The notes beneath the pieces are model-generated. The model ran no database searches and was not told the DNA's origin. It was given only the letters and a program-made list of their open reading frames with translations. From Conexibacter sp. CPCC 206217 (GTDB taxonomy: Bacteria > Actinomycetota > Thermoleophilia > Solirubrobacterales > Solirubrobacteraceae): a DNA stretch of 64,000 nt. Positions 1 to 64,000 of the stretch are shown here, piece after piece (position 1 is the stretch's first letter; the number at the start of each line of letters is the position of its first letter). The DNA lies in NCBI RefSeq assembly GCF_030646165.1, contig NZ_JAUTDO010000012.1, forward strand, positions 1-64,000, given 5' to 3'. The position numbers and the translations under genes are program-made.

Positions 1-1085
1 GCGCACGCGCACTGGTGGAGGCGCGCGGCGTGCTGATCCTGCTGCGCCACGGTGCTGACCTGCGCGTCGCCGCGGTCGCCGGCCGCCTCGGCGACGACCT
101 GCTCGGCGTCGAGGTCCCGATCGAGGGCTCGATCAACGGCGAGGTGATGCGCACGCGGCAGGTCGCGCGCCTCGCGCGCGTGCGCGACGAGCTGCGCTTC
201 GCGCTCGGCAAGCGGGTCGACGCGCAGACGGGCCTGTTCGCGCCGCTGGTCTTCCGCGGGCGAGCGCTGGGGGTGCTGTGCGCGTTCGATCGCGGCGGTG
301 ACGAGGGCGCCGAGTTCACCCGCGACGACGAGCGGTTGCTGGAGAGCTTCGCGGCCAGCGCCGCGACCGCCGTGGCGACCGCGCAGAGCGTCGCCGACGA
401 AGGGCTGCGGCGCTCGATCGAAGCGTCCGAGCGGGAGCGCCAGCGGTGGGCGCGCGAGCTGCACGACGAGACGCTGCAGGAGCTGGCCGGGTTGAGAGTG
501 CTGCTCGGCGGGGCGCGCCGCAGCGACGACCTCGACAGGGTCCACGCGACGCTCGAGCTGGCGCTGGAGCAGATCGACACGGAGATCACCGGCCTGCGCC
601 GGCTGATCACCGACCTGCGCCCCGCCGCGCTCGACGCGTTCGGCGTGAAGTCCGCGCTGGAAGGGCTGGCGGAGCGGATCTCCGCGACCTCGGGCCTGGA
701 GGTCGAGCTGGAGATCGACCTCGCCTACGAGGCCGGCCGCAGCGAGCAGCGTCACCCGGCCGCAGTCGAGGACGCGATCTACCGGCTCACCCAGGAGGCG
801 CTGACGAACGTCGCCAAGCACGCCGGCGCGACGCGCGTGAGCGTCCGCGTGGCGGAGCGCGACGAGCTGATCGAGGTCGTCGTCAGCGACGACGGCCGCG
901 GCTTCGACCCCGACGCCGCCAGCGACGGCTTCGGCCTGATCGGCATGCGCGAACGGGTCACGCTCGCGGGCGGGACGCTGACGGTGGAGTCGTCGCCGGG
1001 CGGCGGCACGACGATCACGGCGACGGTGCCGGCGCCGGGCGGTCCCGCCGCCGAGCCGCGCTCGCGCGCGGCGAGACCGTCATAA
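1..1085 (+). CDS. Sensor histidine kinase, GAF + HisKA_3 + HATPase (5' end outside window)
   Basis: Cytoplasmic NarL-type sensor kinase that would autophosphorylate a histidine and pass the phosphate to a LuxR-type response regulator. The frame is open to the window edge and the sequence starts inside a GAF-like sensor domain, so the N terminus is missing; a GTG at 15 is only the first possible start seen. Counting from it, the dimerisation/phosphoacceptor helix has RELHDE (His about 150), the N box LTQEALTNVAKHA is near 258 and the G1 box DDGRGFD near 292. The TAA stop overlaps the stop of the convergent oxidoreductase gene. No intact response regulator is next to it; only a relic at about 3.64-3.72 kb. 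Input signal unknown. Confidence 0.85.
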   Translation, partial: ARALVEARGVLILLRHGADLRVAAVAGRLGDDLLGVEVPIEGSINGEVMRTRQVARLARVRDELRFALGKRVDAQTGLFAPLVFRGRALGVLCAFDRGGDEGAEFTRDDERLLESFAASAATAVATAQSVADEGLRRSIEASERERQRWARELHDETLQELAGLRVLLGGARRSDDLDRVHATLELALEQIDTEITGLRRLITDLRPAALDAFGVKSALEGLAERISATSGLEVELEIDLAYEAGRSEQRHPAAVEDAIYRLTQEALTNVAKHAGATRVSVRVAERDELIEVVVSDDGRGFDPDAASDGFGLIGMRERVTLAGGTLTVESSPGGGTTITATVPAPGGPAAEPRSRAARPS

Positions 1086-2300
1086 CACCGGCAGCGTGAC
1101 CTCGCACGGGATCGAGCCGTCGCGCCACATCTCCGGTGGGTTCAGATCCGACGCGATCGCGCTCCCCGCGAGCTGCTGGGCCAGGAACGGCGCGAGGTAG
1201 CGGCCGGCGACCTTCGTCGGCGGCCACCACAGCGGAGTCGGACTGCCCGTCGGGGCGCTGCGGCCACTCCTGTCGGCCTCCAGGTAGCGCGGGGCGCCGG
1301 CGGTCAGCAGCATCCCGCGCAGCACGCCCGCGAACGGCTCGGGTGTGACCGCCGCGCCAGCGCGGGCGGCGATCGCGCTGGCGATCGCGTCCGCCTGCTG
1401 GGTTGCGAGGCCGCCCTGCTTGATCGGCTGATCGGTCGCGTCACCGGCGGCGTAGACCCCGTACGCGCCGGTCACCGCGCCGTGACGGTCGACGGGGATG
1501 AAGCCGTCGGCGTCGTGCGGCACGCCCGGCAGCGCGGGCCCGCGCAGCGTCGGCATCGTCACGACGCGGTCGGCGGGCAGCAGCTCGCCGCCGGGCGCGA
1601 TCCGCGCCTCGCCGCGCAGGATCTCCGCGACGTGGCCGCCGCCGTTGAAGGCGATCCCGAGCGCGTCGAGCTGCTCGCGCACGTGACCGCTCGCGCGGCC
1701 GCCGAACAGCTCCAGCGGCACGCGCTCGGGCGTGACGATCGAGACGGCGGTGCTGCCGCTGCCGAGCGAGCGCAGTCGCTGCACCGTCAGCGTCGCCAGC
1801 TCGTAGAGCGGCAGCGGCCAGGCGGCGCCGAGCGGCACGGCGAAGAGGATCTGCTCGACGAGGCCGGCGACGGAGTCGTCCAGCAGCGCCTGCAGCTGCC
1901 GTCGTCCGTTCGGCCCGCCGAACGTGAGCGCCCCGGCCGGCGGCGGCAGGGCGCGGGCTCCGATCGCCAGCACGAGCGCCTCGTACGGGACGATCGTCCC
2001 CTGCGAGGTCGTCACGCACTGCTCCTGCAGGTGCACCGCGGTCACGCGCTCGCGCCGGTGCAGCACCCCGAGCGTGTCGAGCGCGTCGGTCAGGTCGACC
2101 CGCGGCGGCGTCAGCCCGAACGGCTCGATCACCTCCAGCGGCGGATAGCGCAGCTCGTCGTCCGGAGCGATCAGCTCGACCTCGACGCGCATCCCCGCCA
2201 ACGCCCGCAACGCCAGCACGGTCTCCAGCGCCGCGACCCCGCCGCCCACGACGACGACGCGCGGCGGCTTCCCGTCGGGACGATGCAGGCGATCAGGCAT
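1080..2300 (-). CDS. FAD-dependent NAD(P)/quinone oxidoreductase (NDH-2/SQR-like), copy 1
   Basis: Flavoprotein of the pyridine nucleotide-disulfide oxidoreductase superfamily, about 406 residues. An FAD-binding Rossmann start VVVVGGGVAALET lies near residue 15, the C-terminal FAD motif reads VYAAGDAT, and it is followed by IKQGGLATQQAD, typical of sulfide:quinone oxidoreductases and type II NADH dehydrogenases. The ATG at 2300 was chosen because it overlaps the upstream gene's stop by 8 bases; the longer frame has an arginine-rich, non-conserved extension. It is a diverged paralogue of the next gene. A role in feeding electrons to quinone is plausible beside cytochrome bd, but the substrate cannot be read from the sequence. 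Confidence 0.8.
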   Translation of the reverse strand: MPDRLHRPDGKPPRVVVVGGGVAALETVLALRALAGMRVEVELIAPDDELRYPPLEVIEPFGLTPPRVDLTDALDTLGVLHRRERVTAVHLQEQCVTTSQGTIVPYEALVLAIGARALPPPAGALTFGGPNGRRQLQALLDDSVAGLVEQILFAVPLGAAWPLPLYELATLTVQRLRSLGSGSTAVSIVTPERVPLELFGGRASGHVREQLDALGIAFNGGGHVAEILRGEARIAPGGELLPADRVVTMPTLRGPALPGVPHDADGFIPVDRHGAVTGAYGVYAAGDATDQPIKQGGLATQQADAIASAIAARAGAAVTPEPFAGVLRGMLLTAGAPRYLEADRSGRSAPTGSPTPLWWPPTKVAGRYLAPFLAQQLAGSAIASDLNPPEMWRDGSIPCEVTLPVL

Positions 2301-3558
2301 GGGCGGCTCCAGTCGTCGTGAGAATCCGCGGCTCGCGATCCGCGAGGTATGGCGCGAGATGACGCGCGGCGATCTTGTGCGGCGGCCACCACGGGCACTG
2401 GCGCGACGCGCTCGACGTGGCATGGCCGACGGCGCCGAGCGTCGCCATCAGGTAGAGCGGCTCGCCGCCGGTCAGCAGCATCGCGCGCAGGTGCGCCTGC
2501 GGAGCGTTGGTGCGATCGCCGTTTCCCACGATCAGCTCCGCGACCGCGTCGGCCTGCTGCGTCGCGAGACCGCCCTGCTTGATCGGGAAGCTGCTCGCGT
2601 CGCCGATCGCGTAGACGCCTCCGAGGCCGGGGACGCGACCGTGGTCGTCGACACGGACGAACCCGTCGCGGTCGAGCGGCAGGCCGTCGATCGCCGGGCC
2701 GCTGAGCACCGGGAGCGCGACGACGCGATCGGCTGTCAGGCGACGGTCGCCGGGAGTCAGAAGCAGTTGTGCGCCGTCGTAGCCGTGCGCGTAGGTGCTC
2801 GTCTCGACGCGGATCCCGGCGTCGTCCAGCAGCCGCGCGACGGCCGCGCTGCCCGCGCCCTGGAAGACCCCCAGCGGCGCGTCCTCGGGCGTGACGAGCG
2901 TGATCTCGACGTCGCCGGCGCCGACCGTCGCGGCGTGGTGCGCGGTCATCAGCGCCAGCTCGTAGAGCGGCAGCGGCCAGCCGCTGCCGGGCTGCACGAC
3001 GAACGCGATCGAGCGCAGCGTGTGGTCCTCCAGCTCGCGCACGATCCAGCGCATGCCGTCGGTGTCGGTGTCGGCGAAGAACGTGACGGCGTTGGGCAGG
3101 CCCACGTCGGCGCAGGCGCCGGTCGCGAGCACGAGCGCGTCGTAGTGGAGCGTGTCGCCGGCGCTGGTCGTGACGGTGCGCATGTCGCCGTCGACCGCGA
3201 CGGCGGCCGCCTGCACGAAGCGAGCGCCGCGGTCGGCGCAGATCTCGTCGAGCGGATAGCGGCGCAGCAGCGGCCCGCCGAACGGCTCCCCGACCGACAG
3301 CGGCCGATAGACCAGCTCGGACCCGGGCGCCACGACGGTCACGTCGAGCCCGTCGCCGCCGGGCAGCGCCCGCAACGCAAGCAGCGTCTCGACCGCCGCG
3401 ATGCCGCCACCCGCGATCACGACGTGGCGGGCGGCGGAACCAGCCGCCGCGGCGCTCGCACGCAAGGCGGCAGGCCCAGCGGACCAGAGTGCGGCGTCGC
3501 CGACTCCGTGATCCGGACGACCCGCTGGGCGATCGGTGGATGGCGTGACTTGGAACAT
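2293..3558 (-). CDS. FAD-dependent NAD(P)/quinone oxidoreductase (NDH-2/SQR-like), copy 2
   Basis: About 421 residues, same family as the gene it overlaps downstream. FAD-binding motif VVIAGGGIAAVETLLALRAL is near residue 46, the second FAD motif is VYAIGDASSFPIKQGG, and there is a shared C-terminal signature WWPPHKIAARHLAPYL. It carries a roughly 40-residue N-terminal stretch before the Rossmann fold. Cysteines occur at EICADRG, GACADVG and SRQCPWW; whether they match the redox cysteines of sulfide:quinone oxidoreductases needs an alignment. It is the first gene of a translationally coupled pair. NDH-2-like NADH dehydrogenase is the main alternative. Confidence 0.8.
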   Translation of the reverse strand: MFQVTPSTDRPAGRPDHGVGDAALWSAGPAALRASAAAAGSAARHVVIAGGGIAAVETLLALRALPGGDGLDVTVVAPGSELVYRPLSVGEPFGGPLLRRYPLDEICADRGARFVQAAAVAVDGDMRTVTTSAGDTLHYDALVLATGACADVGLPNAVTFFADTDTDGMRWIVRELEDHTLRSIAFVVQPGSGWPLPLYELALMTAHHAATVGAGDVEITLVTPEDAPLGVFQGAGSAAVARLLDDAGIRVETSTYAHGYDGAQLLLTPGDRRLTADRVVALPVLSGPAIDGLPLDRDGFVRVDDHGRVPGLGGVYAIGDASSFPIKQGGLATQQADAVAELIVGNGDRTNAPQAHLRAMLLTGGEPLYLMATLGAVGHATSSASRQCPWWPPHKIAARHLAPYLADREPRILTTTGAAHA

Positions 3559-3599
3559 GCAGCGAGGCTACGTTCCCGAGCTCGCGCCGCCATCGGTGT

Positions 3600-3716
3600 G
3601 CGCTGCGTGTCGTGCGGCGGGGAACTACGGAGCCGCCATGCGCGCCGTCCGCGCCACCACCCCCACATCCTCGTACTCGACCTCAACATGCCCGGCGAAC
3701 CCCAGCCTCCAAGCAC
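3600..3716 (+). pseudogene. Response-regulator receiver-domain remnant
   Basis: A short plus-strand stretch reads like the phosphoacceptor region of a NarL-type receiver: MRAVRA, then HHPHILVLDLNMPGE, then PSLQA. The three pieces sit in frames displaced by single-base changes (around 3654 and at base 3700), so they join into one receiver-like sequence only after two compensating shifts. The aspartate of VLDLNMPG is at 3679-3681. No other receiver parts or helix-turn-helix are visible, so this is a relic rather than a gene. Confidence 0.55.
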
Positions 3717-3736
3717 CAGTGGGAAAGCCGGTCAGC

Positions 3737-5536
3737 TCACACGACCCGCCCGCCGCGCAGTTCGAGCGTGCGGTCGGCGCGGGCGACGACGGCGGGGTCG
3801 TGGGTGACGATCAGGACGCCGCGGTCGCCGGCGGCGCGGTCGATGTCGCGCATGACGGCGCGGGCGGTGGCCGGATCGAGGTGGGAGGTCGGCTCGTCGA
3901 GCACGAGGAAGCGGGCGTCGGAGAGCAGGGCGCGCGCGAGCAGGACCCGCTGACGCTCCCCGCCGGAGACGAGCGCGCCGTCCTCCCCCAACACGGTCGC
4001 GAGTCCGTCCGGCAGGGTCGCGAGCCAGTCACCGAGGCCGGCGTCGGTCAACGCCTCGACGATCTCCGCGTCGCTCGCGTCGCGACGCGCGAGCAGCACG
4101 TTCTCGCGCAGTGTCGTCGTGAAGATGCGCGCGTCCTGCGCGATCGCGAGCACCTGCGCGCGCACGTCCGCCTGCGCTGCCGCGCGCAGGTCGACGCCGC
4201 CGAGCGTCACGCTGCCGGCGTCGGGATCGTGCAGCCGCGCAAGCAGCCGCACGAGCGTCGTCTTGCCGGCGCCGCTGGCGCCCGTCAGCACGACCCGCTC
4301 GCCGGGGACGAGCCGCAGCGAGGCGTTGCGCAGGATCGCCGTCGAGGCTTGCGCGGCGCCTTCGCCGCAGCCGCCGGCGAGGGCGCAGGCGCCGCAGGGG
4401 GCGTGGGCCGGCTCGGCTCGCTCACGCTCGCCTCGCGCGGCAGCCTCGCGCCCGTAGCGCAGCGTCACGCGCTCGACCACCAGGTCGCCCGTCGGCGGAA
4501 GCGGGATCGGGTCCGCCGGATCGGCGACGGACGGCGCGGGGGTCGTGATCGCGTCGATCCGAGCGGCCGCCTCGGCGCAGGCATGCAGACGGCGCGCGGC
4601 CTCGCCAAGCGGCGCGACGCCCTCGAACGACGCGAGCGCGAGCAGCACGAGCGCCGCCAGCAGCACGCCGTCGAGCCGGCCGTCGTGAACCGCCGGGATG
4701 CCGATCGCGAGCACGCCGACGACGCCGAGAGCCGCCAGCAGGCCGCCGAGCGCGACGGCGATCGCGCTGGCCGCGGCGTCCCCGCGCGCGAGCCGCGCCA
4801 GGCGGGCGTCGGCCGCGCGCAGGCGGGCGCGACGCTCGTCCGCGCGACCGGCGACGGCGAGCTCCGCCCCGCCCTCGATCGCCTCCAACAGCTCGGCCGT
4901 CAGCTCGGCGCGCGCGGCCGCCTGGCGCCGCCCCGCTCCGGCCGCCGCACGCGCGGTCACGAACGGCGCGACCGTCGCCGCCAGCAGCAGCGCGACGAAC
5001 AGCGCGACGCCCGCGAGCGGGACGAGCGCGACGGCCGCGCCGCTCGCCGCGAGCACGACGACGAGCGCGACGGCGGGCGGAGCGAGCGCGCGCAGGTAGA
5101 GGTGCTGGAGCGTGTCGACGTCGGCGACGAAGCGGCTCAGCAGGTCACCCGCACCGAGGCCGCCGATGTCGCCGGGAACGAGCGGGGCGAGCCGAGCGAA
5201 GGTCTTGCGGCGCAGGTCGGCGAGCACGCGGAAGGCGAGGTCGTGCGAGACGACGCGCTCGTAGTAGCGCAGCAGCGCACGCGAGATCCCGAAGAAGCGC
5301 ACGGCGACGATCGCGACCATCAGCGTCAGCACCGGCGGATGCTCGGCGGCGCGGCTGATCAGGTACCCGCTCGTCGCCAGCAGCGCGATCCCGGACAGGA
5401 CGGCGCCGGCTCCGAGCGCGATCGAGGCCGCGAGGCGGCCGCGGCCGGGAGGGGCGAGGCGGACGATCGCGATCAGCGGGGCGAAGCGGCCGCGCGCTGC
5501 GCTCGCGCTGCCGCCGAGCTGCGTCAGCGCGCTCAT
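3737..5536 (-). CDS. cydC: Thiol reductant ABC exporter, CydC-type fused permease/ATPase
   Basis: Half of the CydDC heterodimeric inner-membrane exporter (cysteine/glutathione) needed for assembly of cytochrome bd. 599 residues: six-helix transmembrane domain about 20-310, then ATPase with Walker A GASGAGKTT, signature VSGGERQR and Walker B FLVLDEPTSHLD. The ATG overlaps the stop of cydD (ATGA), so the two are translationally coupled; it is the last gene of cydABDC. Oddity: between the first ATPase strands (about 362-398) there is a charged/alanine-rich insert carrying C-x2-C-x5-C (Cys about 381, 384, 390), not a usual part of the fold. Confidence 0.92.
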   Translation of the reverse strand: MSALTQLGGSASAARGRFAPLIAIVRLAPPGRGRLAASIALGAGAVLSGIALLATSGYLISRAAEHPPVLTLMVAIVAVRFFGISRALLRYYERVVSHDLAFRVLADLRRKTFARLAPLVPGDIGGLGAGDLLSRFVADVDTLQHLYLRALAPPAVALVVVLAASGAAVALVPLAGVALFVALLLAATVAPFVTARAAAGAGRRQAAARAELTAELLEAIEGGAELAVAGRADERRARLRAADARLARLARGDAAASAIAVALGGLLAALGVVGVLAIGIPAVHDGRLDGVLLAALVLLALASFEGVAPLGEAARRLHACAEAAARIDAITTPAPSVADPADPIPLPPTGDLVVERVTLRYGREAAARGERERAEPAHAPCGACALAGGCGEGAAQASTAILRNASLRLVPGERVVLTGASGAGKTTLVRLLARLHDPDAGSVTLGGVDLRAAAQADVRAQVLAIAQDARIFTTTLRENVLLARRDASDAEIVEALTDAGLGDWLATLPDGLATVLGEDGALVSGGERQRVLLARALLSDARFLVLDEPTSHLDPATARAVMRDIDRAAGDRGVLIVTHDPAVVARADRTLELRGGRVV

Positions 5537-7287
5537 GCCGCCGCTCCGGCGGTCGCGGCGTCGTCGTGCTGCGTCGACGCGCTCGTGCCGGGCGCCGGCG
5601 TGCGCGCCGCGCCCGGCTCGCGCTCGTCGTCGGCCCGCCCACCCGCGAGGGCGATGCGCACGTCGGCGCGCGCCGCCAGCTGCGGACGATGCGCGATCAG
5701 CAGGGTCGTGCGTCCGGCGGCGAGGCGGATCAGGGCGTCGTCGAGGGCCGCGGCGGTCGCGCCGTCGAGGTGGGCGGTCGGCTCGTCGAGGATCAGCAAC
5801 GGGGCGTCGCGCACGAACGCGCGCGCGACCGCGATCCGCTGGGCCTCCCCGGCCGACAGCCGCCGCCCGCGCTCGCCGACGCGCGTCGCGGCGCCGTCCG
5901 GCAGCGCGCTCACGAACCGCGCGGCGCCCGCCTGCTCCAGCGCCGCGGCGACGCGCTCGTCGGACGCGTCGGGATCGGCCAGCCGCACGTTGTCGGCGAT
6001 CGTGCCGTCGAAGATCCGCGTCCGCTGCGGCACCCACGCGAGCTGCGCGCGCCACGTGTCCATGTCGATCTCGCGCAGGTCGACGCCGCCGCAGCGGATC
6101 GCCCCGCCCGACGGCTCGACCAGCCGCAGCAGCAGCGCCGCGACCGTCGACTTGCCCGCCCCGCTCGCACCGACGAGCGCGGTCAGCCGGCCCGGGGCGA
6201 GCGTCAGGGAGAGGTCGTCGAGGACGAGTCCCGCGCGTGCCGGGTAGGCGAAGCTCACGCGGTCGAACTCGATCGCTTCACGTCCAGGATCGGCTGCAGT
6301 TCGGAGTCGAGTCGGAACGACCACGACCTCCTGCTCCCCCTCGATCACCTCGAAGATCCGCTCCGCCGCCGCGAGCCCGTCGGCGGCGGCGTGGTACTGG
6401 CGGCCGACCTCGCGCAGCGGCGCGTACAGCTCGGGCGCGAGCAGCAGGACTGCGAGGCCGGCGCCGAACGCGAGCGAGCCGTCGACCAGCTGGATCCCGA
6501 CCGTCACGGCCACCAGCGCGGTGCCGAGCATCGCGACCAGCTCCAGCACGAGCGCCGACATGAACGCGATCCGCAGCGTCGCCATCGTCTCGACGCGATA
6601 GCGCTCCCCGACGCGGCCGAGCGCCTCCTGCTGCGCGCCGTCGCGGCCGTGCGCGCGCAGCGTCTCCAGCCCGCGCACGACGTCGAGGAAGTGCGCGCCC
6701 AGCAGCGACAGCGCGGCCAGGCGCTGCCGCGTCGCCGCCTGCGCGGAGCGGCCGACCAGCACCATGAAGACGATCAGCAGCGGCACGGTGAACGCCAGCA
6801 GCAGCGCCGCGACGAGGTCGTGCAGCGCGATCCAGCCGAGCACGACCACCGGCACCGCGGACGCGAGCATCAGCTGCGGCACGTAGCCGGCGAGGTAGGC
6901 CTCCAGCGCATCGACGCCCTGCACGGCCGTCGTCGCCAGCTCGCCGCTGCGCTCGCGCGGGCGCAGCGGCCGCGTCACCAGCAACGCGCGCGCGAGCCGC
7001 TCGCGCAGATCGCTCATCACGCGCACGGCACCGCGCCGGCCGGCCCACTCGAAGGCACCGGCGACGCACGCCCGGCCCGCCATCGCCGCGACGAGCGCGA
7101 TCAGCTCCGGGGCCACGTCCGCGAGCGCGGCGTCGCGCAGGAAGACCCGCTCGATCACGGTCGCGAGCAGGACCGCCTGCGCGACCGTCAGCAGCGCGGC
7201 GACGAGCGCGAGCGCCGCGCTCGCGCCGAGGTGACGGCGCGCCGCGCCGCTGGCACGCAGCAGGCGCGGGTCGATCGGGGCGGCCAT
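5533..7287 (-). CDS. cydD: Thiol reductant ABC exporter, CydD-type fused permease/ATPase
   Basis: Partner of CydC; 584 residues with an N-terminal membrane domain (helices at about 20-310) and a C-terminal ATPase: Walker A GASGAGKST, a modified signature RLSAGEAQR in place of LSGGQ, Walker B LLILDEPTAHLD. The ATG at 7287 was chosen over a longer frame whose extension is antisense-like and glycine/arginine rich; it lies 5 bases after cydB. Position between cydB and cydC gives the classic actinobacterial order cydA-cydB-cydD-cydC. Confidence 0.92.
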   Translation of the reverse strand: MAAPIDPRLLRASGAARRHLGASAALALVAALLTVAQAVLLATVIERVFLRDAALADVAPELIALVAAMAGRACVAGAFEWAGRRGAVRVMSDLRERLARALLVTRPLRPRERSGELATTAVQGVDALEAYLAGYVPQLMLASAVPVVVLGWIALHDLVAALLLAFTVPLLIVFMVLVGRSAQAATRQRLAALSLLGAHFLDVVRGLETLRAHGRDGAQQEALGRVGERYRVETMATLRIAFMSALVLELVAMLGTALVAVTVGIQLVDGSLAFGAGLAVLLLAPELYAPLREVGRQYHAAADGLAAAERIFEVIEGEQEVVVVPTRLRTAADPGREAIEFDRVSFAYPARAGLVLDDLSLTLAPGRLTALVGASGAGKSTVAALLLRLVEPSGGAIRCGGVDLREIDMDTWRAQLAWVPQRTRIFDGTIADNVRLADPDASDERVAAALEQAGAARFVSALPDGAATRVGERGRRLSAGEAQRIAVARAFVRDAPLLILDEPTAHLDGATAAALDDALIRLAAGRTTLLIAHRPQLAARADVRIALAGGRADDEREPGAARTPAPGTSASTQHDDAATAGAAA

Positions 7288-7292
7288 CGCGC

Positions 7293-8459
7293 TCACGCCC
7301 CCGGCGTGGCGGGGCCGGCCGCACCGCCCCCGGCACCACCGGCCCCGCGTCCGCCGGCCGCGCCCCCTCCGGCGCCGCCGCTCTTGCCCCCGCCCGGCGT
7401 CCCACCGGTCACCTTCGCGACGAGGTCGATCGGGCTCTTGACCTGCTCGAAGTCGGCAACCCCGATCCGCGCGCGGAAGACCCAGTAGGTCCACGCCTGG
7501 TAGGCGACGACGAGCGGCACGAACAGAACCGCGACGACCGTCATCACCGTCAACGTGTACGAGGTCGACGAGGCCTCGCGCAGCGTCAGGTCGAAGGCGG
7601 CGCTCGTGGTCGACGGCAGCGCGTTGGGGAACAGCTGCGCGAAGAACACGCAGACGAGCAGCGCGATCGCGCCGGCTGAGAGGCCGAAGGCGAGCGCCCA
7701 GCGCTCACGACGCGCCGTCAACGGCACCGCCGCCGCCAGCCCCACCGCCGCGACAGCCAGCACCAGCGGCACCGCCGAGACCCCGCCGTCGAGCCCGAAC
7801 ACGGTCCAGCCGAGGAAGACGGTCAGCAGCACGCCCGCCACCGGCGCAGCGACGCGCGCGATCCGCGCGGCGCGCTCCAGCAGCTCGTCTTCGAGCCGCA
7901 GCGTCAGGAAGATCGCCCCGTGCGCGACGAACAGCGCGAGCGTCGTCAGGCCGCCGAGCAGCGCATACGGGTTCAGCAGCGTCAGCAGCGAGCCGGTCAT
8001 GTCGTGCTCGGCGTTGAGCGGGATCCCACGGACGATGTTGGCCCACGCGACGCCCCACAGCAGCGCCGGCACGAACGAGCCGACCGCCGCGGCCCACTCC
8101 CACGTCGCACGCCAGCGCGGCGTGTCGTGCTTGCCCCAGAACTCGAACGCGACGCCGCGCGCGATCAGGCCGGCGAGCACGAGGAAGAGCGCGAGGTAGG
8201 CGCCGGAGAAGAGCGACGCGTACCAGCCCGGGAAGGCCGCGAAGGTGGCGCCGCCGGCGACGAGCAGCCAGACCTCGTTGCCGTCCCAGACGGGCCCGAT
8301 CGTGTGGACCAGGGCGCGCTTCTCGGAGGTCGTGCGGCCGATCGCGCGCAGCAGCATGCCGACGCCGAAGTCGAAGCCCTCGAGCACGAAGTAGCCGACC
8401 CAGAGGACGCCGATCAGGACGAACCAGAGGGTCTGCAGGAAGGTTGGATCGCGATGCAT
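7293..8459 (-). CDS. cydB: Cytochrome bd quinol oxidase subunit II
   Basis: Membrane subunit of cytochrome bd (quinol:O2 oxidoreductase), 388 residues with eight or nine hydrophobic segments. The N terminus has the family's GYFVLEGFDFGVGML motif and TIGPVWDGNEVWL, both conserved in CydB. It follows cydA by 11 bases and precedes cydD by 5. The last roughly 40 residues form an unusual glycine/alanine-rich tail that replaces the short C terminus of most homologues; the base pattern there is repetitive, so it may have grown by slippage. Confidence 0.95.
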   Translation of the reverse strand: MHRDPTFLQTLWFVLIGVLWVGYFVLEGFDFGVGMLLRAIGRTTSEKRALVHTIGPVWDGNEVWLLVAGGATFAAFPGWYASLFSGAYLALFLVLAGLIARGVAFEFWGKHDTPRWRATWEWAAAVGSFVPALLWGVAWANIVRGIPLNAEHDMTGSLLTLLNPYALLGGLTTLALFVAHGAIFLTLRLEDELLERAARIARVAAPVAGVLLTVFLGWTVFGLDGGVSAVPLVLAVAAVGLAAAVPLTARRERWALAFGLSAGAIALLVCVFFAQLFPNALPSTTSAAFDLTLREASSTSYTLTVMTVVAVLFVPLVVAYQAWTYWVFRARIGVADFEQVKSPIDLVAKVTGGTPGGGKSGGAGGGAAGGRGAGGAGGGAAGPATPGA

Positions 8460-8470
8460 CGGGCAGGCTC

Positions 8471-9922
8471 CTAGTAGGCGAGAGCGAGGTCGTCGGAGTC
8501 GGTGCGACGGGCGGTGCCGTCGTCGTCAGCGGAGCCGTCCGGGCCGTCGGGCCCGGCTTCCCCGTCAGGCCGCGGCGGCGGCGCCCCGTGGCGCACCTCC
8601 TTGCAGAACAGCCACCCGCCGATCGCCGCGAGCACGCCGTACAGCAGCGTGAAGCCGACGATCGTCACGATCAACGAGAAGGCGCCGACGCGCGGTGAGT
8701 TGGCGTCGCTGGTGCGCAGCAGGCCGTAGACGACCCACGGCTGGCGGCCCATCTCGGTGAAGACCCAGCCGCTGAGGTTGGCGAGCGTCGGCAGCGCCGC
8801 GCCGGCGAGTGCCGCGCGCAGGTACCAGCGGCTGCCCTCCAGTCGCCCGGCGCGTCGCATCAGCCAGACGCCGAGCAGCGCGAGCAGGATCAGCAGCGAG
8901 CCGGCGCCGACCATCAGGCGGAAGCTCCAGTAGGTGACGGCGACGATCGGCGTGTAGTCGCCGGGGCCGTACTTCGCCTGCTCCTGGCGCTGGATCTCGT
9001 CGATCCCCTCGACCTTGCCGTTCCACGTGCCCGTCGCGAGGATCGAGAGCGCGTGCGGGATCCGCAGGTCGAATGTGGTTCTGCCGGGGTTGTGCGAGAA
9101 GTCGCCGGTCGCGAAGAGCGAGAACGAGGCCGGCTGCTTGGTCTCGAACTGGGCCTCGGCAGCGGCCATCTTCATCGGCTGCTGATCCTCCATCAGCATG
9201 CCCTGGAAGTGGCCGGAGACGGCGGTCCCGAAGGCGGCGACGAGCACGATCGGCAGCGCGAGGCGCGCCGAGCGCGACCAGACCGGGTCGGCGTCGCGGC
9301 GCAGCATCCGCCAGGCGCAGACGCCGAGCACGACCGCGCCGGCCGTGGTGGCGGCGCCGAGCAGCGTGTGCGTGAGCGCGTAGAGGGCGGTGTTGTTGGT
9401 CAGCACGTGCCAGATCGAGGTCATCTCGGCGCGGCCGGTCACCTCGTTGAGTTCATAGCCGACCGGGTGCTGCATCCATGAATTGGCCGCGAGGATGAAG
9501 TAGGCGGACAGTGCGCTGCCGAACGCGAGCGCCCAGACGCAGGCGAGGTGGACGCGCGGCGAGAGCTTGCCCCAGCCGAAGATCCAGAGTCCGAGGAAGG
9601 TCGATTCGAGGAAGAAGGCGGCGAGCCCCTCCATCGCCAGCGGTGCGCCGAAGACGTCGCCGACGTAGCGCGAGTAGCGCGACCAGTTCATGCCGAACTG
9701 GAACTCCTGCACGATGCCCGTGACGACGCCGATCGCGAGCGAGATCAGCATCAGCTTGCCCCAGAATCTGGTCATCCGGAGATAGGTCTCGTCGCCGGTG
9801 CGGTGATAGCGCGTCTGGCACAACGCCACCCATGCGGCGAGCCCGATGCTGAGCGGCACGAAGATGAAGTGGAAGAGCGTCGTGACCCCGAACTGGAGGC
9901 GGGCAAGCTCGAGCGTGTTCAT
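8471..9922 (-). CDS. cydA: Cytochrome bd quinol oxidase subunit I
   Basis: Haem-bearing catalytic subunit of cytochrome bd, 483 residues. The heme ligand His at residue 18 (TTLFHFIFVPLS) matches His19 of the E. coli protein. EGLAAFFLESTF carries the conserved acidic pair, ALTHTLLGA the second histidine ligand, and EMGRQPWVVYG the quinol-side motif. The Q-loop region is short, as in actinobacterial and Bacillus types. First gene of the cydABDC operon; the promoter must lie in 9923-10037. The hydrophilic acidic C terminus is not conserved. Confidence 0.95.
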   Translation of the reverse strand: MNTLELARLQFGVTTLFHFIFVPLSIGLAAWVALCQTRYHRTGDETYLRMTRFWGKLMLISLAIGVVTGIVQEFQFGMNWSRYSRYVGDVFGAPLAMEGLAAFFLESTFLGLWIFGWGKLSPRVHLACVWALAFGSALSAYFILAANSWMQHPVGYELNEVTGRAEMTSIWHVLTNNTALYALTHTLLGAATTAGAVVLGVCAWRMLRRDADPVWSRSARLALPIVLVAAFGTAVSGHFQGMLMEDQQPMKMAAAEAQFETKQPASFSLFATGDFSHNPGRTTFDLRIPHALSILATGTWNGKVEGIDEIQRQEQAKYGPGDYTPIVAVTYWSFRLMVGAGSLLILLALLGVWLMRRAGRLEGSRWYLRAALAGAALPTLANLSGWVFTEMGRQPWVVYGLLRTSDANSPRVGAFSLIVTIVGFTLLYGVLAAIGGWLFCKEVRHGAPPPRPDGEAGPDGPDGSADDDGTARRTDSDDLALAY

Positions 9923-10037
9923 GGCCGGCCACGCTAAGCGCGGGCGCCGCCGCGCTCATCCGGCCAACGCCGCCGAGCGATTGCGGGAAACTACGCGCCA
10001 CAAGACGTCGCGCACCGCAACCGGCCGAGGGAGCATC
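9923..10037. promoter_or_regulatory. Divergent promoter region between cydA and the coiled-coil protein gene
   Basis: 115 bases without a gene; it must hold the cyd operon promoter (minus) and the promoter of the plus-strand gene at 10038, whose ribosome binding site GAGGGAG lies at 10027-10033. I could not pick out a convincing operator. Confidence 0.5.
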
Positions 10038-10535
10038 GTGGATCAGGACAGCAGAAGAACGGACCCCAAGAGCCTGTGGGCACTGGCGATCGGCGGCATC
10101 GGCGTGGTCGTCGCGATCGTCGCCATGATCTTTGCGATCGGCGCCAAGAACGACACCAACGACGACGTCAGAGTGACTGCTGCGGTCGAGCGACAGGTGA
10201 GAGCAGCCGTCGCGTCGGTCCAGGGAGAGCTGCAGAACGACACGAGATCCGCCGAGGACGTCATCGCGCGCCTGAGATCCGGCGCCTCCGCCGCCGCCCG
10301 CGCCCGCCGCTCGCTCCAGCGCGAGGCGAACGCCAACAGAGCCGGCGTCGCGGTCAACCAGGGTGACATCCAGAGACTCCAGGGCAGCATCGACACCCTC
10401 AACTCCCAGTACGCGAGATTGAACGACACCGTCGGCGGCCTCGTGATCGACGTCAGAGAACTGCAGATCCGCGTGAGAGCGTTGGAGACCGCTCCGAGAC
10501 CGGCGGACGAGGCTGGTGGCGGCGACGGGAACTAG
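10038..10535 (+). CDS. Membrane-anchored coiled-coil protein, function unknown
   Basis: 165 residues. The GTG start follows GAGGGAG by four bases. A single membrane segment at about 14-36 (LWALAIGGIGVVVAIVAMIF) is followed by a long helical, heptad-like region rich in Gln, Arg, Asn and Asp (about 45-150), so the protein is probably anchored with an extracytoplasmic or cytoplasmic coiled coil. Most arginines use AGA, unlike the neighbouring cyd genes. I do not recognise a family. Confidence 0.7.
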   Translation: MDQDSRRTDPKSLWALAIGGIGVVVAIVAMIFAIGAKNDTNDDVRVTAAVERQVRAAVASVQGELQNDTRSAEDVIARLRSGASAAARARRSLQREANANRAGVAVNQGDIQRLQGSIDTLNSQYARLNDTVGGLVIDVRELQIRVRALETAPRPADEAGGGDGN

Positions 10536-10598
10536 CCGCCTGGACGATCGGCGACCCACGAAGCACGGCGGAAAGTCGGCGCGGCGTCCGCCCGGATG

Positions 10599-10621
10599 TT
10601 TCGTACCGCCCGGTAACGAAC
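10599..10621. promoter_or_regulatory. Palindromic operator candidate upstream of TetR gene
   Basis: An almost perfect inverted repeat, TTCGT-ACCG-cc-CGGT-a-ACGAA, ends 17 bases before the TetR start codon. A possible -10 TAACAT follows at 10625-10630. Position and form fit autorepression by the TetR protein. Confidence 0.5.
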
Positions 10622-10638
10622 CGCTAACATCCGTGGCC

Positions 10639-11214
10639 ATGGCCCGACCTCGCGAGTTTGACGAGCAGCGCGTCCTGCGCGCCGCCGCCGGCGTCTTCCG
10701 CCGTCACGGTTACGCCGGCGCGTCGCTGCAGGAGCTGACGCAGGCGACCGGCCTCGGCAAGGGCAGCCTCTACGGTGCCTTCGGCAGCAAGCACGGCCTC
10801 TACCTCGCCGCGCTCGATCAGTACTACACGCCCGGCGAGGGGCAGGCGCTCGACCACTCCGGCGCCCCGGCGATCGAAGAACTGCGCACGTACATGGCGG
10901 ACGCCGCCGCCGGCAGCAGCGACGGCTCGCCCAGCTGCCTGCTGACGAGCGCCACGGCGGAGCTGTCCGGTCGCGACGATCCCGTCTCGCAGCGCGTCAA
11001 CGCGGCCTTCGACGACATCTCCGCGATGCTGCGAGCGCGCGTCGTGCGCGGCCAGACCGACGGCACGATCGCCGCCGAGGTCGATCCGCAGACCGCCGCC
11101 GACCTGCTGCTGGCGGTCGCGCGCGGGATCGAGGTGCTCGGGCACGCCGGGATCGAGCGCGAGCGGCTCGTCAATGCAGCCGAGGCGGCCGTCGCGGCGC
11201 TCACAGCCGAATAG
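10639..11214 (+). CDS. TetR/AcrR family transcriptional regulator
   Basis: 191 residues. N-terminal DNA-binding domain: RVLRAAAGVFRRHGYAGAS leads into the helix-turn-helix TQATGLGKGSLYGAFGSK at about 32-50, then a C-terminal ligand-binding domain of the kind seen in AcrR/NemR-like regulators. The ATG fits the family's usual N-terminal length; the in-frame extension upstream runs through the operator-like palindrome and is unlikely to be translated. Likely autoregulated through that palindrome. The 3' end abuts an antisense relic of a VOC gene, which may once have been a target. Confidence 0.88.
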   Translation: MARPREFDEQRVLRAAAGVFRRHGYAGASLQELTQATGLGKGSLYGAFGSKHGLYLAALDQYYTPGEGQALDHSGAPAIEELRTYMADAAAGSSDGSPSCLLTSATAELSGRDDPVSQRVNAAFDDISAMLRARVVRGQTDGTIAAEVDPQTAADLLLAVARGIEVLGHAGIERERLVNAAEAAVAALTAE

Positions 11215-11282
11215 AACGCGCGCGCCCGCTCCAGATCCCGCGCCGGGAGCCGCGTCGCGACGCGGCTGTCGTCGAGGGTCAT
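11208..11282 (-). pseudogene. Truncated VOC/glyoxalase-family gene fragment
   Basis: Reading from an ATG at 11282 on the minus strand, the first 25 codons give VATRLPARDLERARAFYS, the standard N-terminal strand-helix of vicinal-oxygen-chelate (glyoxalase/bleomycin-resistance) proteins. The likeness stops exactly where the frame enters the 3' end of the TetR gene; the remaining frame is antisense to it. Best read as a gene truncated by deletion, leaving only its start. Confidence 0.5.
11248..11267. repeat. 20-bp perfect palindrome
   Basis: AGCCGCGTCGCGACGCGGCT is its own reverse complement and lies 33 bases after the TetR stop, inside the VOC relic. It could serve as a transcript-ending hairpin for the TetR gene, though no U tract follows. 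Confidence 0.5.
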
Positions 11283-11343
11283 CGTGACTGGGATCTGCGC
11301 ATGCGCCGATTCTCATCGCCGCCGCGGCGGGTAGGACGGTGCG

Positions 11344-11946
11344 ATGACCTCTCGATTTCGCCTGCTCGCCGTCCTGATCGGACTCGTCACCGTCGGCCCG
11401 GCACTGGCCATTGCCGGCAGCCCGGCGCTGGCAGCGGCCGGCCCGGAGCTGACCGTCGCCTCGGGCAACACCGCGCCCGACGGCAGCGGCTTCCCCTGGC
11501 AGGTCCGCGCCAGACGCGACGCGATCGGCGGCATCCCGTCGCTCTGCCTCGTGGCCGACCACAGCTGGGATCCCGGCGGCCAGTCGTTCGGCAACGCCTC
11601 GACTGCGTGCATGGCCGGTCGTTCCGCCGACGGCTTCACCCTCCACGCCGTCACGTGCAGAGGCATCTTCGTGGCGCTCGCGAGAGCCAGCGCGGGCGAC
11701 AGAACGATCCGCAAGGTCGCGTTCGCGGTCGACAGAGGCGCGCGCAGCATCCAGCTGGCCTTCGCGGGCGGCGAGCGCATGACGCTGCGCACGCACGCGG
11801 CGCCGAAGGCGCTGCGCCTGCCCGTCCGCCTCGCATGGCTCGTCGACGGCGGCGAGGCGTACCCGACCCGCGCGACCTCATACGGGCGCAAGGGGTCCAA
11901 GCGCAGAGCCGTGCTCGGGAAGTGGACGACGCGGACGCGCTGTTAG
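11344..11946 (+). CDS. Exported protein of unknown function
   Basis: 200 residues with a clear Sec signal peptide: MTSRFRLLAVLIGLVTVG, hydrophobic core to about 22, likely cleavage after ALA (residues 28-30). The mature part has four cysteines (SLCLVAD, STACMAG, VTCRG and the C-terminal residue) that could form disulfides, a Trp-containing middle, and no family motif known to me. AGA is frequent among the arginines. No operon partner: the next gene is convergent. Confidence 0.65.
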   Translation: MTSRFRLLAVLIGLVTVGPALAIAGSPALAAAGPELTVASGNTAPDGSGFPWQVRARRDAIGGIPSLCLVADHSWDPGGQSFGNASTACMAGRSADGFTLHAVTCRGIFVALARASAGDRTIRKVAFAVDRGARSIQLAFAGGERMTLRTHAAPKALRLPVRLAWLVDGGEAYPTRATSYGRKGSKRRAVLGKWTTRTRC

Positions 11947-11976
11947 CCCGACAGCGGATCGCTCAGCGCCGCCCGC

Positions 11977-12564
11977 TCAGGACTGGAACGTCGCGAGCAG
12001 CTCGACCGGTTCGTCCACCACGCCGGACCAGTGCGGTGTCCAGGTGCTGAACTGGGCCGCCTCGCCCGGCATCAGCACGCGCTCCTCGTCGCCGAGCACG
12101 AGCCGCAAGCGACCGCTCAGGACGTGCAGCCACTCGTGGCCGGCGTGGACGCGCGGGTTGGGATCGCGCTCGCGCAGGTGGGCCGGCAGCAGGATGCGGC
12201 AGGTGAGCATCCCACCGGCCGCCTCCTTCCCCACCGGCACGAACGTCACGCCGTTGGGCGATCTCCACGGTCTCGCGGTGTCCGGTCGCGACGGCCGCGC
12301 CGGTGCCGGTGCACGCGCCGCCAGCAGTTCGTCGGTCGGCACGCCGAGGGCGCGCGCGAGCGACGGCAGGTGAGCGAGCGTGAGGCGGCGGGCGCCGGAT
12401 TCGAGGCGGCTCAGCATCGACGTGTCCATGCCGGCCTCCGCGGCGACCTCCGCGAGCGTCAGCGAACGCTGCAGGCGCAGCTCCCGCAGTCGCGCGCGGA
12501 CGCGGCCTTCGACGTCGTCGTCGGGCCGGTGTCCGGAGCGCGCCGCGGGCTCATTCGCCGACAT
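11977..12564 (-). CDS. XRE-family regulator with C-terminal cupin sensor domain
   Basis: 195 residues. Helix-turn-helix at about 20-75 (LTLAEVAAEAGMDTSMLSRL), then a cupin_2 barrel at about 115-190 with metal-site-like HAGHEWLHVLSG and a late FSTWTPHWSG. Proteins with this design bind a small metabolite in the cupin and often control an adjacent catabolic or efflux gene. The ATG at 12564 follows the conserved length; the longer frame is arginine-rich. It sits just downstream of the sulfonate-type cluster's GntR gene on the same strand, with a 150-base gap, so it is probably independent. Confidence 0.83.
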   Translation of the reverse strand: MSANEPAARSGHRPDDDVEGRVRARLRELRLQRSLTLAEVAAEAGMDTSMLSRLESGARRLTLAHLPSLARALGVPTDELLAARAPAPARPSRPDTARPWRSPNGVTFVPVGKEAAGGMLTCRILLPAHLRERDPNPRVHAGHEWLHVLSGRLRLVLGDEERVLMPGEAAQFSTWTPHWSGVVDEPVELLATFQS

Positions 12565-12714
12565 GGCAAGCGCTCTCGTCAGGCGGGAGGGGTAGCGAAC
12601 ACGCTCAAGAGCGTAGTACGCGAGACGCGGCGGATCGCTCCGATCCGAACCGCTCGCGCCCGACCGGCGGCACGACTCCACCGGCAGGACCGCTGAACGC
12701 GGCACCCGACACGC

Positions 12715-13530
12715 TCACCGCCCCGCGTCGCCGTCGATACGCCCGTGCGCCGCGACCTCGGTGCGGGCAAGGTGCTCCAGCATCAGGTCGTGGGCTGCGA
12801 TCGGGTCGCGCGCGGCGATCGCGTCGACCAGGCGGCGGTGGTCGTCGAGCGTCTGGCGCAGGCGGCCGCGGTAGCGCTGGGTGGTGACGATCTGCTCGTC
12901 GTGGAGGTCCTGGATCGCCTCCAGGATCCTGCGCAGGACGGCGTTGCCCGAGCAGACGGCCAGCTCGACGTGCAGCTCGGTGTCGCAGGCGCGCAGGGCG
13001 TCGTAGTCGGGCGGCTCGACGGCGCTCGCCGCCTCCATCCGGGCGACGATGCTGCGCAGGCGGGCGATCCCCGCCTCGTCGGCGCGTGCGGCGGCCCACT
13101 GCGCCGAGGCCGGCTCCAGCAGGCGGCGCACGGCCAGCAGCTCGTCGAGCGCGGCGCGCTGGCGCATCATCACCGTCGTCAGCTGCTCGACCGTCGCATC
13201 GACGTTGCGCGGCGCGACGAACATGCCGCGGCGGCCGCGCACCTCCACCAGGCCCTGCGCCGACAGCGTGCGGATCGCCTCGCGGATCGGCATGCGGCTG
13301 ACGCCGAGCCGCTCCGCCAGCTCGCGCTCCGTCGGCAGCCGCTCGCCCGGCGACACCTCGCCGGTCTCGATCATCGCGCGCACATGCCGCTCGATGCGGT
13401 TGTGCAGCGCGCCCTGAGAGGGCTCGGCGGCGGCGTCGCCGGCAGTCGCCGCGCGCTCGGGCGCGACGCCGGCCGCTTCGACGCTCGCGGCCGCGCGCTC
13501 ATCACCGACCTGGTCAGCTCTGACGCTCAC
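12715..13530 (-). CDS. GntR-family (FadR/FCD subfamily) transcriptional regulator
   Basis: 271 residues: a 40-residue variable N terminus, winged helix at about 45-110 (PTERELAERLGVSRMPIREA), then the all-helical FCD ligand domain with its metal-binding histidines (TELHVEL, DDHRRLVDAI, EHLAR). It overlaps the cupin gene's end by 17 bases and closes the minus-strand catabolic operon. The FCD subfamily binds TGGT-n2-ACCA-type operators, and such a site lies in the cluster's divergent promoter (19694-19703), making it the likely local repressor. Effector unknown; FCD ligands are usually small organic acids. Confidence 0.88.
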   Translation of the reverse strand: MSVRADQVGDERAAASVEAAGVAPERAATAGDAAAEPSQGALHNRIERHVRAMIETGEVSPGERLPTERELAERLGVSRMPIREAIRTLSAQGLVEVRGRRGMFVAPRNVDATVEQLTTVMMRQRAALDELLAVRRLLEPASAQWAAARADEAGIARLRSIVARMEAASAVEPPDYDALRACDTELHVELAVCSGNAVLRRILEAIQDLHDEQIVTTQRYRGRLRQTLDDHRRLVDAIAARDPIAAHDLMLEHLARTEVAAHGRIDGDAGR

Positions 13531-13903
13531 CGAACCGCACCTCCTCCCCGTCCAGCTCGAGCGTCTGGGGCATCCCCTCCGCCGGGAAGACGCACAGCAG
13601 GCGCAGCGGGGTCGCCGGGGCGACGGGGGCCGCGAGCGTCACGTGCGCGACGCCCGCCGGCACCACCACCACGTCGCCCACGCGCAGCGACCGCCGCTCG
13701 CCGGCCTGCCAGTGCTCGCCGGCTCCGCTCAGCACGTGGATCAGCTCCGCGCACGCCGGATGCACGTGCGGGCTGCGGCGCTGCTCGGAGACCTCGACGA
13801 CGCGCACGGTGACACCGTGCGCGGCCGCGTCCGGGAGCGGATCGGCCGCTCGCCGTCCGGGCAGCTCGCGGAACGCGAGCTCGTCGAGGGATCCCGCGAT
13901 CAT
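13514..13903 (-). CDS. Small single-domain cupin protein
   Basis: 129 residues forming one cupin_2 barrel: metal-ligand motif SPHVHPACAELIHVLSG (His-x-His...Glu...) at about 44-60 and the second motif VPAGVAHVTL near 86-95. It is coupled to the upstream oxidoreductase by an ATGA overlap. Such cupins in catabolic operons act as sugar-acid isomerases, lyases or ligand-binding proteins; which one cannot be told here. Confidence 0.8.
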   Translation of the reverse strand: MIAGSLDELAFRELPGRRAADPLPDAAAHGVTVRVVEVSEQRRSPHVHPACAELIHVLSGAGEHWQAGERRSLRVGDVVVVPAGVAHVTLAAPVAPATPLRLLCVFPAEGMPQTLELDGEEVRFGERQS

Positions 13904-14961
13904 GCGATCGCCGCGCCCGCTCCCTCGAGCACCTCGGCCAGCTCGACCGCCTGGCCGTTGCGCTCGGACGACAGCAGCGACGCGTGCACGACCGCCAGCG
14001 CCCGCGTCGCCTCGCGCGCGCCGACCTCGACCGTCGCCTCGCCGCGGATCGCGCGGCCGAACTCCTCCAGCTGCTCGCGGAACATGTCCGTCGGCGCGAG
14101 CGTCAGCGGCGTGCGCTCGGACTCGCCGTAGCCCTGCGACAGCAGCGTCGAGTGCGCGTCGGCCTCGTGCGACTCGTGCCAGTGCGTGAAGTCGAGGTCG
14201 TAGCGCAGGTTCGCCTTCGTGCCCTGCAGGTTGAGCGTGTAGACGCCCGGCGACGCCCAGCCGCAGCCGATGTAGCCCAGGGCACCGCTCTCGAACTCGA
14301 GGATCGCCATCACGGCGTCCGGGACCTCGGCTCTCGTGAACAGCCGGCGCGCGTGCGCGCTGACCGATCTGACCGGCCCGAGCAGGTACTGCAGGTTGTC
14401 AGCGTGATGGACACCGAGCTGAATCATCGTGCCACCGGGGCTGCGGTCGCTGAAGTAGCGCCACGTGTCGGTCGTCAGCTCGAGGCCGCGCTCGTTGGAG
14501 AAGTTCGCCTCCGCCAGCGACACGTCGCCGAGACGGCCGTCCTCGATCCACGCCTTCTGCTCGCGCGAGCCGGCGAGGCGGCGGGCGGAATGGCCGACCG
14601 CGAGCACCTTGCCGGTGCGCTCGGCGACGGCGGCGATCTCGGCCGCGTCCTGCAGCGTGTGGGCGATCGGCTTGTCGACGTAGACGCCCTTGCCGGCCTC
14701 CAGCGCCTGCACGATCAGCTCGCGATGCGTGTCGTTCGGCGTCGTGACGATGATCCCCTCGACGGCCGGATCGGCGAGCAGCTGCTCGAAGCTCGACGCC
14801 GCGTTGGGCACGCCGAACTCCTCCTGGAAGGCGGTGCGGCGGGCCTCGTCGCGGCTGAAGCAGCTGACCAGCTCGACGGCGTCGCCGCGCTGGATGCCGC
14901 GCGTCAGCACCTTCGCCCAGCGACCCAGGCCGACCGGCGCGAGCCCGATCTTCTCACCCAT
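13900..14961 (-). CDS. Gfo/Idh/MocA-family NAD(P)-dependent oxidoreductase
   Basis: 353 residues. Rossmann start GLAPVGLGRWAKVLTRG at about 5-21, VTTPNDTHRE, and the family's EKP-type motif as VDKPIAHT at about 93-100, where the lysine is catalytic in the family; the C-terminal alpha/beta domain holds LGVHHADN. It would oxidise or epimerise a polyol, sugar or related hydroxy compound. The start at 14961 overlaps the end of the creatininase gene by 8 bases and the stop overlaps the cupin start. One recently described branch of this family contains NAD-dependent sulfoquinovosidases, an attractive but unproven option here. Confidence 0.87.
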   Translation of the reverse strand: MGEKIGLAPVGLGRWAKVLTRGIQRGDAVELVSCFSRDEARRTAFQEEFGVPNAASSFEQLLADPAVEGIIVTTPNDTHRELIVQALEAGKGVYVDKPIAHTLQDAAEIAAVAERTGKVLAVGHSARRLAGSREQKAWIEDGRLGDVSLAEANFSNERGLELTTDTWRYFSDRSPGGTMIQLGVHHADNLQYLLGPVRSVSAHARRLFTRAEVPDAVMAILEFESGALGYIGCGWASPGVYTLNLQGTKANLRYDLDFTHWHESHEADAHSTLLSQGYGESERTPLTLAPTDMFREQLEEFGRAIRGEATVEVGAREATRALAVVHASLLSSERNGQAVELAEVLEGAGAAIA

Positions 14962-15751
14962 CTTGATCGTTCCTCTTCTCGTGCATGACGCCACTCTCGT
15001 GGCCTTGTGAGACATCCAGCACCGCGCGCACCTGGCGCGCGAGGTCGTCGGCGAGCGTCGCCGCGAAGGCCGAGGCGCGCTGCGGCGTGGCCCAGTGCGG
15101 ATCGCCGTACCAGCCGGCGGGATCCAGCTCCGCGACGTCGGTGACGAAGCCGTGCACCTCGCGCCCGCGCCGCATCGCGTCGACCGCGAAGCCGCGCTCG
15201 GAGCGCTCGCTCGCCGCGACGCCGTCCAGCCGCAGCAGGTCGGGCGCGGCGGCGAGCACGGCGAGCGTCTCGATCGAGCCGCCGTGCGTCAGCTCGCCGC
15301 CGTCGCCGGCGTAGACGCGCTGGGCGGTGTAACAGGCCTGCGCGAGCACCGCGGTGACGCCGTGCTCGCGCTGCAACTCGGCGCCGACGGCTTCCAGCGC
15401 CGCGCTGTTGCCCTCGTGCCAGTTGACCCACACGAGCGTCTCGACGCCCATCGCGACGAGCTCCTCGCCGACGTCGCGCACGAGCGCCTCGAACGTCGCG
15501 CGGCGCAGCGAGACGGTGCCGGGGCGACCACGGTGCAACGGCGTCACGCCGTAGGGGCCGAGCGGGACGTTGAGCGCGTCGAGCCGCTCGGCGAGGACTT
15601 CGGAGACCAGCTCGGCCGCCAGCGTGTCGGTCGCGCACGGCAGGTGCGGACCGTGCTGCTCGATCGACCCGACCGGCAGCACCGCGATCGGCGAGCGCGC
15701 GATCGCCGCGGCGACGGCGGGGCTGGTGAGATCGCCGAGCGAGCGACTCAC
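14954..15751 (-). CDS. Creatininase-family amidohydrolase
   Basis: 265 residues. Metal-site motif LPVGSIEQHGPHLPCATDT (Glu, His and Asp ligands) at about 22-40, then VNWHEGNSAALE where most relatives have NGHGGN. The family opens cyclic amides or hydrolyses formamides (creatinine, formamidopyrimidines, MftE peptide). The GTG start at 15751 overlaps the stop of the preceding dehydrogenase gene (GTGA), while the longer frame is arginine-rich noise. Within a sulfolactate-type operon the substrate is probably an amide or lactam-like derivative; not identifiable from sequence. Confidence 0.83.
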   Translation of the reverse strand: MSRSLGDLTSPAVAAAIARSPIAVLPVGSIEQHGPHLPCATDTLAAELVSEVLAERLDALNVPLGPYGVTPLHRGRPGTVSLRRATFEALVRDVGEELVAMGVETLVWVNWHEGNSAALEAVGAELQREHGVTAVLAQACYTAQRVYAGDGGELTHGGSIETLAVLAAAPDLLRLDGVAASERSERGFAVDAMRRGREVHGFVTDVAELDPAGWYGDPHWATPQRASAFAATLADDLARQVRAVLDVSQGHESGVMHEKRNDQDG

Positions 15752-16788
15752 GACTTGCCCTCGACGCCGGCAGAAGGAGCCCGCTGGGCGAGTTCTTCGG
15801 ACCGAACCCCAGGCCGCAGGCCGAGCGGTTCGGCGACGACCTCGCGCGGACGCTCCCCGCGCAGCAACCGCGCGGCCTCCTCGGCCGCGCCACGACGTTG
15901 CAGCACTTCGCTCTCCTCCGTGTACCACGACATGTGCGGCGTCAGTATGAGACGGTCGGCGACTGTTGCGGGGAAGTCGATTGCCAGCGGCTCGACGGGG
16001 AAGACGTCAAGTGCCGCCGTGAGGCCGCGATCGTCACCCAATGCGGCCACGAGCGCGTCCAGATCGATCAAGGATCCGCGCGCGGTGTTGACGAGCAGCG
16101 CACGCTCGCGCAGCAGTCCCAACTCGGCCGCGCCGATCAGTGCGCTGCCGTCGGCGTTGCCGGGCGCGTGCAGCGTGATCACGTCGCTGGCGCGGAGCAG
16201 ATCTTCCAAGGAGTCGGCCTTCCTGATCTGAGGATCGTCGGCCGCTCCCGCCACCGGATCGAACACCACCACGCTGAACCCGACCCCGGCCAGCAGCGAC
16301 GCGACCCGGCGCCCGATCCGGCCGTAGCCGACGACGCCCGCGGTCAGCGCCGACGGCAGGTGCAGCGGCCGCAGCCCCGCGATCCCCCAGCCGCCGCCGC
16401 GCACGTGGCGGTCGGCCTCCGTCAGCCGCCGCAACCCCGCCAGCACCAGCGTCAGCGCGTGCAGCGCGACCGCCTCGGTGCCGGCGTCGGGCACGCGTGC
16501 GACCCAGATCCCTGCGGCGCGCGCGGCGTCGAGGTCGACCGTCTCGACCCCGGCGCCCGCGCGCACGATCCCGCGACACGACAGCCGCTGCAGCACCGCC
16601 GCGTCGAAGCGCGGCGCGGAGCCGGCGACGATCACCTCGGCGTCGCCGGCGACCGCGACCAGCTCGTCGGCGTCGCCGCCCCAGCCGCGCGTCAGCTCGA
16701 CGCCCAGCCCGGCGAGGACCTCCTCCTCGATCGCGAGGTCGGCGTAGCGCGAGCCGACCACCGCGACCTGTCGTGTCGCATCGCTCAT
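15748..16788 (-). CDS. D-isomer-specific 2-hydroxyacid dehydrogenase (possibly sulfolactate dehydrogenase)
   Basis: 346 residues, NAD-binding domain with GVVGYGRIGRRVASLL at about 148-163. Catalytic residues are present: Arg in VNTARGSLID, Glu in ALDVFPVEP, His in LTPHMSWYTEES. The family reduces 2-oxoacids to D-2-hydroxyacids; the (S)-sulfolactate dehydrogenase SlcC belongs to it. Being two genes from an Ssu-type binding protein and divergent from suyAB-like genes, a role in interconverting sulfopyruvate and sulfolactate is a reasonable inference, but phosphoglycerate-like substrates cannot be excluded. It starts 5 bases after the binding-protein gene. Confidence 0.85.
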   Translation of the reverse strand: MSDATRQVAVVGSRYADLAIEEEVLAGLGVELTRGWGGDADELVAVAGDAEVIVAGSAPRFDAAVLQRLSCRGIVRAGAGVETVDLDAARAAGIWVARVPDAGTEAVALHALTLVLAGLRRLTEADRHVRGGGWGIAGLRPLHLPSALTAGVVGYGRIGRRVASLLAGVGFSVVVFDPVAGAADDPQIRKADSLEDLLRASDVITLHAPGNADGSALIGAAELGLLRERALLVNTARGSLIDLDALVAALGDDRGLTAALDVFPVEPLAIDFPATVADRLILTPHMSWYTEESEVLQRRGAAEEAARLLRGERPREVVAEPLGLRPGVRSEELAQRAPSAGVEGKS

Positions 16789-16792
16789 CGGA

Positions 16793-17875
16793 TCAGCCCT
16801 GCATCTCGGCGGCGGCCGGGCTCTCCGGCAGGCCGAGCGCTCTCTGCACTCTCCACAGCGGCGCGAGGTCGAAGAACTCGCGCCAATTCAGATCCGCCGG
16901 CAGCAGGTCGAGTCTCTGCTCTTCGGTGATCAGGTCGTCCATCGCTCTGACCGAGAAGCCGCCGTCGGGGCTGATCTGCTCGACCTCCTCCGGGAAGGTG
17001 TCGATGAAGTCCTGCGTGATCTCGAATCTGTTGTCTCTCATGATTCTTATGACCTCGTCGGCGTTCGCAGGGTCCGCGATGTACGAGCGGGCTCTCTGAG
17101 TGGCCGTAAGGTAACCGTCGATCAGCTCCGGGTTGTCGGCGATGTAGTCCTCGGTCGCCGCGATCGACTCCTGCGGGACGTCGACGAGTCTGCTGTAGAG
17201 GAACTTGCCGCCGCCCTCTCTCAGCGCGTTGTCGTGACGCGGGAAGAGGTTGGTCGCCTGCACCTTGTTGGCGAGCAGCGCCTGCAGACGGTCGTCGGAG
17301 CCGCCGCCGAACGGGACCAGCTTGACGTCTCTCGGGTCGACGCCCAGCGACGTCAGCATCTGCTTGACGACAGCCTCGTTGCGCCCGCCGCGGTCGCCGC
17401 CGGTGACCGTCTTGCCCTTCAGGTCGGCGGCGGAGTCGATGCCCTTCGCGACCGCCAGCTTCTGGAACTCCTTCGAGCGGTAGTTGGCGATCAGCTTGAT
17501 TCTCTTGGGGCTTCTGAGCGCCGCCAGCAGCAGCTGGTCGGTGTCGCCCTGCGTGATGTTGAGCGAGCCGCCGATCAGGCCCGGGATGTAGTCGTCGGAG
17601 GTGATCACCTCGACGTCGTCGATCCCGGCGTCTCTGAAGAAGCCCTTGTCCTTCGCGACGAACGTCACCATCTGCGTCGAGTAGGTCGGGCTGTTCATGC
17701 CGATCGTCAGCTTGCCGCCGGCGGGCGCGGTCGCCTCCGTGGTGCCCGCGGCGCTGGTCGACGCAGCGGTCGAGCCGCTGTCGTCGTCGCTTCCGCACGC
17801 GCCGAAGACGAGCGCCGACCCGACCAGTGCCAGGCTGGCCGCGACGCGCAGCCGCCGGCCTATCAATGCCTGCAT
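16793..17875 (-). CDS. ABC transporter substrate-binding lipoprotein (SsuA/TauA/NMT1 type)
   Basis: 360 residues. Signal peptide with lipobox LVFGAC (cysteine about residue 26) followed by a Ser/Thr/Ala linker, so it is a membrane-tethered extracytoplasmic receptor. The mature domain (LTIGMNSPTYSTQMVTFVAKDKGFF, GLIGGSLNITQGD, DLKGKTVT) is of the NMT1/THI5-SsuA fold used for sulfonates, taurine, nitrate and thiamine precursors. The ATG at 17875 has GGAGG ten bases upstream. It follows the permease gene and precedes the dehydrogenase; AGA is the favoured arginine codon here. Confidence 0.88.
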   Translation of the reverse strand: MQALIGRRLRVAASLALVGSALVFGACGSDDDSGSTAASTSAAGTTEATAPAGGKLTIGMNSPTYSTQMVTFVAKDKGFFRDAGIDDVEVITSDDYIPGLIGGSLNITQGDTDQLLLAALRSPKRIKLIANYRSKEFQKLAVAKGIDSAADLKGKTVTGGDRGGRNEAVVKQMLTSLGVDPRDVKLVPFGGGSDDRLQALLANKVQATNLFPRHDNALREGGGKFLYSRLVDVPQESIAATEDYIADNPELIDGYLTATQRARSYIADPANADEVIRIMRDNRFEITQDFIDTFPEEVEQISPDGGFSVRAMDDLITEEQRLDLLPADLNWREFFDLAPLWRVQRALGLPESPAAAEMQG

Positions 17876-17952
17876 GTGACTGTTCCTCCGAATGAATTGA
17901 TTTGCGACGGGAACGGGGACGTGCGGGGACGACGTACCTACGGACCTGCGAC

Positions 17953-18750
17953 CTACGCTTCGACCGCTTGGCTGCGCCACGGGGCGACCCGTGCTTCGAG
18001 CACGCGCAACACCTGCACAAGCGTGAGTGAGACGATCACGAGCAGCATCAGCGCCGCGTACAGCAACGGTGAGTCGAACTGCTCACCGGCACGTTGGATG
18101 ACGTACCCGAGCCCGTTGTTGCCGCCGAAGATCTCGGCGATCACCATGCCGACCAGTCCGCGCGTGAGCCCCTGGTTGAGGCCGGCGACGATGAAGGGCA
18201 ACGTGTACGGGAAGACGACTCTCAAGTACATCTCAAATCTATTGGCGCCGAACACGCGGCCGGCGCGCAGCAGCGACGAGTCCACGGTCTTGGGACCCGC
18301 CATGCAGTTGATGATGATCGGGAACAGCGCCGACAGGAAGATCAGCGTCAGCTCCGCCCAGGCGGAGAAGCCGAGGATCAGGATCAGCAGCGGCGTGATC
18401 GCCACGCGCGGCAGCGACGACATCGCCCACACGTAGGGGCTCAGCAGCGCGTAGGCCGCGGGGCTCGCGCCCATCAGCAGGCCGACCGGGATCCCGACGA
18501 CCGCCGCCGCGATCATGCCGATCGCGAAATATCTCATGCTCCACCACAGCGCCGTTCCGAGCGTCCCGTCGGAGAAGCCGTCCTTCATCGCCGTGACTAT
18601 GTCGGTGGGCTTGGGGAAGAAGAGCGGGTTGATGATCCCGTGCGCGGCGACGTACTGCCAGATCCCGAAGAAGATCGCCAGGTTCAGCACCATCAGGCCC
18701 CAGCGGGCCGCCCGCGACTCGGGCATGTGAAAGCGTCTGAGGCGCTTCAC
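17953..18750 (-). CDS. ABC transporter permease (SsuC/TauC type)
   Basis: 265 residues with six predicted membrane helices and the BPD_transp_1 EAA-loop region around FGANRFEMYLRVVFPYTLPF (about 167-186), which docks on the ATPase. The N terminus has the SsuC-like FGIWQYVAAHGIINPLFFPKPTDI. The ATG overlaps the stop of the ATPase gene (ATGA). Together with its neighbours it makes a complete importer of the sulfonate/taurine/nitrate group; a desulfonating enzyme across the divergent promoter favours a sulfonate. Confidence 0.88.
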   Translation of the reverse strand: MKRLRRFHMPESRAARWGLMVLNLAIFFGIWQYVAAHGIINPLFFPKPTDIVTAMKDGFSDGTLGTALWWSMRYFAIGMIAAAVVGIPVGLLMGASPAAYALLSPYVWAMSSLPRVAITPLLILILGFSAWAELTLIFLSALFPIIINCMAGPKTVDSSLLRAGRVFGANRFEMYLRVVFPYTLPFIVAGLNQGLTRGLVGMVIAEIFGGNNGLGYVIQRAGEQFDSPLLYAALMLLVIVSLTLVQVLRVLEARVAPWRSQAVEA

Positions 18751-19631
18751 GGCTTCACCAGCGGCCTGGCGCCGAGCGCCTCGTCGCGCAGCAGGCTCCA
18801 GACGTGCTCGCGCAATTCACGGTAGCCGGGCGCGTCCTTGACGTCGTACTCCGAGCGCGGTCGCGGCAGGTTCACGTCGACGATCTCCAAGACACGGCCG
18901 GGACGGTGGGAGACGACGACGAGCCGGTCCGCCAGCGAGATCGCCTCGTCGATCGAGTGCGTGATCAGCACGACGGTGTTGCCGGTCGCGGCGATGATCC
19001 GCTCCAACTCCCCCTGCATCGCCTCGCGCGTGAGCGCGTCGACGGCGCCGAGCGGCTCGTCCGCCAGCAGGATCTGCGGGTCGCCGACGAGCGCGCGGGC
19101 GATCCCGACGCGCTGGCGCATGCCGCCCGACAGCTCGTACGGGAACGAGCGCTCGAAGCCCGACAGGCCGACCAGCTCGATCACCTCGGCGATCTTCTGC
19201 TTCACCTGATCGCGGCTGACGCCCGTCTTGCGGGCTTGGAACTGAAGCCCGAATCTGACGTTGGACTCGACCGTCCGCCACGGCATCAGCGCATAGTCCT
19301 GGAACACCATCGCGCGATCGGGGCCGGGGCCCTCGACCTCTCTGCCGTTGATCTCGATCCAGCCGGAGGCCGGCTTGACGAGCCCGGCGACGACGTTCAG
19401 GAAGGTCGTCTTGCCGCAACCCGACGGGCCGACGATCGCGACGAACTCGCCTCTCCTGATGTCGAGGTCGACGCCGGAGAGCGCGGTCAGCTCGTCTCTC
19501 TGACGCGCGCGCTGGTATCTGACGGTGAGGCCGCGGGCCATGATCAGCGGCACCTCGGCGGGCGCCGGGGCGGGCGCCGACCCGACGCTGCGCGGCGTCG
19601 GCTCGGGTTGGGGGGATGCGTTGCCGGTCAA
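18747..19631 (-). CDS. ABC transporter ATP-binding protein (SsuB/TauB type)
   Basis: About 294 residues if the TTG at 19631 is used. Walker A GPSGCGKTT, Q-loop VFQDYALMPWRTV, signature LSGGMRQRVGIARAL, Walker B ILLADEPLGAVDALT and the switch VLITHSIDEA, all typical of the SsuB/TauB/NrtD group. The frame stays open to an ATG at 19706, but that stretch is AT-rich and contains the operator-like palindromes, so it is probably untranslated; an internal ATG at 19541 is the conservative alternative. First gene of the minus-strand operon. Confidence 0.88.
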   Translation of the reverse strand: MTGNASPQPEPTPRSVGSAPAPAPAEVPLIMARGLTVRYQRARQRDELTALSGVDLDIRRGEFVAIVGPSGCGKTTFLNVVAGLVKPASGWIEINGREVEGPGPDRAMVFQDYALMPWRTVESNVRFGLQFQARKTGVSRDQVKQKIAEVIELVGLSGFERSFPYELSGGMRQRVGIARALVGDPQILLADEPLGAVDALTREAMQGELERIIAATGNTVVLITHSIDEAISLADRLVVVSHRPGRVLEIVDVNLPRPRSEYDVKDAPGYRELREHVWSLLRDEALGARPLVKP

Positions 19632-19693
19632 GAGATCTCTGGAGGGAGGGGGCGGAATTCTCGACTTACACGGCCATCTCGACCGAATAAGTA

Positions 19694-19703
19694 TGGTATA
19701 CCA
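19694..19703. promoter_or_regulatory. GntR(FCD)-type operator candidate, site 1
   Basis: TGGTATACCA is a perfect 10-bp palindrome of the form recognised by FadR/FCD-type GntR proteins. It sits midway between the divergent gene sets; the cluster ends with a gene for such a regulator. Confidence 0.65.
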
Positions 19704-19712
19704 CATTGATAG

Positions 19713-19726
19713 CTTGGTAGTCCAAG
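19713..19726. promoter_or_regulatory. GntR(FCD)-type operator candidate, site 2
   Basis: CTTGG-TAGT-CCAAG differs from site 1 in only two central bases over the shared 10 bp. The two centres are 21 bp apart, two helical turns, so two dimers could bind the same DNA face. Confidence 0.55.
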
Positions 19727-19753
19727 AGAACTTCTTCGATGCGAGAGAGGCCG

Positions 19754-20035
19754 ATGCACAAGTTCCTGATCCACAACCGCGGCGATCACGTCGGCGTTGC
19801 GACGTCCGCCATCGAGGCCGGCGAGACGGTCGTCGGCGTCGTGATGGAGGACGATTCGACGGTTGAGGTGGGCGCGAATGCGGCGGTGCCGCTCGGCCAC
19901 AAGATCGCGATCGCGGACGTGCCCGCCGCGGGCACCGTGATCAAGTACGGCATCGCGATCGGCAAGACCGACCAGGGCATCGCGGTCGGCGACTACGTTC
20001 ACACGCACAACCTCAGAAGCGCACGGTGGGCATGA
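19754..20035 (+). CDS. suyA: (R)-sulfolactate sulfo-lyase alpha subunit-like SAF-domain protein
   Basis: 93 residues, a single SAF domain: [50 protein letters not shown], then [10 protein letters not shown]. This is the small subunit architecture of SuyA, in which the UxaA-family enzyme is split in two; altronate and galactarate dehydratases carry the same domain fused or use other partners. With SuyB it would release sulfite from (R)-sulfolactate, giving pyruvate. The ATG at 19754 follows GAGAGG; the stop overlaps the SuyB start. The assignment to sulfolactate rests on remembered likeness and context and needs a phylogeny. Confidence 0.75.
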
Positions 20036-21195
20036 GCATCCAGGGACTGACGGGCTACCGCCGCGCCAACGGCACGGTCGGCGTCCGCAACCACGTCGTG
20101 ATCCTCCCGGTCGACGACATCTCCAACGCCGCCTGCGAGGCGGTCGCGGGCCAGATCAAGGGCGTCCTCGCCCTCCCCCACGCCTACGGCCGGCTGCAGT
20201 ACGGCCGCGACCTCGAGCTGCACTTCCGCACGCTGATCGGCACCGGCTCGAACGCCAACGTCGCGGCCGCGATCGTGATCGGGATCGAGGAGAACTGGAC
20301 GCGCAAGATCGCCGACGGGATCGCCGCCACCGGCAAGCCCGTCGCCTGGTTCGCGATCGAGGGCAACGGCGACCTGCAGACGGTCGCGAACGCCTCGCGC
20401 GTCGCCGCGCAGTTCCTGCAGGACGCCTCCGAGCTGGCGCGCGAGCCGATCGAGCTGGGCGAGCTGGTCGTCTCGATCAAGTGCGGCGAGTCGGACACGA
20501 CGACGGGCCTCGCCTCGTGCCCGACGGTCGCAACCGTCGTCGACGACGTGATCGACGCGGGCGGCACGGTCCTGTTCGGCGAGACCTCCGAGCTGACCGG
20601 CGGCGAGCACCTGATCGCCGACCGCATGGCGACGCCCGAGCTGCGCGAGCAGTTCCTCGACGTCTACGGCAGATACGTCGGCTTCATCGAGGCGCAGGGG
20701 GCCGACCTGTTCGGCTCGCAGCCGACGCAGGGCAACATCGCCGGCGGCCTCACCACGATCGAGGAGAAGGCGCTCGGCAACATCCAGAAGACGGGCACCA
20801 AGCCGGTCGTCGGGGTGCTCGACAAGGCCGAGGCGCCGGACGCGGACACCAGAGGCCTGTGGTTCATGGACTCCTCCTCCGCGGCCGCCGAGTTCATCAC
20901 GCTGATGGCGGCCGGCGGCGCGGTGCTGCACATCTTCCCGACGGGCCAGGGCAACATCATCGGCAACCCGATCGAGCCGGTCATCAAGATCACGGGCAAC
21001 CCGACGACCGCGGCGACGATGAGCGAGCATGTCGACGTGGACGTCAAGGGATTGCTCGCACGTGAAATCGACCTGGGCCAGGCGCACGACCTGCTGGCGG
21101 CGAACGTCGCCAGCACCGTCAACGGCCGGCTGACCGCGGCCGAGGTGCTCGGGCACCGCGAGTTCGTCATGACCAAGCTCTACGAGAGCGCATGA
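20032..21195 (+). CDS. suyB: (R)-sulfolactate sulfo-lyase beta subunit-like (UxaA family)
   Basis: 387 residues, catalytic half of the UxaA-type lyase: [19 protein letters not shown] at about 8-26, [16 protein letters not shown], the iron-site region [18 protein letters not shown] (about 145-162), and [17 protein letters not shown]. These features are shared with SuyB more than with altronate dehydratase as far as I can judge. ATGA overlap with suyA. Product would be pyruvate plus sulfite; no sulfite exporter or sulfite-oxidising enzyme is in the window. A different 3-sulfo- or 2-hydroxyacid substrate is possible. Confidence 0.75.
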
Positions 21196-21236
21196 GCGCG
21201 CCGAACCGCTCGGCCCGCGGCCTCGGGTTCGATCGG

Positions 21237-21263
21237 AAGGACTCGCCCTTGGGGCTCGTCCTT
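21237..21263 (+). other. Hairpin between suyB and the amidohydrolase gene
   Basis: AAGGAC-tc-GCCC-ttg-GGGC-tc-GTCCTT folds into a stem with a small symmetrical internal loop. No U tract follows, so it may be a processing or stability element inside the operon rather than a terminator. Confidence 0.4.
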
Positions 21264-21282
21264 GCGGCGTGGAGACCGACGC

Positions 21283-22290
21283 ATGAGTGAGCGGCGCTAC
21301 ATCGCGCTCGAGGAGCACGCGCTGACGCCGGGGCTGCACGCGCTGCGTGCGGCCGCCGGCGCGGCGGGCGGGGCGCGCCCGAGCGACCGGCCCGACGAGA
21401 TCGTCGAGCGGATGCTGGAGATCGGCTCGGTCCGGATCGCGGCGATGGACGCGGCCGGGGTCGACGTGCAGGTGCTGTCGCACCACGCGCCGGGCGCGCA
21501 GCTCGCGGACCCGGCGCGCGCGGTCGCGGCGGCGACCGAGGCCAACGACGAGCTGGCGGCGGCGATCGCGTCGCACCCGACCCGCTTCGCCGGCTGGGCG
21601 ACCGTCCCGACGATCGACCCCGACGCCGCCGCGGCCGAGCTGAAGCGCTGCGTCGAGCAGCACGGCTTCGTCGGCGCGATGGTGCACGGACAGGTCGCCG
21701 GCGGCTGGCTCGACCATCCCCGCTTCGACCCGCTGCTGCGGATGTCGACCGACCTCGGCGTGCCGCTGTACCTGCACCCCGCGCCGCCGCCGGCGGCCGT
21801 CAAGGAGGCGTACTACTCCGACCTCGACGCGGCCGGCGACGACGCCGCGCGGCTGTCGCAGGTGTTCGCGACGTCCGGTTGGGGCTGGCACGTCGAGACC
21901 GGCGGCCACGCGTTGCGGATGGTCCTCAACGGCGTCTTCGACCGCCACCCGTCGCTCGACGTGATCCTCGGCCACTGGGGCGAGCTGGTCCCGTTCTACC
22001 TGGGGCGGATCGAGGAGCGCTTCAGCCGCATGACGAGACATCTCAGAACCGCGCCCGCGGAGGTCTTCGCGACGCGCTTCCACGTCACGCCCGCGGGGCT
22101 GGAGACGATCCCGCCGCTGCTGCTGACGTTGCAGACGCTGGGCGCCGACCGGATCATGTACTCGGCCGACTACCCCTTCAGCGTCAAGCACACGAAGGGG
22201 CGCGCGCTGATCGAGGAGGCGCCGATCAGCGAGGCCGACAAGTCGAAGATCGCGCACCTCAACGCGGAGCGGCTGCTGCGGCTGCCGTAG
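21283..22290 (+). CDS. Amidohydrolase-2 family metal-dependent hydrolase/decarboxylase
   Basis: 335 residues of the ACMSD / gamma-resorcylate decarboxylase-like group. N-terminal metal motif YIALEEH at about 6-12, then barrel histidines in VPLYLHPAPPPAA (about 164-176) and DVILGHWGELVPF, and the late aspartate in MYSADYPFS. Members hydrolyse or decarboxylate small cyclic or aromatic acids using one divalent metal. It lies 87 bases after suyB on the same strand, so it probably shares the suyAB transcript. Its job with sulfolactate lyase is not obvious; it could process the imported precursor. Confidence 0.82.
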   Translation: MSERRYIALEEHALTPGLHALRAAAGAAGGARPSDRPDEIVERMLEIGSVRIAAMDAAGVDVQVLSHHAPGAQLADPARAVAAATEANDELAAAIASHPTRFAGWATVPTIDPDAAAAELKRCVEQHGFVGAMVHGQVAGGWLDHPRFDPLLRMSTDLGVPLYLHPAPPPAAVKEAYYSDLDAAGDDAARLSQVFATSGWGWHVETGGHALRMVLNGVFDRHPSLDVILGHWGELVPFYLGRIEERFSRMTRHLRTAPAEVFATRFHVTPAGLETIPPLLLTLQTLGADRIMYSADYPFSVKHTKGRALIEEAPISEADKSKIAHLNAERLLRLP

Positions 22291-22359
22291 TCGCGAGCGT
22301 GCAAGACCAGTAGTCCACTACGGATGTGCGCGTCGCTGGGGAGGGCGAGGCTGTCGAGC

Positions 22360-23757
22360 ATGGACACCAACGCCCTTCTCCGCCGCTGTACCGCGGTCGC
22401 CGCCGGCGCCCTGCTCGCCGCGTCCGCCTTCGTCTGCACCGCCTCCGCCGCCGCCCCGAGATCGATCAGCGTCCCGCCGGGCAACCCCTACTGGTTGCTG
22501 ATCAGCGCGCAGAGCGCGAGATCGATCGGCATCGGGGACACGATCGCCGGCTGCACGTTCATCCCCGAGGCGTCGTGCGCCGGGGCGCAGCTCGCCAGAC
22601 AGAACCTCACCGGTGCGTTCGTCCCGTTCGGGAACTTCGCCAGAGCGAACTTCGCCGGCAGCTCGCTGTCCGGCGGGATGCTGACGCACGCGAACTTCAC
22701 GGCGGCGAACTTCGGTGGCGCGAACCTCGTCGGCACCGCGCCGGTCCACGCGAAGCTGCGCGGCGCGAACCTGTCGGACACGAAGCTGACGTTCGCCGGC
22801 TTCACCGAGGCCGACATGCGCGGCGTCGACCTGCGCGGCGCCGACCTCAACTTCGGCGCGATCGTCGGCTCGGACCTGCGCGGCGCCGACATGCGCGGGA
22901 TGAACGTCTCCGACTCCGACGTCAACGGCACCGACATGCGCGGCGCGGACCTGCGCGGGGCGAACCTCTCCAACGCCGACCTCAGCGGCGCGAGAATGGC
23001 CGGCGCGAAGCTGAAGGGCGCGATCTTCTGCAAGACGCTGATGCCGGACGGCAGCGTCAGAGCCCCGCGCAGAGGACTCTGCCCCGGCCAGCACGGCCTG
23101 ACGCCGCCGGCCGGTGCGAGAGCGGTGCTGCTGCCGGCGTCGAGCCCGCTGTACCCGGCGGTCTACGCGCTCGAGCATGGCACGCAGGTCGCCTCCGGGA
23201 CGAAGGTGCGTGACTGCGTCGTGCAGGCGTACAGCGACTGCGCAGGCGCGCGGCTGCGCGGCGTCTCGTTGCAGGGCGGCTTCCTCGCCTACTCGAAGCT
23301 GCGCGGCGCTGACGTCCGCGGCGTCAACTTCCAGCTCGGCGACATGGCGTTCGCCGACGCGCGCAGAGCGAACTTCGACAACGCCCGCCTCGGCGGCACG
23401 TCGGTCGTCGGGACCGATCTCCGCGGCGCGTCGATGCGCAACGTCTCACTCGGGCTGACGGTCGCGGCCGGAGCCGATGCGCGCGGCGCAGACCTGTCCG
23501 GTGCGGACGGTCGCAGCAGCGTCTTCGACAGCGCCGACCTGCGCAGAGCAACGCTGGCAGGGGCGAACTTCTCGCAGTCGAACTTGATCGCTGCGGACCT
23601 GCGCGGCGCCGACCTGCGCGGCGCGAACCTCACCGAGACTGCACTGATCGGGGCGAGACTCACCGGCGCGGACACGACCGGCGCGACCTTCTGCAACACG
23701 CTGATGCCCGACGGGAGCGTTGCCGGGCCGTCGAGAACGGGGTGCCCGGCGACGTAG
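22360..23757 (+). CDS. Exported two-lobed pentapeptide-repeat protein
   Basis: 465 residues. Signal peptide (LLRRCTAVAAGALLAASAF, cleavage near residue 33), then two consecutive right-handed quadrilateral helix domains of A(D/N)LxG pentapeptides, about 85-240 and 310-455. Each lobe has the same layout: a cap with an xCxxxxxxDCAGA-like disulfide pair (AGCTFIPEASCAGAQL; DCVVQAYSDCAGARL), the pentapeptides, and an end cap FCKTLMPDGSV or FCNTLMPDGSV. This indicates duplication of a whole unit. The mature protein is outside the membrane, unlike Qnr/MfpA gyrase mimics; function unknown. Stop abuts the stop of the convergent DUF899 gene. Confidence 0.8.
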   Translation: MDTNALLRRCTAVAAGALLAASAFVCTASAAAPRSISVPPGNPYWLLISAQSARSIGIGDTIAGCTFIPEASCAGAQLARQNLTGAFVPFGNFARANFAGSSLSGGMLTHANFTAANFGGANLVGTAPVHAKLRGANLSDTKLTFAGFTEADMRGVDLRGADLNFGAIVGSDLRGADMRGMNVSDSDVNGTDMRGADLRGANLSNADLSGARMAGAKLKGAIFCKTLMPDGSVRAPRRGLCPGQHGLTPPAGARAVLLPASSPLYPAVYALEHGTQVASGTKVRDCVVQAYSDCAGARLRGVSLQGGFLAYSKLRGADVRGVNFQLGDMAFADARRANFDNARLGGTSVVGTDLRGASMRNVSLGLTVAAGADARGADLSGADGRSSVFDSADLRRATLAGANFSQSNLIAADLRGADLRGANLTETALIGARLTGADTTGATFCNTLMPDGSVAGPSRTGCPAT

Positions 23758-24498
23758 TCAGTCGAAGCGGGGCTGGGCCGCGCGCGCCTTGGCGGCGCGG
23801 CCCTTCGGCTCCTCCCACTCCTCCTGGCGCCCGAGCGCGGTGAGGTCGAGGAAGTAGTAGGAGCCACCGGTCTGCTCCGCGCCGCGGGCATAGCTCGAAT
23901 AGGTGTGGAAGACGCGCTCGCCGTCGCGCAGGAAGTAGCTCGATCCCGGCATCTCCATCGGCTGGTCGCCGAACGGGAAGTCGGTGTCGAGCTGCTCCCA
24001 CGCGGCGCGGTCGCGGTAGTTGTATTCCAGCGGCGCCTTCGACTCGTCGATCGTGACGTGGAAGTCGTAGTTGAAGTCGCTGCCGTAGGACGAGTACCAC
24101 GGGAACGTCCAGCCCTTACGCCGCTTGTAGTCCTCGATTCTCGCCAGCGGGGCGCGGGAGACATACGCCATCGTCGTGTCGCGCGTGTGCAGGTGGGCGC
24201 GCAGCCCGTCCGACATCTCGTCGGCGCCGGCGCTGCAACTGGTGCAGCCGTCGGTCCAGCTCGGGTCGAACATGAAGTGGCCGACGATCAGCTGGCGGCG
24301 GCCCTCGAACAGGTCGAGCAGACTCGCTGCGCCGTCGGGCCCCTCGAACCTGTAGGGCGTCGTGATCTCGACCATCGGCAGCCGGCGGCGTTCGGCGTTG
24401 AGCGCGTCGCGCTGGCGCGTCAGCTCCTTCTCCTTCACCAGCAGGCGCTTGCGGGCGGTCAGCCACTCGCCGCGGGTCGTGACGTCGGGCAGGCTCAT
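23758..24498 (-). CDS. DUF899 family thioredoxin-fold protein
   Basis: 246 residues. The N terminus has a conserved helix (EWLTARKRLLVKEKELTRQR), then LIVGHFMFDPSWTDGCTSCS with a CxxC pair at about 90-93 in a thioredoxin-like fold, and the family's FPWYSSYGSDFNYDF at about 134-148. Family members are cytosolic proteins of unknown function, sometimes called dithiol-disulfide isomerases; I infer no substrate. The ATG at 24498 has GGAGG eight bases upstream, and the longer frame runs over the hairpin-rich leader. Confidence 0.85.
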   Translation of the reverse strand: MSLPDVTTRGEWLTARKRLLVKEKELTRQRDALNAERRRLPMVEITTPYRFEGPDGAASLLDLFEGRRQLIVGHFMFDPSWTDGCTSCSAGADEMSDGLRAHLHTRDTTMAYVSRAPLARIEDYKRRKGWTFPWYSSYGSDFNYDFHVTIDESKAPLEYNYRDRAAWEQLDTDFPFGDQPMEMPGSSYFLRDGERVFHTYSSYARGAEQTGGSYYFLDLTALGRQEEWEEPKGRAAKARAAQPRFD

Positions 24499-24515
24499 GT
24501 CGATCCTCCGGTTCG

Positions 24516-24542
24516 GGTCCGGTGCTGCTGCCTCGGACCCGA
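24516..24542 (-). other. Inverted repeat just upstream of DUF899 gene
   Basis: GGGTCCG and CGGACCC face each other across about 12 bases, roughly 20-45 bases upstream of the DUF899 start codon. It lies in the transcribed leader or core promoter, so it could be an operator or a leader hairpin. Confidence 0.4.
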
Positions 24543-24605
24543 CCCACCCGCGAAACTCATCGGGATGCGCTGGAGGGTGTCCTGTCGCTGACCGGGCGGG
24601 CCGCG

Positions 24606-24638
24606 GCTGCCGGCGCCGAGGGGGATGGCGCCGGCAGC
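24606..24638. terminator. Strong 12-bp hairpin between XRE and DUF899 genes
   Basis: GCTGCCGGCGCC and its exact complement flank a 9-base loop. It follows the minus-strand XRE gene by about 130 bases and precedes the DUF899 gene. No U run follows, so it may be a rho-dependent or actinobacterial-type terminator, or a regulatory hairpin. Confidence 0.5.
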
Positions 24639-24652
24639 AGGCTGGACCGCGT

Positions 24653-24669
24653 GTCGGGTCAGACCCGAC
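24653..24669. repeat. 7-bp inverted repeat (operator-like)
   Basis: GTCGGGT-cag-ACCCGAC, a compact palindrome in the same intergenic region. Its size suits a helix-turn-helix dimer as well as a small hairpin; the neighbouring XRE protein is a candidate binder. Confidence 0.45.
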
Positions 24670-24767
24670 GGACAATTCCTAGCGCGACCGGAACGTTCCT
24701 GTCAACTTTCAACCGCAATAAACCGGCAAATTGGGTAGGTCGCGTGTTTTGAGGGCGGGTCGGGCGT

Positions 24768-25103
24768 TCAACGAATGGGAGCGGGCCGACCGCCGCCGTC
24801 GTCGGCGTCCCACCCGCGCGCGATCGTCTCGGCTGCCGCATGCAGCGCCGACGGCGCGATGTCGAGCGCGTGACACCACTTCAGCAGCAGGTCGACGCGC
24901 GGCCAATGCCGGTGCGTCTCCCAAGCGGACAGCGAATCCTGCGTGATCCCGGTGGCGTCGGCGACGTCGTACTGCGAGCGCCCGCGGTCCTCACGATGAC
25001 GCTTCATCGCTACCGCCAGAGCCCGCTGGTATTTCGCCACATCGGTCACGTCGCCAAGCCCACGGACCGGCGCGTCGGCGCGCAACCGGATCGTTCCGGT
25101 CAC
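24768..25103 (-). CDS. Small XRE-family helix-turn-helix regulator
   Basis: 111 residues. Cro/CI helix-turn-helix at about 26-80: HREDRGRSQYDVADATGI and TQDSLSAWETHRHWPRVDLL, with no sensor domain. The start is uncertain: GTG at 25103 gives the longest frame, and a GTG at 25049 would still keep the whole DNA-binding domain. Upstream of DUF899 on the same strand, separated by a 269-base leader full of hairpins. Target unknown. Confidence 0.7.
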   Translation of the reverse strand: MTGTIRLRADAPVRGLGDVTDVAKYQRALAVAMKRHREDRGRSQYDVADATGITQDSLSAWETHRHWPRVDLLLKWCHALDIAPSALHAAAETIARGWDADDGGGRPAPIR

Positions 25104-25285
25104 GTCCAGGCCGCCGCCCCGCCGTTCCGTGGGACCGACGAACCTACGACCGTACGCCCGTCGTGAACACCACCCCGAGGCGGTACCCCTCCACCTACAG
25201 GCGGGATCGCTCCATCCATGGGTGGATCAGGCGCGTTCGCGGGCTTCGCGCGGAGCTGCGAACCATCAAGATCCCGGCTTGCGGC
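25104..25285. other. Intergenic stretch before the small XRE gene
   Basis: No gene found. It must hold the XRE promoter (minus strand). A near-palindrome CCATCCATGGGTGG around 25212-25225 is the only structure I noticed. Confidence 0.3.
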
Positions 25286-26077
25286 TCAGGCCGGATGCGA
25301 GCCGGCGAGGGCCTGGAGCGTCGTCGCGTCGACGCCTCTGCCGGAGACGACGCAGGTGAGGCCGTCGCGGTACCACATGACTGCGGTGTGGCCGTTGACG
25401 TCGTAGATCCACATCGGCACGCCGTTGCGTCGCGCCCAGCGGCCGTCACCGACCGGGAGCTTCTCGCCGTCGGCGATCGAGTAGCCGATCTGCTCGCCCT
25501 CCGCGTTTCTGTAGAAGACCGTCTGCACGTCGCGGCCGTCGAGGCTGTCGCTGCGCGCGCCGGTCGCCTGCCAGCCGCCGCCCGGGCCGCCGTCCCAGGT
25601 CGACCAGTCCGGGAACGAGACGCTCTGCACGGCGGCGTCGAGCTTGCCGCCCGGCAGCGCGGCGGGGGCCGACTGCGTCGGCGTGTCCAGCGCGACGCCG
25701 GCGAGATCCGCGACCGTCGGCGCGGCGCTGCCGCTGCTGCCGCCGCCGATCGCGATCACGAGCACGACCGCGAGCACCGCCGCAATCGCTCCGCCGGCGG
25801 CGACGAGCGTGCGCGGGCGCAGGCCTTCGAGCCAGCCGCGCAGCGCGCCGCGCCCGCGCGCGCTGCCGGTGTCGCCGCGGGCGCCGCCGCGCGGGTCGCC
25901 GGCGTCGGGCCGCTCCCGGCCGCGCGCGTCGCCGGTCGCCCCCTGCCGCTCCTCCGCCTCCCCCGCGGCCGCTTCCACGGCAGCGCGCAGCGACGCGGGC
26001 GCGGGGGTGTCCAGCGCGCGGATCGCCGCGGTGACGGCGGCGACCTGATCGTCGGAGTCGGGGGGCTTGGGGTCCAT
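25286..26077 (-). CDS. Membrane-spanning anti-sigma-factor-like protein
   Basis: 263 residues. Hydrophilic, Gly/Arg-rich N-terminal domain (1-90), one membrane helix LVAAGGAIAAVLAVVLVIAI at about 93-112, then an extracytoplasmic domain with WSTWDGGPGGGWQATGAR and VFYRNAEGEQIGYSIADGE ending in MWYRDGLTCVVSG. The arrangement and its position 8 bases after an ECF sigma gene suggest a membrane anti-sigma factor. No zinc-binding HxxxCxxC motif of the ZAS type is seen, so any anti-sigma domain is diverged. The ATG at 26077 avoids a longer frame that is antisense to the sigma gene. Confidence 0.68.
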   Translation of the reverse strand: MDPKPPDSDDQVAAVTAAIRALDTPAPASLRAAVEAAAGEAEERQGATGDARGRERPDAGDPRGGARGDTGSARGRGALRGWLEGLRPRTLVAAGGAIAAVLAVVLVIAIGGGSSGSAAPTVADLAGVALDTPTQSAPAALPGGKLDAAVQSVSFPDWSTWDGGPGGGWQATGARSDSLDGRDVQTVFYRNAEGEQIGYSIADGEKLPVGDGRWARRNGVPMWIYDVNGHTAVMWYRDGLTCVVSGRGVDATTLQALAGSHPA

Positions 26078-26085
26078 CTGGTCCT

Positions 26086-26622
26086 CTATGAGAGCAGACT
26101 CCGGGAAGAGGGCGATCCTTCCGGCGATCCGCCGGATCTGCCGGTCAGATCGGCCGTCACGCGCTCGCGCGCGCGGTGCAGGCGGCTCGTGATCGTCGCC
26201 TCGCGCGTGCCGAGCGACTTCGCCGCCTCGCGGTAGGAGAGGCCGACGACGTCGACCGCGATCAGCGCCAGGCGGAAGTCGTCGGGCAGGCGCGCGATCG
26301 CGGCGAACAGCTCGTGCGCCTCCAGCGCCGCCTCGGGCCGGCCGCCTGGACGCGGATCGCCGAGCGCGAGGTCGTCCAGCGTCGCGACCTCCTGCGGGCG
26401 GCGCGACGCCGTTCGGCGCGAGGTCAGGAAGGTGTTGCGCAGCGCGCTGAGCAGGTAGCCGAGCTCCTCCTCGCCGCGCAGCCTGCGCGGTCTCGCGAGC
26501 ACGCGCGTGACCGTCTCCTGGACGAGATCCTCGGCGTCCTCGCGCGATCCGCACAGCGCCCACGCCGCACGGTAGAGCCGATCGAGGTGACGCACGACGG
26601 CGTGCGGTTCGAGTCGGCTCAT
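26086..26622 (-). CDS. ECF-type RNA polymerase sigma factor
   Basis: 178 residues. Region 2 at about 8-75 (LYRAAWALCGSREDAEDLVQETVTRVL), region 4 at about 115-165 with VVGLSYREAAKSLGTREATITSRLHRARE. It lacks long linkers or fused sensor domains. The ATG at 26622 begins right at region 2. Coupled with the membrane protein downstream and divergent from a lipoprotein gene that has a GGAAC-N16-GTC element, so it probably answers an envelope signal and controls its own region. Confidence 0.85.
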   Translation of the reverse strand: MSRLEPHAVVRHLDRLYRAAWALCGSREDAEDLVQETVTRVLARPRRLRGEEELGYLLSALRNTFLTSRRTASRRPQEVATLDDLALGDPRPGGRPEAALEAHELFAAIARLPDDFRLALIAVDVVGLSYREAAKSLGTREATITSRLHRARERVTADLTGRSGGSPEGSPSSRSLLS

Positions 26623-26652
26623 ATCCGGACTGTAGCCATGCGGCCGCGTTCT

Positions 26653-26676
26653 GGAACGTTTGGTGAGTATCTGGTC
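26653..26676 (+). promoter_or_regulatory. Candidate ECF-sigma promoter
   Basis: GGAAC followed after 16 bases by GTC, resembling actinobacterial ECF (-35 GGAAC, -10 GTC/GTT) promoters, pointing to the lipoprotein gene 90 bases downstream. Single occurrence, so the match could be chance. Confidence 0.4.
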
Positions 26677-26766
26677 TGAGGCGGCGCGACAGCCGGGAAG
26701 GATCCGCGCGAAGCCGGCGTCTTCAGAGGGGAAGCAGCCCTCACCTCTCGACAAACGGAGACCCAG

Positions 26767-27360
26767 ATGCGCTCCCGTCTCTTCTCCCGTGCGGCCCCCG
26801 CGGTCGCGCTGATCGTCGCTGCCCTCGTCGTCGCCGGCTGCGGCAGCTCGTCCAACGACGACTCCGGCTCCAGCGGCTCCGGCTCGACCGCCGCGTCCGC
26901 CGCCTCCGGCGGCGGCGCCTACGGCGGCAGCCCCAGCTCCAGCTCCGGCAGCTCGACCACGACCGCCACCAGAAGCACCGCCGGCAACGCGGCCGCCGTC
27001 GTCAGAACGGCGAGAACCCCGCTCGGCACGATCCTGGTCGACGCGACCGGCAGAACGCTGTACCTGTGGGAGGCCGACACCGGCATGAGCAGCACCTGCA
27101 CCGGCGCCTGCGCCCAGGCCTGGCCGCCGCTCACCACCAGCGGCAGAGCGACCGCCGACGGCGGCGCGACGAGCAGCGACCTCGGCACGACCAAGCGCGC
27201 CGACGGCACGACGCAGGTGACCTACGCCGGGCACCCGCTGTACTACTTCTCAGGCGACAGCGGCGCGGGCCAGACCAACGGCCAGGACAGTGACGGGTTC
27301 GGCGCTGACTGGTTCGTGGTCATGCCCAGCGGCAAGGCGATCGAGGGCGGCGGGTCCTGA
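26767..27360 (+). CDS. Secreted lipoprotein with PF03640-type repeats
   Basis: 197 residues. Lipobox VVAGCGSS (cysteine about residue 23), a Ser/Gly/Thr-rich linker to about 78, then the secreted repeat of unknown function: LGTILVDATGRTLYLWEAD, CTGACAQAWPPLTTSG and VTYAGHPLYYFSGD. The family is common in actinobacterial envelopes and is often next to ECF sigma/anti-sigma pairs; function unknown, possibly redox- or metal-related. Ribosome binding site GGAGA precedes the ATG. Divergent from the sigma gene. Confidence 0.85.
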   Translation: MRSRLFSRAAPAVALIVAALVVAGCGSSSNDDSGSSGSGSTAASAASGGGAYGGSPSSSSGSSTTTATRSTAGNAAAVVRTARTPLGTILVDATGRTLYLWEADTGMSSTCTGACAQAWPPLTTSGRATADGGATSSDLGTTKRADGTTQVTYAGHPLYYFSGDSGAGQTNGQDSDGFGADWFVVMPSGKAIEGGGS

Positions 27361-27409
27361 GCGACCCTCGGTTGGCGGACGGGGCGACGCGGCGCTGGCC
27401 GGCCCGCGC

Positions 27410-28594
27410 TCACCCCGACAGCGCCCGGCGCACGCGCAGCAGCGCGAGCGCCGGGTGCACCGCGGGCGCCAGCTGCTCGATCACCGCAGCGGCCGCGCTG
27501 CGGGCGGCCGGGCTCCCGTTCGCGCCCTCGTCGGACAGGTAGAAGCCCGCGAGGCCGGCGACGATCACGCCGTGCGTGCGAGCACGTGGCAGACCGCGAA
27601 CATCCGCGGCGCTGCGCGCGGCGATCCGCGCCATCCCCGCCGCCGCGGCTGCAGCTGACGGGTACTGCGCGACGTACGAGAAGTTGCCGCTGCGGTTGTC
27701 GGCATCGACGTCGACGAGGCTGTCGAGCAACGTGCTGAGCGCGCAGACGTCGGCATATGCCAGCGCGATCCGCCGCGCGCCCGCGACGGTCGTCGCGGGA
27801 TCCGCGGCGGCCGCCGTCAGCGCGTGCACCGCCAGCGACGAGATCCCCGCGGCGGCCGTCTCCCACCACTCCAGCAACGGAGCGGAGCGGTCGGCGGAGA
27901 TCCCGACCGCGCCGGCCCCGACGCGGCGCGGCCGGCGGTCGGGGAGATCGGCGCGCGCCCACGCGCGCAACTCCCCCAGTTCGCCCCGCAGCATCGCCGC
28001 GTGGGTGTGGCTCTGCGCCGCCCCGCACCGCCGTGCCTCGCGCGCCGCGACCCCCGCCACCGCACGGGCGCTCGGCAGCGCCCAGAAGCGCCGCCGGCAG
28101 GTCGCGACGAGATCGGCGAGATAGCCGCCGTCGCCGGCAGTGTCGGATATCGGTCCAACGTGGGCGAACGACTCCACCAGCGCCCGATGCAGCCGCAGCG
28201 ACGTGCCGAGCGGGTCGCGCACGTCGCGCTCGGTCAGCGTGTCGAGGTAGTCGAACATCAGCTGCCAGGCGACCAGCAGGTCGGTCGTCGCGTGCCGGGC
28301 GCGGCGCGGGGCGAGCAGCGCGAAGACCGCGGCCGCCTCCGCGTTCAGCCGCTCCTCCCCGACCGTGCTGAGCGCGAGCCCGCGCGCCTCCGCGTCGGGG
28401 ATCCGCTGCGCGCGCTGCTGCCAGCGCGCGATCTCGGCGCGGGCCCGCGGCACGATCGTCGTGGTGTAACGAGCGAGCGCGGCGACCATCTCGGCGGTCG
28501 CGACGAGTGCGGCGAGCGGCTCGCGCGCCGCGGCGCTCCCGGCGATCGTCTCCGCGCCGGCGCCGCGTGCGGCCAGGTCGTGCTGGCGGCTCAT
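27410..28594 (-). CDS. DUF2600 family class IB terpene synthase (YtpB-like)
   Basis: 394 residues, all-helical. It has the family's first aspartate-rich site FDYLDTLTERDVRDP (about 123-137), YLADLVATCRRRFWALPS, CGAAQSHTHAA, WETAAAGISSLAVHAL, and the late acidic site LLDSLVDVDADNRSGNFSYV (about 297-316). Characterised members such as B. subtilis YtpB cyclise long polyprenyl diphosphates (C35 to sesquarterpenes). The ATG at 28594 lies 46 bases downstream of the FtsX-like permease gene, so it may belong to the PadR-ABC operon. No prenyl diphosphate synthase is in the window, so the substrate chain length is open. Confidence 0.8.
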   Translation of the reverse strand: MSRQHDLAARGAGAETIAGSAAAREPLAALVATAEMVAALARYTTTIVPRARAEIARWQQRAQRIPDAEARGLALSTVGEERLNAEAAAVFALLAPRRARHATTDLLVAWQLMFDYLDTLTERDVRDPLGTSLRLHRALVESFAHVGPISDTAGDGGYLADLVATCRRRFWALPSARAVAGVAAREARRCGAAQSHTHAAMLRGELGELRAWARADLPDRRPRRVGAGAVGISADRSAPLLEWWETAAAGISSLAVHALTAAAADPATTVAGARRIALAYADVCALSTLLDSLVDVDADNRSGNFSYVAQYPSAAAAAAGMARIAARSAADVRGLPRARTHGVIVAGLAGFYLSDEGANGSPAARSAAAAVIEQLAPAVHPALALLRVRRALSG

Positions 28595-28640
28595 CGTCCG
28601 ACGGCCTGTCGCGGCCGTGAGACGGAGCGGCGGGCGCAGC

Positions 28641-31193
28641 TCACGTCTCCGGGTCGAGCACCAGCCGAGCGGGGGCCCGGATCGCACGCTGCGCGGGGAT
28701 CGCCGTCAGCAGCAGCGCGACTGCGACGAGCGTGACACAGGTCAGCGCGGTCGTCGGCAGCGAGACCGAGAACGGCGCCGGATAGCCCGTCGAGCGTTGC
28801 AGCCAACGGCCGAGCAGCCACTGCCCGTAGGTGCCGGCGAGCGCGCCGGCGAGGCAGCCGGCACCGAGGATCAGCGCAGCTTCGATCAGCACGATCCGCA
28901 GCGCGCGGACCGGCGGGAAGCCCTGCAGCCGCGCCTCCGACCAGAACACGCGCCGCTGCCAGATCGTCGTGCTGAGCGCCGCCGCCAGCGCGAGTGTCGC
29001 GGCGACGAGCAGGATCAGCGCGATCTGGCTCAGGCGGGTCAAGCCCGCCCGCGCGACCGCGTTCGCGTCCTCCGCGCGCTCGTTGCGGCTCTGCACCCGC
29101 ACAGCGGCCGAGACCTCCGGCCCGAGCGCCGCGCGGATCGCCGTCTGCGTCGCCGGCAGCGAGGTGCCCGGCGCGACGTCCAGCTCGATCGCGGTCGGGA
29201 CCGTCGTCTCCCACGCGCGGGCGTAGTCGTCGCCGTTGAGCACGATCGCGCCCGGCCCCCACCCGAGGTTCGTCGTGATCGCCGCGACGCGCCATGCGCG
29301 CGGACCGCTCGGCGTTGGCAGCGTCAGCCGATCGCCGACCGCGACCCGCTCGTCTCTGGCGATGTGCTCGGAGACGCTGACCCAGCCGCCCGCGCGCAAC
29401 CGCCGCTCCGCCGTCGCGAGATCGCCGTCCAGCAGCTGGCTCGGGGGGATCAGCACGCGGTCGCGCGGCGAGCGCGCCTGCAGCCAGACGCGGCGGTCGC
29501 CGAGGTCCGCGAAGCCGCCCTGGTACGGGCGCACGTCCGCCACGCCTGCGACTGCCGCAAGCGTCTGCGGATCGATGTCGAGCGGCTGCAGCGCGAGGTC
29601 GTCGCCGTGCTGGGTGATCCACAGGTCACCGGAGTCGATGTACTCGCGGTAGTCCTGGTAGAGGCCCGTCAGCAGATTGCGGTGTGCGCCCTCCATCGCG
29701 GTCACGCCGAAGATCGCGATCGCCGCGGTGGCGGCGAGCGCGAGCGACCGCAGCGTCGTCGCCTGCAGCCCGCGCGCGGCCGCGAGCGCCATGCTCTGGC
29801 GGTCGCGCCGCGGCCAGCGCCGCACCAGCGCCAGCAGCCCGGCGAACAGCAGCGGCAGCATCAGCAGCGTCGCGACGGCCAGCGCGGCGACCGCGGCGAC
29901 CGTCGTCGCCGGTGCCAGCAGCACGACCGCGGTGGCGACGGCGAGCAGCGCCGCCCCCGCGGCCGCTGCTCGCGCGCGCGTGCGGGAATCGACCGACTGC
30001 CCCGGCTCGCCGCCCGCCTCGTGCGTGCGCCGCGCCGCGCCGCGGCGCAGGTCCAGCAGCGGTTGCGCGGCCGCCAGCAGGCTCAGCAGCGTCCCGGCCA
30101 GCAGCGAGCCGATCACGACGGTCGCGCCGACGTGCTGGCCGCTGCCCAGCGGCCACGCGAACGCGAGGTAGCCGGGCGGGTCGTGCGCGGAGCTGCGCAG
30201 CAGCAACAGGCCGGCGCCGATCGCGACGCCGGAGGCGAGCAGGCCCAGCAGCAGCGCCGGGAACAGCATCAGCTGCGCGATCCGCGCGCGCGAGATCCCC
30301 GCCAGCCGCAGCTCGCCGACGAGCCGGCGACGCTCCGGGATCGTCAGCAGCATCGCGGTGTAGGCGAGCAGCAGCCCGACCAGCACGCCGATCGCGGCGA
30401 ACAGGCTCGTCGCCTGGTCGTTGGGCAGGCTCGCCTGCCGCAGCAGCGCCAGTTCGTCGTCGAGCGTGCCGACGTCCATCCGCCCGCCGGCCAGCCGCAG
30501 CAGACCGCCGCGCGCCAGCTCCTGCCGGCCCGGCCGCGCGCGCACGAGGATCCGCGTGACGCGACCGTCGAGCCCGGTCAGCGCCTGCGCACGGCCCAGC
30601 TCCATGCCGGCGACGTGTCCCGACGCGAGACCGCCGAGGACGGTCTCGTCGAGCACGCTGCTGACCGGCACCTGCTGCGCGCGGCCGCGCGCCTCGAGCG
30701 TGACGGCCGTCGTGGCGGCGCCCGCGCCGTCGCGAGCAGGCAGCGAGAGCGCGTCGGCGACCGCGGTCGGCAGGAACAGCTGCGGGAACACCAGCAGCCC
30801 CGCGAGCAGCGGGCTCGAGCTGACGCCGCCGAGCTGCGCGAGGCTCGCGTCGAGGCCGATCAGCTCGACGCCGGAGCGGTGGTCGCCGTGCCGCAGCGTG
30901 ATGCGCTGCTCCAACAGCGGCACCGCCACGTCGACGCCCGGCAGCATGCGCACGTCGCCGACCAGCCGCTGCGGGATGCCCTCGCCCGAGCGGGCGGTCA
31001 GCTGCAGCTGCGCGTCGCCCGCGACGCCGACCAGGATCTCGCGCGCGCCCGCGTTGATCGAGCTGTTGGAGACGATCACGGCGAAGACGAGCGCGACGCC
31101 GGCGGCGATCCCGGCGCCGGCCAGCAGATCCTGTGCCCAGTAGCCCCGCAACCGCCACAGCTCGAACCGCAGCAGCGAGCGCAGGCCGATCAT
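28641..31193 (-). CDS. FtsX/MacB-type ABC transporter permease
   Basis: 850 residues. First membrane helix at about 19-41 (DLLAGAGIAAGVALVFAVIV), a large extracytoplasmic domain, three helices around 290-420, a second duplicated set (helices about 470-530), another external domain, and a final FtsX-type bundle to about 840. This is the ten-helix layout of lipoprotein/antibiotic exporters with two FtsX domains. The start overlaps the ATPase stop (ATGA). It works with one or both upstream ATPases as an efflux or mechanotransmission complex; the cargo is unknown, perhaps the product of the adjacent terpene synthase. Confidence 0.85.
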   Translation of the reverse strand: MIGLRSLLRFELWRLRGYWAQDLLAGAGIAAGVALVFAVIVSNSSINAGAREILVGVAGDAQLQLTARSGEGIPQRLVGDVRMLPGVDVAVPLLEQRITLRHGDHRSGVELIGLDASLAQLGGVSSSPLLAGLLVFPQLFLPTAVADALSLPARDGAGAATTAVTLEARGRAQQVPVSSVLDETVLGGLASGHVAGMELGRAQALTGLDGRVTRILVRARPGRQELARGGLLRLAGGRMDVGTLDDELALLRQASLPNDQATSLFAAIGVLVGLLLAYTAMLLTIPERRRLVGELRLAGISRARIAQLMLFPALLLGLLASGVAIGAGLLLLRSSAHDPPGYLAFAWPLGSGQHVGATVVIGSLLAGTLLSLLAAAQPLLDLRRGAARRTHEAGGEPGQSVDSRTRARAAAAGAALLAVATAVVLLAPATTVAAVAALAVATLLMLPLLFAGLLALVRRWPRRDRQSMALAAARGLQATTLRSLALAATAAIAIFGVTAMEGAHRNLLTGLYQDYREYIDSGDLWITQHGDDLALQPLDIDPQTLAAVAGVADVRPYQGGFADLGDRRVWLQARSPRDRVLIPPSQLLDGDLATAERRLRAGGWVSVSEHIARDERVAVGDRLTLPTPSGPRAWRVAAITTNLGWGPGAIVLNGDDYARAWETTVPTAIELDVAPGTSLPATQTAIRAALGPEVSAAVRVQSRNERAEDANAVARAGLTRLSQIALILLVAATLALAAALSTTIWQRRVFWSEARLQGFPPVRALRIVLIEAALILGAGCLAGALAGTYGQWLLGRWLQRSTGYPAPFSVSLPTTALTCVTLVAVALLLTAIPAQRAIRAPARLVLDPET

Positions 31194-32002
31194 CGCGGGA
31201 TGCCGGGGAGGCTGTGCGGCTGCTCGGGCGTCGGAGGCACGTCGCCCGGCGGCTGCTCCCCCGGCAGCGGCTGCGCCGCCGCGTGCGAGTGCGGCTGCGC
31301 CTGCGTCTCCGCGCTTGCGAGCGCGCCGCCGCCGGCACCGGTCAAGCGCCCGTCCTGCAGCGTCACGCAGCGATCGGCTGCCTCCGCGGCGTGGGCGTCG
31401 TGGGTCACGACCAGGACCGCGCGGCGATGCAGGTGGGCTTCCTCGCGCAGGCGCGCGAGCACGAGCGCGCCGCTGGCGCTGTCGAGGCCCGCGGTCGGCT
31501 CGTCGGCCAGCACCAGCTGGGGGTCGTTCGCGAGCGCGCGCGCCAGCCCGACGCGGCGCCGCTCGCCGCCCGACAGCTTGTGCGGCGGGTGGTAGAGACG
31601 GTCGCCGAGGCCGAGGTCGACCAGCAGCCGTTGCGCGACGCTGTGCGACTGCGACGCGCGCATCGTGCTGCCCAGCAGCCGCCACTCGACGTTCCCGATC
31701 GCGTCGACGCCCTTCAGCATGAACGGCTGCTGCGCGAGGAAGCCGACCGTCTCGCGCCGGAACGCCTCGCGCCCGCGGCGGCCGAGCTGCGCGAGGTCGC
31801 GGCCGTCCCAGCTGATCGTCCCCGAGGTCGGCCGCTCGTCACCGGTCGCCAGCCACAGCAGCGTGCTCTTGCCCGCCCCGCTGGGACCGAGCAGCGCGAC
31901 CAGCTCGCCGCGCGCGACCGTCAGCTCGATCCCGCTGAGCGCGTGCACGACCTCGCCACCGTCGCGCAGCTCGTGGCCGACACCGCGAAGAGCGAGCGTC
32001 AT
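31190..32002 (-). CDS. ABC transporter ATPase (LolD/MacB type)
   Basis: 270 residues. Walker A GPSGAGKST, Q-loop FLAQQPFMLKG, signature LSGGERRRVGLARAL, Walker B LVLADEPTAGLD and H-switch VVTHDAHAA: a complete ATPase of the macrolide/lipoprotein exporter group. After about residue 235 there is a Pro/Gln/His-rich tail of unknown use. Coupled on both sides by four-base overlaps to the second ATPase and the permease. Confidence 0.88.
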   Translation of the reverse strand: MTLALRGVGHELRDGGEVVHALSGIELTVARGELVALLGPSGAGKSTLLWLATGDERPTSGTISWDGRDLAQLGRRGREAFRRETVGFLAQQPFMLKGVDAIGNVEWRLLGSTMRASQSHSVAQRLLVDLGLGDRLYHPPHKLSGGERRRVGLARALANDPQLVLADEPTAGLDSASGALVLARLREEAHLHRRAVLVVTHDAHAAEAADRCVTLQDGRLTGAGGGALASAETQAQPHSHAAAQPLPGEQPPGDVPPTPEQPHSLPGIPR

Positions 32003-32703
32003 CTGGCGCGGTCCCGGCGACGCAGCGGGACGACCGCGGCCGGCTCGCGAGCAGCGCCTGGATCGCGCACGATCCCGCGGTCGATCGTGACGTGACGCCA
32101 GCCGCCCAGGCCGCTGACGGAGACCGTGCTCATCAGGACCGCGATCCCATCCCGCGCGAACGAGCGCAGCAGTGCGAGCATCGCGTCGCGCTCGGCGCCC
32201 ATCAGCCCGAGCGCCGGCTCGTCGAGGAGCAGCAGCCGCGGCTGCGTCACCAGCGCCCGCGCCAGGACGACGCGCGCGTGCTCGTCGAACGACAGCGACG
32301 CACCGCACTGCTCGCTCGCCAGCGCGAGCGCGTCGACCCGTCTGAGCGCGGCGAACGCCTCGCGCTCGGCGGCGTGCGGGCTGATGTACGCGAGCCGCGG
32401 CGCGGCGACCTGGTCGAGCACGGTCGCGCCCATCGCGGGCGAGAGACGGTCGTACGCGAGCGACAGACCGCCGCGCCGGCCGCGCTGGCGATCCGGCTCG
32501 GCGCACCCGTCGAACAGCACCTGCCCGCTGTCCGGCGCGATCACGCCGGCGGCGACCTGCAGCAGCGTCGACTTGCCGGCCCGCCGTGCGCCCGCCAGTG
32601 CGACCAGCTGCCCGGGCGCGATCTCCAGCGAGACGTCGTCGAGCACCGCGCGCGGCCCGCTGCGCACGTTGACCCGCTGCAGCGCCAGCAGCGTGCCGCT
32701 CAT
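31999..32703 (-). CDS. ABC transporter ATPase-like protein with degenerate signature motif
   Basis: 234 residues. Walker A is GARRAGKST and Walker B LLLLDEPALG, but the ABC signature reads ASLSFDEHARVVLARALV, lacking the LSGG core, and the H-switch is replaced by VLMSTVSVSG. It may therefore be a regulatory or non-hydrolysing partner that pairs with the intact ATPase next to it. ATGA overlaps with both neighbours indicate equimolar synthesis. Confidence 0.8.
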   Translation of the reverse strand: MSGTLLALQRVNVRSGPRAVLDDVSLEIAPGQLVALAGARRAGKSTLLQVAAGVIAPDSGQVLFDGCAEPDRQRGRRGGLSLAYDRLSPAMGATVLDQVAAPRLAYISPHAAEREAFAALRRVDALALASEQCGASLSFDEHARVVLARALVTQPRLLLLDEPALGLMGAERDAMLALLRSFARDGIAVLMSTVSVSGLGGWRHVTIDRGIVRDPGAAREPAAVVPLRRRDRAR

Positions 32704-33275
32704 CCAGCCTGCGCCTCGTAGTCGTGCAAGCGCGCGCGGACGTCGCGGATCCAGGCGCGCTGGGCGTCGAGGATCGCGCCGGTCAGGTCCGCGCCGAGCA
32801 GGTCGGGCAGCGCCGCGTCGGCGTCGAGCAGCGGCTGGTGACCGGCGGCGCACGTCACGCAGGTCTCGAACGCGTCGAGTATCGCGCGCATCGTCGCGAG
32901 GTCGCCCGGCCGCACGGCGCGCAGCCGCACGAGCACGTCGACCGTCGCGCGCGTCTCGTCGAGCGGCCCCGTCAGCCAGTCGCGCCACGCCTCGACGCCG
33001 CGTCTGGTCGCGCGGAAGACGTTCCCGGTCGCACGCCCGCTGCGCGACGGAGCGAACTCGCGCACGGCGTCGGGCGCGACCGCCTCGACCAGTCCCTGGC
33101 CCTCGAGCGCGCGCAGGTGCTCGTGCGCGTGCCGGTGGCTCGATCTGACGACGCCGCCGAAGCGATCCTCCATCCGCGCGCCGACGTCGTAGCCGTGGCC
33201 CGGCCCTGCGATCACCGTCGACAGCACGGCTGCCCGTACGTTCGGCAACCGCGCGTTGTTCCCCAACTCCCTCAC
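32700..33275 (-). CDS. PadR-family transcriptional regulator
   Basis: 191 residues. N-terminal winged helix: RAAVLSTVIAGPGHGYDVGA (about 13-32), then SSHRHAHEHLRALEGQGLVE where PadR proteins have the S-x-G-x-VYxxLxxLExxGLV segment, and a C-terminal helical dimerisation region from about 95. The GTG at 33275, preceded by GGGGG, was preferred; the frame extends to 33344 but that part is AT-rich and non-conserved. First gene of the exporter operon and almost certainly its repressor. Confidence 0.83.
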   Translation of the reverse strand: MRELGNNARLPNVRAAVLSTVIAGPGHGYDVGARMEDRFGGVVRSSHRHAHEHLRALEGQGLVEAVAPDAVREFAPSRSGRATGNVFRATRRGVEAWRDWLTGPLDETRATVDVLVRLRAVRPGDLATMRAILDAFETCVTCAAGHQPLLDADAALPDLLGADLTGAILDAQRAWIRDVRARLHDYEAQAG

Positions 33276-33376
33276 ACCCGTTCCCCCCGAGGCGTTGATG
33301 CAGCCATGTTGAACGTAAACGACCGGAACGTTTCGTGCAACCACACGTATGTTGTAGTTACGGCAAATGGTGCGCT

Positions 33377-33399
33377 GGATAGTCCGGCCGGGACTATCC
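33377..33399. promoter_or_regulatory. 9-bp inverted repeat, operator candidate
   Basis: GGATAGTCC and GGACTATCC face each other across five bases (ggccg). It lies about 100 bases upstream of the PadR start, where an operator or upstream activating site would be expected. Confidence 0.55.
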
Positions 33400-33420
33400 G
33401 GTTCGGACTAGTAACCGGTT
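33398..33420. promoter_or_regulatory. Second inverted repeat, overlapping the first
   Basis: CCGGTT at 33398-33403 pairs with AACCGG at 33413-33418; the right arm is itself part of the palindrome AACCGGTT. Together with the preceding repeat this could form alternating binding sites or a hairpin switch. Confidence 0.4.
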
Positions 33421-33653
33421 CTTCAAGGTGGCACTGTTGCGATTCAGCTCGCGCGCCTCGTTACGACCGTCACCCCCACCGTCGCTGCGATGCCCCGAAA
33501 CCGCGAGCGCGACGACCGCCGGCCCGCGAGCCTCGTATCCCCCTTTCGAGGCCGGGCCGGCGGCGTCATCCCTCGCTCAATCGAGCGAGCGGTTGCGCAC
33601 GCCGCTGCGGACCGCCGGCACGAGCGCGAGCGGACCCGCTCCAGCACGAGCGC

Positions 33654-34379
33654 TCAGCGAATCCGCACCGGCGTGCCGGGCCCGGCCCGCGCGGCGAGCC
33701 ACGCGATCACGGCGTTGTCCATCCGCACGCAGCCGTGCGACGACGCGCTCGGGAGCGGGTCGTTCAGAAGCGCGCCGGAGCGGCCGTGCAGCGCGACCCG
33801 CCCCGGGCCGCCGCCGAAGTCCTCCAGCACGTCGGAGTGCCCGGTGATGTGCAGCGCGTACGGCCCCAGCTCCGAGCCGACCGGCTGGCGCACGCGCTCG
33901 TAGACGGCGAACAGGCCGCGCGGCGTCGGCGTCGCGCGCCTGCCGATCACGACCGGCCAGCTGCGCACGCGCGCGCCCGCGTAGAAGGCGGATCCGCGGC
34001 GCGCGGCGAGGTCGATCACGATCCGCCAGCCTGTCGATCCGACCTGCGCGACGTCCGCGTCGATCCAGCCGGAGCTGCCGTTGGGCCGGTCCGGCAGCGC
34101 GACGCGCAGCCAACTGCGCTGGCCGTCGACGCGGCTGTCGAGCACCAGCAGCCGCACCTCGCCGCCGTTCCACGGCGCAACCGGAGCGATCCGCCCCGTC
34201 GGTCTGGCGTCCGCGTCCGGCACCGCGCGCACCGCCGCCGCAGCGACGATCCGCGCGGTCCAGCTGCGGGTGGCGGTCGGAGGACCCGCCACCTCCGCAC
34301 TCGCGGCCGGGGCGAACACCCCGGCCGCGAGTGCGACCGCCGCGCTCACCAGCAGCGCGGCGACGCGACTAGTGGACAT
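33654..34379 (-). CDS. L,D-transpeptidase (YkuD domain)
   Basis: 241 residues. Signal peptide (VAALLVSAAVALAAG, cleavage near ASA at 30), an SH3-like region at about 40-105, then the catalytic YkuD domain with IVIDLAARRGSAFY and the active-site motif VALHGRSG...ASSHGCVRMDN, whose cysteine (about residue 218) carries the acyl intermediate. It cross-links peptidoglycan (3-3 links) or attaches proteins to it. It begins five bases after the stop of the giant DUF11-repeat gene, suggesting the two act together at the cell wall. Confidence 0.88.
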   Translation of the reverse strand: MSTSRVAALLVSAAVALAAGVFAPAASAEVAGPPTATRSWTARIVAAAAVRAVPDADARPTGRIAPVAPWNGGEVRLLVLDSRVDGQRSWLRVALPDRPNGSSGWIDADVAQVGSTGWRIVIDLAARRGSAFYAGARVRSWPVVIGRRATPTPRGLFAVYERVRQPVGSELGPYALHITGHSDVLEDFGGGPGRVALHGRSGALLNDPLPSASSHGCVRMDNAVIAWLAARAGPGTPVRIR

Positions 34380-34384
34380 CGTCA

Positions 34385-37300
34385 CTAGCCGGTGACACCG
34401 CCGCCTCTGCCGTTCGCCGGCAGCACGCCGCCGAGACCGCCGAGGCGCACCGGCGCCGATGCCTGTCTTCTGGCCGCGTTCTCAGCCGTCGCGACCGCGA
34501 CGTTGACGATCCGCGGATCTCTTGCGTCGCGCAGCACGCGGGCATTCACCGTGAACCTCTTCGACGCTCGCGCGCCCAGCAGCCCGACGGTGAAGCAGAG
34601 GTCGCCGTCGCGCAGTCTGCCGCCGCTCGTCGACAGCAGCGACAGGCCCTCCGGCAGTGCGTCGCAGACGACCACGCCGGCCGCCGCGTTTCTGCTCGTG
34701 TTGGTGACCGTGATGCCGAACTTCACCGTGCCGCCGAGCTTCACCGGCTGACGGCTCAGCGTTCTCTTGGTCAGCTTCAGCGTCGCCGTCGGCATCGGGA
34801 TCTTCGTCACCACGCCGGCACGGTCGTTGGCCGGGTTCACGTCGGCGGCGCCGGCCGAGACCGTCGCGGTGTTTCTGACGCTGCCCGCCGCGAGCGCTCT
34901 CACGCGCACGGTGACGACCTTGCTGGAACCGGCGTTCAACGTGCCGATCGCGCATCTGACGAGCTGACCTCTGATCGTGCATCTGCCGCCCGGCACTCTC
35001 GCCGAGCGCGCGGCGAGCGCACGCGGCAACGTGTCGGTGACCGTCACTCTCGACGCTGCCGCCGGCCCGTTGTTGGTGACCGTCAGCGCGTAGGCGAACG
35101 TGCCGCCGAGCTTCGGTCTGGCACCGGGTGCCACGCGCTTGGTCAGCACGAGGTCGAACGCCGTCGGCGGGGCCGGAGCGTCCGGCGGCGCCGGTGCGTC
35201 GATCCGCGTCGGCACCTCGCTGCGGTTGTTGTCCGGGTTGGACTCCGGCTCGTTGCCCGCGACCGTCGCGGCGTTCACGATCGTCGTGTTCGCCAGGCTC
35301 GGCGCGATGCTGCCGACGAGCTGGATCTGCACCGCCGCGCCTCTCGGCAGGTCGCCGATCGCGCAGCCGACGGCCTGGCCGGCCGCGCTGCAGGTGCCCT
35401 GCGACGGCGTCGCGGAGACGAACGTCACGCCGGCCGGCAGCGTGTCGCCGACGGTCACGCCGGTCGCCGCGCTGGGGCCGTTGTTGGTCGCGATCAGCGT
35501 CCAGGCGATCGAGCCGCCCGCGGTCGCCGTCGCCGGTCCCTGCTTGACGATCGCGAGGTCGGTCGACGGCCCGACGGTCGTCGGCGCGTCGTCGCTGTTG
35601 TCACTGGGGTCGGAATCCGGCTGGTCGCCTCTGACGGTCGCCGTGTTGACGATCGTCGTGGAGGCGAGCGCCAACGGCGCGGTCGCCGTCACCTGCACGG
35701 TCGCTCTCGCCCCGACGGGGAGGTCGCCGATCGCGCAGGTGATCGTGCCGGCGGCCTCGCTGCAGCCGCTGCTGGCGGAGACGAACGTCGTGCCCACCGG
35801 CAGCGGATCGGTCACCGTGACGCCGGTGGCGTCGTCGGGACCGTCGTTGGTGACGGTCAGGTCCCACGTCAGCTGCCCACCGGCCGCGACGGTCGCCGGG
35901 CCGTCCTTGACGATCGACAGGTCGGCGATCGGATCGACGATCACGCTCGCGTCAGCTCTGTCGGTCTCGCCGCCGCCGGGCGGCTGCGGCGTCGTGGTCG
36001 TGACGACCGCTCTGTTGAGCCAGTCGCCCGCGACCTCACCTCTGACGGTGACGTGGACCGTCACCGGTCTGTTGACGTCGAGATCGCCGAGCAGGCAGGT
36101 GATCGTCCCGCTCAGCTCGGTGCAGCTCGGGTCGTCGGCGGAGACGAACGACAGCTCGGCCGGCAGCACGTCCTGCAGCTCGACGTCGCGCGCGACCGAC
36201 GGGCCGACGTTTCTGACCGTCAGCGTGAACGTCGTCTGACCGCCTCTGAGGATCTCGCCAGGCGCCGCCGTCTTCGTCACCGTGACGTCGGCGAGCGGGT
36301 CGGGCGTGAGCTCGCTTCTGGAGGAGTCGTTGCTCGGCTCCGTGTCGGTCGTGGTCGTTCTGACCTCGGCGACGTTCACCAGCGGCGCGTCGAGCGTCGC
36401 GGGGTCGACCGTCACTCTCAGCGCGTACGTTCTGTCGAAGCCGACCGGCGCCGTGGCGACTCTGCACGTCACGGTGCCCGCGGCCTCCGCGCACGGCGCG
36501 TCGGCGGAGACGAATCTGACGCCCGCGGGCAGCACGTCGCTGACCTCCACGTCCTGCGCGTCGGACGGGCCGTTGTTTCTCACCCGCAGGTTCCAGGTGA
36601 CGTCCTCGCCTGGCACGTATCTGCCCGTCGCCGGGGTCTTCTCGATCGACATGTCGGTCTCGGCTCTGACGTCGAGCGAGCCGTCGTCCTCTATCGCCGT
36701 CACCAGCTCGTCGGAGATCACGCTCGATCTGTTGACGACTCTGGTGCCGTCGGCCACGTCGGCCGCGACCTGCACCGGCAGTTCGATCTCGGCGACGTCA
36801 CCGGCGGAGAGGAGCGGGAAGGTCCACTCGATCGTGGTCTCCCCCGCGCCCGGTCCGGCTCTCACCGTCTCTCTGAACGCGCCGTACGTCGACGTCGCCG
36901 GTCTGTTCGCGGCGTCGTAGCTGAGACCCGCCGGCAGCACGTCGGTGATGACGACGTTGTTGGCGTCGTTGGCGCTTCTGTTCTCGACGGCGATTCTGAA
37001 CGTCGATTCGGTGCCCGCGATCGCGGCGCCGCCGTCCGGCGTCTTGTCGATCGTCAGGTCCGGCAGCACGAGCGTCGCGGTCGCGTCGTCCTCGGGCGCA
37101 CCGTAGTCACCATCGCCGTTGCCGCTGTTGCCGGCCTCGTCTCTGGCGGAGCTGACGAGCGCTCTGTTGACGTTCGCGTCGGCGCCCGTGCCCGGGGTCG
37201 TCTGCGCGGCCGCCGTCGGGCTCGCTCTGTAGTCGATCGTCACCGTCGCACCAGGCGCGATGCTCGCGACCGTCCAGCTGAGCACGTCGCCGGCCGGGTC

Positions 37301-40300
37301 GGTTCTCACGACCGGCTCGCTCGCGCCGCCGGGCGTCAGCGTCGCCGAGCTGGCGACGTAGCCCCAGTTCTGCGGCAACGTGTCGGTCACGACGACGTCG
37401 TTCGCCGTCGCGGTTCTCGACGTGTTTCTGACGACGACCTGCCACGGGAATCTCTGACCCACCGTGACGTCGCCTCTGTCGGCGTGCGGCGCGGTGCCGA
37501 GGCCCGTCGTCTTCACGAGCGTCAACGACGGGAAGTCGAGCACCACTCTGGCGCTGTCGCTGCCGCCGTCTCTGTAGTCGCGGTACTCGACCCCGCTGTT
37601 GCTGGGATCGTCACGGTCCGCTCTCGGGACGCCGAAGTAATCCGGCACCGTCGCGGTGTTGTCGATCGACTGGTCCTGTCTCAGCGAGCCGGCGTCGACC
37701 AGCACCGCTCTGTAGGTGATTCTGACGCTGGCGCCGGGCGCGATCGGCCCGTCGATCAGCCACGCCATTCTGTGGTCGCCGCTGGTCCAGACCTTCGTCT
37801 GCGTGACACCGGCCGGCAGCGAGTAGGAGACGACGTCTCTCAACTCGGCGTCCGGCTCGTCCTGCACGACGACGTCGTGCGCGGGCGAGTCGCCGCTGTT
37901 TCTGATCTCCAGCTGGTAGGCGACCGTGTCGTCGGACTGCGCCGTGAGGACGCTGTCGGAGAACGTCGTGCCGCCGTCGAGGCTGACCTGCTTGTCGATC
38001 GACAGTCTCGGCTCGAGCACCGTGACGGTCGCTCTGCCCGGCGAGGACTCCTCGTCGAAGCCGCCCGGGATCACCGTTCTGTCGAACGGCCCCTCGACGT
38101 CGGTCCGGTTGCTGGAGATGACCGCGGTGTTGACGAGCGTCTGACCGGCTGCGACCTCGGAGCCGTCGGCGTATCTGGCACGCACGTGGCCGCTGTACTG
38201 CAGCGTCACCTCCTGCGCGGTCGCGAGTCTGTTCGACGCGATGTCGCCGAAGTCCCACGCGATCGTCGTCGTGCCGTCGCCGTTGGCGACCGGGTCGTAC
38301 TCCTGCACGGGGTTGATCAGCGGGCAGGTTCTCGTGCACGTGATCGTGCCGTAGTCGTCGAACGCGATGCCGTCCGGCAGCACGTCGGTCACCGTCACGT
38401 CGAACAGCGAGATGTGCGCCGGGATCGAGACGGTGAGCGTGTAGGTGGCGTGCTCGCCGACCGTGAGTCTGGCGGGGGTGACGCTCTTCGTCACCGACGC
38501 TATCTCGATTCTCACCGTGTCGTCGGCTCTGGCCTCGTAGCCGGGGAAGCCGTCGCTGCTGTCACGCCGTTCGGGCGCCGACGGCAGGCTCTCGCCGATC
38601 GTCGTCACTCTGTTGGTCAGCTCGGCGCCGCCGATCGCGGGGTCGTCGACGCTGACGCGGTATCTGATCACGTGCGTGGTGCCCGGCTGGATCGTCACGC
38701 CGGTCTCGGTGATCGTGCGCGCGTCCTCGTCCCAGACCGCGTTGCTGCCCGGGATTCTGTCGCCTCTGGCGAGTCTGCTGTTGTCGGCCGCGATCGGCGA
38801 GAGGCCGACCGGCACGTTGTCGACGATCGTCACGTTGTGCGCGGTCGAGACGCGCGCACCTCTGTTGGACGTCGTCAGCGTGTACTCGACGAAGTCGCCC
38901 GGCAGCACGCGTGCGCCGCCGGTGTCGTCGACCTTGGCCTGCGACAGCAACGGCTCGACGAGCTGGATCGAGGTCGTCTCGGAGTTTCTCGTCTGCGCTC
39001 CGACGACCGGGTCGGTCCAGGTCAGGACCGCTCTGTTGGCGAGGTCGTCGTTGTCGGCGCGCTGGTTCTGCGAGACGTTCGCGACGATCACGCTGAACGT
39101 CAGCGTGACGACGGCGTCCGGCCCGTCCGGTGGGACCGAGAAGTCGGATCTGATGCTGAACGACGGCCCCGCGGGGTCGCTGTCGTCGAGCGTCAGGTCG
39201 CCGAGCGTGATCGGACCGCTGACGGCCAGTCTCGCCGACGCCGGCACGTACGTCTGGCGCGTGGCGGAGTCGAGCGCGTCTCTGAGCACGGCGATGCCGC
39301 CGAGCGTCGTGCCCGCCGGGATCGTCGTTCTGACCGTGTAGCCGATCTGCTCGCCGATCGTCGCCTGGTTGGCGACGTTGCCGTCGGCAGACGCGTTCAC
39401 CGTCGTCGTCGCCTGCTTTCTGACGAACGAGTCTCTCGTGAAGACGTCGCTCGGGTCATCGGCGGCCGGGGCGTTGTCTCTGCCCGCGTAGCTTCTGTCG
39501 ACGTTGTTCGCCGGCACGTACTCGAAGAACGTTCCGACGTTCGTTCTGCCGGAGTATCTGACGACGCCGGCGGTGTTGACGAGCGTGCGCGCCGGGCCGA
39601 TGTCCGCTCTCACCTGCGCGGTGTATCTGAGCGTCAGCGCGGGAGCGCCGGCCGCGAGTGACAGCCCGCTCCACTCGATGTAGTCGGGATCGCCCGGCAG
39701 CACCCCTGCGCTGCACAGACCGGCGTTGGTGATCGAGCTGATCTGCAGGCATCTGTAGTCCGCCGGCAGTACGTCGCGCACCGTGATCAGCTCGGCGTCC
39801 TGGCCGCCGCTGTTGGTGACGTCGAGACGGTAGGTGACTCTGTCGCTGGCCTGCACCTCTCTGTGGTCGACGTTCGGGCCGGCCGAGCTGCTGGTGGTGG
39901 CCGCCGCGCCGTCGACTCTGTCGACGCCCTTGACGAGGTCGAGGACCGGCGTCTCGATCACGATGTCGCGCTGGTCGCGCAGCGAGGTGGAGACACCGGC
40001 CGTGTTCTCGGAGGCGAACTTGAGCAGGTTGCCGACGATGTCGCCGTCTCTGGCGTCGGGGAAGTCGACGGTCGTCGAGAAGACGTGCTCGAAGATCTGG
40101 TTCGCTCTCGGCACGGTCCCGGACGGCGTCCATCTGAGGACCGGGTCGTCGTCGGGATCGGCCGGGAAGGCCGCGCTCTCGTCGATCGTCGCGACGACGC
40201 TGTTGCCGCCGTGCGTTCTGTCGGAGCCGGGCTCGTAGGTGACCGGTCTCGGCAGGAAGTCGGAGATGACGACCGGTCTCGTATCGACGTCGGTCGGGAA

Positions 40301-42241
40301 CGCGACGTTGACGAGCCAGCAGACGCGGTCGCCCGGGTGGTAGGTCTGCACCGGCTGGACGTACACCGCCGCCGTCTGGCAGAAGTTCGCGGCCGACGCG
40401 TCGGCGACCGGGACCGCGACCAGCTTGGAGATTCTCGGGTCGGGCGCGAGCTGGCTCGCGGCGCTGGCGTCGGGGATCTCGACGCCGGTGCCGTAGCCGG
40501 CGTCGTGCGGGATCTCGGTGCCGGGCGTTCTGCAGTCCGGCGTGCCGGGCGTGACGCAGCGCACGACCATGTCGCCTCTGGTCTCGACCGTGTTCTCACG
40601 CTCGTCGCGCGTGAGAACCGCGCCGGCGTCGGCGAAGTTCTCCTGGTAGTGGGTGCGCGTGCGCGTCGGGAATCTGATCGTGAATCTGTCGTTGACGTCG
40701 GTCTTGGCGAGCTTCGCGAGGTCGTCTCTGTCCCACGTCAGCGTCCAGCTGCCGTCCTCGTTCTCGGTCACGCTGCCGAAGGCCGGCGTCGGGCTGAGGC
40801 CGCCGAAAGGGTCACACTCGCTGTCGCTGCCGGAGGTGTTTCTGGTGCGGTTGACGACGTCGATCGGGCAGTAGCCGTCGGGGAGCGTGTCGGTGACGGT
40901 CGCATCGACGATCGAGCGGTACTCCGAGGTCTCGAACGTCAGCAGCCAGTTCGTCACGCCGCCCTGCGCCAGCTGTCCGTCCGGGAGCGTCGAGCCGGCC
41001 TGGTCGTCCTGGCTCTCGACCTCCTTGTGCACGACCCAGTCCTCGGCGGTGCGCGTCAGCCAGTAGTCGTCGGTGACGGCGATCGGGCCTCTTCTGCTGC
41101 TCTGGTAGTCGCCGCTGGCCGTCGCGTAGTTGGTCAGCTCCTCTTCGTCGGTCGTCTCTCTGCCGGTGACGGGGTCGTTGTTGTCGAGGTTGGTGCCCTG
41201 TCTGCCGTCCGTCGCCGGGGTCCCGTTGGACCACGTCATCGTGTTCTCGTAGATCGGGATCGCGGCGCGGTATCTGATCAGCTGCGTCGATCTGCCGGCG
41301 AGCGAGCCGATGCTCCACACGACTCTCGTGTAGACGGCTCTGGGCAGCGGGCCGGCGCCGTCGGGATCGACGTTCACCGTGTCGACGAGCGTCGGGACGA
41401 TGCAGCCTCTGCTGGGGATGTCGGTGATCGCGTCGACGTCGATCGCCGGGGCGCCCGTGTACTCGAACGGGGTGCCGGTCGTGGGCGATCTCGTCGTGTT
41501 GTCGTCGCTGCTGCCGATGCCGCAGCCGAGGAACTCGAGACCGGCCGGCACGTAGTCGACGACGGTGACGTCGTTGGTCGGGTTGATGCCGTTGTTTCTG
41601 ACGGTGAGCGTGTACGTCGTCTGGTGATCGTGGACGCCGCGGAGGATCTCGCCCTCCCACGACGGCTCGTCCTTCTCGATCTCGATCGCTCTGATCGACG
41701 TGGTCGATCTCAGCTCGGGCGTGTAGCCGGTGTAGCTGGTCGCGCGCGGGCCGTCCGGTCTGCCGTCCGCGGCGAACTTCGGGATGTAGCGCGCGTTGTC
41801 GTTGACGAACGCCTGCGCTCTGATGTCGAAGGTGTCACCGACGTCGTAGACGCTCGTGTCGTATCTGACGGTGAAATCGAGGTTGCGCGTCTCGTTGGGT
41901 GACAGGTCGGCGACATTCTCGAACAGCAGCGTCGTCTCGCCCACACCAGGGCCGGCGATCGTCCTGGGTGAGACCGGGGCGCCGGCGTTGTAGGAGACGC
42001 CTCTCGGCAGCACCACCCGGTATGTGAGGTTGTACCCGTACGGCTGCCCGCCTGGATCGTTCACCTCGAAGTGAACCGGCACAGGATCGCCGTGCAGGAC
42101 CTCCTGCGGATCGATTCTGCCGGCGATGTTCGGCGTGCCGTCGGCGCGCGCGGAGGCTGACAACGCCATCAGGCCGATGAGGCCGAGGCCGAGGGCCAGC
42201 GTCAAGAGGGTTCGTGCGCGTGCGCGCAGACGAGCATGCAT
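34385..42241 (-). CDS. Giant exported DUF11-repeat (Ig-like) surface protein
   Basis: 2618 residues. Signal peptide at 1-33 (TLLTLALGLGLIGLMALSAS), an N-terminal non-repeat region, then at least 15 beta-sandwich units of about 110-170 residues, each with a version of LTVTNNGP..A..VTVTDTLPAG. The last six, from about residue 1800, are the most alike. It has no LPXTG, membrane anchor or SLH domain; it ends in VRLGGLGGVLPANGRGGG. Arginine codons are overwhelmingly AGA. Acidic, Asp/Thr-rich composition suits a calcium-stabilised surface stalk or adhesin. GAGGTG precedes the ATG. Cotranscribed with the L,D-transpeptidase. Confidence 0.88.
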   Translation of the reverse strand: MHARLRARARTLLTLALGLGLIGLMALSASARADGTPNIAGRIDPQEVLHGDPVPVHFEVNDPGGQPYGYNLTYRVVLPRGVSYNAGAPVSPRTIAGPGVGETTLLFENVADLSPNETRNLDFTVRYDTSVYDVGDTFDIRAQAFVNDNARYIPKFAADGRPDGPRATSYTGYTPELRSTTSIRAIEIEKDEPSWEGEILRGVHDHQTTYTLTVRNNGINPTNDVTVVDYVPAGLEFLGCGIGSSDDNTTRSPTTGTPFEYTGAPAIDVDAITDIPSRGCIVPTLVDTVNVDPDGAGPLPRAVYTRVVWSIGSLAGRSTQLIRYRAAIPIYENTMTWSNGTPATDGRQGTNLDNNDPVTGRETTDEEELTNYATASGDYQSSRRGPIAVTDDYWLTRTAEDWVVHKEVESQDDQAGSTLPDGQLAQGGVTNWLLTFETSEYRSIVDATVTDTLPDGYCPIDVVNRTRNTSGSDSECDPFGGLSPTPAFGSVTENEDGSWTLTWDRDDLAKLAKTDVNDRFTIRFPTRTRTHYQENFADAGAVLTRDERENTVETRGDMVVRCVTPGTPDCRTPGTEIPHDAGYGTGVEIPDASAASQLAPDPRISKLVAVPVADASAANFCQTAAVYVQPVQTYHPGDRVCWLVNVAFPTDVDTRPVVISDFLPRPVTYEPGSDRTHGGNSVVATIDESAAFPADPDDDPVLRWTPSGTVPRANQIFEHVFSTTVDFPDARDGDIVGNLLKFASENTAGVSTSLRDQRDIVIETPVLDLVKGVDRVDGAAATTSSSAGPNVDHREVQASDRVTYRLDVTNSGGQDAELITVRDVLPADYRCLQISSITNAGLCSAGVLPGDPDYIEWSGLSLAAGAPALTLRYTAQVRADIGPARTLVNTAGVVRYSGRTNVGTFFEYVPANNVDRSYAGRDNAPAADDPSDVFTRDSFVRKQATTTVNASADGNVANQATIGEQIGYTVRTTIPAGTTLGGIAVLRDALDSATRQTYVPASARLAVSGPITLGDLTLDDSDPAGPSFSIRSDFSVPPDGPDAVVTLTFSVIVANVSQNQRADNDDLANRAVLTWTDPVVGAQTRNSETTSIQLVEPLLSQAKVDDTGGARVLPGDFVEYTLTTSNRGARVSTAHNVTIVDNVPVGLSPIAADNSRLARGDRIPGSNAVWDEDARTITETGVTIQPGTTHVIRYRVSVDDPAIGGAELTNRVTTIGESLPSAPERRDSSDGFPGYEARADDTVRIEIASVTKSVTPARLTVGEHATYTLTVSIPAHISLFDVTVTDVLPDGIAFDDYGTITCTRTCPLINPVQEYDPVANGDGTTTIAWDFGDIASNRLATAQEVTLQYSGHVRARYADGSEVAAGQTLVNTAVISSNRTDVEGPFDRTVIPGGFDEESSPGRATVTVLEPRLSIDKQVSLDGGTTFSDSVLTAQSDDTVAYQLEIRNSGDSPAHDVVVQDEPDAELRDVVSYSLPAGVTQTKVWTSGDHRMAWLIDGPIAPGASVRITYRAVLVDAGSLRQDQSIDNTATVPDYFGVPRADRDDPSNSGVEYRDYRDGGSDSARVVLDFPSLTLVKTTGLGTAPHADRGDVTVGQRFPWQVVVRNTSRTATANDVVVTDTLPQNWGYVASSATLTPGGASEPVVRTDPAGDVLSWTVASIAPGATVTIDYRASPTAAAQTTPGTGADANVNRALVSSARDEAGNSGNGDGDYGAPEDDATATLVLPDLTIDKTPDGGAAIAGTESTFRIAVENRSANDANNVVITDVLPAGLSYDAANRPATSTYGAFRETVRAGPGAGETTIEWTFPLLSAGDVAEIELPVQVAADVADGTRVVNRSSVISDELVTAIEDDGSLDVRAETDMSIEKTPATGRYVPGEDVTWNLRVRNNGPSDAQDVEVSDVLPAGVRFVSADAPCAEAAGTVTCRVATAPVGFDRTYALRVTVDPATLDAPLVNVAEVRTTTTDTEPSNDSSRSELTPDPLADVTVTKTAAPGEILRGGQTTFTLTVRNVGPSVARDVELQDVLPAELSFVSADDPSCTELSGTITCLLGDLDVNRPVTVHVTVRGEVAGDWLNRAVVTTTTPQPPGGGETDRADASVIVDPIADLSIVKDGPATVAAGGQLTWDLTVTNDGPDDATGVTVTDPLPVGTTFVSASSGCSEAAGTITCAIGDLPVGARATVQVTATAPLALASTTIVNTATVRGDQPDSDPSDNSDDAPTTVGPSTDLAIVKQGPATATAGGSIAWTLIATNNGPSAATGVTVGDTLPAGVTFVSATPSQGTCSAAGQAVGCAIGDLPRGAAVQIQLVGSIAPSLANTTIVNAATVAGNEPESNPDNNRSEVPTRIDAPAPPDAPAPPTAFDLVLTKRVAPGARPKLGGTFAYALTVTNNGPAAASRVTVTDTLPRALAARSARVPGGRCTIRGQLVRCAIGTLNAGSSKVVTVRVRALAAGSVRNTATVSAGAADVNPANDRAGVVTKIPMPTATLKLTKRTLSRQPVKLGGTVKFGITVTNTSRNAAAGVVVCDALPEGLSLLSTSGGRLRDGDLCFTVGLLGARASKRFTVNARVLRDARDPRIVNVAVATAENAARRQASAPVRLGGLGGVLPANGRGGGVTG

Positions 42242-42417
42242 CGGTGGAGCACCTCAGTGTCGGGGGTGTTGCGGGCGACCTGCTGCCCTGCCGTCGTGCG
42301 GGGGGCCGCGTTTCCCCCCTCCCTATCGGCAGGACATCTTCAGTCCCATAGGTAAGAGTGCGGACGCGCCATGCGGATCAACGGGTGGGCAGCGCGCTTC
42401 GTGAATTGGCCTGGAAT
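42242..42417. promoter_or_regulatory. Promoter region of the DUF11 gene
   Basis: 176 bases between the LysR gene stop and the DUF11 start. It must hold the DUF11 promoter and leader on the minus strand. I checked for a known riboswitch consensus and saw none. Confidence 0.4.
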
Positions 42418-43377
42418 TCAGAGTTGCGCTGCGCCAGGCACGACGGCCTGTTCGGCTGCGACCTCGCGTGCGATCTGCACGACTTCGTGCGCGACCGCGA
42501 CGGGCGGACGGGCCGCGTTCCAGCAGACCGACAGCGTCACCGGCGGGTGTGCCACGTCGAGCGGGATCGTGCGCAAGCGCGTGGCCAGCGGCCCTTCGAG
42601 CGCACCCGCAGCGGTTGCGGCGGTGCCGAGCAGGATGCCGATCGCGTCGCCCGCCGACAGCAGCGTCAACAGCGTCAGCAGCTGCTCGCAGCGGTGCGCG
42701 ATCTGCGGCTTCAGCTCCGCGCTCGCGGCGACCTCGGAGAACAGTTCGAGGCCGTCAGAGCCGTCGAGGAAGACGAACGTCTCCTGGCGGATGTCGGCGA
42801 GCGTGAGGCACCCGCGCGCGGCGAGCCGGTGGTCGTCGCGGACCAGCACCTGCAGCGTCAGCGCGGAGATCGCAACCGTCTCGATCTCGTCCGCAAGCTC
42901 GCGTTCGTCGCGCAGCGCGACGACCGCTATGTCGAGCGTGCCGTCGAGCAGCTCGTGCAGCGCCGTCGCGCTGTTGCCGTGCTCGACGAGCTGCGCCTCG
43001 ACCTGCGGGTGGCGTCGGCCGAAGCTGGCGATCGCGCCGGTCACCGCGGGCAGCAGCGCGATCCCGGGTCCCAAGCCGACGACGAGCCGTCTGCCGTCGT
43101 TGCCGGCGAGCGCGCGCAGCCGGCTCCATTGGCGTTCGCCGTCGTCGAGCAGTTGCATGCACGGATCGAGGATCCGCCGGCCGGCCGCCGTCGGCACGAG
43201 CGCGCGGCCGCCGCGGCGCACGAACAGGTCGGTCCCGATCGCGGCCTCCAGCCGCTGCACCTGACGCGAGACGCTCGCCTGCGACATGTGCAGCTCGGTC
43301 GCTGCGAGGTTGACGCTGCCGGCGCGGGCGACCGCGACGAACGTGCGCAGTAGCTCGAAGTCCATCTGCTCGGTCAT
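42418..43377 (-). CDS. LysR-family transcriptional regulator
   Basis: 319 residues. N-terminal winged helix at about 5-65: FELLRTFVAVARAGSVNLAA and TELHMSQASVSRQVQRLEAA, then a two-lobed effector-binding domain (RRLVVGLGPGIALLPAVTGA onward). Ribosome binding site AGGAG lies seven bases before the ATG. Neighbours give no clear target; LysR genes usually sit beside what they control, here the DUF11 gene downstream or the Lrp gene upstream. Confidence 0.88.
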   Translation of the reverse strand: MTEQMDFELLRTFVAVARAGSVNLAATELHMSQASVSRQVQRLEAAIGTDLFVRRGGRALVPTAAGRRILDPCMQLLDDGERQWSRLRALAGNDGRRLVVGLGPGIALLPAVTGAIASFGRRHPQVEAQLVEHGNSATALHELLDGTLDIAVVALRDERELADEIETVAISALTLQVLVRDDHRLAARGCLTLADIRQETFVFLDGSDGLELFSEVAASAELKPQIAHRCEQLLTLLTLLSAGDAIGILLGTAATAAGALEGPLATRLRTIPLDVAHPPVTLSVCWNAARPPVAVAHEVVQIAREVAAEQAVVPGAAQL

Positions 43378-43529
43378 CGGTTCTCCTGAAGGGATCGCGC
43401 GGCCGGGCACACGGCACAAGCGCGACGGTGGTCGTGATATCCGTCGCGCGGACCTGCGTGTCTCCCCCCTCCCGGTTGGGTGCCGCGCGGCGTGCTGAGA
43501 GAGCGGACCCGAGGCGGCGCGCGCGCCAG

Positions 43530-44555
43530 TCACATCGCCAGCGGCGCGAGCGCGAGGCGTTCGCCCTCGATCGCGATGCCGTGCTGCTTGACGCGCCGCA
43601 GGATCGGCGACGTCTCGACACTGCTGATCTGCGGCAGCGCGCCGATCCGCTCGGTCAGATAGCGGTACAGGTGGTCGGTGTCGCGGCAGCGCACGAGCGC
43701 CACCAGCGGCGCCGGACCGGTGACCGCGGCCGCGAACGCGATCTCCGGATGGCCGATCAGCTCCCGCCCGACCAGCTCGATCGCCGCCGGCGGCACCGCG
43801 ATCCACAGCTGCGCGGAGGTGCGGTGGCCGAGCATGTCGCCGGCGATCTCCAGCTCGGTCCGCAGCAGCCGGGCCGCGAACAGCGACTCGACCCGCCGCG
43901 CGACCTGCGCCTCCGGCCGCGCCGTGACGTGCGCCAGCTCCGCATACGTCGTCCGCCCCTGCACGGCCAGCCGTCGCAGCAGCGGCTCGTCGGAGGCGGT
44001 CAGGAGCGGCAGCGAGCGCTGCGGTGCGTGGTCGGCGGAGGCCCGCGCGACGCGCAGCCGCCGCAGCTGCTCGGGATCGAGCGGGTCGCCGAAGCCGCTC
44101 CAGCGCGCGCCCGTGTCGCGGCTGAACTCGTGCAGCACGGAATGCGCGGCGAGACCGAGCACCTGGCTGGAGCGCGGCAGCGAGCCCAGCAGCAGATCGT
44201 GCTCGGTCCCCGGCAGCGCGCGCAGGCGACAGGAGATCTCGGAGCCGCCCGCGACGAGGTTGATCCACGAGGTGTCCTGGCGCTTGGCGAGCGCGGCCGC
44301 GAGCGGCATCGCCGCCGACGGTCGCACCTGGATCCGCAGCACGCGCGAGCGCACGCCCGCGAGCGCGGTCGTCTGCGCGATCACGCGGATCACGCCCGCG
44401 TCGCGCAGCCGCCGGTAGCGCCGCGCGACCGTGTGCTCCGACGTCTCCAACACGTCCGCGAGCCGCCTGAACGACGCACGCCCGTCGACCCCCAGCGCGT
44501 GGATCAGCTGGCGGTCGAGACGGTCGACGGCGATCGTGCCGGAAGCGTCGTGCAT
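43530..44555 (-). CDS. Lrp/AsnC-family regulator with two HTH-AsnC units
   Basis: 341 residues, twice the normal Lrp length. First helix-turn-helix at about 12-60 (LDRQLIHALGVDGRASFRRL, ETSEHTVARRYRRLRDAGVI) with an effector domain, then a second helix-turn-helix at about 190-235 (LLRRLAVQGRTTYAELAHVT) and a C-terminal RAM-like domain. Tandem AsnC proteins are common in actinobacteria. Divergent from the DUF1275 gene, whose promoter region carries paired GCAT/ATGC sites, so that membrane protein is its likely target; amino-acid effector unknown. Confidence 0.83.
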   Translation of the reverse strand: MHDASGTIAVDRLDRQLIHALGVDGRASFRRLADVLETSEHTVARRYRRLRDAGVIRVIAQTTALAGVRSRVLRIQVRPSAAMPLAAALAKRQDTSWINLVAGGSEISCRLRALPGTEHDLLLGSLPRSSQVLGLAAHSVLHEFSRDTGARWSGFGDPLDPEQLRRLRVARASADHAPQRSLPLLTASDEPLLRRLAVQGRTTYAELAHVTARPEAQVARRVESLFAARLLRTELEIAGDMLGHRTSAQLWIAVPPAAIELVGRELIGHPEIAFAAAVTGPAPLVALVRCRDTDHLYRYLTERIGALPQISSVETSPILRRVKQHGIAIEGERLALAPLAM

Positions 44556-44617
44556 CGGGCGGCCAGCCTGCCACGACGCAGCACCCGCGCCCATCGCCAA
44601 ATGTCCAAGCGCGAGCG

Positions 44618-44738
44618 CACCGCCGGCACCGCACCGCGCGCACCGCACCGCCGGCACCGCACCGCCCGCACCGCACCGCCCGCACCGCACCGCCCGCACC
44701 GCACCGCCCGCACCGCACCGTCCGCACCGCACCGCCCG
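44618..44738 (+). repeat. 14-bp tandem repeat array
   Basis: Eight complete copies plus a partial one of CACCGCACCGCCCG with few variants (CGCG, CCGG, TCCG endings). The unit is not a multiple of three and is in non-coding DNA, so copy-number change would alter promoter spacing, not protein. Confidence 0.9.
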
Positions 44739-44772
44739 CATCGCCCGCCGCGCATCTCGATCCCGGCAGATT

Positions 44773-44809
44773 GCATCCAATCCATGCGTCTTTGCATTCT
44801 TCTTTATGC
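44773..44809. promoter_or_regulatory. Paired GCAT...ATGC inverted repeats (Lrp-site candidates)
   Basis: GCAT-N7-ATGC at 44773-44787 and GCAT-N8-ATGC at 44794-44809, their left arms 21 bases apart, just before the DUF1275 start. The helical phasing suits an oligomeric Lrp-type protein. Confidence 0.5.
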
Positions 44810-44816
44810 TTCCTGC

Positions 44817-45539
44817 ATGTCTTCCACCGCCCTGTCGGATGCGACGGGACCGCGACGGCTCTCGGAGAGAGATGCCCACGTGCTCCTCCTGCTCGGCCTC
44901 ACGCTGGCGACCGGCGCGGTCGACGCCGTCAGCTACTTCTCGCTCGACCACGTCTTCACCGCGAACATGTCCGGCAACATGGCGCTGCTGGGCGTCGGCG
45001 TCGCGACGAGCATCCACGACGTCGCGGGCAACGTCTACGCCTTCATCGGCTTCGTCACCGGCGCGATCCTGACCGGCCGCTTCGTGCGCGCGCACGACCA
45101 CTGGCCGCTGCGCACCGTGACGCGCGGCCTGGCGGTCGAACTGGTGCTGCTGATCGGGCTCGCGATCGTCGCCGGCGTCGCCGACGTCCCCGGCGACAAG
45201 GCGGTCCGCTTCAGCGTCTGCTTCGTGCTCGCCGCGGCGATGGGCCTGCAGACCGGGCTTGCCCGCCACCTCGCGGTGCAGGACGTCAACACGACCGTCG
45301 CGACGATGACGCTGCACGACCTCGCCGCCGCCTCGAAGCTGGCCGGCGGCGACTCCGTCCGCTGGAAGCGCCGTGCCGGCGTCGTCTTCGCGCTCTTCGC
45401 GGGCGCCGCGATCGGCGTCGGCTGCGACCGCATCGTGCCGTGGGGCGGCCTCGCCTTCACCGCCGGCGTCGTCGCGCTGATCATGGTCCTGACCGCAAAG
45501 GCGGCCCGCATCTACGACCCGCCGCGCCGGAGCGCCTGA
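44817..45539 (+). CDS. DUF1275 (YoaK-like) membrane protein
   Basis: 240 residues with six predicted membrane segments. The family start LTLATGAVDAVSYFSLDHVFTANMSGNMALLG (quoted in part: TGAVDAVSYFSL, FTANMSGN) and GLQTGLARHL are hallmarks of DUF1275. Function is unknown; members are suspected transporters. The ATG at 44817 was chosen since an upstream ATG at 44784 would put the second operator-like element inside the gene; neither has a good ribosome binding site. Confidence 0.82.
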   Translation: MSSTALSDATGPRRLSERDAHVLLLLGLTLATGAVDAVSYFSLDHVFTANMSGNMALLGVGVATSIHDVAGNVYAFIGFVTGAILTGRFVRAHDHWPLRTVTRGLAVELVLLIGLAIVAGVADVPGDKAVRFSVCFVLAAAMGLQTGLARHLAVQDVNTTVATMTLHDLAAASKLAGGDSVRWKRRAGVVFALFAGAAIGVGCDRIVPWGGLAFTAGVVALIMVLTAKAARIYDPPRRSA

Positions 45540-45557
45540 TCCGGCCGCGCGGGGCGC

Positions 45558-45791
45558 CTAACCGTGTCTGCCGATGCCGTCCAACAGCGTCGCGGGCCCG
45601 ACCTCGAGCGCATCGGCGAGCTTCACGAGCGTCAGCACGCGCGGCTCGCGGATCCCGCGCTCCATGCGACTGACCTCGCCGGCGGTGACGCCCGACGCGT
45701 AGGCCAACTGCTCCTGCGTCAGGTCGCGGCGAGCACGCGTCGCACGGAGGTTCTCCGCAAATGTCGTGAGCGCTCTGGAGGGTCTCGCCAC
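45558..45791 (-). CDS. Small XRE-family regulator
   Basis: 77 residues, a bare helix-turn-helix: TFAENLRATRARRDLTQEQL, YASGVTAGEVSRMERGIREP, LTLVKLADALEVGPATLLDG. The GTG start at 45791 is preceded by AGGA; the longer frame is AT-rich promoter DNA. Convergent with the DUF1275 gene. Resembles short Cro-like autoregulators or antitoxin-type proteins, but no toxin gene accompanies it. Confidence 0.78.
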   Translation of the reverse strand: MARPSRALTTFAENLRATRARRDLTQEQLAYASGVTAGEVSRMERGIREPRVLTLVKLADALEVGPATLLDGIGRHG

Positions 45792-45897
45792 ATGAAAAAT
45801 CCTGCTAGTGCACTCCCCCATTATCAATGGTAAACAGCACCAGTCTTTGCACGCTAGTCGTATGCCGCAAGTACGACAGCTTCCTTGCGGTTGTTTC
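45792..45897. promoter_or_regulatory. AT-rich promoter region with inverted repeats
   Basis: Upstream of the small XRE gene. It holds CCATT-atc-AATGG (about 45818-45830) and GTCGTA-N9-TACGAC (about 45867-45887). The former may be an XRE operator and the latter an end hairpin for the GntR gene upstream. Confidence 0.45.
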
Positions 45898-46632
45898 TCA
45901 GCTCGCGCGCGAATCGTCGAGCTGGCTCTCGAACCAGCGCGCGACCAGTTCGGCCGAGGAGCGCACGTGCCGCTCCATCGCCGCGCGCGCCGCTGCCGGC
46001 TCGCGCCGTGCGATCGCATCGGCGATCGCCTCGTGCTGCGCGACGTTGTCCAGCAGCAGGCGCGAGTCGCCCGACAGCGCCGAGTAGGTGATGTTGCGCG
46101 GCAGCCGCCGGTGCAGGTCCTCGATGCTCGCGCGCAGCTGGGGGTTACCGGCCGCCTCCTGCACGATCGCGTGAAACTCGGTGTTCGCGCGCACCCAGCG
46201 CTCGCCGGCGGCGCGGCCGCGGGGACTGTCAGGCCTTCTGACGAACGTCGTGACGCCGTCGTGGTAGCCGCGCCAGGCGTTCAGCAGCCGTCTGAGCTGG
46301 CCGTCGCGGATCCGCTCGGCCGCCAGCTCCGCGGCGTAGCCCTCCAACTCGGCGCGCACGTCGCCGAGGTCGCGCAGGTCGCGCGGCGACGGCCCCCGCA
46401 CGCGCGCGCCGCGGTTGCGCTCGATCTCGACGATCCCGCGCGCCTGCAAGATCCGCAGCGCCTCGCGCACCGGCGTGCGGCTGACGCCGAACTGCTCCGC
46501 GATCGCGCCGTGGCGCAGCCATGTTCCGACAGGGATCTCGCCGAACAGGATCTGGTGCTCGATCGCGCTCACCAGCTCGTCGCTCAGCGACGCGCCTCTC
46601 AACCCCGGCGCGGCTGTCAGCGGTTCGCCCAT
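45898..46632 (-). CDS. GntR-family (FCD) transcriptional regulator
   Basis: 244 residues. Winged helix at about 15-80: LSDELVSAIEHQILFGEI, AIAEQFGVSRTPVREALRIL; helical FCD domain with metal-ligand histidines (NTEFHAIV, AQHEAIADAI, ERHVRSS). No operon partner upstream; its start is preceded by a repeated 20-bp unit ending in a 16-bp palindrome, a likely autoregulatory site. The regulated pathway is unknown; the alpha/beta hydrolase gene lies immediately upstream on the same strand. Confidence 0.86.
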   Translation of the reverse strand: MGEPLTAAPGLRGASLSDELVSAIEHQILFGEIPVGTWLRHGAIAEQFGVSRTPVREALRILQARGIVEIERNRGARVRGPSPRDLRDLGDVRAELEGYAAELAAERIRDGQLRRLLNAWRGYHDGVTTFVRRPDSPRGRAAGERWVRANTEFHAIVQEAAGNPQLRASIEDLHRRLPRNITYSALSGDSRLLLDNVAQHEAIADAIARREPAAARAAMERHVRSSAELVARWFESQLDDSRAS

Positions 46633-46650
46633 GCGCGCCGATCGTAGCGG

Positions 46651-46696
46651 CGACGAGGGGCGTTCGCGCGCGACGAGGGGCGTTCGCGCGCGAACG
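46651..46696. promoter_or_regulatory. 20-bp direct repeat and 16-bp palindrome upstream of GntR gene
   Basis: CGACGAGGGGCGTTCGCGCG occurs twice back to back (46651-46690). The second copy runs into CGTTCGCGCGCGAACG (46681-46696), a perfect palindrome; the first copy ends in the same half-site. At 19-64 bases upstream of the start codon, this looks like an autorepression site. Confidence 0.6.
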
Positions 46697-46801
46697 GACG
46701 CCGCGACGGGCGCGGGCGAGGCTCGGCGTCGTGCGATGACGCCGTGCCCAGCGCCACACGGACTCGTGCGGCCGCTCGGGCCGAGGCTCCCGCCGGCTCC
46801 G

Positions 46802-47527
46802 TCAGTCGCGCAACGCGTCGAGGCGCTGCGCCAGTTCCTGCGGGCGGCTCAGGTAGACGCAGTGGCTCCCGTCGATCTCGTCCGGCTCGATCCCGAGCCG
46901 CTCGCGTACCAGCCCCCGCATCCACTCCGTCGGGAAGAAGCGATCGTCGCGACAGAGCAGGAAGCGCGTCTCCACGTCGGGCCAGGCGTCGAGCGGCCAC
47001 GGCTCGGTCATCGGCTTCCCCGCCTGGTCGCGCGACTGCTCGAGCGCCGCCGCCCCCAGGTCCGGCGGCACGTCGTGGAGGTAGAGCGCGATGTCGTCCA
47101 GCTCCGGCCGCCCACGCGTCGCCGCCATATAGCCGCTCGTCGTCCACCACTCGCCGGCCGTCTCACCGGGCAGCGGGATCATCGCCGACACGAGCACGAG
47201 CAGGTCGGCGCCGATCCGATCGCAGACGAGCGGCGCGGTGAAGCCGCCGAGCGAGTGCGCGACGACGACGAGCTGCTCGCGCGTATTCGAGGACTCCGTC
47301 ACGCCTGTTGAGCCCGCGGCGGCGGCGGCTGCCGTCGCTGCCTCCTCCGCCGCCGCACCGACGGCCTCGACCACCGCGTCCGCGTACTCCGCCAGACCGG
47401 CGTCCGGGTCGTCGCACGGCAGGTCGACCGCGATGACGTCATGGCCGCGCTCGCGCAGCTCCTCAGCGACGAGGTCCCACGACGAGGCGACGTCGCCCGC
47501 TCCGTGGATCAGCACATACGTCGCCAT
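46802..47527 (-). CDS. Alpha/beta-fold hydrolase (esterase-like)
   Basis: 241 residues. Oxyanion segment VLIHGAGDVASSW at about 5-17, nucleophile elbow VVVAHSLGGF (Ser about 98), acid FLLCRDDRFF and the catalytic His in IDGSHCVYLSRP. This matches the small salicylate/hydroxynitrile-type or EstC-like hydrolases that act on esters. An alanine/glutamate-rich insert with Thr/Ser (about 60-85) separates strand and elbow. Divergent from the SnoaL gene; substrate unknown. Confidence 0.85.
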   Translation of the reverse strand: MATYVLIHGAGDVASSWDLVAEELRERGHDVIAVDLPCDDPDAGLAEYADAVVEAVGAAAEEAATAAAAAAGSTGVTESSNTREQLVVVAHSLGGFTAPLVCDRIGADLLVLVSAMIPLPGETAGEWWTTSGYMAATRGRPELDDIALYLHDVPPDLGAAALEQSRDQAGKPMTEPWPLDAWPDVETRFLLCRDDRFFPTEWMRGLVRERLGIEPDEIDGSHCVYLSRPQELAQRLDALRD

Positions 47528-47628
47528 TCGCCTCCGCCCGCCGGTGATGGACAATGCGATGCAGTATCTCCTCCACGACCCAGGAGCGATCCCATGCCGT
47601 CCGCCTCCCGACCTGCGCGCATCGTCCG

Positions 47629-47952
47629 ATGACCGGCCCGATCCCACAGCCGGTCGTGACGCTGCTCGACGCCGCCAACGCGAACGACCTCGACGCGTTC
47701 CTCGCGGCCTTCACCGCCGACGGCGTCGTCGACGACTGGGGCCGCGAGTTCCACGGCGCCGACGCGATCAGAGGCTGGAGCGACGGCGAGTTCATCGGCG
47801 TCGAGGTCTCGCTCGCGGTCACCGCGGTCGAGCGCCAGGGCGACGAGACGATCGTGACCGCCGAGGTCGGCGGCAAGGGCTTCAACGGGCCGAGCCACTT
47901 CGCCTTCCGCGTCGAGGGCGAGCGCGTCGCGCGCATGACGATCCGCGCCTGA
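47629..47952 (+). CDS. SnoaL-like/NTF2-fold small protein
   Basis: 107 residues. Typical cone-shaped NTF2 fold pattern: VVTLLDAANANDLDAFLAAF, TADGVVDDWGREFHGADAIRG, then a beta-rich half ending VARMTIRA. SnoaL-like proteins are cyclases, isomerases or simple ligand binders; no catalytic set can be fixed. The start ATG at 47629 gives the standard family length. Followed closely by a strong hairpin, so it is a single-gene transcript. Confidence 0.78.
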   Translation: MTGPIPQPVVTLLDAANANDLDAFLAAFTADGVVDDWGREFHGADAIRGWSDGEFIGVEVSLAVTAVERQGDETIVTAEVGGKGFNGPSHFAFRVEGERVARMTIRA

Positions 47953-47966
47953 GGGCGCGCGCAGCG

Positions 47967-47998
47967 GCTTCTCGCGCGCGCCCGCGCGCGCGAGAAGC
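47967..47998 (+). terminator. Strong terminator hairpin after SnoaL gene
   Basis: GCTTCTCGCGCGCG and its exact complement form a 14-bp stem around a 4-base loop, 15 bases after the stop codon. No U run. It isolates the SnoaL transcript from the B12 riboswitch 64 bases further on. Confidence 0.75.
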
Positions 47999-48061
47999 AG
48001 GCTTCCGAAACCCGTCGCTTCTGCTGGTTCCCCTCCGCCACCGGGGCGGCTATGATCCCGC

Positions 48062-48165
48062 GGACGCGTGGCGGTGCGAGGAAGCCGGTGAGATACCGGC
48101 GCGGTCGCGCCACTGTGATCGAACGAAGCGTCGTTCGTCAGCCAGACACTTCTCCGGCACGCGCC
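48062..48165 (+). ncRNA. Cobalamin riboswitch
   Basis: The conserved core is clear: GAGGAAGCCGGTGAGATACC, GGCGCGGTCGC, then the B12 box GCCACTG and the closing CAGCCAGAC segment, with GCGTG/CACGC available as the outer stem. Located 40 bases before cbtB, whose GAGGAGG ribosome binding site (48191-48197) could be masked by the downstream stem. Adenosylcobalamin binding should shut off the cbtB-cbtA-cobG-cobH-cobIJ transcript. Confidence 0.92.
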
Positions 48166-48203
48166 AATCCACGACGGGACGCGTGATCCCGAGGAGGTAC
48201 AGC

Positions 48204-48422
48204 ATGTCTGACATGACCGTCGAACGAGGATCCACTCGAATCCCCGCTCCAGTCGTCTCGCCGCGGGAGCTGCTCCCGTACGCGATCGCCGTCAGCGTGC
48301 TGATGCTCGTGCTCGTGTACTTCGTCGGCAGCGAAGAGGGCGCGCTTTCGATCATCTCCGGCACGAGCGTCCACGAGTTCGTGCACGACGCGCGCCACCT
48401 GCTCGGCTTCCCCTGCCACTAG
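48204..48422 (+). CDS. cbtB: Cobalt transporter subunit CbtB
   Basis: 72 residues, one membrane helix (ELLPYAIAVSVLMLVLVYFV) and the C-terminal histidine cluster HEFVHDARHLLGFPCH that marks CbtB. It partners CbtA in B12-riboswitch-regulated cobalt uptake. GAGGAGG lies seven bases before the ATG. Confidence 0.92.
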   Translation: MSDMTVERGSTRIPAPVVSPRELLPYAIAVSVLMLVLVYFVGSEEGALSIISGTSVHEFVHDARHLLGFPCH

Positions 48423-48434
48423 GCAGGCGCTGAC

Positions 48435-49178
48435 ATGGCACGTTCCCTGCTCGTGCGGGGCCTGATCGCCGGCGCGCTCGCCGGTGTCTTGGCCTTCGTC
48501 TTCGCACTCATCTTCGGCGAGCCCCAGATCGACAAGGCGATCGACTTCGAGGAGGCGCTCGCCGCCCTCAGCAACGCGCCGGCGGAGCCCGAGGTCGTCA
48601 GCCGCGGCACGCAGAGCACGATCGGTCTGTTCACCGGCACGGTGATCATGGGCATCGCGCTCGGCTCGATCTTCGCGATCGTGTTCGCCTGGGCGTACGG
48701 CCGCGTCGGTGCGCTGAAGGCCCGCGCGACCTCCGCCTTGCTCGCGCTCGGCGCCTTCATGGCGATCACGCTGGTGCCGTCGACGAAGTACCCGGCGAAC
48801 CCGCCGACCGTCGGCAACCCCGACACGATCGACAGACGCACGCTGCTGTTCGTCGCGATGATCGCGATCTCCGTGCTCGCGCTGATCGCCGCCTGGCGGC
48901 TGTGGCGCCAGCTCGCGCCGACGCTCGGCGCGTGGAACGGCGCGATCGTCTCGGGCCTCGTGTTCGTCGCCGTGATCGCGGTCGCGGAGCTGATCCTGCC
49001 ATCGGTCCAGGAGACGCCGAGAGGCTTCCCCGCCGACGTGCTGTGGCACTTCCGGATCGCCTCGATCGGCCTCAACGCGACGCTGTGGGCCGGCATCGGC
49101 CTCGGCTTCGGCGCGCTCGCCGAGCGTGTGCTGGAGCCAGCTGCGGCACGCCGCAGCACGGTCGCCGCCAGCGCCTGA
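48435..49178 (+). CDS. cbtA: Cobalt transporter subunit CbtA
   Basis: 247 residues with about five membrane helices; family features LVRGLIAGALAGVLAFVFA at 6-24, VPSTKYPANPPTVGNPDTI (about 114-132) and PADVLWHFRIASIGLNATLW near the end. CbtA is predicted to carry cobalt across the membrane with CbtB, which precedes it by 12 bases under the same riboswitch. Confidence 0.92.
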   Translation: MARSLLVRGLIAGALAGVLAFVFALIFGEPQIDKAIDFEEALAALSNAPAEPEVVSRGTQSTIGLFTGTVIMGIALGSIFAIVFAWAYGRVGALKARATSALLALGAFMAITLVPSTKYPANPPTVGNPDTIDRRTLLFVAMIAISVLALIAAWRLWRQLAPTLGAWNGAIVSGLVFVAVIAVAELILPSVQETPRGFPADVLWHFRIASIGLNATLWAGIGLGFGALAERVLEPAAARRSTVAASA

Positions 49179-49202
49179 GGCGCCGGTCGGACGCGTGTCG
49201 TC

Positions 49203-50717
49203 ATGAGCCGCACGGGGATCGTCCCCACCGTCGCACCCGGCGCCGCCACGGCGCCGGGGACGGCGAGCGGCCAAGCGGGGGACGCAGCGACGGCGCGCCC
49301 CGCGGTCGACCGCTGTCCCGGCATCCTGCGCCTGCACGATGCCGGTGACGGCGGGCTGGCCCGCGTGCGGGTGCCCGGCGGCCGGCTCTCCCGCCGCACG
49401 CTCACGACGCTCGCCGACGCGACCCGCCTCGGCAACGGCCTCGCGGAGCTGACCTCCCGTGCCAGCGTCCAGGTCCGCGGCCTGCCCGCCGACGCCGCCG
49501 CCCCGCTCGTCGCGCTGCTGGCGGCCGGGGAGCTGCTCCCGTCGCGTGCGCATGATCGCGTCCGCAACGTGCTGGCGAGCCCGCTGGCGGGGCGTGTACC
49601 GGGAGCGCTCGGCGCCGCGCACGGCTCGCTCGGCGATTTCACCGCCGCATCCGCGCACGGCTCGCTCGGCGACGTCGCCGCAGCCTCCGCGCACGGCTCG
49701 CTCCTCCCCACCGACGCGCTCGTCGCGCAGCTCGACGCCGCGCTCTGCGCCGATCCCGCGCTCGCCGCGCTGCCCGGCCGCTTCCTCTTCGCGCTCGACG
49801 ACGGCGCGGGATTCGTGGACGTGGCGGCGAGCGATGTGGCGTTGGTCGCCGAGCCGATCGCCCGCGTTCCCGGTCGCAGCGCCGGCGCGGACCCGCGAGA
49901 CGCCGGTGGCGGCGACCGCGCGGCCGGCGCGACCGCCGGCGCCCGCTTCCGCCTCCACCTTGCCGCCATCCCGACCACCCTCACCGTCGAGCCCGGCGAC
50001 GCCGTCCCGCTCCTGCTGCGCACTGCCCTCACGTTCCTCACCCTGCGCGCCGAGCTGGCGCCGACCGCCTGGCACGTCGCCGACCTGCCCGACGGTGCAG
50101 CCGCACTCGCCGCGGCGCTCACGACCGCGCTCGCGCACGCGAGCAGCGGTCGATCGCTGGTCCAGGAGACCAGTGATCGACCGCTGCTCGCGCCGGGCGC
50201 GCTGATCCAGGCCGACGGCCGCGTCGCGATCACGGCGCTGCCGCCGTTGGCGCGGCTCGACACGCGGCAGCTCGACGGGCTGTCGGAGCTGCTCGTCGCG
50301 CACGGGCTCGACGACGCCCGCCTCTCGACCGCCCGCACGATCACCGTGCCCGACATCGAAGCGGACCGTGCCGACGCCGTCGCCGCCGGGCTGCGCGCGC
50401 TCGGGCTCGTCACGACGCCCGACTCCGGCTGGCGCGGCCTGACCGCATGCTCCGGCGCCGGCGCGTGCCGTCGCGCGCTCGTCGACGTCCGCGCCGCGGC
50501 CGCCGTCCGCGCGACCCAGCGTGGCCCGCAGGCGCCCGCCGAGCACTGGTCCGCCTGTCCCCGCAGATGTGGGATGAAGCGCGACGTGGCGGTCGGGATC
50601 GTGGCGGGGGACGACACGCTCCTGATGACCCGCGCCGGCGTGGCGCGCGGCGAGGCGACTGACGTCGAGCACGCGCTCGAACTGCTGACAACGACGGACG
50701 AGAGACCTGCCGCATGA
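49203..50717 (+). CDS. cobG: Precorrin-3B synthase CobG (with in-frame repeat insertion)
   Basis: 504 residues; a sulfite/nitrite-reductase-like monooxygenase that uses O2 to contract the corrin ring (aerobic pathway). The [4Fe-4S]/siroheme-type cysteines are at about 416 and 422 (CSGAGAC) and 452 and 456 (CPRRC). It is longer than usual partly because of a low-complexity N terminus and a 12-residue repeat AHGSLGDxxAAS present two and a half times at about 139-167, encoded by near-identical 36-bp units (49617-49703). Its stop overlaps the cobH start. Confidence 0.88.
   Translation: MSRTGIVPTVAPGAATAPGTASGQAGDAATARPAVDRCPGILRLHDAGDGGLARVRVPGGRLSRRTLTTLADATRLGNGLAELTSRASVQVRGLPADAAAPLVALLAAGELLPSRAHDRVRNVLASPLAGRVPGALGAAHGSLGDFTAASAHGSLGDVAAASAHGSLLPTDALVAQLDAALCADPALAALPGRFLFALDDGAGFVDVAASDVALVAEPIARVPGRSAGADPRDAGGGDRAAGATAGARFRLHLAAIPTTLTVEPGDAVPLLLRTALTFLTLRAELAPTAWHVADLPDGAAALAAALTTALAHASSGRSLVQETSDRPLLAPGALIQADGRVAITALPPLARLDTRQLDGLSELLVAHGLDDARLSTARTITVPDIEADRADAVAAGLRALGLVTTPDSGWRGLTACSGAGACRRALVDVRAAAAVRATQRGPQAPAEHWSACPRRCGMKRDVAVGIVAGDDTLLMTRAGVARGEATDVEHALELLTTTDERPAA
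49617..49703 (+). repeat. 36-bp tandem repeat inside cobG
   Basis: Units begin at 49617, 49653 and 49689 (the last partial), each opening GCGCACGGCTCGCTC. In frame, so copy-number changes keep the reading frame. Confidence 0.88.
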
Positions 50718-51343
50718 GCATCGACTACATCCGCGACGGCGCGGAGATCTACCGCAACTCGTTCGCGATCATCCGCGCCGAGGCCGATCTCGACGGGCTC
50801 GAGCCGATTCTCGCGCGCACCGTCGTGCGGATGATCCACAGCTGCGGGATGGTCGACCTGCGCAGAGACGTCGCCGCCTCGCCCGGCTTCGGCGCGGCCG
50901 CCGTCGCCGCGCTGCAGGCCGGCGCGCCGATCCTCTGCGACACGATGATGGTCGCCTCCGGCGTCACGCGCAGACGGCTGCCGGCCGACAACGAGGTCGT
51001 CTGCACGCTCAACGAGCCGGGCGTGCCGGAGCTGGCGAGAACGCTGGGGACGACGCGCAGCGCCGCGGCGATGGAGCAGTGGCGCGACCGCCTGGAGGGC
51101 GCGCTCGTCGTGATCGGCAACGCGCCCACGTCGCTCTTCCGCCTGCTGGAGATGATCGAGGACGGCGCGCCGCGACCGGCGGCGGTGGTCGGCGTGCCGG
51201 TCGGCTTCGTCGGCGCGGCCGAGTCGAAGGTGGCGCTGGCCGAGCACCCGTCCGCGCTGGAGCACGTCGTCGTGCACGGCCGCCGCGGCGGCAGCGCGAT
51301 CGCCTGCGGAGCCGTCAACGCGCTCGCGAGCGAGCAGGAGTAG
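50714..51343 (+). CDS. cobH: Precorrin-8X methylmutase
   Basis: 209 residues; moves the C11 methyl to C12 to give hydrogenobyrinic acid. The catalytic histidine is in ARTVVRMIHSCGMVD (about 43), with CDTMMVASGVTR and GNAPTSLFRLLEM also conserved. ATGA overlap with cobG. Usual family length. Confidence 0.94.
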   Translation: MSIDYIRDGAEIYRNSFAIIRAEADLDGLEPILARTVVRMIHSCGMVDLRRDVAASPGFGAAAVAALQAGAPILCDTMMVASGVTRRRLPADNEVVCTLNEPGVPELARTLGTTRSAAAMEQWRDRLEGALVVIGNAPTSLFRLLEMIEDGAPRPAAVVGVPVGFVGAAESKVALAEHPSALEHVVVHGRRGGSAIACGAVNALASEQE

Positions 51344-51352
51344 GTGGCGGCG

Positions 51353-53008
51353 ATGAGTGACCCGATTTCGTCCGGCGAGGCTTCCCGCGGCGGCGACGCG
51401 GCGGGCGAGCCGCAGCCCAGAGGCCGCCTGTTCGGCGTCGGCGTCGGTCCCGGCGATCCCGAGCTGCTGACGCTCAAGGCGACGCGCGCGATCCACGACG
51501 CCGACGTGATCGCCTACCCGAGCGCGCGCCACGGCAAGTCCGTCGCGCGCCGGATCGCGGCGCCGTATCTGCGCGCCGACCACCTCGAGGTGCTGCTGAA
51601 GTTCCCCGTCACGACGGAGCTGACCTCGCACCCGGGCGGTTACGAGGCAGCGCTGTTCGAGTTCTACGACGACGCGTCGGCGGAGCTCGCGGTCCATCTC
51701 GACGCCGGTCGCGACGTCGCGATCCTGTGCGAGGGCGACCCGTTCTTCTATGGCTCCTACATGTACTTCCACGAGCGTCTCGCGCCCAGCTACGAGACGA
51801 CCGTGATCCCCGCCGTGACCGCGTTCAGCGCCGCCGCAGCGGCCGCCGGAACGCCGCTGGTCAAGCGCGAGGACATCTTCATGGCGCTGCCGGGGACGCT
51901 GCCGCAGGAGCAGCTCGCGGAGCGCTTGGCGAGCGCCGACGCGGCCGTCGTGATGAAGCTCGGGCGGACCTTCCCGAAGGTGCAGGAGGCGGCCGAGCAG
52001 GCCGGCGTCGGCGACCGCGCCGTCTACGTCGAGCGCGCGAGCGCGCCCGAGCAGCGGATCGAGGCGCTGCACGACGTGGAGGGCAGAGTGCCGTACATGT
52101 CGTTGGTGCTGGTGCCGACGGCGCAGGTGCACGAGGCGACGGCGCCTGGCGTGGCGGGGGCCGCGGCGAACGTCGAGGCGGCTGGCGGCAACGCGGCTGA
52201 CGAGACCGCGCCCGCCGGGGCGAGCGGATCCGCCGCGGCGTCCTCGCGGCGCGGCTCCGTCGCCGTCGTCGGCCTCGGCCCGGGCGGCTCGGAGTGGCTC
52301 ACGCCCGAAGCGCGCGCCGAGCTGGCCGCGGCGGGTGAGCTGGTCGGCTACAAGACCTATGTCGACCGCGTTCCCGGTCGCGTCGGGCAGAACCGCCACG
52401 CGACCGACAACCGCGTCGAGGCCGAGCGCGCGCGGCACGCGCTGGAGCTGGCGGCCGCCGGCAGACGCGTCGCGGTCGTCTCCTCCGGCGATCCCGGCAT
52501 CTTCGCGATGGCCGCCGCCGTGATGGAGCAGCTGGAAGCGGGCGGCGCGGAGTTCCATGGCGTGGGCGTCCGCGTGGTGCCCGGCCTGTCGGCGATGCAG
52601 GCGGCCGCGTCGCGCGTCGGCGCGCCGCTGGGCCACGACTTCTGCGTGCTGTCGCTGTCGGACGTGCTGAAGCCGTGGGAGGTGATCGAGCGCCGGCTCG
52701 ACGCGATCGGCTCGGCCGACCTCGCGCTGGCGATCTACAACCCGCGCTCGAAGACGCGGCCGTCGCAGCTCGACGACGCGCGCGCGGTCCTGCTGCGCCA
52801 CCGCGCGCCGGAGACGGTCGTGGTGCTCGCGAGAGCCGTCGGCGCGCCGACCGAGACGATCACGATCACGACGCTCGGCGACTTCGACGCGGAGGCCGTC
52901 GACATGCGCACGCTGCTGCTCGTCGGCTCCTCCCAGACGCGCGTCTTCGGCGACGGCAACGGCACCGGCCCGACCCGCGTCTACACCCCGCGCAGCTACC
53001 CGGGGTGA
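51353..53008 (+). CDS. cobIJ: Fused precorrin-2 C20- / precorrin-3B C17-methyltransferase
   Basis: 551 residues, two SAM-dependent tetrapyrrole methyltransferase domains. CobI part about 25-255 (GVGVGPGDPELLTLKATRAI, CEGDPFFYGSYMYF), an Ala/Gly-rich linker about 256-300, then CobJ part to the end (VVGLGPGGSEWLTPEA, VVSSGDPGIFAMAA, LAIYNPRSKTRPSQL). Fusion of these consecutive-pathway enzymes is known in actinobacteria. ATG at 51353 has an AGGTGG upstream; a GTG at 51344 is possible. Convergent with, and overlapping by 13 bases, the end of cobK. Confidence 0.93.
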   Translation: MSDPISSGEASRGGDAAGEPQPRGRLFGVGVGPGDPELLTLKATRAIHDADVIAYPSARHGKSVARRIAAPYLRADHLEVLLKFPVTTELTSHPGGYEAALFEFYDDASAELAVHLDAGRDVAILCEGDPFFYGSYMYFHERLAPSYETTVIPAVTAFSAAAAAAGTPLVKREDIFMALPGTLPQEQLAERLASADAAVVMKLGRTFPKVQEAAEQAGVGDRAVYVERASAPEQRIEALHDVEGRVPYMSLVLVPTAQVHEATAPGVAGAAANVEAAGGNAADETAPAGASGSAAASSRRGSVAVVGLGPGGSEWLTPEARAELAAAGELVGYKTYVDRVPGRVGQNRHATDNRVEAERARHALELAAAGRRVAVVSSGDPGIFAMAAAVMEQLEAGGAEFHGVGVRVVPGLSAMQAAASRVGAPLGHDFCVLSLSDVLKPWEVIERRLDAIGSADLALAIYNPRSKTRPSQLDDARAVLLRHRAPETVVVLARAVGAPTETITITTLGDFDAEAVDMRTLLLVGSSQTRVFGDGNGTGPTRVYTPRSYPG

Positions 53009-53739
53009 GCGAGACGCGCGCGGACCCACGCAACCGCTTCGTCCACGCTCGCGACCACGGCGCTGCCCGCCACCCGCGCCGGACGGCGGACGACGATCAC
53101 GGGCAGGCCGCGCTCGCGTGCGGCGTCGAGCTTCGCCTCGGTCAGCGCGCCGCCGCTGTCCTTCGTCACGACGAGGTCGAGCCGGTGGGCGTCGATCAGC
53201 TCCAGCTCGCCGGCGAGCGTGTAGGGACCGCGGTCGAGCAGCAGCTCGTGATGGGACGGCAGCGGCGGATCGGGCGGGTCGACGCAGCGCACGAGGAAGA
53301 ACGCGTCCTCGACGCTCGCGAACGCCGGCAGGCCCTGGCGCCCGGTCGTCAGCAGCACGCGGGCTCCTGGCGGGATCAGCGCCGCGGCGCCGTCGAGGTC
53401 GTCGGCCCAGCTCCAGCGGTCGCCGTCGCGCGCGCTCCAGCCGGACCGCTCCAGCCGCAGGAGCGGCACGCCCACGCGAGCGCTCGCCTGCGCCGCGCTC
53501 GCCGAGATCCGCTCCGCGAACGGATGGGTCGCATCGACGATCGCGTCGATCCGCTCCTCGCCGAGCCACTCGGCCAGCTTCTCGGGACCCCCGAATCCGC
53601 CGATCCGCACCTCCCCGACGGGCAGCCGCGGCCGCGCGACCCGACCCGCGAGCGACGAGATCGCCGCTACGTTGTCGCGATGCAGCGCCGCCGCCAGTTC
53701 GCGCGCCTCGCCAGTCCCTCCGAGGATCAGAATCGGCAC
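52996..53739 (-). CDS. cobK: Precorrin-6A reductase
   Basis: 247 residues; NADPH-dependent reduction of the macrocycle. N-terminal PILILGGTGEARELAAAL, DAIVDATHPFAERISASA (about 76-93), LLTTGRQGLPAF and VVTKDSGGALTEAKLDAARE are all CobK/CbiJ hallmarks. GTG start at 53739, the only one compatible with the conserved N terminus. Transcribed divergently from cbiD. Confidence 0.92.
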   Translation of the reverse strand: MPILILGGTGEARELAAALHRDNVAAISSLAGRVARPRLPVGEVRIGGFGGPEKLAEWLGEERIDAIVDATHPFAERISASAAQASARVGVPLLRLERSGWSARDGDRWSWADDLDGAAALIPPGARVLLTTGRQGLPAFASVEDAFFLVRCVDPPDPPLPSHHELLLDRGPYTLAGELELIDAHRLDLVVTKDSGGALTEAKLDAARERGLPVIVVRRPARVAGSAVVASVDEAVAWVRARLAHPG

Positions 53740-53792
53740 GGTCTGACCCTCAGGTCGAGCGTTAGAGTCGTCTGCGTATCGCCCGGTGCAGC

Positions 53793-54896
<1,104 letters not shown>

Positions 54897-54946
54897 ACCG
54901 CCGCGGGCCGCTCCGCCGACGCGCGCTGCCGCTTGTCGCCCGCCGG

Positions 54947-55693
54947 TCACGCCGGCCGGTCCCGGCCCTTCGAGTAGAGGAAGCTCTCGGCGAAGTCGCG
55001 GCCGCTGAGCGCTGGGCCGACGAGGATCGCGGCGGTGCGTCTGACGCCGGACTCGGCGACCTGGGCGGCGATCGTCGCGAGCGTCCCGCGCAGGATCAGT
55101 TCGTCGGGCCAGCTCGCGCGCGCGACGACCGCGGCCGGGCAGTCGGCGCCGTAGTGCGGCACGAGCACGTCGACCAGCTCCTCCATCGCCTGCACGCCGA
55201 GGTGCAGCACCAGCGTCGTGCCGTGGGCGGCGAGCGCCGACAGCTCCTCCCCGCCGGGCATCGCGGAGGCCTGTCTGCGATAGCGCGTGAGGATCACCGA
55301 CTGCGCGACGCCGGGGAGCGTCAGTTCGCGTCTGAGAGCGGCGCTGGCGGCGGCGAAGGCCGGCACGCCGGGCGTCATGTCCCAGTCGATCCCGAGCGCG
55401 TCGAGCCGGCGCGTCTGCTCCCCGAGCGCGCTGTAGATCGAGAGGTCGCCCGAGTGCAGTCGCGCGACGTCCTCGCCGTTTGTCTGCGCGCGCGTGAACT
55501 CCTCCACGATCCCGTCAAGCTCGAGGTGCTGCGTGTCGACGATTCGCGCGCCTTCCGGCGCATGTTCGAGCACCTCCGGTGGCACGAGCGCACCTGCATA
55601 GAGACAGACAGGGCTGGCAGCGATCAGGCGCTGCGCGCGCAGCGTCAGCAGGTCCGGCGCACCGGGCCCGGCGCCGATGAAGTGGACGATCAT
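54947..55693 (-). CDS. cobM: Precorrin-4 C11-methyltransferase
   Basis: 248 residues; SAM-dependent tetrapyrrole methylase with IGAGPGAPDLLTLRAQRLIA at about 6-25, VCLYAGALVPPEVL, VARLHSGDLSIYSAL (about 76-90) and TPGVPAFAAASAALRRELTL. Four bases downstream of cobL; last gene of the minus-strand B12 operon, convergent with cbiD. Confidence 0.94.
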   Translation of the reverse strand: MIVHFIGAGPGAPDLLTLRAQRLIAASPVCLYAGALVPPEVLEHAPEGARIVDTQHLELDGIVEEFTRAQTNGEDVARLHSGDLSIYSALGEQTRRLDALGIDWDMTPGVPAFAAASAALRRELTLPGVAQSVILTRYRRQASAMPGGEELSALAAHGTTLVLHLGVQAMEELVDVLVPHYGADCPAAVVARASWPDELILRGTLATIAAQVAESGVRRTAAILVGPALSGRDFAESFLYSKGRDRPA

Positions 55694-55697
55694 GCGG

Positions 55698-57185
55698 TCA
55701 TGCCTCGGGTTCCTCCTGCTTGCGTGCCTCCCACTGCACGACGGGCATCTGCTGACGCCAGCCGCTGAACGAGCCGACCGGCTCGGCATGTGCGATCGCG
55801 ACCTGCGTCAGGCTGCCGCCGTGCGCCGCGCGCGCCTCGAGCAGCCGCGCCTGGCTCTCCAGCGTCACAGCGTTGACGACGATCCGCCCACCCGGCCGCA
55901 GCGCCGCCCAGGCGGCGTCGAGCAGACCTGGCGCGGTCAGGCCGCCGCCGATGAAGACGGCGTCGGGGCGGGCTGCGTCGGGCACGCCGCGGTCGGCGTC
56001 GGGCACGCCGCGGTCCGCGTCAGGCGTGCCGCGGGCTGCGCCAGGCGTGCCGCGGTCCGCGTCGGGCGTGCCGCGGTCCGCGTCAGGCGTGCCGCGATCC
56101 GCGTCAGGTGCGCCACGATCCGCGTCAGACGCGCCACGATCCGCGTCAGACGCGCCACGGGATGCATCGAGCGCACCGTTCAGCTCGCGCGCGAGCACCT
56201 CCGGCGCGCGCCCGTGCACGACGCGCAGCTCCGGCACGCCAAGCGTGCTCGCGTTGGCGGCGATGCGGACAGCGCGGTCGGCGTTCGCCTCGAACGCGAC
56301 CGCGCGCGTGCCGACGACAGCGCGCAGCCACTCGATCGCGATCGATCCGTTGCCGGCGCCGACGTCCCACAGCAGCTCGCCGGGCAGCGGCGCAAGCGCG
56401 GCCAGGGTGACCGCGCGCACGTGGCGCTTCGTCAGCTGGCCGTCGTGGTCGAAGGCGTCGTCGGGCAGCCCGGGCGTCGTCGCGAGCGCACGAGTGCCCG
56501 GCGCGGCGCGGGTCTCGATCGCGATCGCGTGCAGGGGGTCGGCGCAACGCTCGCGCCACCCCGCCGCGGTCGCCTCGATCAGCCGCTCGCGCGGTCCGCC
56601 GAGCTGCTCCAGCACGACGAAGCGACTCGGCCCCCAGCCGCGCTCGACCAGCACGCGGGCGACCTGCGCCGCGCCGTCGCTGCCGGTCGCGTAGACGACG
56701 AGCCGGCGCCCCGGCTGCAGCGACCGCGCCACCAGCTGCGGTGCGCGCGCGACCGTGCTCAGCAGCTCCGTGTCGGCGGCCGGCCAGCCCAGCCGCGCGC
56801 AGGCGAGTGCGAAGGCGGACGGGTGGGGGATCGCACGGAGGGTCGCCGCGGGCGCGGGTGCCGGATCGGTCGCCGCGGGCGCGCCGCCCGCAGCCGCGAT
56901 CCGACGGGCCAGGCTCGCACCGATTCCGTGCAGCATCGGATCGCCGCTCGCCAGCACGACGGCGTCGCCGTGGCGACCGGTCACCAGCTCGTCGAGCAGT
57001 CGTTCGAGCGGCGACGGCCACGGCAGGCGACGCGCATCGGGCGCCGTCGCCGCGGGCGGCAGCAGCTCGAGCTGCCGCGTCGAGCCGACCACCAGCGGCG
57101 CTTCCGTCAGCGCCTGGCGCGCCGTGGCGCCGAGTCCGTCGTAGCCGTCCGCGCCGATCCCCACGACGGTGAGCTGGGCGGTCAT
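55698..57185 (-). CDS. cobL: Precorrin-6Y C5,15-methyltransferase (decarboxylating), CbiE-CbiT fusion
   Basis: 495 residues. CbiE-like methylase about 1-205 (LTVVGIGADGYDGLGATARQ, VVLASGDPMLHGIG), CbiT-like class I methyltransferase about 245-490 (KRHVRAVTLAALAPLPGELL, WDVGAGNGSIAIEWLR). Between a central helix and the strand PDAVFIGGGLT sit nine tandem copies of a heptapeptide like DADRGTP (about 341-404), encoded by 21-bp units. This is an insertion within the CbiT fold, presumably looping out. Confidence 0.92.
   Translation of the reverse strand: MTAQLTVVGIGADGYDGLGATARQALTEAPLVVGSTRQLELLPPAATAPDARRLPWPSPLERLLDELVTGRHGDAVVLASGDPMLHGIGASLARRIAAAGGAPAATDPAPAPAATLRAIPHPSAFALACARLGWPAADTELLSTVARAPQLVARSLQPGRRLVVYATGSDGAAQVARVLVERGWGPSRFVVLEQLGGPRERLIEATAAGWRERCADPLHAIAIETRAAPGTRALATTPGLPDDAFDHDGQLTKRHVRAVTLAALAPLPGELLWDVGAGNGSIAIEWLRAVVGTRAVAFEANADRAVRIAANASTLGVPELRVVHGRAPEVLARELNGALDASRGASDADRGASDADRGAPDADRGTPDADRGTPDADRGTPGAARGTPDADRGVPDADRGVPDAARPDAVFIGGGLTAPGLLDAAWAALRPGGRIVVNAVTLESQARLLEARAAHGGSLTQVAIAHAEPVGSFSGWRQQMPVVQWEARKQEEPEA
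55975..56163 (-). repeat. 21-bp minisatellite within cobL
   Basis: Nine consecutive 21-bp units starting GCGTCGGGCACGCCGCGG on the plus strand, diverging gradually toward 56163. The frame is preserved, so the units encode a seven-residue peptide repeat. Confidence 0.93.
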
Positions 57186-57252
57186 CGCGAGCACCTCGCA
57201 GGCGCCGGCCAGTCGCGGTCGCGGTCGCGGGAATCGGCGCCAGCGTGGCGGC

Positions 57253-58908
57253 TCACTCGCCCACCACCTCCGCCAGCGCCTCGACCAGGCGCGCGTTCTG
57301 CTCGGGGGTGCGGGCGGTCAGGCGCAGGTGGCGCGCGTCGAGGCCCGGGAAGGTAGCCGCTTGGCGCACGGCGATCCGGCGGTCGCGCAGGCCGGCCGCG
57401 ACGGCCGCCCCGTCGGCGACCTCGATGAGGCAGTAGTTGGCGGCCGCCGGCCAGGTGCGGACGCCGGCGATCGTCGCGAGCCCGCGCTGCAGGTCCTCGC
57501 GCTCCTCGCGGGCGCGCTCGGCCGCCTCCGCCAGCGCAGTGGGCCGCTCGCCGATCGCGACGAGCGCGGCGAGCGCGAGCGCGTTGACCGACCACGGCGG
57601 GCGCACCGCGCGCAGCCGCTCGGCGAGCGCCGGGACCGCGATCGCGTAGCCGGCGCGCAGGCCGGGGATCGCGAGCGACTTCGTCAGGCTGCGCAGGACG
57701 ATCACGTCGTCGAGCGGCTCGCCCGCGAGCGAACCCGGCTCACCCGGGACGAGGTCCATGAACGCCTCGTCGACGGCGAGCACGCGACCCGGACGTCGCA
57801 GCGCCAGCAGCGCGGCCGCCGGGTCGAGCGTCCCGCTCGGCGACGCCGGGTTGCCGACGACGACGAGGTCGGCCGCCTCCGGCACCGCCGCGGGATCGAG
57901 CGCGAAACCACGCGCGGGATCGCGCAGGACACGCACGACTTCGACACCGTGCGCGCGCAGCGCCGCCTCGGCCTCGGTGAAGCCGGGATGGACGCAGACC
58001 GCCAGCCGCGGTCTCAGCGCCGCGGGCAACAGCCACAACGCCTGCGCCGCCCCGTTCGCCGGCACGATCTCCTCGGGCGCGCGACCGTGCAGCCCGGCGA
58101 GCGCCGCGCAAGCCGCGCGTTCGTCCGGATAGCGCGTCGCCTCGCCGTCGAGCGCGGCCTGCAGCGCCGCGCGGAGCCAGTCGGGCGGCCCGCCCGCACA
58201 GACGTTCACGGCATGGTCGGCGTCCCCCGGCCGCACGGCGGTGTCGCCGTGGGTGCGGAGGGCAGCGAAGTCGTCTGAGGCGACCGGCGCGGAGCGCGGC
58301 ACGACCGGCGCGATCGCGGGCACGGGCTGCGCGAGGGGCGGAGCCGGCTGCTGCGCGGCCAGCACGATCGAGCGACCCGCGACGACCAGCTCCACGTGGT
58401 CGGCCGCGGCCGCCAGCCGCTGCGTCGCGCTGCCGAGCAGATCCAGCCAGACGCGTGAGGCACGGTCCGCCGGGAGGACGCCCTCGCCGGCCTGCTCGGC
58501 GACGACGATCGTCATGCCACCGCTCGCGCTGAGCTGAGCGGCTGCGCCGACGACCTGCCCGATCCGCTCGGCGACCGCCTTGCTCACGCGCGCGAGCGTC
58601 TCGGCGGACGGGTCGTCGAAGGCGCCCGCGCGGTGCAGCGCGGTCGCGATCCACGGCCCGAGTCCGTCGACCAGGACGCAAGCGGCGCCGGCTCCAGCGA
58701 GCGCGCCTGCCAGGTCCGCCTCGGCCGCGACGGTCTCCCACTCCGCCGGGCGTCGCGCGAGGTGCGCGGCAATCCGCCCCGCCAGCGACGGGTCCCCGCC
58801 GTCCGCTGTCGCGACGTAGCGAACCGGCAGACCGGTCGCCGCCGCGATCGCCTCCGCCCGCGCGCTCTTGCCCGACCGCGTGCCGCCGAGCAGCAGTGTG
58901 AGACTCAT
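57253..58908 (-). CDS. CobU-type kinase/guanylyltransferase fused to CobC-type PLP decarboxylase
   Basis: 551 residues. N-terminal CobU/CobP domain about 1-180: P-loop LLLGGTRSGKSARAEAIA, VLVDGLGPWIA, VVAEQAGEGVLP, for adenosylcobinamide kinase and guanylyltransferase. A Pro/Ala-rich linker about 182-225 leads to a class I/II aminotransferase domain (226-551) with VPANGAAQALWLLP, VVGNPASPSG and the PLP lysine in LRSLTKSLAIPGLRAGY, matching L-threonine-3-phosphate decarboxylase (CobD of Salmonella/CobC of Pseudomonas). One protein would thus make the aminopropanol linker and activate the corrinoid. ATG at 58908 chosen by CobU homology. Confidence 0.88.
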   Translation of the reverse strand: MSLTLLLGGTRSGKSARAEAIAAATGLPVRYVATADGGDPSLAGRIAAHLARRPAEWETVAAEADLAGALAGAGAACVLVDGLGPWIATALHRAGAFDDPSAETLARVSKAVAERIGQVVGAAAQLSASGGMTIVVAEQAGEGVLPADRASRVWLDLLGSATQRLAAAADHVELVVAGRSIVLAAQQPAPPLAQPVPAIAPVVPRSAPVASDDFAALRTHGDTAVRPGDADHAVNVCAGGPPDWLRAALQAALDGEATRYPDERAACAALAGLHGRAPEEIVPANGAAQALWLLPAALRPRLAVCVHPGFTEAEAALRAHGVEVVRVLRDPARGFALDPAAVPEAADLVVVGNPASPSGTLDPAAALLALRRPGRVLAVDEAFMDLVPGEPGSLAGEPLDDVIVLRSLTKSLAIPGLRAGYAIAVPALAERLRAVRPPWSVNALALAALVAIGERPTALAEAAERAREEREDLQRGLATIAGVRTWPAAANYCLIEVADGAAVAAGLRDRRIAVRQAATFPGLDARHLRLTARTPEQNARLVEALAEVVGE

Positions 58909-58957
58909 GCCGCCCGCTCCGCGCGCATGCCGCTGCGGATGAGAGATCGCGCGTGCG

Positions 58958-60550
58958 TCATCGCGTCCCGACCGCGCGACGATCGCGGGCAGCCTGCGCA
59001 AAGGCGTGTGCAAGATGTGGGAAAGCCGCCCAGTGCACATGCAGATAACTCGCCTGCACGGCGTCCGCGACGAACCCCTCGGAGCGCTCGACGCCGCGGG
59101 CGGTGAGCGTCCAGGCGGGGGTCGGAGAGGACGCCTCGCTCCCGGCCGGCGCGCGCGCGGACGACGAAGCCCCGCTTCCGGTCGGTGCCGGCACGGACGA
59201 CGACGTCACGCCCCCGCCACGCGCCGGCTCAGACGCCGCCCCACTCCCCACCGGCTCCGCCTGCGAGTAGTGGAACTCGTGCCCGCGCACGCGCTCGCCC
59301 TGTGCCAGCCATGGTGTCGCGGTCGCCGCGGACGCCTCGCGGTAGCCGAGCGTGAGCCGTCTGCCCATCGCCGCGCGCACCGGCAGCACGCCGCACATCT
59401 CGTGACCGTCCAGCTCCGCGCCGAGATACAGCAAGCCGCCGCACTCCGCCAGCACCGGCCGGCCGGCCGCGGCGTGCGCGGCAACGTCGGCGCGCAGCGG
59501 AGCGTTGGCCGCCAGCTCGGCGCCGAAGATCTCGGGGAAGCCGCCCGCGAGCACGAGCGCGTCGGCGCCCTCCGGCAGCGCCTCGTCGCGCAGCGGATCG
59601 AACGACGCCAGCTCCGCCCCGGCCGCCTCGAGCAGCTCGAGGTTCTCGCGGTAGTGGAACGAGAACGCCGGCCCCTGCGCGATTGCGATCCGCAGCGGCC
59701 CGCCGACCTCGACACGGCTCCGCAGCGGTGCGCCGACCGCGCCATGGCTGGCCGCCCCCTCGCGCTCGCCGCTCCGCGCCACTCGCGTGCCGGCGCCGAG
59801 CGGAACGTTCGCGGCCGCGTCGCCGACGACCTGCGGGCTCCACGCCGGTCCCTCCTTCGCCGGCGCCGCGCGCGCCAGCGCCAGCAGCGCGTCGAGATCG
59901 GTCTGCGCAGCGATCGAGTCGGCCAACACGTCGAGCGCCTCGCGGCCGCGCGACTCGCGCTCGGCGACGGGCACGAGCCCGAGGTGGCGCTCCGGCGCGG
60001 AGATGCGCGGGTCTCGGCGCAGCGCTCCGAGCACCGGGATGCCGAGCGGCTCGACCGCTTCCCGCAACAGCAGCTCGTGGCCGTCGGATCCGACGCGGTT
60101 GAAGATCACGCCGGCGACGTCCAGCTCGGGATCGAAGCTGCGGAACCCGTGCACGATCGCCGCCGCGGAACGCGCCATCGCCGAGCCGTCGACGACGAGC
60201 ACGACCGGCGCGCGCAACAGCTTCGCGACGTGCGCCGTCGAAGCCAGCTCGCCGCGGCCCGACGCACCGTCGAACAGTCCCATGACGCCTTCGATCACCG
60301 CGACGTCGGCGCCGACGGCGCCGTGACGAAAGAGCGGCGCGATCAGCTCGGCGCCGGAGAGGAACGCGTCGAGGTTGCGCCCCGCCCGCCCGGACGCGAG
60401 CGCGTGATAGCTCGGATCGATGTAGTCCGGGCCGACCTTGAACCCCTGCACCGTCAACCCGCGGCCCCGCAGCGCGCCGATCAACCCGCTCGCCACGGTC
60501 GTCTTGCCCGCGCCCGAGTTGGTCCCGGCGACGACGACCCGCGGGATCAT
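58958..60550 (-). CDS. cobB: Hydrogenobyrinic/cobyrinic acid a,c-diamide synthase
   Basis: 530 residues. ATP-dependent glutamine amidotransferase: N-terminal DTBS-like domain with VVVAGTNSGAGKTTVASGLI, GFKVGPDYIDPSYH and VIEGVMGLFDGA; C-terminal GATase_3 domain with nucleophile VLAECGGLLYLG (about 397) and His in LHVHWAAFPHL. About 45 low-complexity Ser/Ala/Gly/Pro residues interrupt the GATase domain near 448-495. Start overlaps the upstream gene's stop (ATGA). Confidence 0.93.
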   Translation of the reverse strand: MIPRVVVAGTNSGAGKTTVASGLIGALRGRGLTVQGFKVGPDYIDPSYHALASGRAGRNLDAFLSGAELIAPLFRHGAVGADVAVIEGVMGLFDGASGRGELASTAHVAKLLRAPVVLVVDGSAMARSAAAIVHGFRSFDPELDVAGVIFNRVGSDGHELLLREAVEPLGIPVLGALRRDPRISAPERHLGLVPVAERESRGREALDVLADSIAAQTDLDALLALARAAPAKEGPAWSPQVVGDAAANVPLGAGTRVARSGEREGAASHGAVGAPLRSRVEVGGPLRIAIAQGPAFSFHYRENLELLEAAGAELASFDPLRDEALPEGADALVLAGGFPEIFGAELAANAPLRADVAAHAAAGRPVLAECGGLLYLGAELDGHEMCGVLPVRAAMGRRLTLGYREASAATATPWLAQGERVRGHEFHYSQAEPVGSGAASEPARGGGVTSSSVPAPTGSGASSSARAPAGSEASSPTPAWTLTARGVERSEGFVADAVQASYLHVHWAAFPHLAHAFAQAARDRRAVGTR

Positions 60551-61665
60551 GCCGCCACCAGCGCCCGCGGCACGAGCTCGGTGACGGGCAGCGCCGCGAC
60601 GGCTCGTTCGGTGAGGCGGCCTTGCCCGGAACCTGGTCTCCCAGCGCTCCACGTCAAGCACGGCACCGGATCCGCATCGTGCAGTCCGCTCGCGGGATCG
60701 CAGCCGTGGTCCGGGCAGACGCGCAGCGTCCCGCCGACCGACCGCAGCGCCTCGCTCAACGGCGCGAGCAGGAGCGCGTCGGCGGCCTCGATCGCGGCGA
60801 TCTTCGCGGCGGCGTCGCGCTCGTGCGCGGCCTCGTCCGGCGCGCCGACGTGGATGACGATCTGCTGCGCGCCCGCACGGATCGCCACGAGCGCCGCGCG
60901 CCTCTTCGCCGCGAGGTCGCTGCCCGGCCGGCCGGTCGCGCCGGCCGGCGTGACGACTCGCGCACCCATCAGCCGTGCGATTCCCGCGGCCGCGCCGGGC
61001 GCCGCGACGACGACGGTGGCCGCGTCGAGCAGCGGCGGGGGCACGATTCCCTCCGACCAGGGATGGAGGGTCACGCGCGCGGGACGTGTCGACGCAGCGG
61101 CGGCGCCCGCCGGCGCGGCCGACTCCAGCGCATGGAGCGACCAGGCGGCGAGGCCGGCCGCCAGCGTCTCGACCGACGGCAGCGCCTCCCGTCCGACCGC
61201 GAGCAGCCGGTGCCCGCCGAGCACGTGCAGCGCGTGACGCGGCAACTGCGCAGCGAGCGCGGCGCGCACGACGGAGGCGTCAGCGCGCGCCCCGTCGTCC
61301 GCGTCGCGCACGTCGATGCGCCAGGCGCGACCGTCGCGCGGCACGGCGATCTCACGCGCGGCCGCCTCGACCAGGCCGCGATCGACCGGGGCCGGCGGAA
61401 CCCAGCCGAGCAGCGCGGGGATCGCGCTCTCCGAACCGGCCTCCAGCCGCGGCGCGACGGTCCGCACGCGCGCGAGCGAGCCCTCGCGCGCGAGCGTGTC
61501 GAGCGTCGGCGTCACCGCCCGCTCGAGGCTGGTCGGCGCGGCGCCGAGCGGCTCGCTCGCGCCGTCGAGGATCACGAGGACGCGCGGCGCCGACTCGCGC
61601 CCGCGGTCGTTCGCGCGTGCGACAGGACCGCGTCCGCCGACCATGTCCGCGCGCGCTGCTCTCAC
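60547..61665 (-). CDS. ApgM-like alkaline-phosphatase-superfamily protein in B12 operon
   Basis: 372 residues. Archaeal-type cofactor-independent phosphoglycerate mutase pattern: VLVILDGASEP with the metal Asp near residue 30, VHVGAPDEAAHERDAAAKIA (about 272-291), and VCPDHGCDPASGLHDADPVP near the C terminus with DH and HDxDPVP metal residues. Proteins of this superfamily include phosphatases and mutases. Its place between cobO and cobB suggests a B12 role, for instance the alpha-ribazole-phosphate phosphatase step, which is otherwise missing here. GTG start overlaps the cobO stop (GTGA); ATG at 61644 is the alternative. Confidence 0.75.
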   Translation of the reverse strand: MRAARADMVGGRGPVARANDRGRESAPRVLVILDGASEPLGAAPTSLERAVTPTLDTLAREGSLARVRTVAPRLEAGSESAIPALLGWVPPAPVDRGLVEAAAREIAVPRDGRAWRIDVRDADDGARADASVVRAALAAQLPRHALHVLGGHRLLAVGREALPSVETLAAGLAAWSLHALESAAPAGAAAASTRPARVTLHPWSEGIVPPPLLDAATVVVAAPGAAAGIARLMGARVVTPAGATGRPGSDLAAKRRAALVAIRAGAQQIVIHVGAPDEAAHERDAAAKIAAIEAADALLLAPLSEALRSVGGTLRVCPDHGCDPASGLHDADPVPCLTWSAGRPGSGQGRLTERAVAALPVTELVPRALVAA

Positions 61666-62294
61666 CACTCGATCCCCTGCTGCGCGCGGATGCCCTGGTC
61701 CATCGGGTGCTTGACCTTCGTCACCTCGGTCACGAGGTCGGCCAGCTCGATCAGCTCCGGCGCGGCGTCGCGGCCGGTGATCACGACGTGCTGGAAGCCC
61801 GGCCGCGTGCGCAGCGTCTCGACCACCTCGGCGGCGTCGATCCAGCCCCACTTGATCGGGTACGTGATCTCGTCGAGCAGCAGGAACTCGTAGCGCTCCT
61901 CGGCGATCGCGCGCTTGACCTCCGCCCAGCCCTCGCGCGCGAGGTCGGCCGACTCGTCGAGGTCTCTCGACAGCCACGACCAGCCGTCGCCCATCTTCTC
62001 CCAGTCGATCCCGCCCAGCGCCGCGGCGGCCTTCGCCTCGCCGACCTTCCACTTGCCGGACTTGACGAACTGGAAGACGCCGCATCTGTATCTGCGCGCC
62101 CACGCGCGCAGCAGCATCCCGAAGGCGGCCGTCGACTTGCCCTTGCCCTGCCCGGTGTAGACCATCACGAGCGCTCTGTCGCGCGGCTTGCGGCGCTTCG
62201 GCTCGGCGCTGCCGCGGTCCCCCGGCCGGTGCGGCACGTCGACGTCGTCGCCTCCGTGCTTGGCGAGCGGATCCGTCGTCGGCATGTCGGTCAT
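61662..62294 (-). CDS. cobO: Cob(I)yrinic acid a,c-diamide adenosyltransferase (CobO/BtuR)
   Basis: 210 residues. P-loop [20 protein letters not shown] at about 46-65, [30 protein letters not shown] and [20 protein letters not shown]: a complete CobA/CobO/BtuR enzyme that transfers 5'-deoxyadenosyl from ATP to Co(I). A basic 40-residue N-terminal extension precedes the domain. Overlaps the chelatase-subunit gene by 4 bases. Confidence 0.94.
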
Positions 62295-64000
62295 GCGGCG
62301 CTCCTGCGGGTAGGGGGGGCGAATGCGGGCGCGAGCCGGTGCAGGTCGCCGCCCGCGGCGACCGCGACCCGGCCCGCGAGCCCGAGGCGGACGTGACCGT
62401 CTTCGGTGTCGACGACGTGGACGGCGTCCGCAGCGCGGCCGAGCGCGCGCGCCGCGGCGGGGACCGCGCCGTGCGGATCCTGCACGCGACCGTCCGTCAG
62501 CACGACCGCGACCGAGCGACGGTGCGGATCGCGCACGGCCTCGCGCCCGATCACCAGCGCCGCCTCGCGCAGCCCGGCGGCGAGCGGCGTGCGGCCCCCG
62601 GTCGGCAGCGCGCGGATCGCGGCGCCGGCCTGCTCCAACGGCGCGCCTGGTCTGACAAGCAGTTCAGCGCGCGCGTCGCGGAACGCGATCACCGCGACCC
62701 GATCGCGCCGCGCGTACGCATCGCGCAGCAGCCCGAGCAGCGCCCCCTTCACCTTCGCAAGCCGCTGCCGCGCCCCCATCGACCCGCTCGCGTCGACCAC
62801 CAGGCACAACAGCACCGCCTCGCGCCCCGCGCGCACGTGCTCGTGCAGCGGGATCGGGCCGGCGGCGCGGACCACCGACATGCTCGGGTCGACATACGAC
62901 CCGAGCTCGCCACGCATCGGCGGCGCACCAGCCACCAACCGCGCCCGCAGGCTGGCGACGACGGCGAGGTCGCCGGACTGAGGACCCGCGGCGCGGCTGT
63001 CGATCGCGCCGACGCCGGCGCCCCTCCCCCGCGCGCGGCGACCGGCCGGCCCGGAGCCCGCGCCGTCGAGCACCAGAGCGGCAAGCGGAAGCTGGGCGGG
63101 CGCGGGCGGATCGCGCCGCTCGCGGGCGCGGGCGGTCGGGGAGAACGAGGCGGGACCAGCCGACGCGGAGACCGAGCCGGCCTGGTCCCCCGCCCCGCTC
63201 TCCCCCCCAGACGATCCGTCGGCGCCGCCCATCCCGCTGGAAGGCCCGTCACCAGAGCCCGAGGGTGCGGGCGAACCGTCCCCCTGCGGCGACGGCGGAC
63301 CATTCCCCTCAGGCTCAGGCTCCAGATCCCCGTCCCCCGGCTCCCCGTCCAGCGCCCGCTGCAGGTCCTCGTCGGTGCCGCCGTCGGGACCGCCGCCGAG
63401 CGGGTCGCGGTGGCGGCGGTGGGCGAGCGCGAGCCTGGCGGCACGGCGGACGTGATCCTCGGAGACCTCGTCGGCGCCGTCGAGCGCCGCGAGCGCCTGC
63501 GCGGCGCGGGCGCAGACGATGTCGCCGCGCACGCCGTCGATCTCCAGCTCGGCGCAGGCGCCGGTGATGCGCAGCAGCTCGCGCTCGGGCAGGCGCACGC
63601 CGCCGACGCGAGCGCGCGCCGCGGCGATCCGCTCGCGCAGCTCGTCCTCCGAGGCCGCGAAGCGTGCGGCGAAAGCGGCGGGATCACGCTCGAACGCGAG
63701 CCGGCGGCGGACGATCTCGGCCCGCACGACGCGGTCGCGCGGCGCTCTCACCTCGACGCCGAGGCCGAAGCGGTCCAGCAGCTGCGGGCGCAGCTCGCCC
63801 TCCTCGACGTTCATCGTGCCGACGAGCAGGAAGCGCGCGGCGTGCGAGGCGCTGACCGCCTCGCGCTCGACCCGCGCGACACCCGACGCGGCCGCGTCGA
63901 GCAGCGCGTCGACGAGGTGGTCGGGCAGCAGGTTGACCTCGTCGACGTAGAGGATCCCGCGGTGCGCGCGGGCGAGCAGCCCGGCCTCGAACGCCTGCTC
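62291..64000 (-). CDS. ChlI/ChlD-type chelatase AAA+ and VWA subunit (5' end beyond window)
   Basis: At least 569 codons; the frame continues past 64000. The part seen begins inside the AAA+ domain ([41 protein letters not shown]), followed by the lid, an acidic Gly/Ser/Pro-rich linker, and a von Willebrand A domain with [22 protein letters not shown] and [10 protein letters not shown]. This single-chain ChlI-D form would energise a CobN-type cobaltochelatase, fitting late cobalt insertion. CobN is not in the window; Walker A lies outside it. Cotranscribed with cobO. Confidence 0.88.

What the first reader, a model, noticed from the sequence alone, without database searches (positions are those of the whole stretch)
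27410..33275. PadR - dual ATPase - FtsX permease operon running into a DUF2600 terpene synthase
Four genes with four-base overlaps are followed after 46 bases by a class IB (YtpB-like) terpene synthase on the same strand. Production of a terpene coupled to its own exporter and repressor would be a compact, to my knowledge undescribed, arrangement. The isoprenoid substrate must come from elsewhere.
Basis: partly seen in the sequence, partly recalled or inferred. Interest (0 to 1): 0.7.

Follow-up and report, generated by a model that had tools for sequence, protein, structure and literature searches.

The report
Multi-copy terpene synthase–ABC transporter cassettes
Conexibacter and related soil bacteria carry up to about ten copies of a self-contained gene set that joins a repressor, an unusual lipid-handling ABC transporter and a terpene-making enzyme, which suggests a dedicated way to make isoprenoid lipids and move them out of the membrane.

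Summary
A DUF2600 (class IB) terpene synthase follows after 46 bases, with no promoter- or terminator-like site between.

The cassette is conserved. In the family, all 74 DUF2600 genes examined lie in or beside such cassettes, 71 within 1 kb of the permease; genomes carry up to ~10 paralogous copies (two here). Synthase and permease trees agree, so they travel together. All 71 aligned synthases keep the metal-binding acidic residues, and the model matches solved class IB synthases.

The permease resembles E. coli YbbP, which is proposed to extract hydrophobic compounds from the membrane. One ATPase is canonical; the other is degenerate across the family, predicting asymmetric ATPase sites.

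The substrate need not always come from elsewhere. Some cassettes contain a cis-prenyltransferase, recruited at least twice. In another family of the order the same permease clade is followed directly by trans-prenyltransferases and geranylgeranyl-reductase fusions. The transporter therefore tracks isoprenoid enzymes in general.

Best reading: repressible cassettes that make an isoprenoid and extract or export it. Cargo, product, inducer and direction are inferred. No earlier description was found in the papers searched.

The parts
27410..28594 (-). DUF2600 / YtpB-like class IB terpene synthase (394 aa)
   Evidence: PF10776 1.8e-52; PDB sequence match 5yo8 5.2e-21; AF2 pLDDT 92.6; Foldseek best 6loo/5yo8, TMt 0.88
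28229..28252 (-). First acidic motif DYLDTLTE (residues 115-122; D118 and E122 invariant in 71 homologues)
   Evidence: published class IB motif DYLDNLxD (PMC7839719)
27698..27724 (-). Second acidic motif DSLVDVDAD (residues 291-299; D295 and D299 invariant, D291 nearly so)
   Evidence: published class IB motif DY(F,L,W)IDxxED (PMC7839719)
28595..28640 (-). 46-base gap between permease stop and synthase start; no terminator or promoter-like site
   Evidence: median gap in 49 same-strand pairs with a callable start is 37 bases
28641..31193 (-). FtsX-type permease, 850 aa, two extracellular domains, YbbP-like
   Evidence: PF02687 with two stretches; AF2 pLDDT 90.0; best PDB fold E. coli YbbP 9ge6, E 3.9e-19
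31190..32002 (-). ABC ATPase 2, canonical nucleotide-binding subunit
   Evidence: PF00005 3.5e-32; Walker A Lys, catalytic Glu and H-loop His conserved in 74-77 of 77 homologues
31999..32703 (-). ABC ATPase 1, degenerate subunit: signature LSFDE, no H-loop His
   Evidence: PF00005 1.4e-20; motif loss across 64 homologues
32700..33275 (-). PadR-type regulator (GTG start)
   Evidence: PF03551 4.7e-05, just below gathering score; a homologue stands first in most full cassettes
33377..33399 (.). Perfect palindrome GGATAGTCC-5-GGACTATCC upstream of PadR, candidate operator
   Evidence: arms of 9 bases or more occur upstream of PadR in 15.5% of 58 cassettes against 2.3% of shuffles; binding not tested

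Best explanation
The five genes are one evolutionary unit, probably one transcript, that makes an isoprenoid and handles it in the membrane. Shown by sequence and model: the architecture, the conserved catalytic residues of the synthase, the YbbP-like fold of the permease, one canonical plus one degenerate ATPase, joint inheritance, and repeated association of the same permease clade with isoprenoid enzymes. Inferred: the synthase ionises a prenyl diphosphate (trans, or cis where the cassette has a cis-prenyltransferase) to a very hydrophobic hydrocarbon that enters the membrane; [quoted passage not shown] PadR represses the operon until a ligand, perhaps the product, releases it. Paralogous cassettes would make and move different products.
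For: Synteny: 49 of 79 permease loci show the exact order PadR-ATPase-ATPase-permease-synthase, and others are truncated by contig ends or have the synthase turned or moved; 71 of 74 synthases lie within 1 kb of the permease. Phylogenetic profile in 146 family genomes: all 25 genomes with DUF2600 have the permease subtype, 4 more have the permease alone. Joint inheritance: permease and synthase distances correlate, r=0.75 over 65 pairs, and among paralogues inside single genomes r=0.37-0.87, p about 0.02 or less. Activity: across 71 synthases the only fully invariant residues are D118, E122, E245, D295, D299; the fold matches class IB structures. Substrate link: cis-prenyltransferase genes next to the permease or synthase, at least two independent recruitments, one clade rejected with p-AU 3e-5. 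In another family of the order (G618) the permease is followed directly by trans-prenyltransferases with DDxxD motifs and a geranylgeranyl-reductase/prenyltransferase fusion. Transporter: YbbP is the best full-length fold match, and YbbAP-TesA is proposed to extract hydrophobic compounds from the membrane (PMC12646458). Secreted protein families flank about 20 cassettes, including the second one in this genome.
Against: No product, transport, transcript or operator binding has been measured. Some permease cassettes lack any recognised isoprenoid enzyme next to them (for example L067, L068, L181-L186), so the cargo need not always be made in the cassette. Some cassettes place the synthase on the other strand or at the PadR end, so co-transcription is not universal. 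Hydrophobic terpenes can leave cells passively, and the transporter family alone does not fix the direction of transport.
Confidence: 0.62

Rival explanations
1. Cell-wall defence: the transporter protects the lipid II cycle from antimicrobial compounds (BceAB-like), and the prenyl-diphosphate enzymes rebalance or clear polyprenyl diphosphates. Extra uppS-like genes would be spare copies of the target.
For: Cassette cis-prenyltransferases of Conexibacter are close relatives of the housekeeping uppS, about 68-75% identical. B. subtilis ytpB loss was linked to bacitracin sensitivity through heptaprenyl diphosphate (Kingston 2014, as cited in PMC7038271). Multi-copy diversified transporters with own regulators are typical of antimicrobial resistance modules (general knowledge).
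Against: The permease has two extracellular domains and matches YbbP over its full length far better than BceB (E 3.9e-19 against 1.1e-11). No two-component system is part of the cassette. PMC7038271 found that heptaprenyl diphosphate accumulation does not inhibit BceAB. Trans-prenyltransferase and geranylgeranyl-reductase partners do not fit target duplication.
Confidence: 0.15
2. Shared regulation only: the transporter acts on another envelope lipid or a secreted protein, and the synthase is co-expressed because both serve the same envelope adaptation. The terpene stays in the membrane and is not cargo.
For: YbbP-like, LolCDE-like and MacB-like transporters act on varied cargo (PMC12646458). 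Several permease cassettes have secreted proteins but no recognised isoprenoid enzyme beside them.
Against: Four different isoprenoid enzyme types are found directly next to this permease clade, with independent recruitment of cis-prenyltransferase, which is hard to explain without a cargo or substrate link.
Confidence: 0.18
3. Neighbourhood by chance or simple genome streamlining, without functional coupling.
For: None beyond the fact that one genome alone would not exclude it.
Against: 71 of 74 synthases adjacent, up to about 10 dispersed copies per genome, congruent trees.
Confidence: 0.02

Closest known systems
YtpB / BalTS class IB (large) terpene synthases, DUF2600 (PDB 5yo8, 6loo)
   Same: Same Pfam family and fold (TMt 0.88), same positions of the two acidic motifs, D-x3-(D/E) and D-x3-D
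   Different: Motifs read DYLDTLTE and DSLVDVDAD rather than DYLDNLxD and DY(F,L,W)IDxxED; encoded with a transporter and a regulator; paralogous within one genome; 22% identity in the structural alignment
YbbAP-TesA, E. coli type VII ABC transporter (PDB 9ge6-9ge8)
   Same: Large permease with two extracellular domains; best full-length fold match; partner enzyme acting on hydrophobic molecules
   Different: Two unlike ATPases, one degenerate, instead of two copies of YbbA; partner enzymes are isoprenoid biosynthetic and apparently cytosolic instead of a periplasmic hydrolase; a PadR gene leads the operon
BceAB antimicrobial peptide transporters
   Same: FtsX-type permease, type VII; a reported link between ytpB, prenyl diphosphates and bacitracin in B. 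subtilis
   Different: One large extracellular domain and two-component regulation in BceAB; weaker fold match; no synthase in the operon
PadR-regulated ABC transporter operons
   Same: PadR gene directly upstream of the transporter genes in one operon
   Different: Terpene synthase or prenyltransferase as fifth gene; two ATPase genes
UppS / cis-prenyltransferases (in sister cassettes)
   Same: PF01255 1.2e-69, catalytic and substrate motifs kept; closest PDB sequences include (2Z,6E)-FPP-specific and decaprenyl-PP synthases
   Different: Extra copies inside the cassettes beside the housekeeping gene; absent from the cassette in this window

Membership tests
Class IB terpene synthase (DUF2600) | Sequence profile PF10776 over its cut-off | tested here: met
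   178.7 bits against a cut-off of 25
Class IB terpene synthase (DUF2600) | All-helical class IB fold as in BalTS | tested here: met
   AF2 pLDDT 92.6; 6loo/5yo8 top hits, TMt 0.88
Class IB terpene synthase (DUF2600) | Two acidic metal-binding motifs, DYLDNLxD and DY(F,L,W)IDxxED, in their exact published form | tested here: inconclusive
   Core acidic positions are invariant (D118/E122, D295/D299), but the flanking letters differ and one D is E
Class IB terpene synthase (DUF2600) | Conversion of C20-C35 prenyl diphosphates to terpenes | not testable with these tools
   Needs enzyme assay
Type VII ABC transporter, YbbP-like | FtsX-type permease with two MacB-like halves and extra transmembrane helices | tested here: met
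   Two FtsX stretches; two alpha/beta domains between long helices in the model; 9ge6 best match over 897 columns
Type VII ABC transporter, YbbP-like | Two identical canonical ATPase subunits | tested here: not met
   Two unlike ATPases, one lacking signature and H-loop His in most of 64 homologues; stoichiometry itself not shown
Type VII ABC transporter, YbbP-like | Mechanotransmission or extraction of cargo from the membrane | not testable with these tools
   Needs reconstitution
BceAB-type resistance transporter | BceB topology with one large extracellular domain | tested here: not met
   Two extracellular domains in the model, weaker BceB match
BceAB-type resistance transporter | Adjacent BceRS two-component system | tested here: not met
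   Only a PadR gene is conserved; a histidine kinase gene flanks one distant family f77 locus
PadR regulators | PadR profile over its cut-off | tested here: inconclusive
   23.7 bits against a cut-off of 27; position and family-wide conservation fit

The most novel reading that the evidence does not exclude
A dedicated clade of type VII ABC transporters with an asymmetric ATPase pair moves isoprenoid lipids, and the isoprenoid enzyme is an exchangeable partner (class IB synthase, cis-prenyltransferase, trans-prenyltransferase or geranylgeranyl reductase). Solirubrobacterales have expanded it into many paralogous make-and-move cassettes, each with its own switch and probably its own product.
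Probability: 0.5. Interest if true: 0.85.

Novelty: new variant of a known kind. Interest (0 to 1): 0.73.

Why it matters
How bacteria move large, water-insoluble terpenes out of the membrane in which they end up is poorly understood, and YbbP-like transporters have only just been given a proposed role. Genetically linked synthase and transporter, in many natural variants in cultured strains (Conexibacter arvalis and relatives), make cargo, coupling and specificity directly testable. The cassettes also mark a large untapped set of class IB terpene synthases, annotated only as DUF2600, in a little-studied order.

Tried and rejected
BceAB membership was considered and rejected on topology and regulation. 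A trans-prenyltransferase in the Solirubrobacteraceae cassettes was looked for and not found; it occurs only in family f77. A shared PadR operator sequence was not found; only an excess of perfect palindromes, different in each cassette. A squalene-hopene-type cyclase that could act on the product was sought in this genome: only one weak partial match. The first cis-prenyltransferase tree had three misread rows and was replaced. Two secreted families beside many cassettes have no convincing Pfam match and were not modelled.

Full report
Observation. Reading down the minus strand: PadR 32700-33275, ATPase 1 31999-32703, ATPase 2 31190-32002, permease 28641-31193, then 46 bases, then the DUF2600 gene 27410-28594. 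Three 4-base overlaps link the first four. Pfam supports each name, PadR only just below its gathering score. Neither a sigma-70-like promoter nor a terminator was found in the region; for such GC-rich DNA the lack of a consensus promoter is weak evidence, the short gap is better evidence. The neighbours on both sides (a Lipoprotein_15 gene convergent on the left, an L,D-transpeptidase and a 2618-aa DUF11 protein on the right) were not among the neighbour families that recur at other cassettes and are not counted as part of the unit.

Where it occurs. The closed 6,359,369-base genome G031 is probably C. woesei, from my own memory of its size. DUF2600 is present in 25 of 146 genomes of the family. 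Each of these also has the window's permease subtype with a strong match, as do four genomes without DUF2600. Beyond the family it is rare: 16 of 299 class genomes, most of them already counted, and among 396 genomes drawn over the phylum only the window's own. One other family of the order (G769) has the full cassette too, in one case with two synthases in a row.

Synteny. In 81 sequences (the window and 80 fetched stretches) I found 79 permease loci: 49 with the exact order PadR-ATPase-ATPase-permease-synthase, the others truncated at contig ends, with a turned synthase, with synthase-ATPase-permease order, or without synthase. Of 74 DUF2600 genes in family stretches, 71 lie within 1 kb of the permease and the other three sit on the PadR side. 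The median distance from permease stop to the first usable synthase start is 37 bases, sometimes with overlap. The five DUF2600 genes fetched from outside the family stand without the cassette. Genomes carry up to 10 cassettes at scattered places; this genome has a second one at G000:C1, permease 949947-952451 and synthase 952550-953521.

Joint inheritance. Distances in the permease and synthase trees correlate (r=0.75, 65 pairs). The correlation also holds among paralogues within single genomes, where species history cannot cause it: r=0.37 (G028), 0.75 (G026), 0.80 (G097), 0.87 (G109), permutation p 0.021 or less. The window's nearest relative is the same one for all three genes compared.

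The synthase. It matches the solved class IB synthase by sequence (5yo8, 5e-21) and by predicted fold (pLDDT 92.6; 6loo and 5yo8, TMt 0.88). Across 71 homologues at a mean column identity of 35% only five residues never change: D118, E122, E245, D295, D299. Four of them are the cores of the two acidic motifs described for this class (DYLDNLxD and DY(F,L,W)IDxxED; PMC7839719), here DYLDTLTE and DSLVDVDAD. That pattern points to selection for catalysis. The product cannot be read from sequence.

The transporter. The permease model (pLDDT 90) has two alpha/beta domains between long helices, read here as extracellular by analogy with the family. Its best solved match by a wide margin is E. coli YbbP (9ge6, E 3.9e-19, 897 columns), ahead of BceB, LolCDE and MacB. 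[quoted passage not shown] ATPase 2 keeps all motifs in nearly all of 77 homologues. ATPase 1 has mostly lost the signature and the H-loop histidine, has Arg for the Walker A Lys in 23 of 64 and Asp for the catalytic Glu in 26 of 64. If the two form a pair on one permease, as their gene order suggests, only one composite site would turn over ATP. The pairing itself is inferred.

Where the substrate comes from. In this genome there are two trans-prenyltransferase-family genes and one cis-prenyltransferase, none in the cassette. Sister cassettes differ: a cis-prenyltransferase (PF01255, 1.2e-69) follows the permease or the synthase in C. arvalis twice, in several uncultured relatives, and three times in G098, where no DUF2600 gene was found. 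A single origin of the cassette copies is rejected (p-AU 3e-5): those of Conexibacter arise inside the Conexibacter uppS clade, so the gene was recruited at least twice. In family f77 (G618) the same permease clade (34-35% identity over the full length) is followed directly by trans-prenyltransferases with DDxxD motifs and a geranylgeranyl-reductase/prenyltransferase fusion. The constant part is thus the transporter, and its enzyme partners, of four kinds, all make or change isoprenoids.

Other parts. Two families of secreted proteins without a convincing Pfam match flank about 22 cassettes each, including the second one of this genome but not the window's. They could be carriers or acceptors; this is speculation. 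Perfect palindromes upstream of PadR are more frequent than in shuffled sequence (15.5% against 2.3%); the window has one at 33377-33399. They are candidate operators.

Mechanism and rivals. I favour a make-and-move cassette: repressed by PadR, the enzyme produces an isoprenoid that partitions into the membrane and the transporter extracts it. Shown: architecture, conservation, co-inheritance, partner identity. Inferred: product, cargo, direction, inducer. The main rivals are a role in protecting the undecaprenyl cycle and a purely regulatory coupling. The first is suggested by the uppS copies and by the history of ytpB and bacitracin, but the permease is not of the BceB type and heptaprenyl diphosphate accumulation was later shown not to inhibit BceAB (PMC7038271). 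Cassettes with no isoprenoid enzyme alongside are the weakest point of the favoured reading.

Novelty. In the open-access library, DUF2600 occurs in one unrelated paper, and searches combining terpene with FtsX, PadR, Conexibacter or Solirubrobacter showed no paper on such an arrangement among titles and abstracts. Subscription journals and preprints were not covered, so novelty is probable, not proven. The components are of known families; the combination, the asymmetric ATPases beside a YbbP-like permease, and the expansion to about ten copies are new to my knowledge.

Noticed in passing
L072:7105-7728, L073:7511-8200, L100:1465-2115, L147:5749-6399, L157:1290-1967, L121:5364-6011, L175:7022-7894, L176:4068-4718: Cis-prenyltransferase (uppS-like) genes inside or next to the cassettes; G098 has three such cassettes and no DUF2600 gene was found in it.
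   Followed up: yes
L216:8727-11932, L219:7952-10060, L218:10978-14108: In family f77 the permease is followed by trans-prenyltransferases (one double-length) and a geranylgeranyl-reductase/prenyltransferase fusion of about 740 aa.
   Followed up: partly
L062:11030-12423 and about 20 other loci: Two families of secreted proteins (about 150 and 250-280 aa, no convincing Pfam match) repeatedly flank the cassettes, often together.
   Followed up: partly
L138:7747-12201, L139:2249-8133: Solitary DUF2600 genes in a sister family both lie convergent with an MMPL-family transporter gene about 2 kb away, another kind of hydrophobic-cargo exporter.
   Followed up: no
window 34385-42241: A 2618-aa protein with about 13 DUF11 repeats, directly upstream of an L,D-transpeptidase (33654-34385) on the same strand.
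   Followed up: no
L213:1484-3868: A cassette with two DUF2600 genes in tandem after the permease (G769, another family of the order).
   Followed up: no
L096:8620-9177 and about 18 other loci (cluster 2): Small IclR-type helix-turn-helix proteins lie near the synthase or cassette in about 19 loci of the uncultured genus.
   Followed up: no
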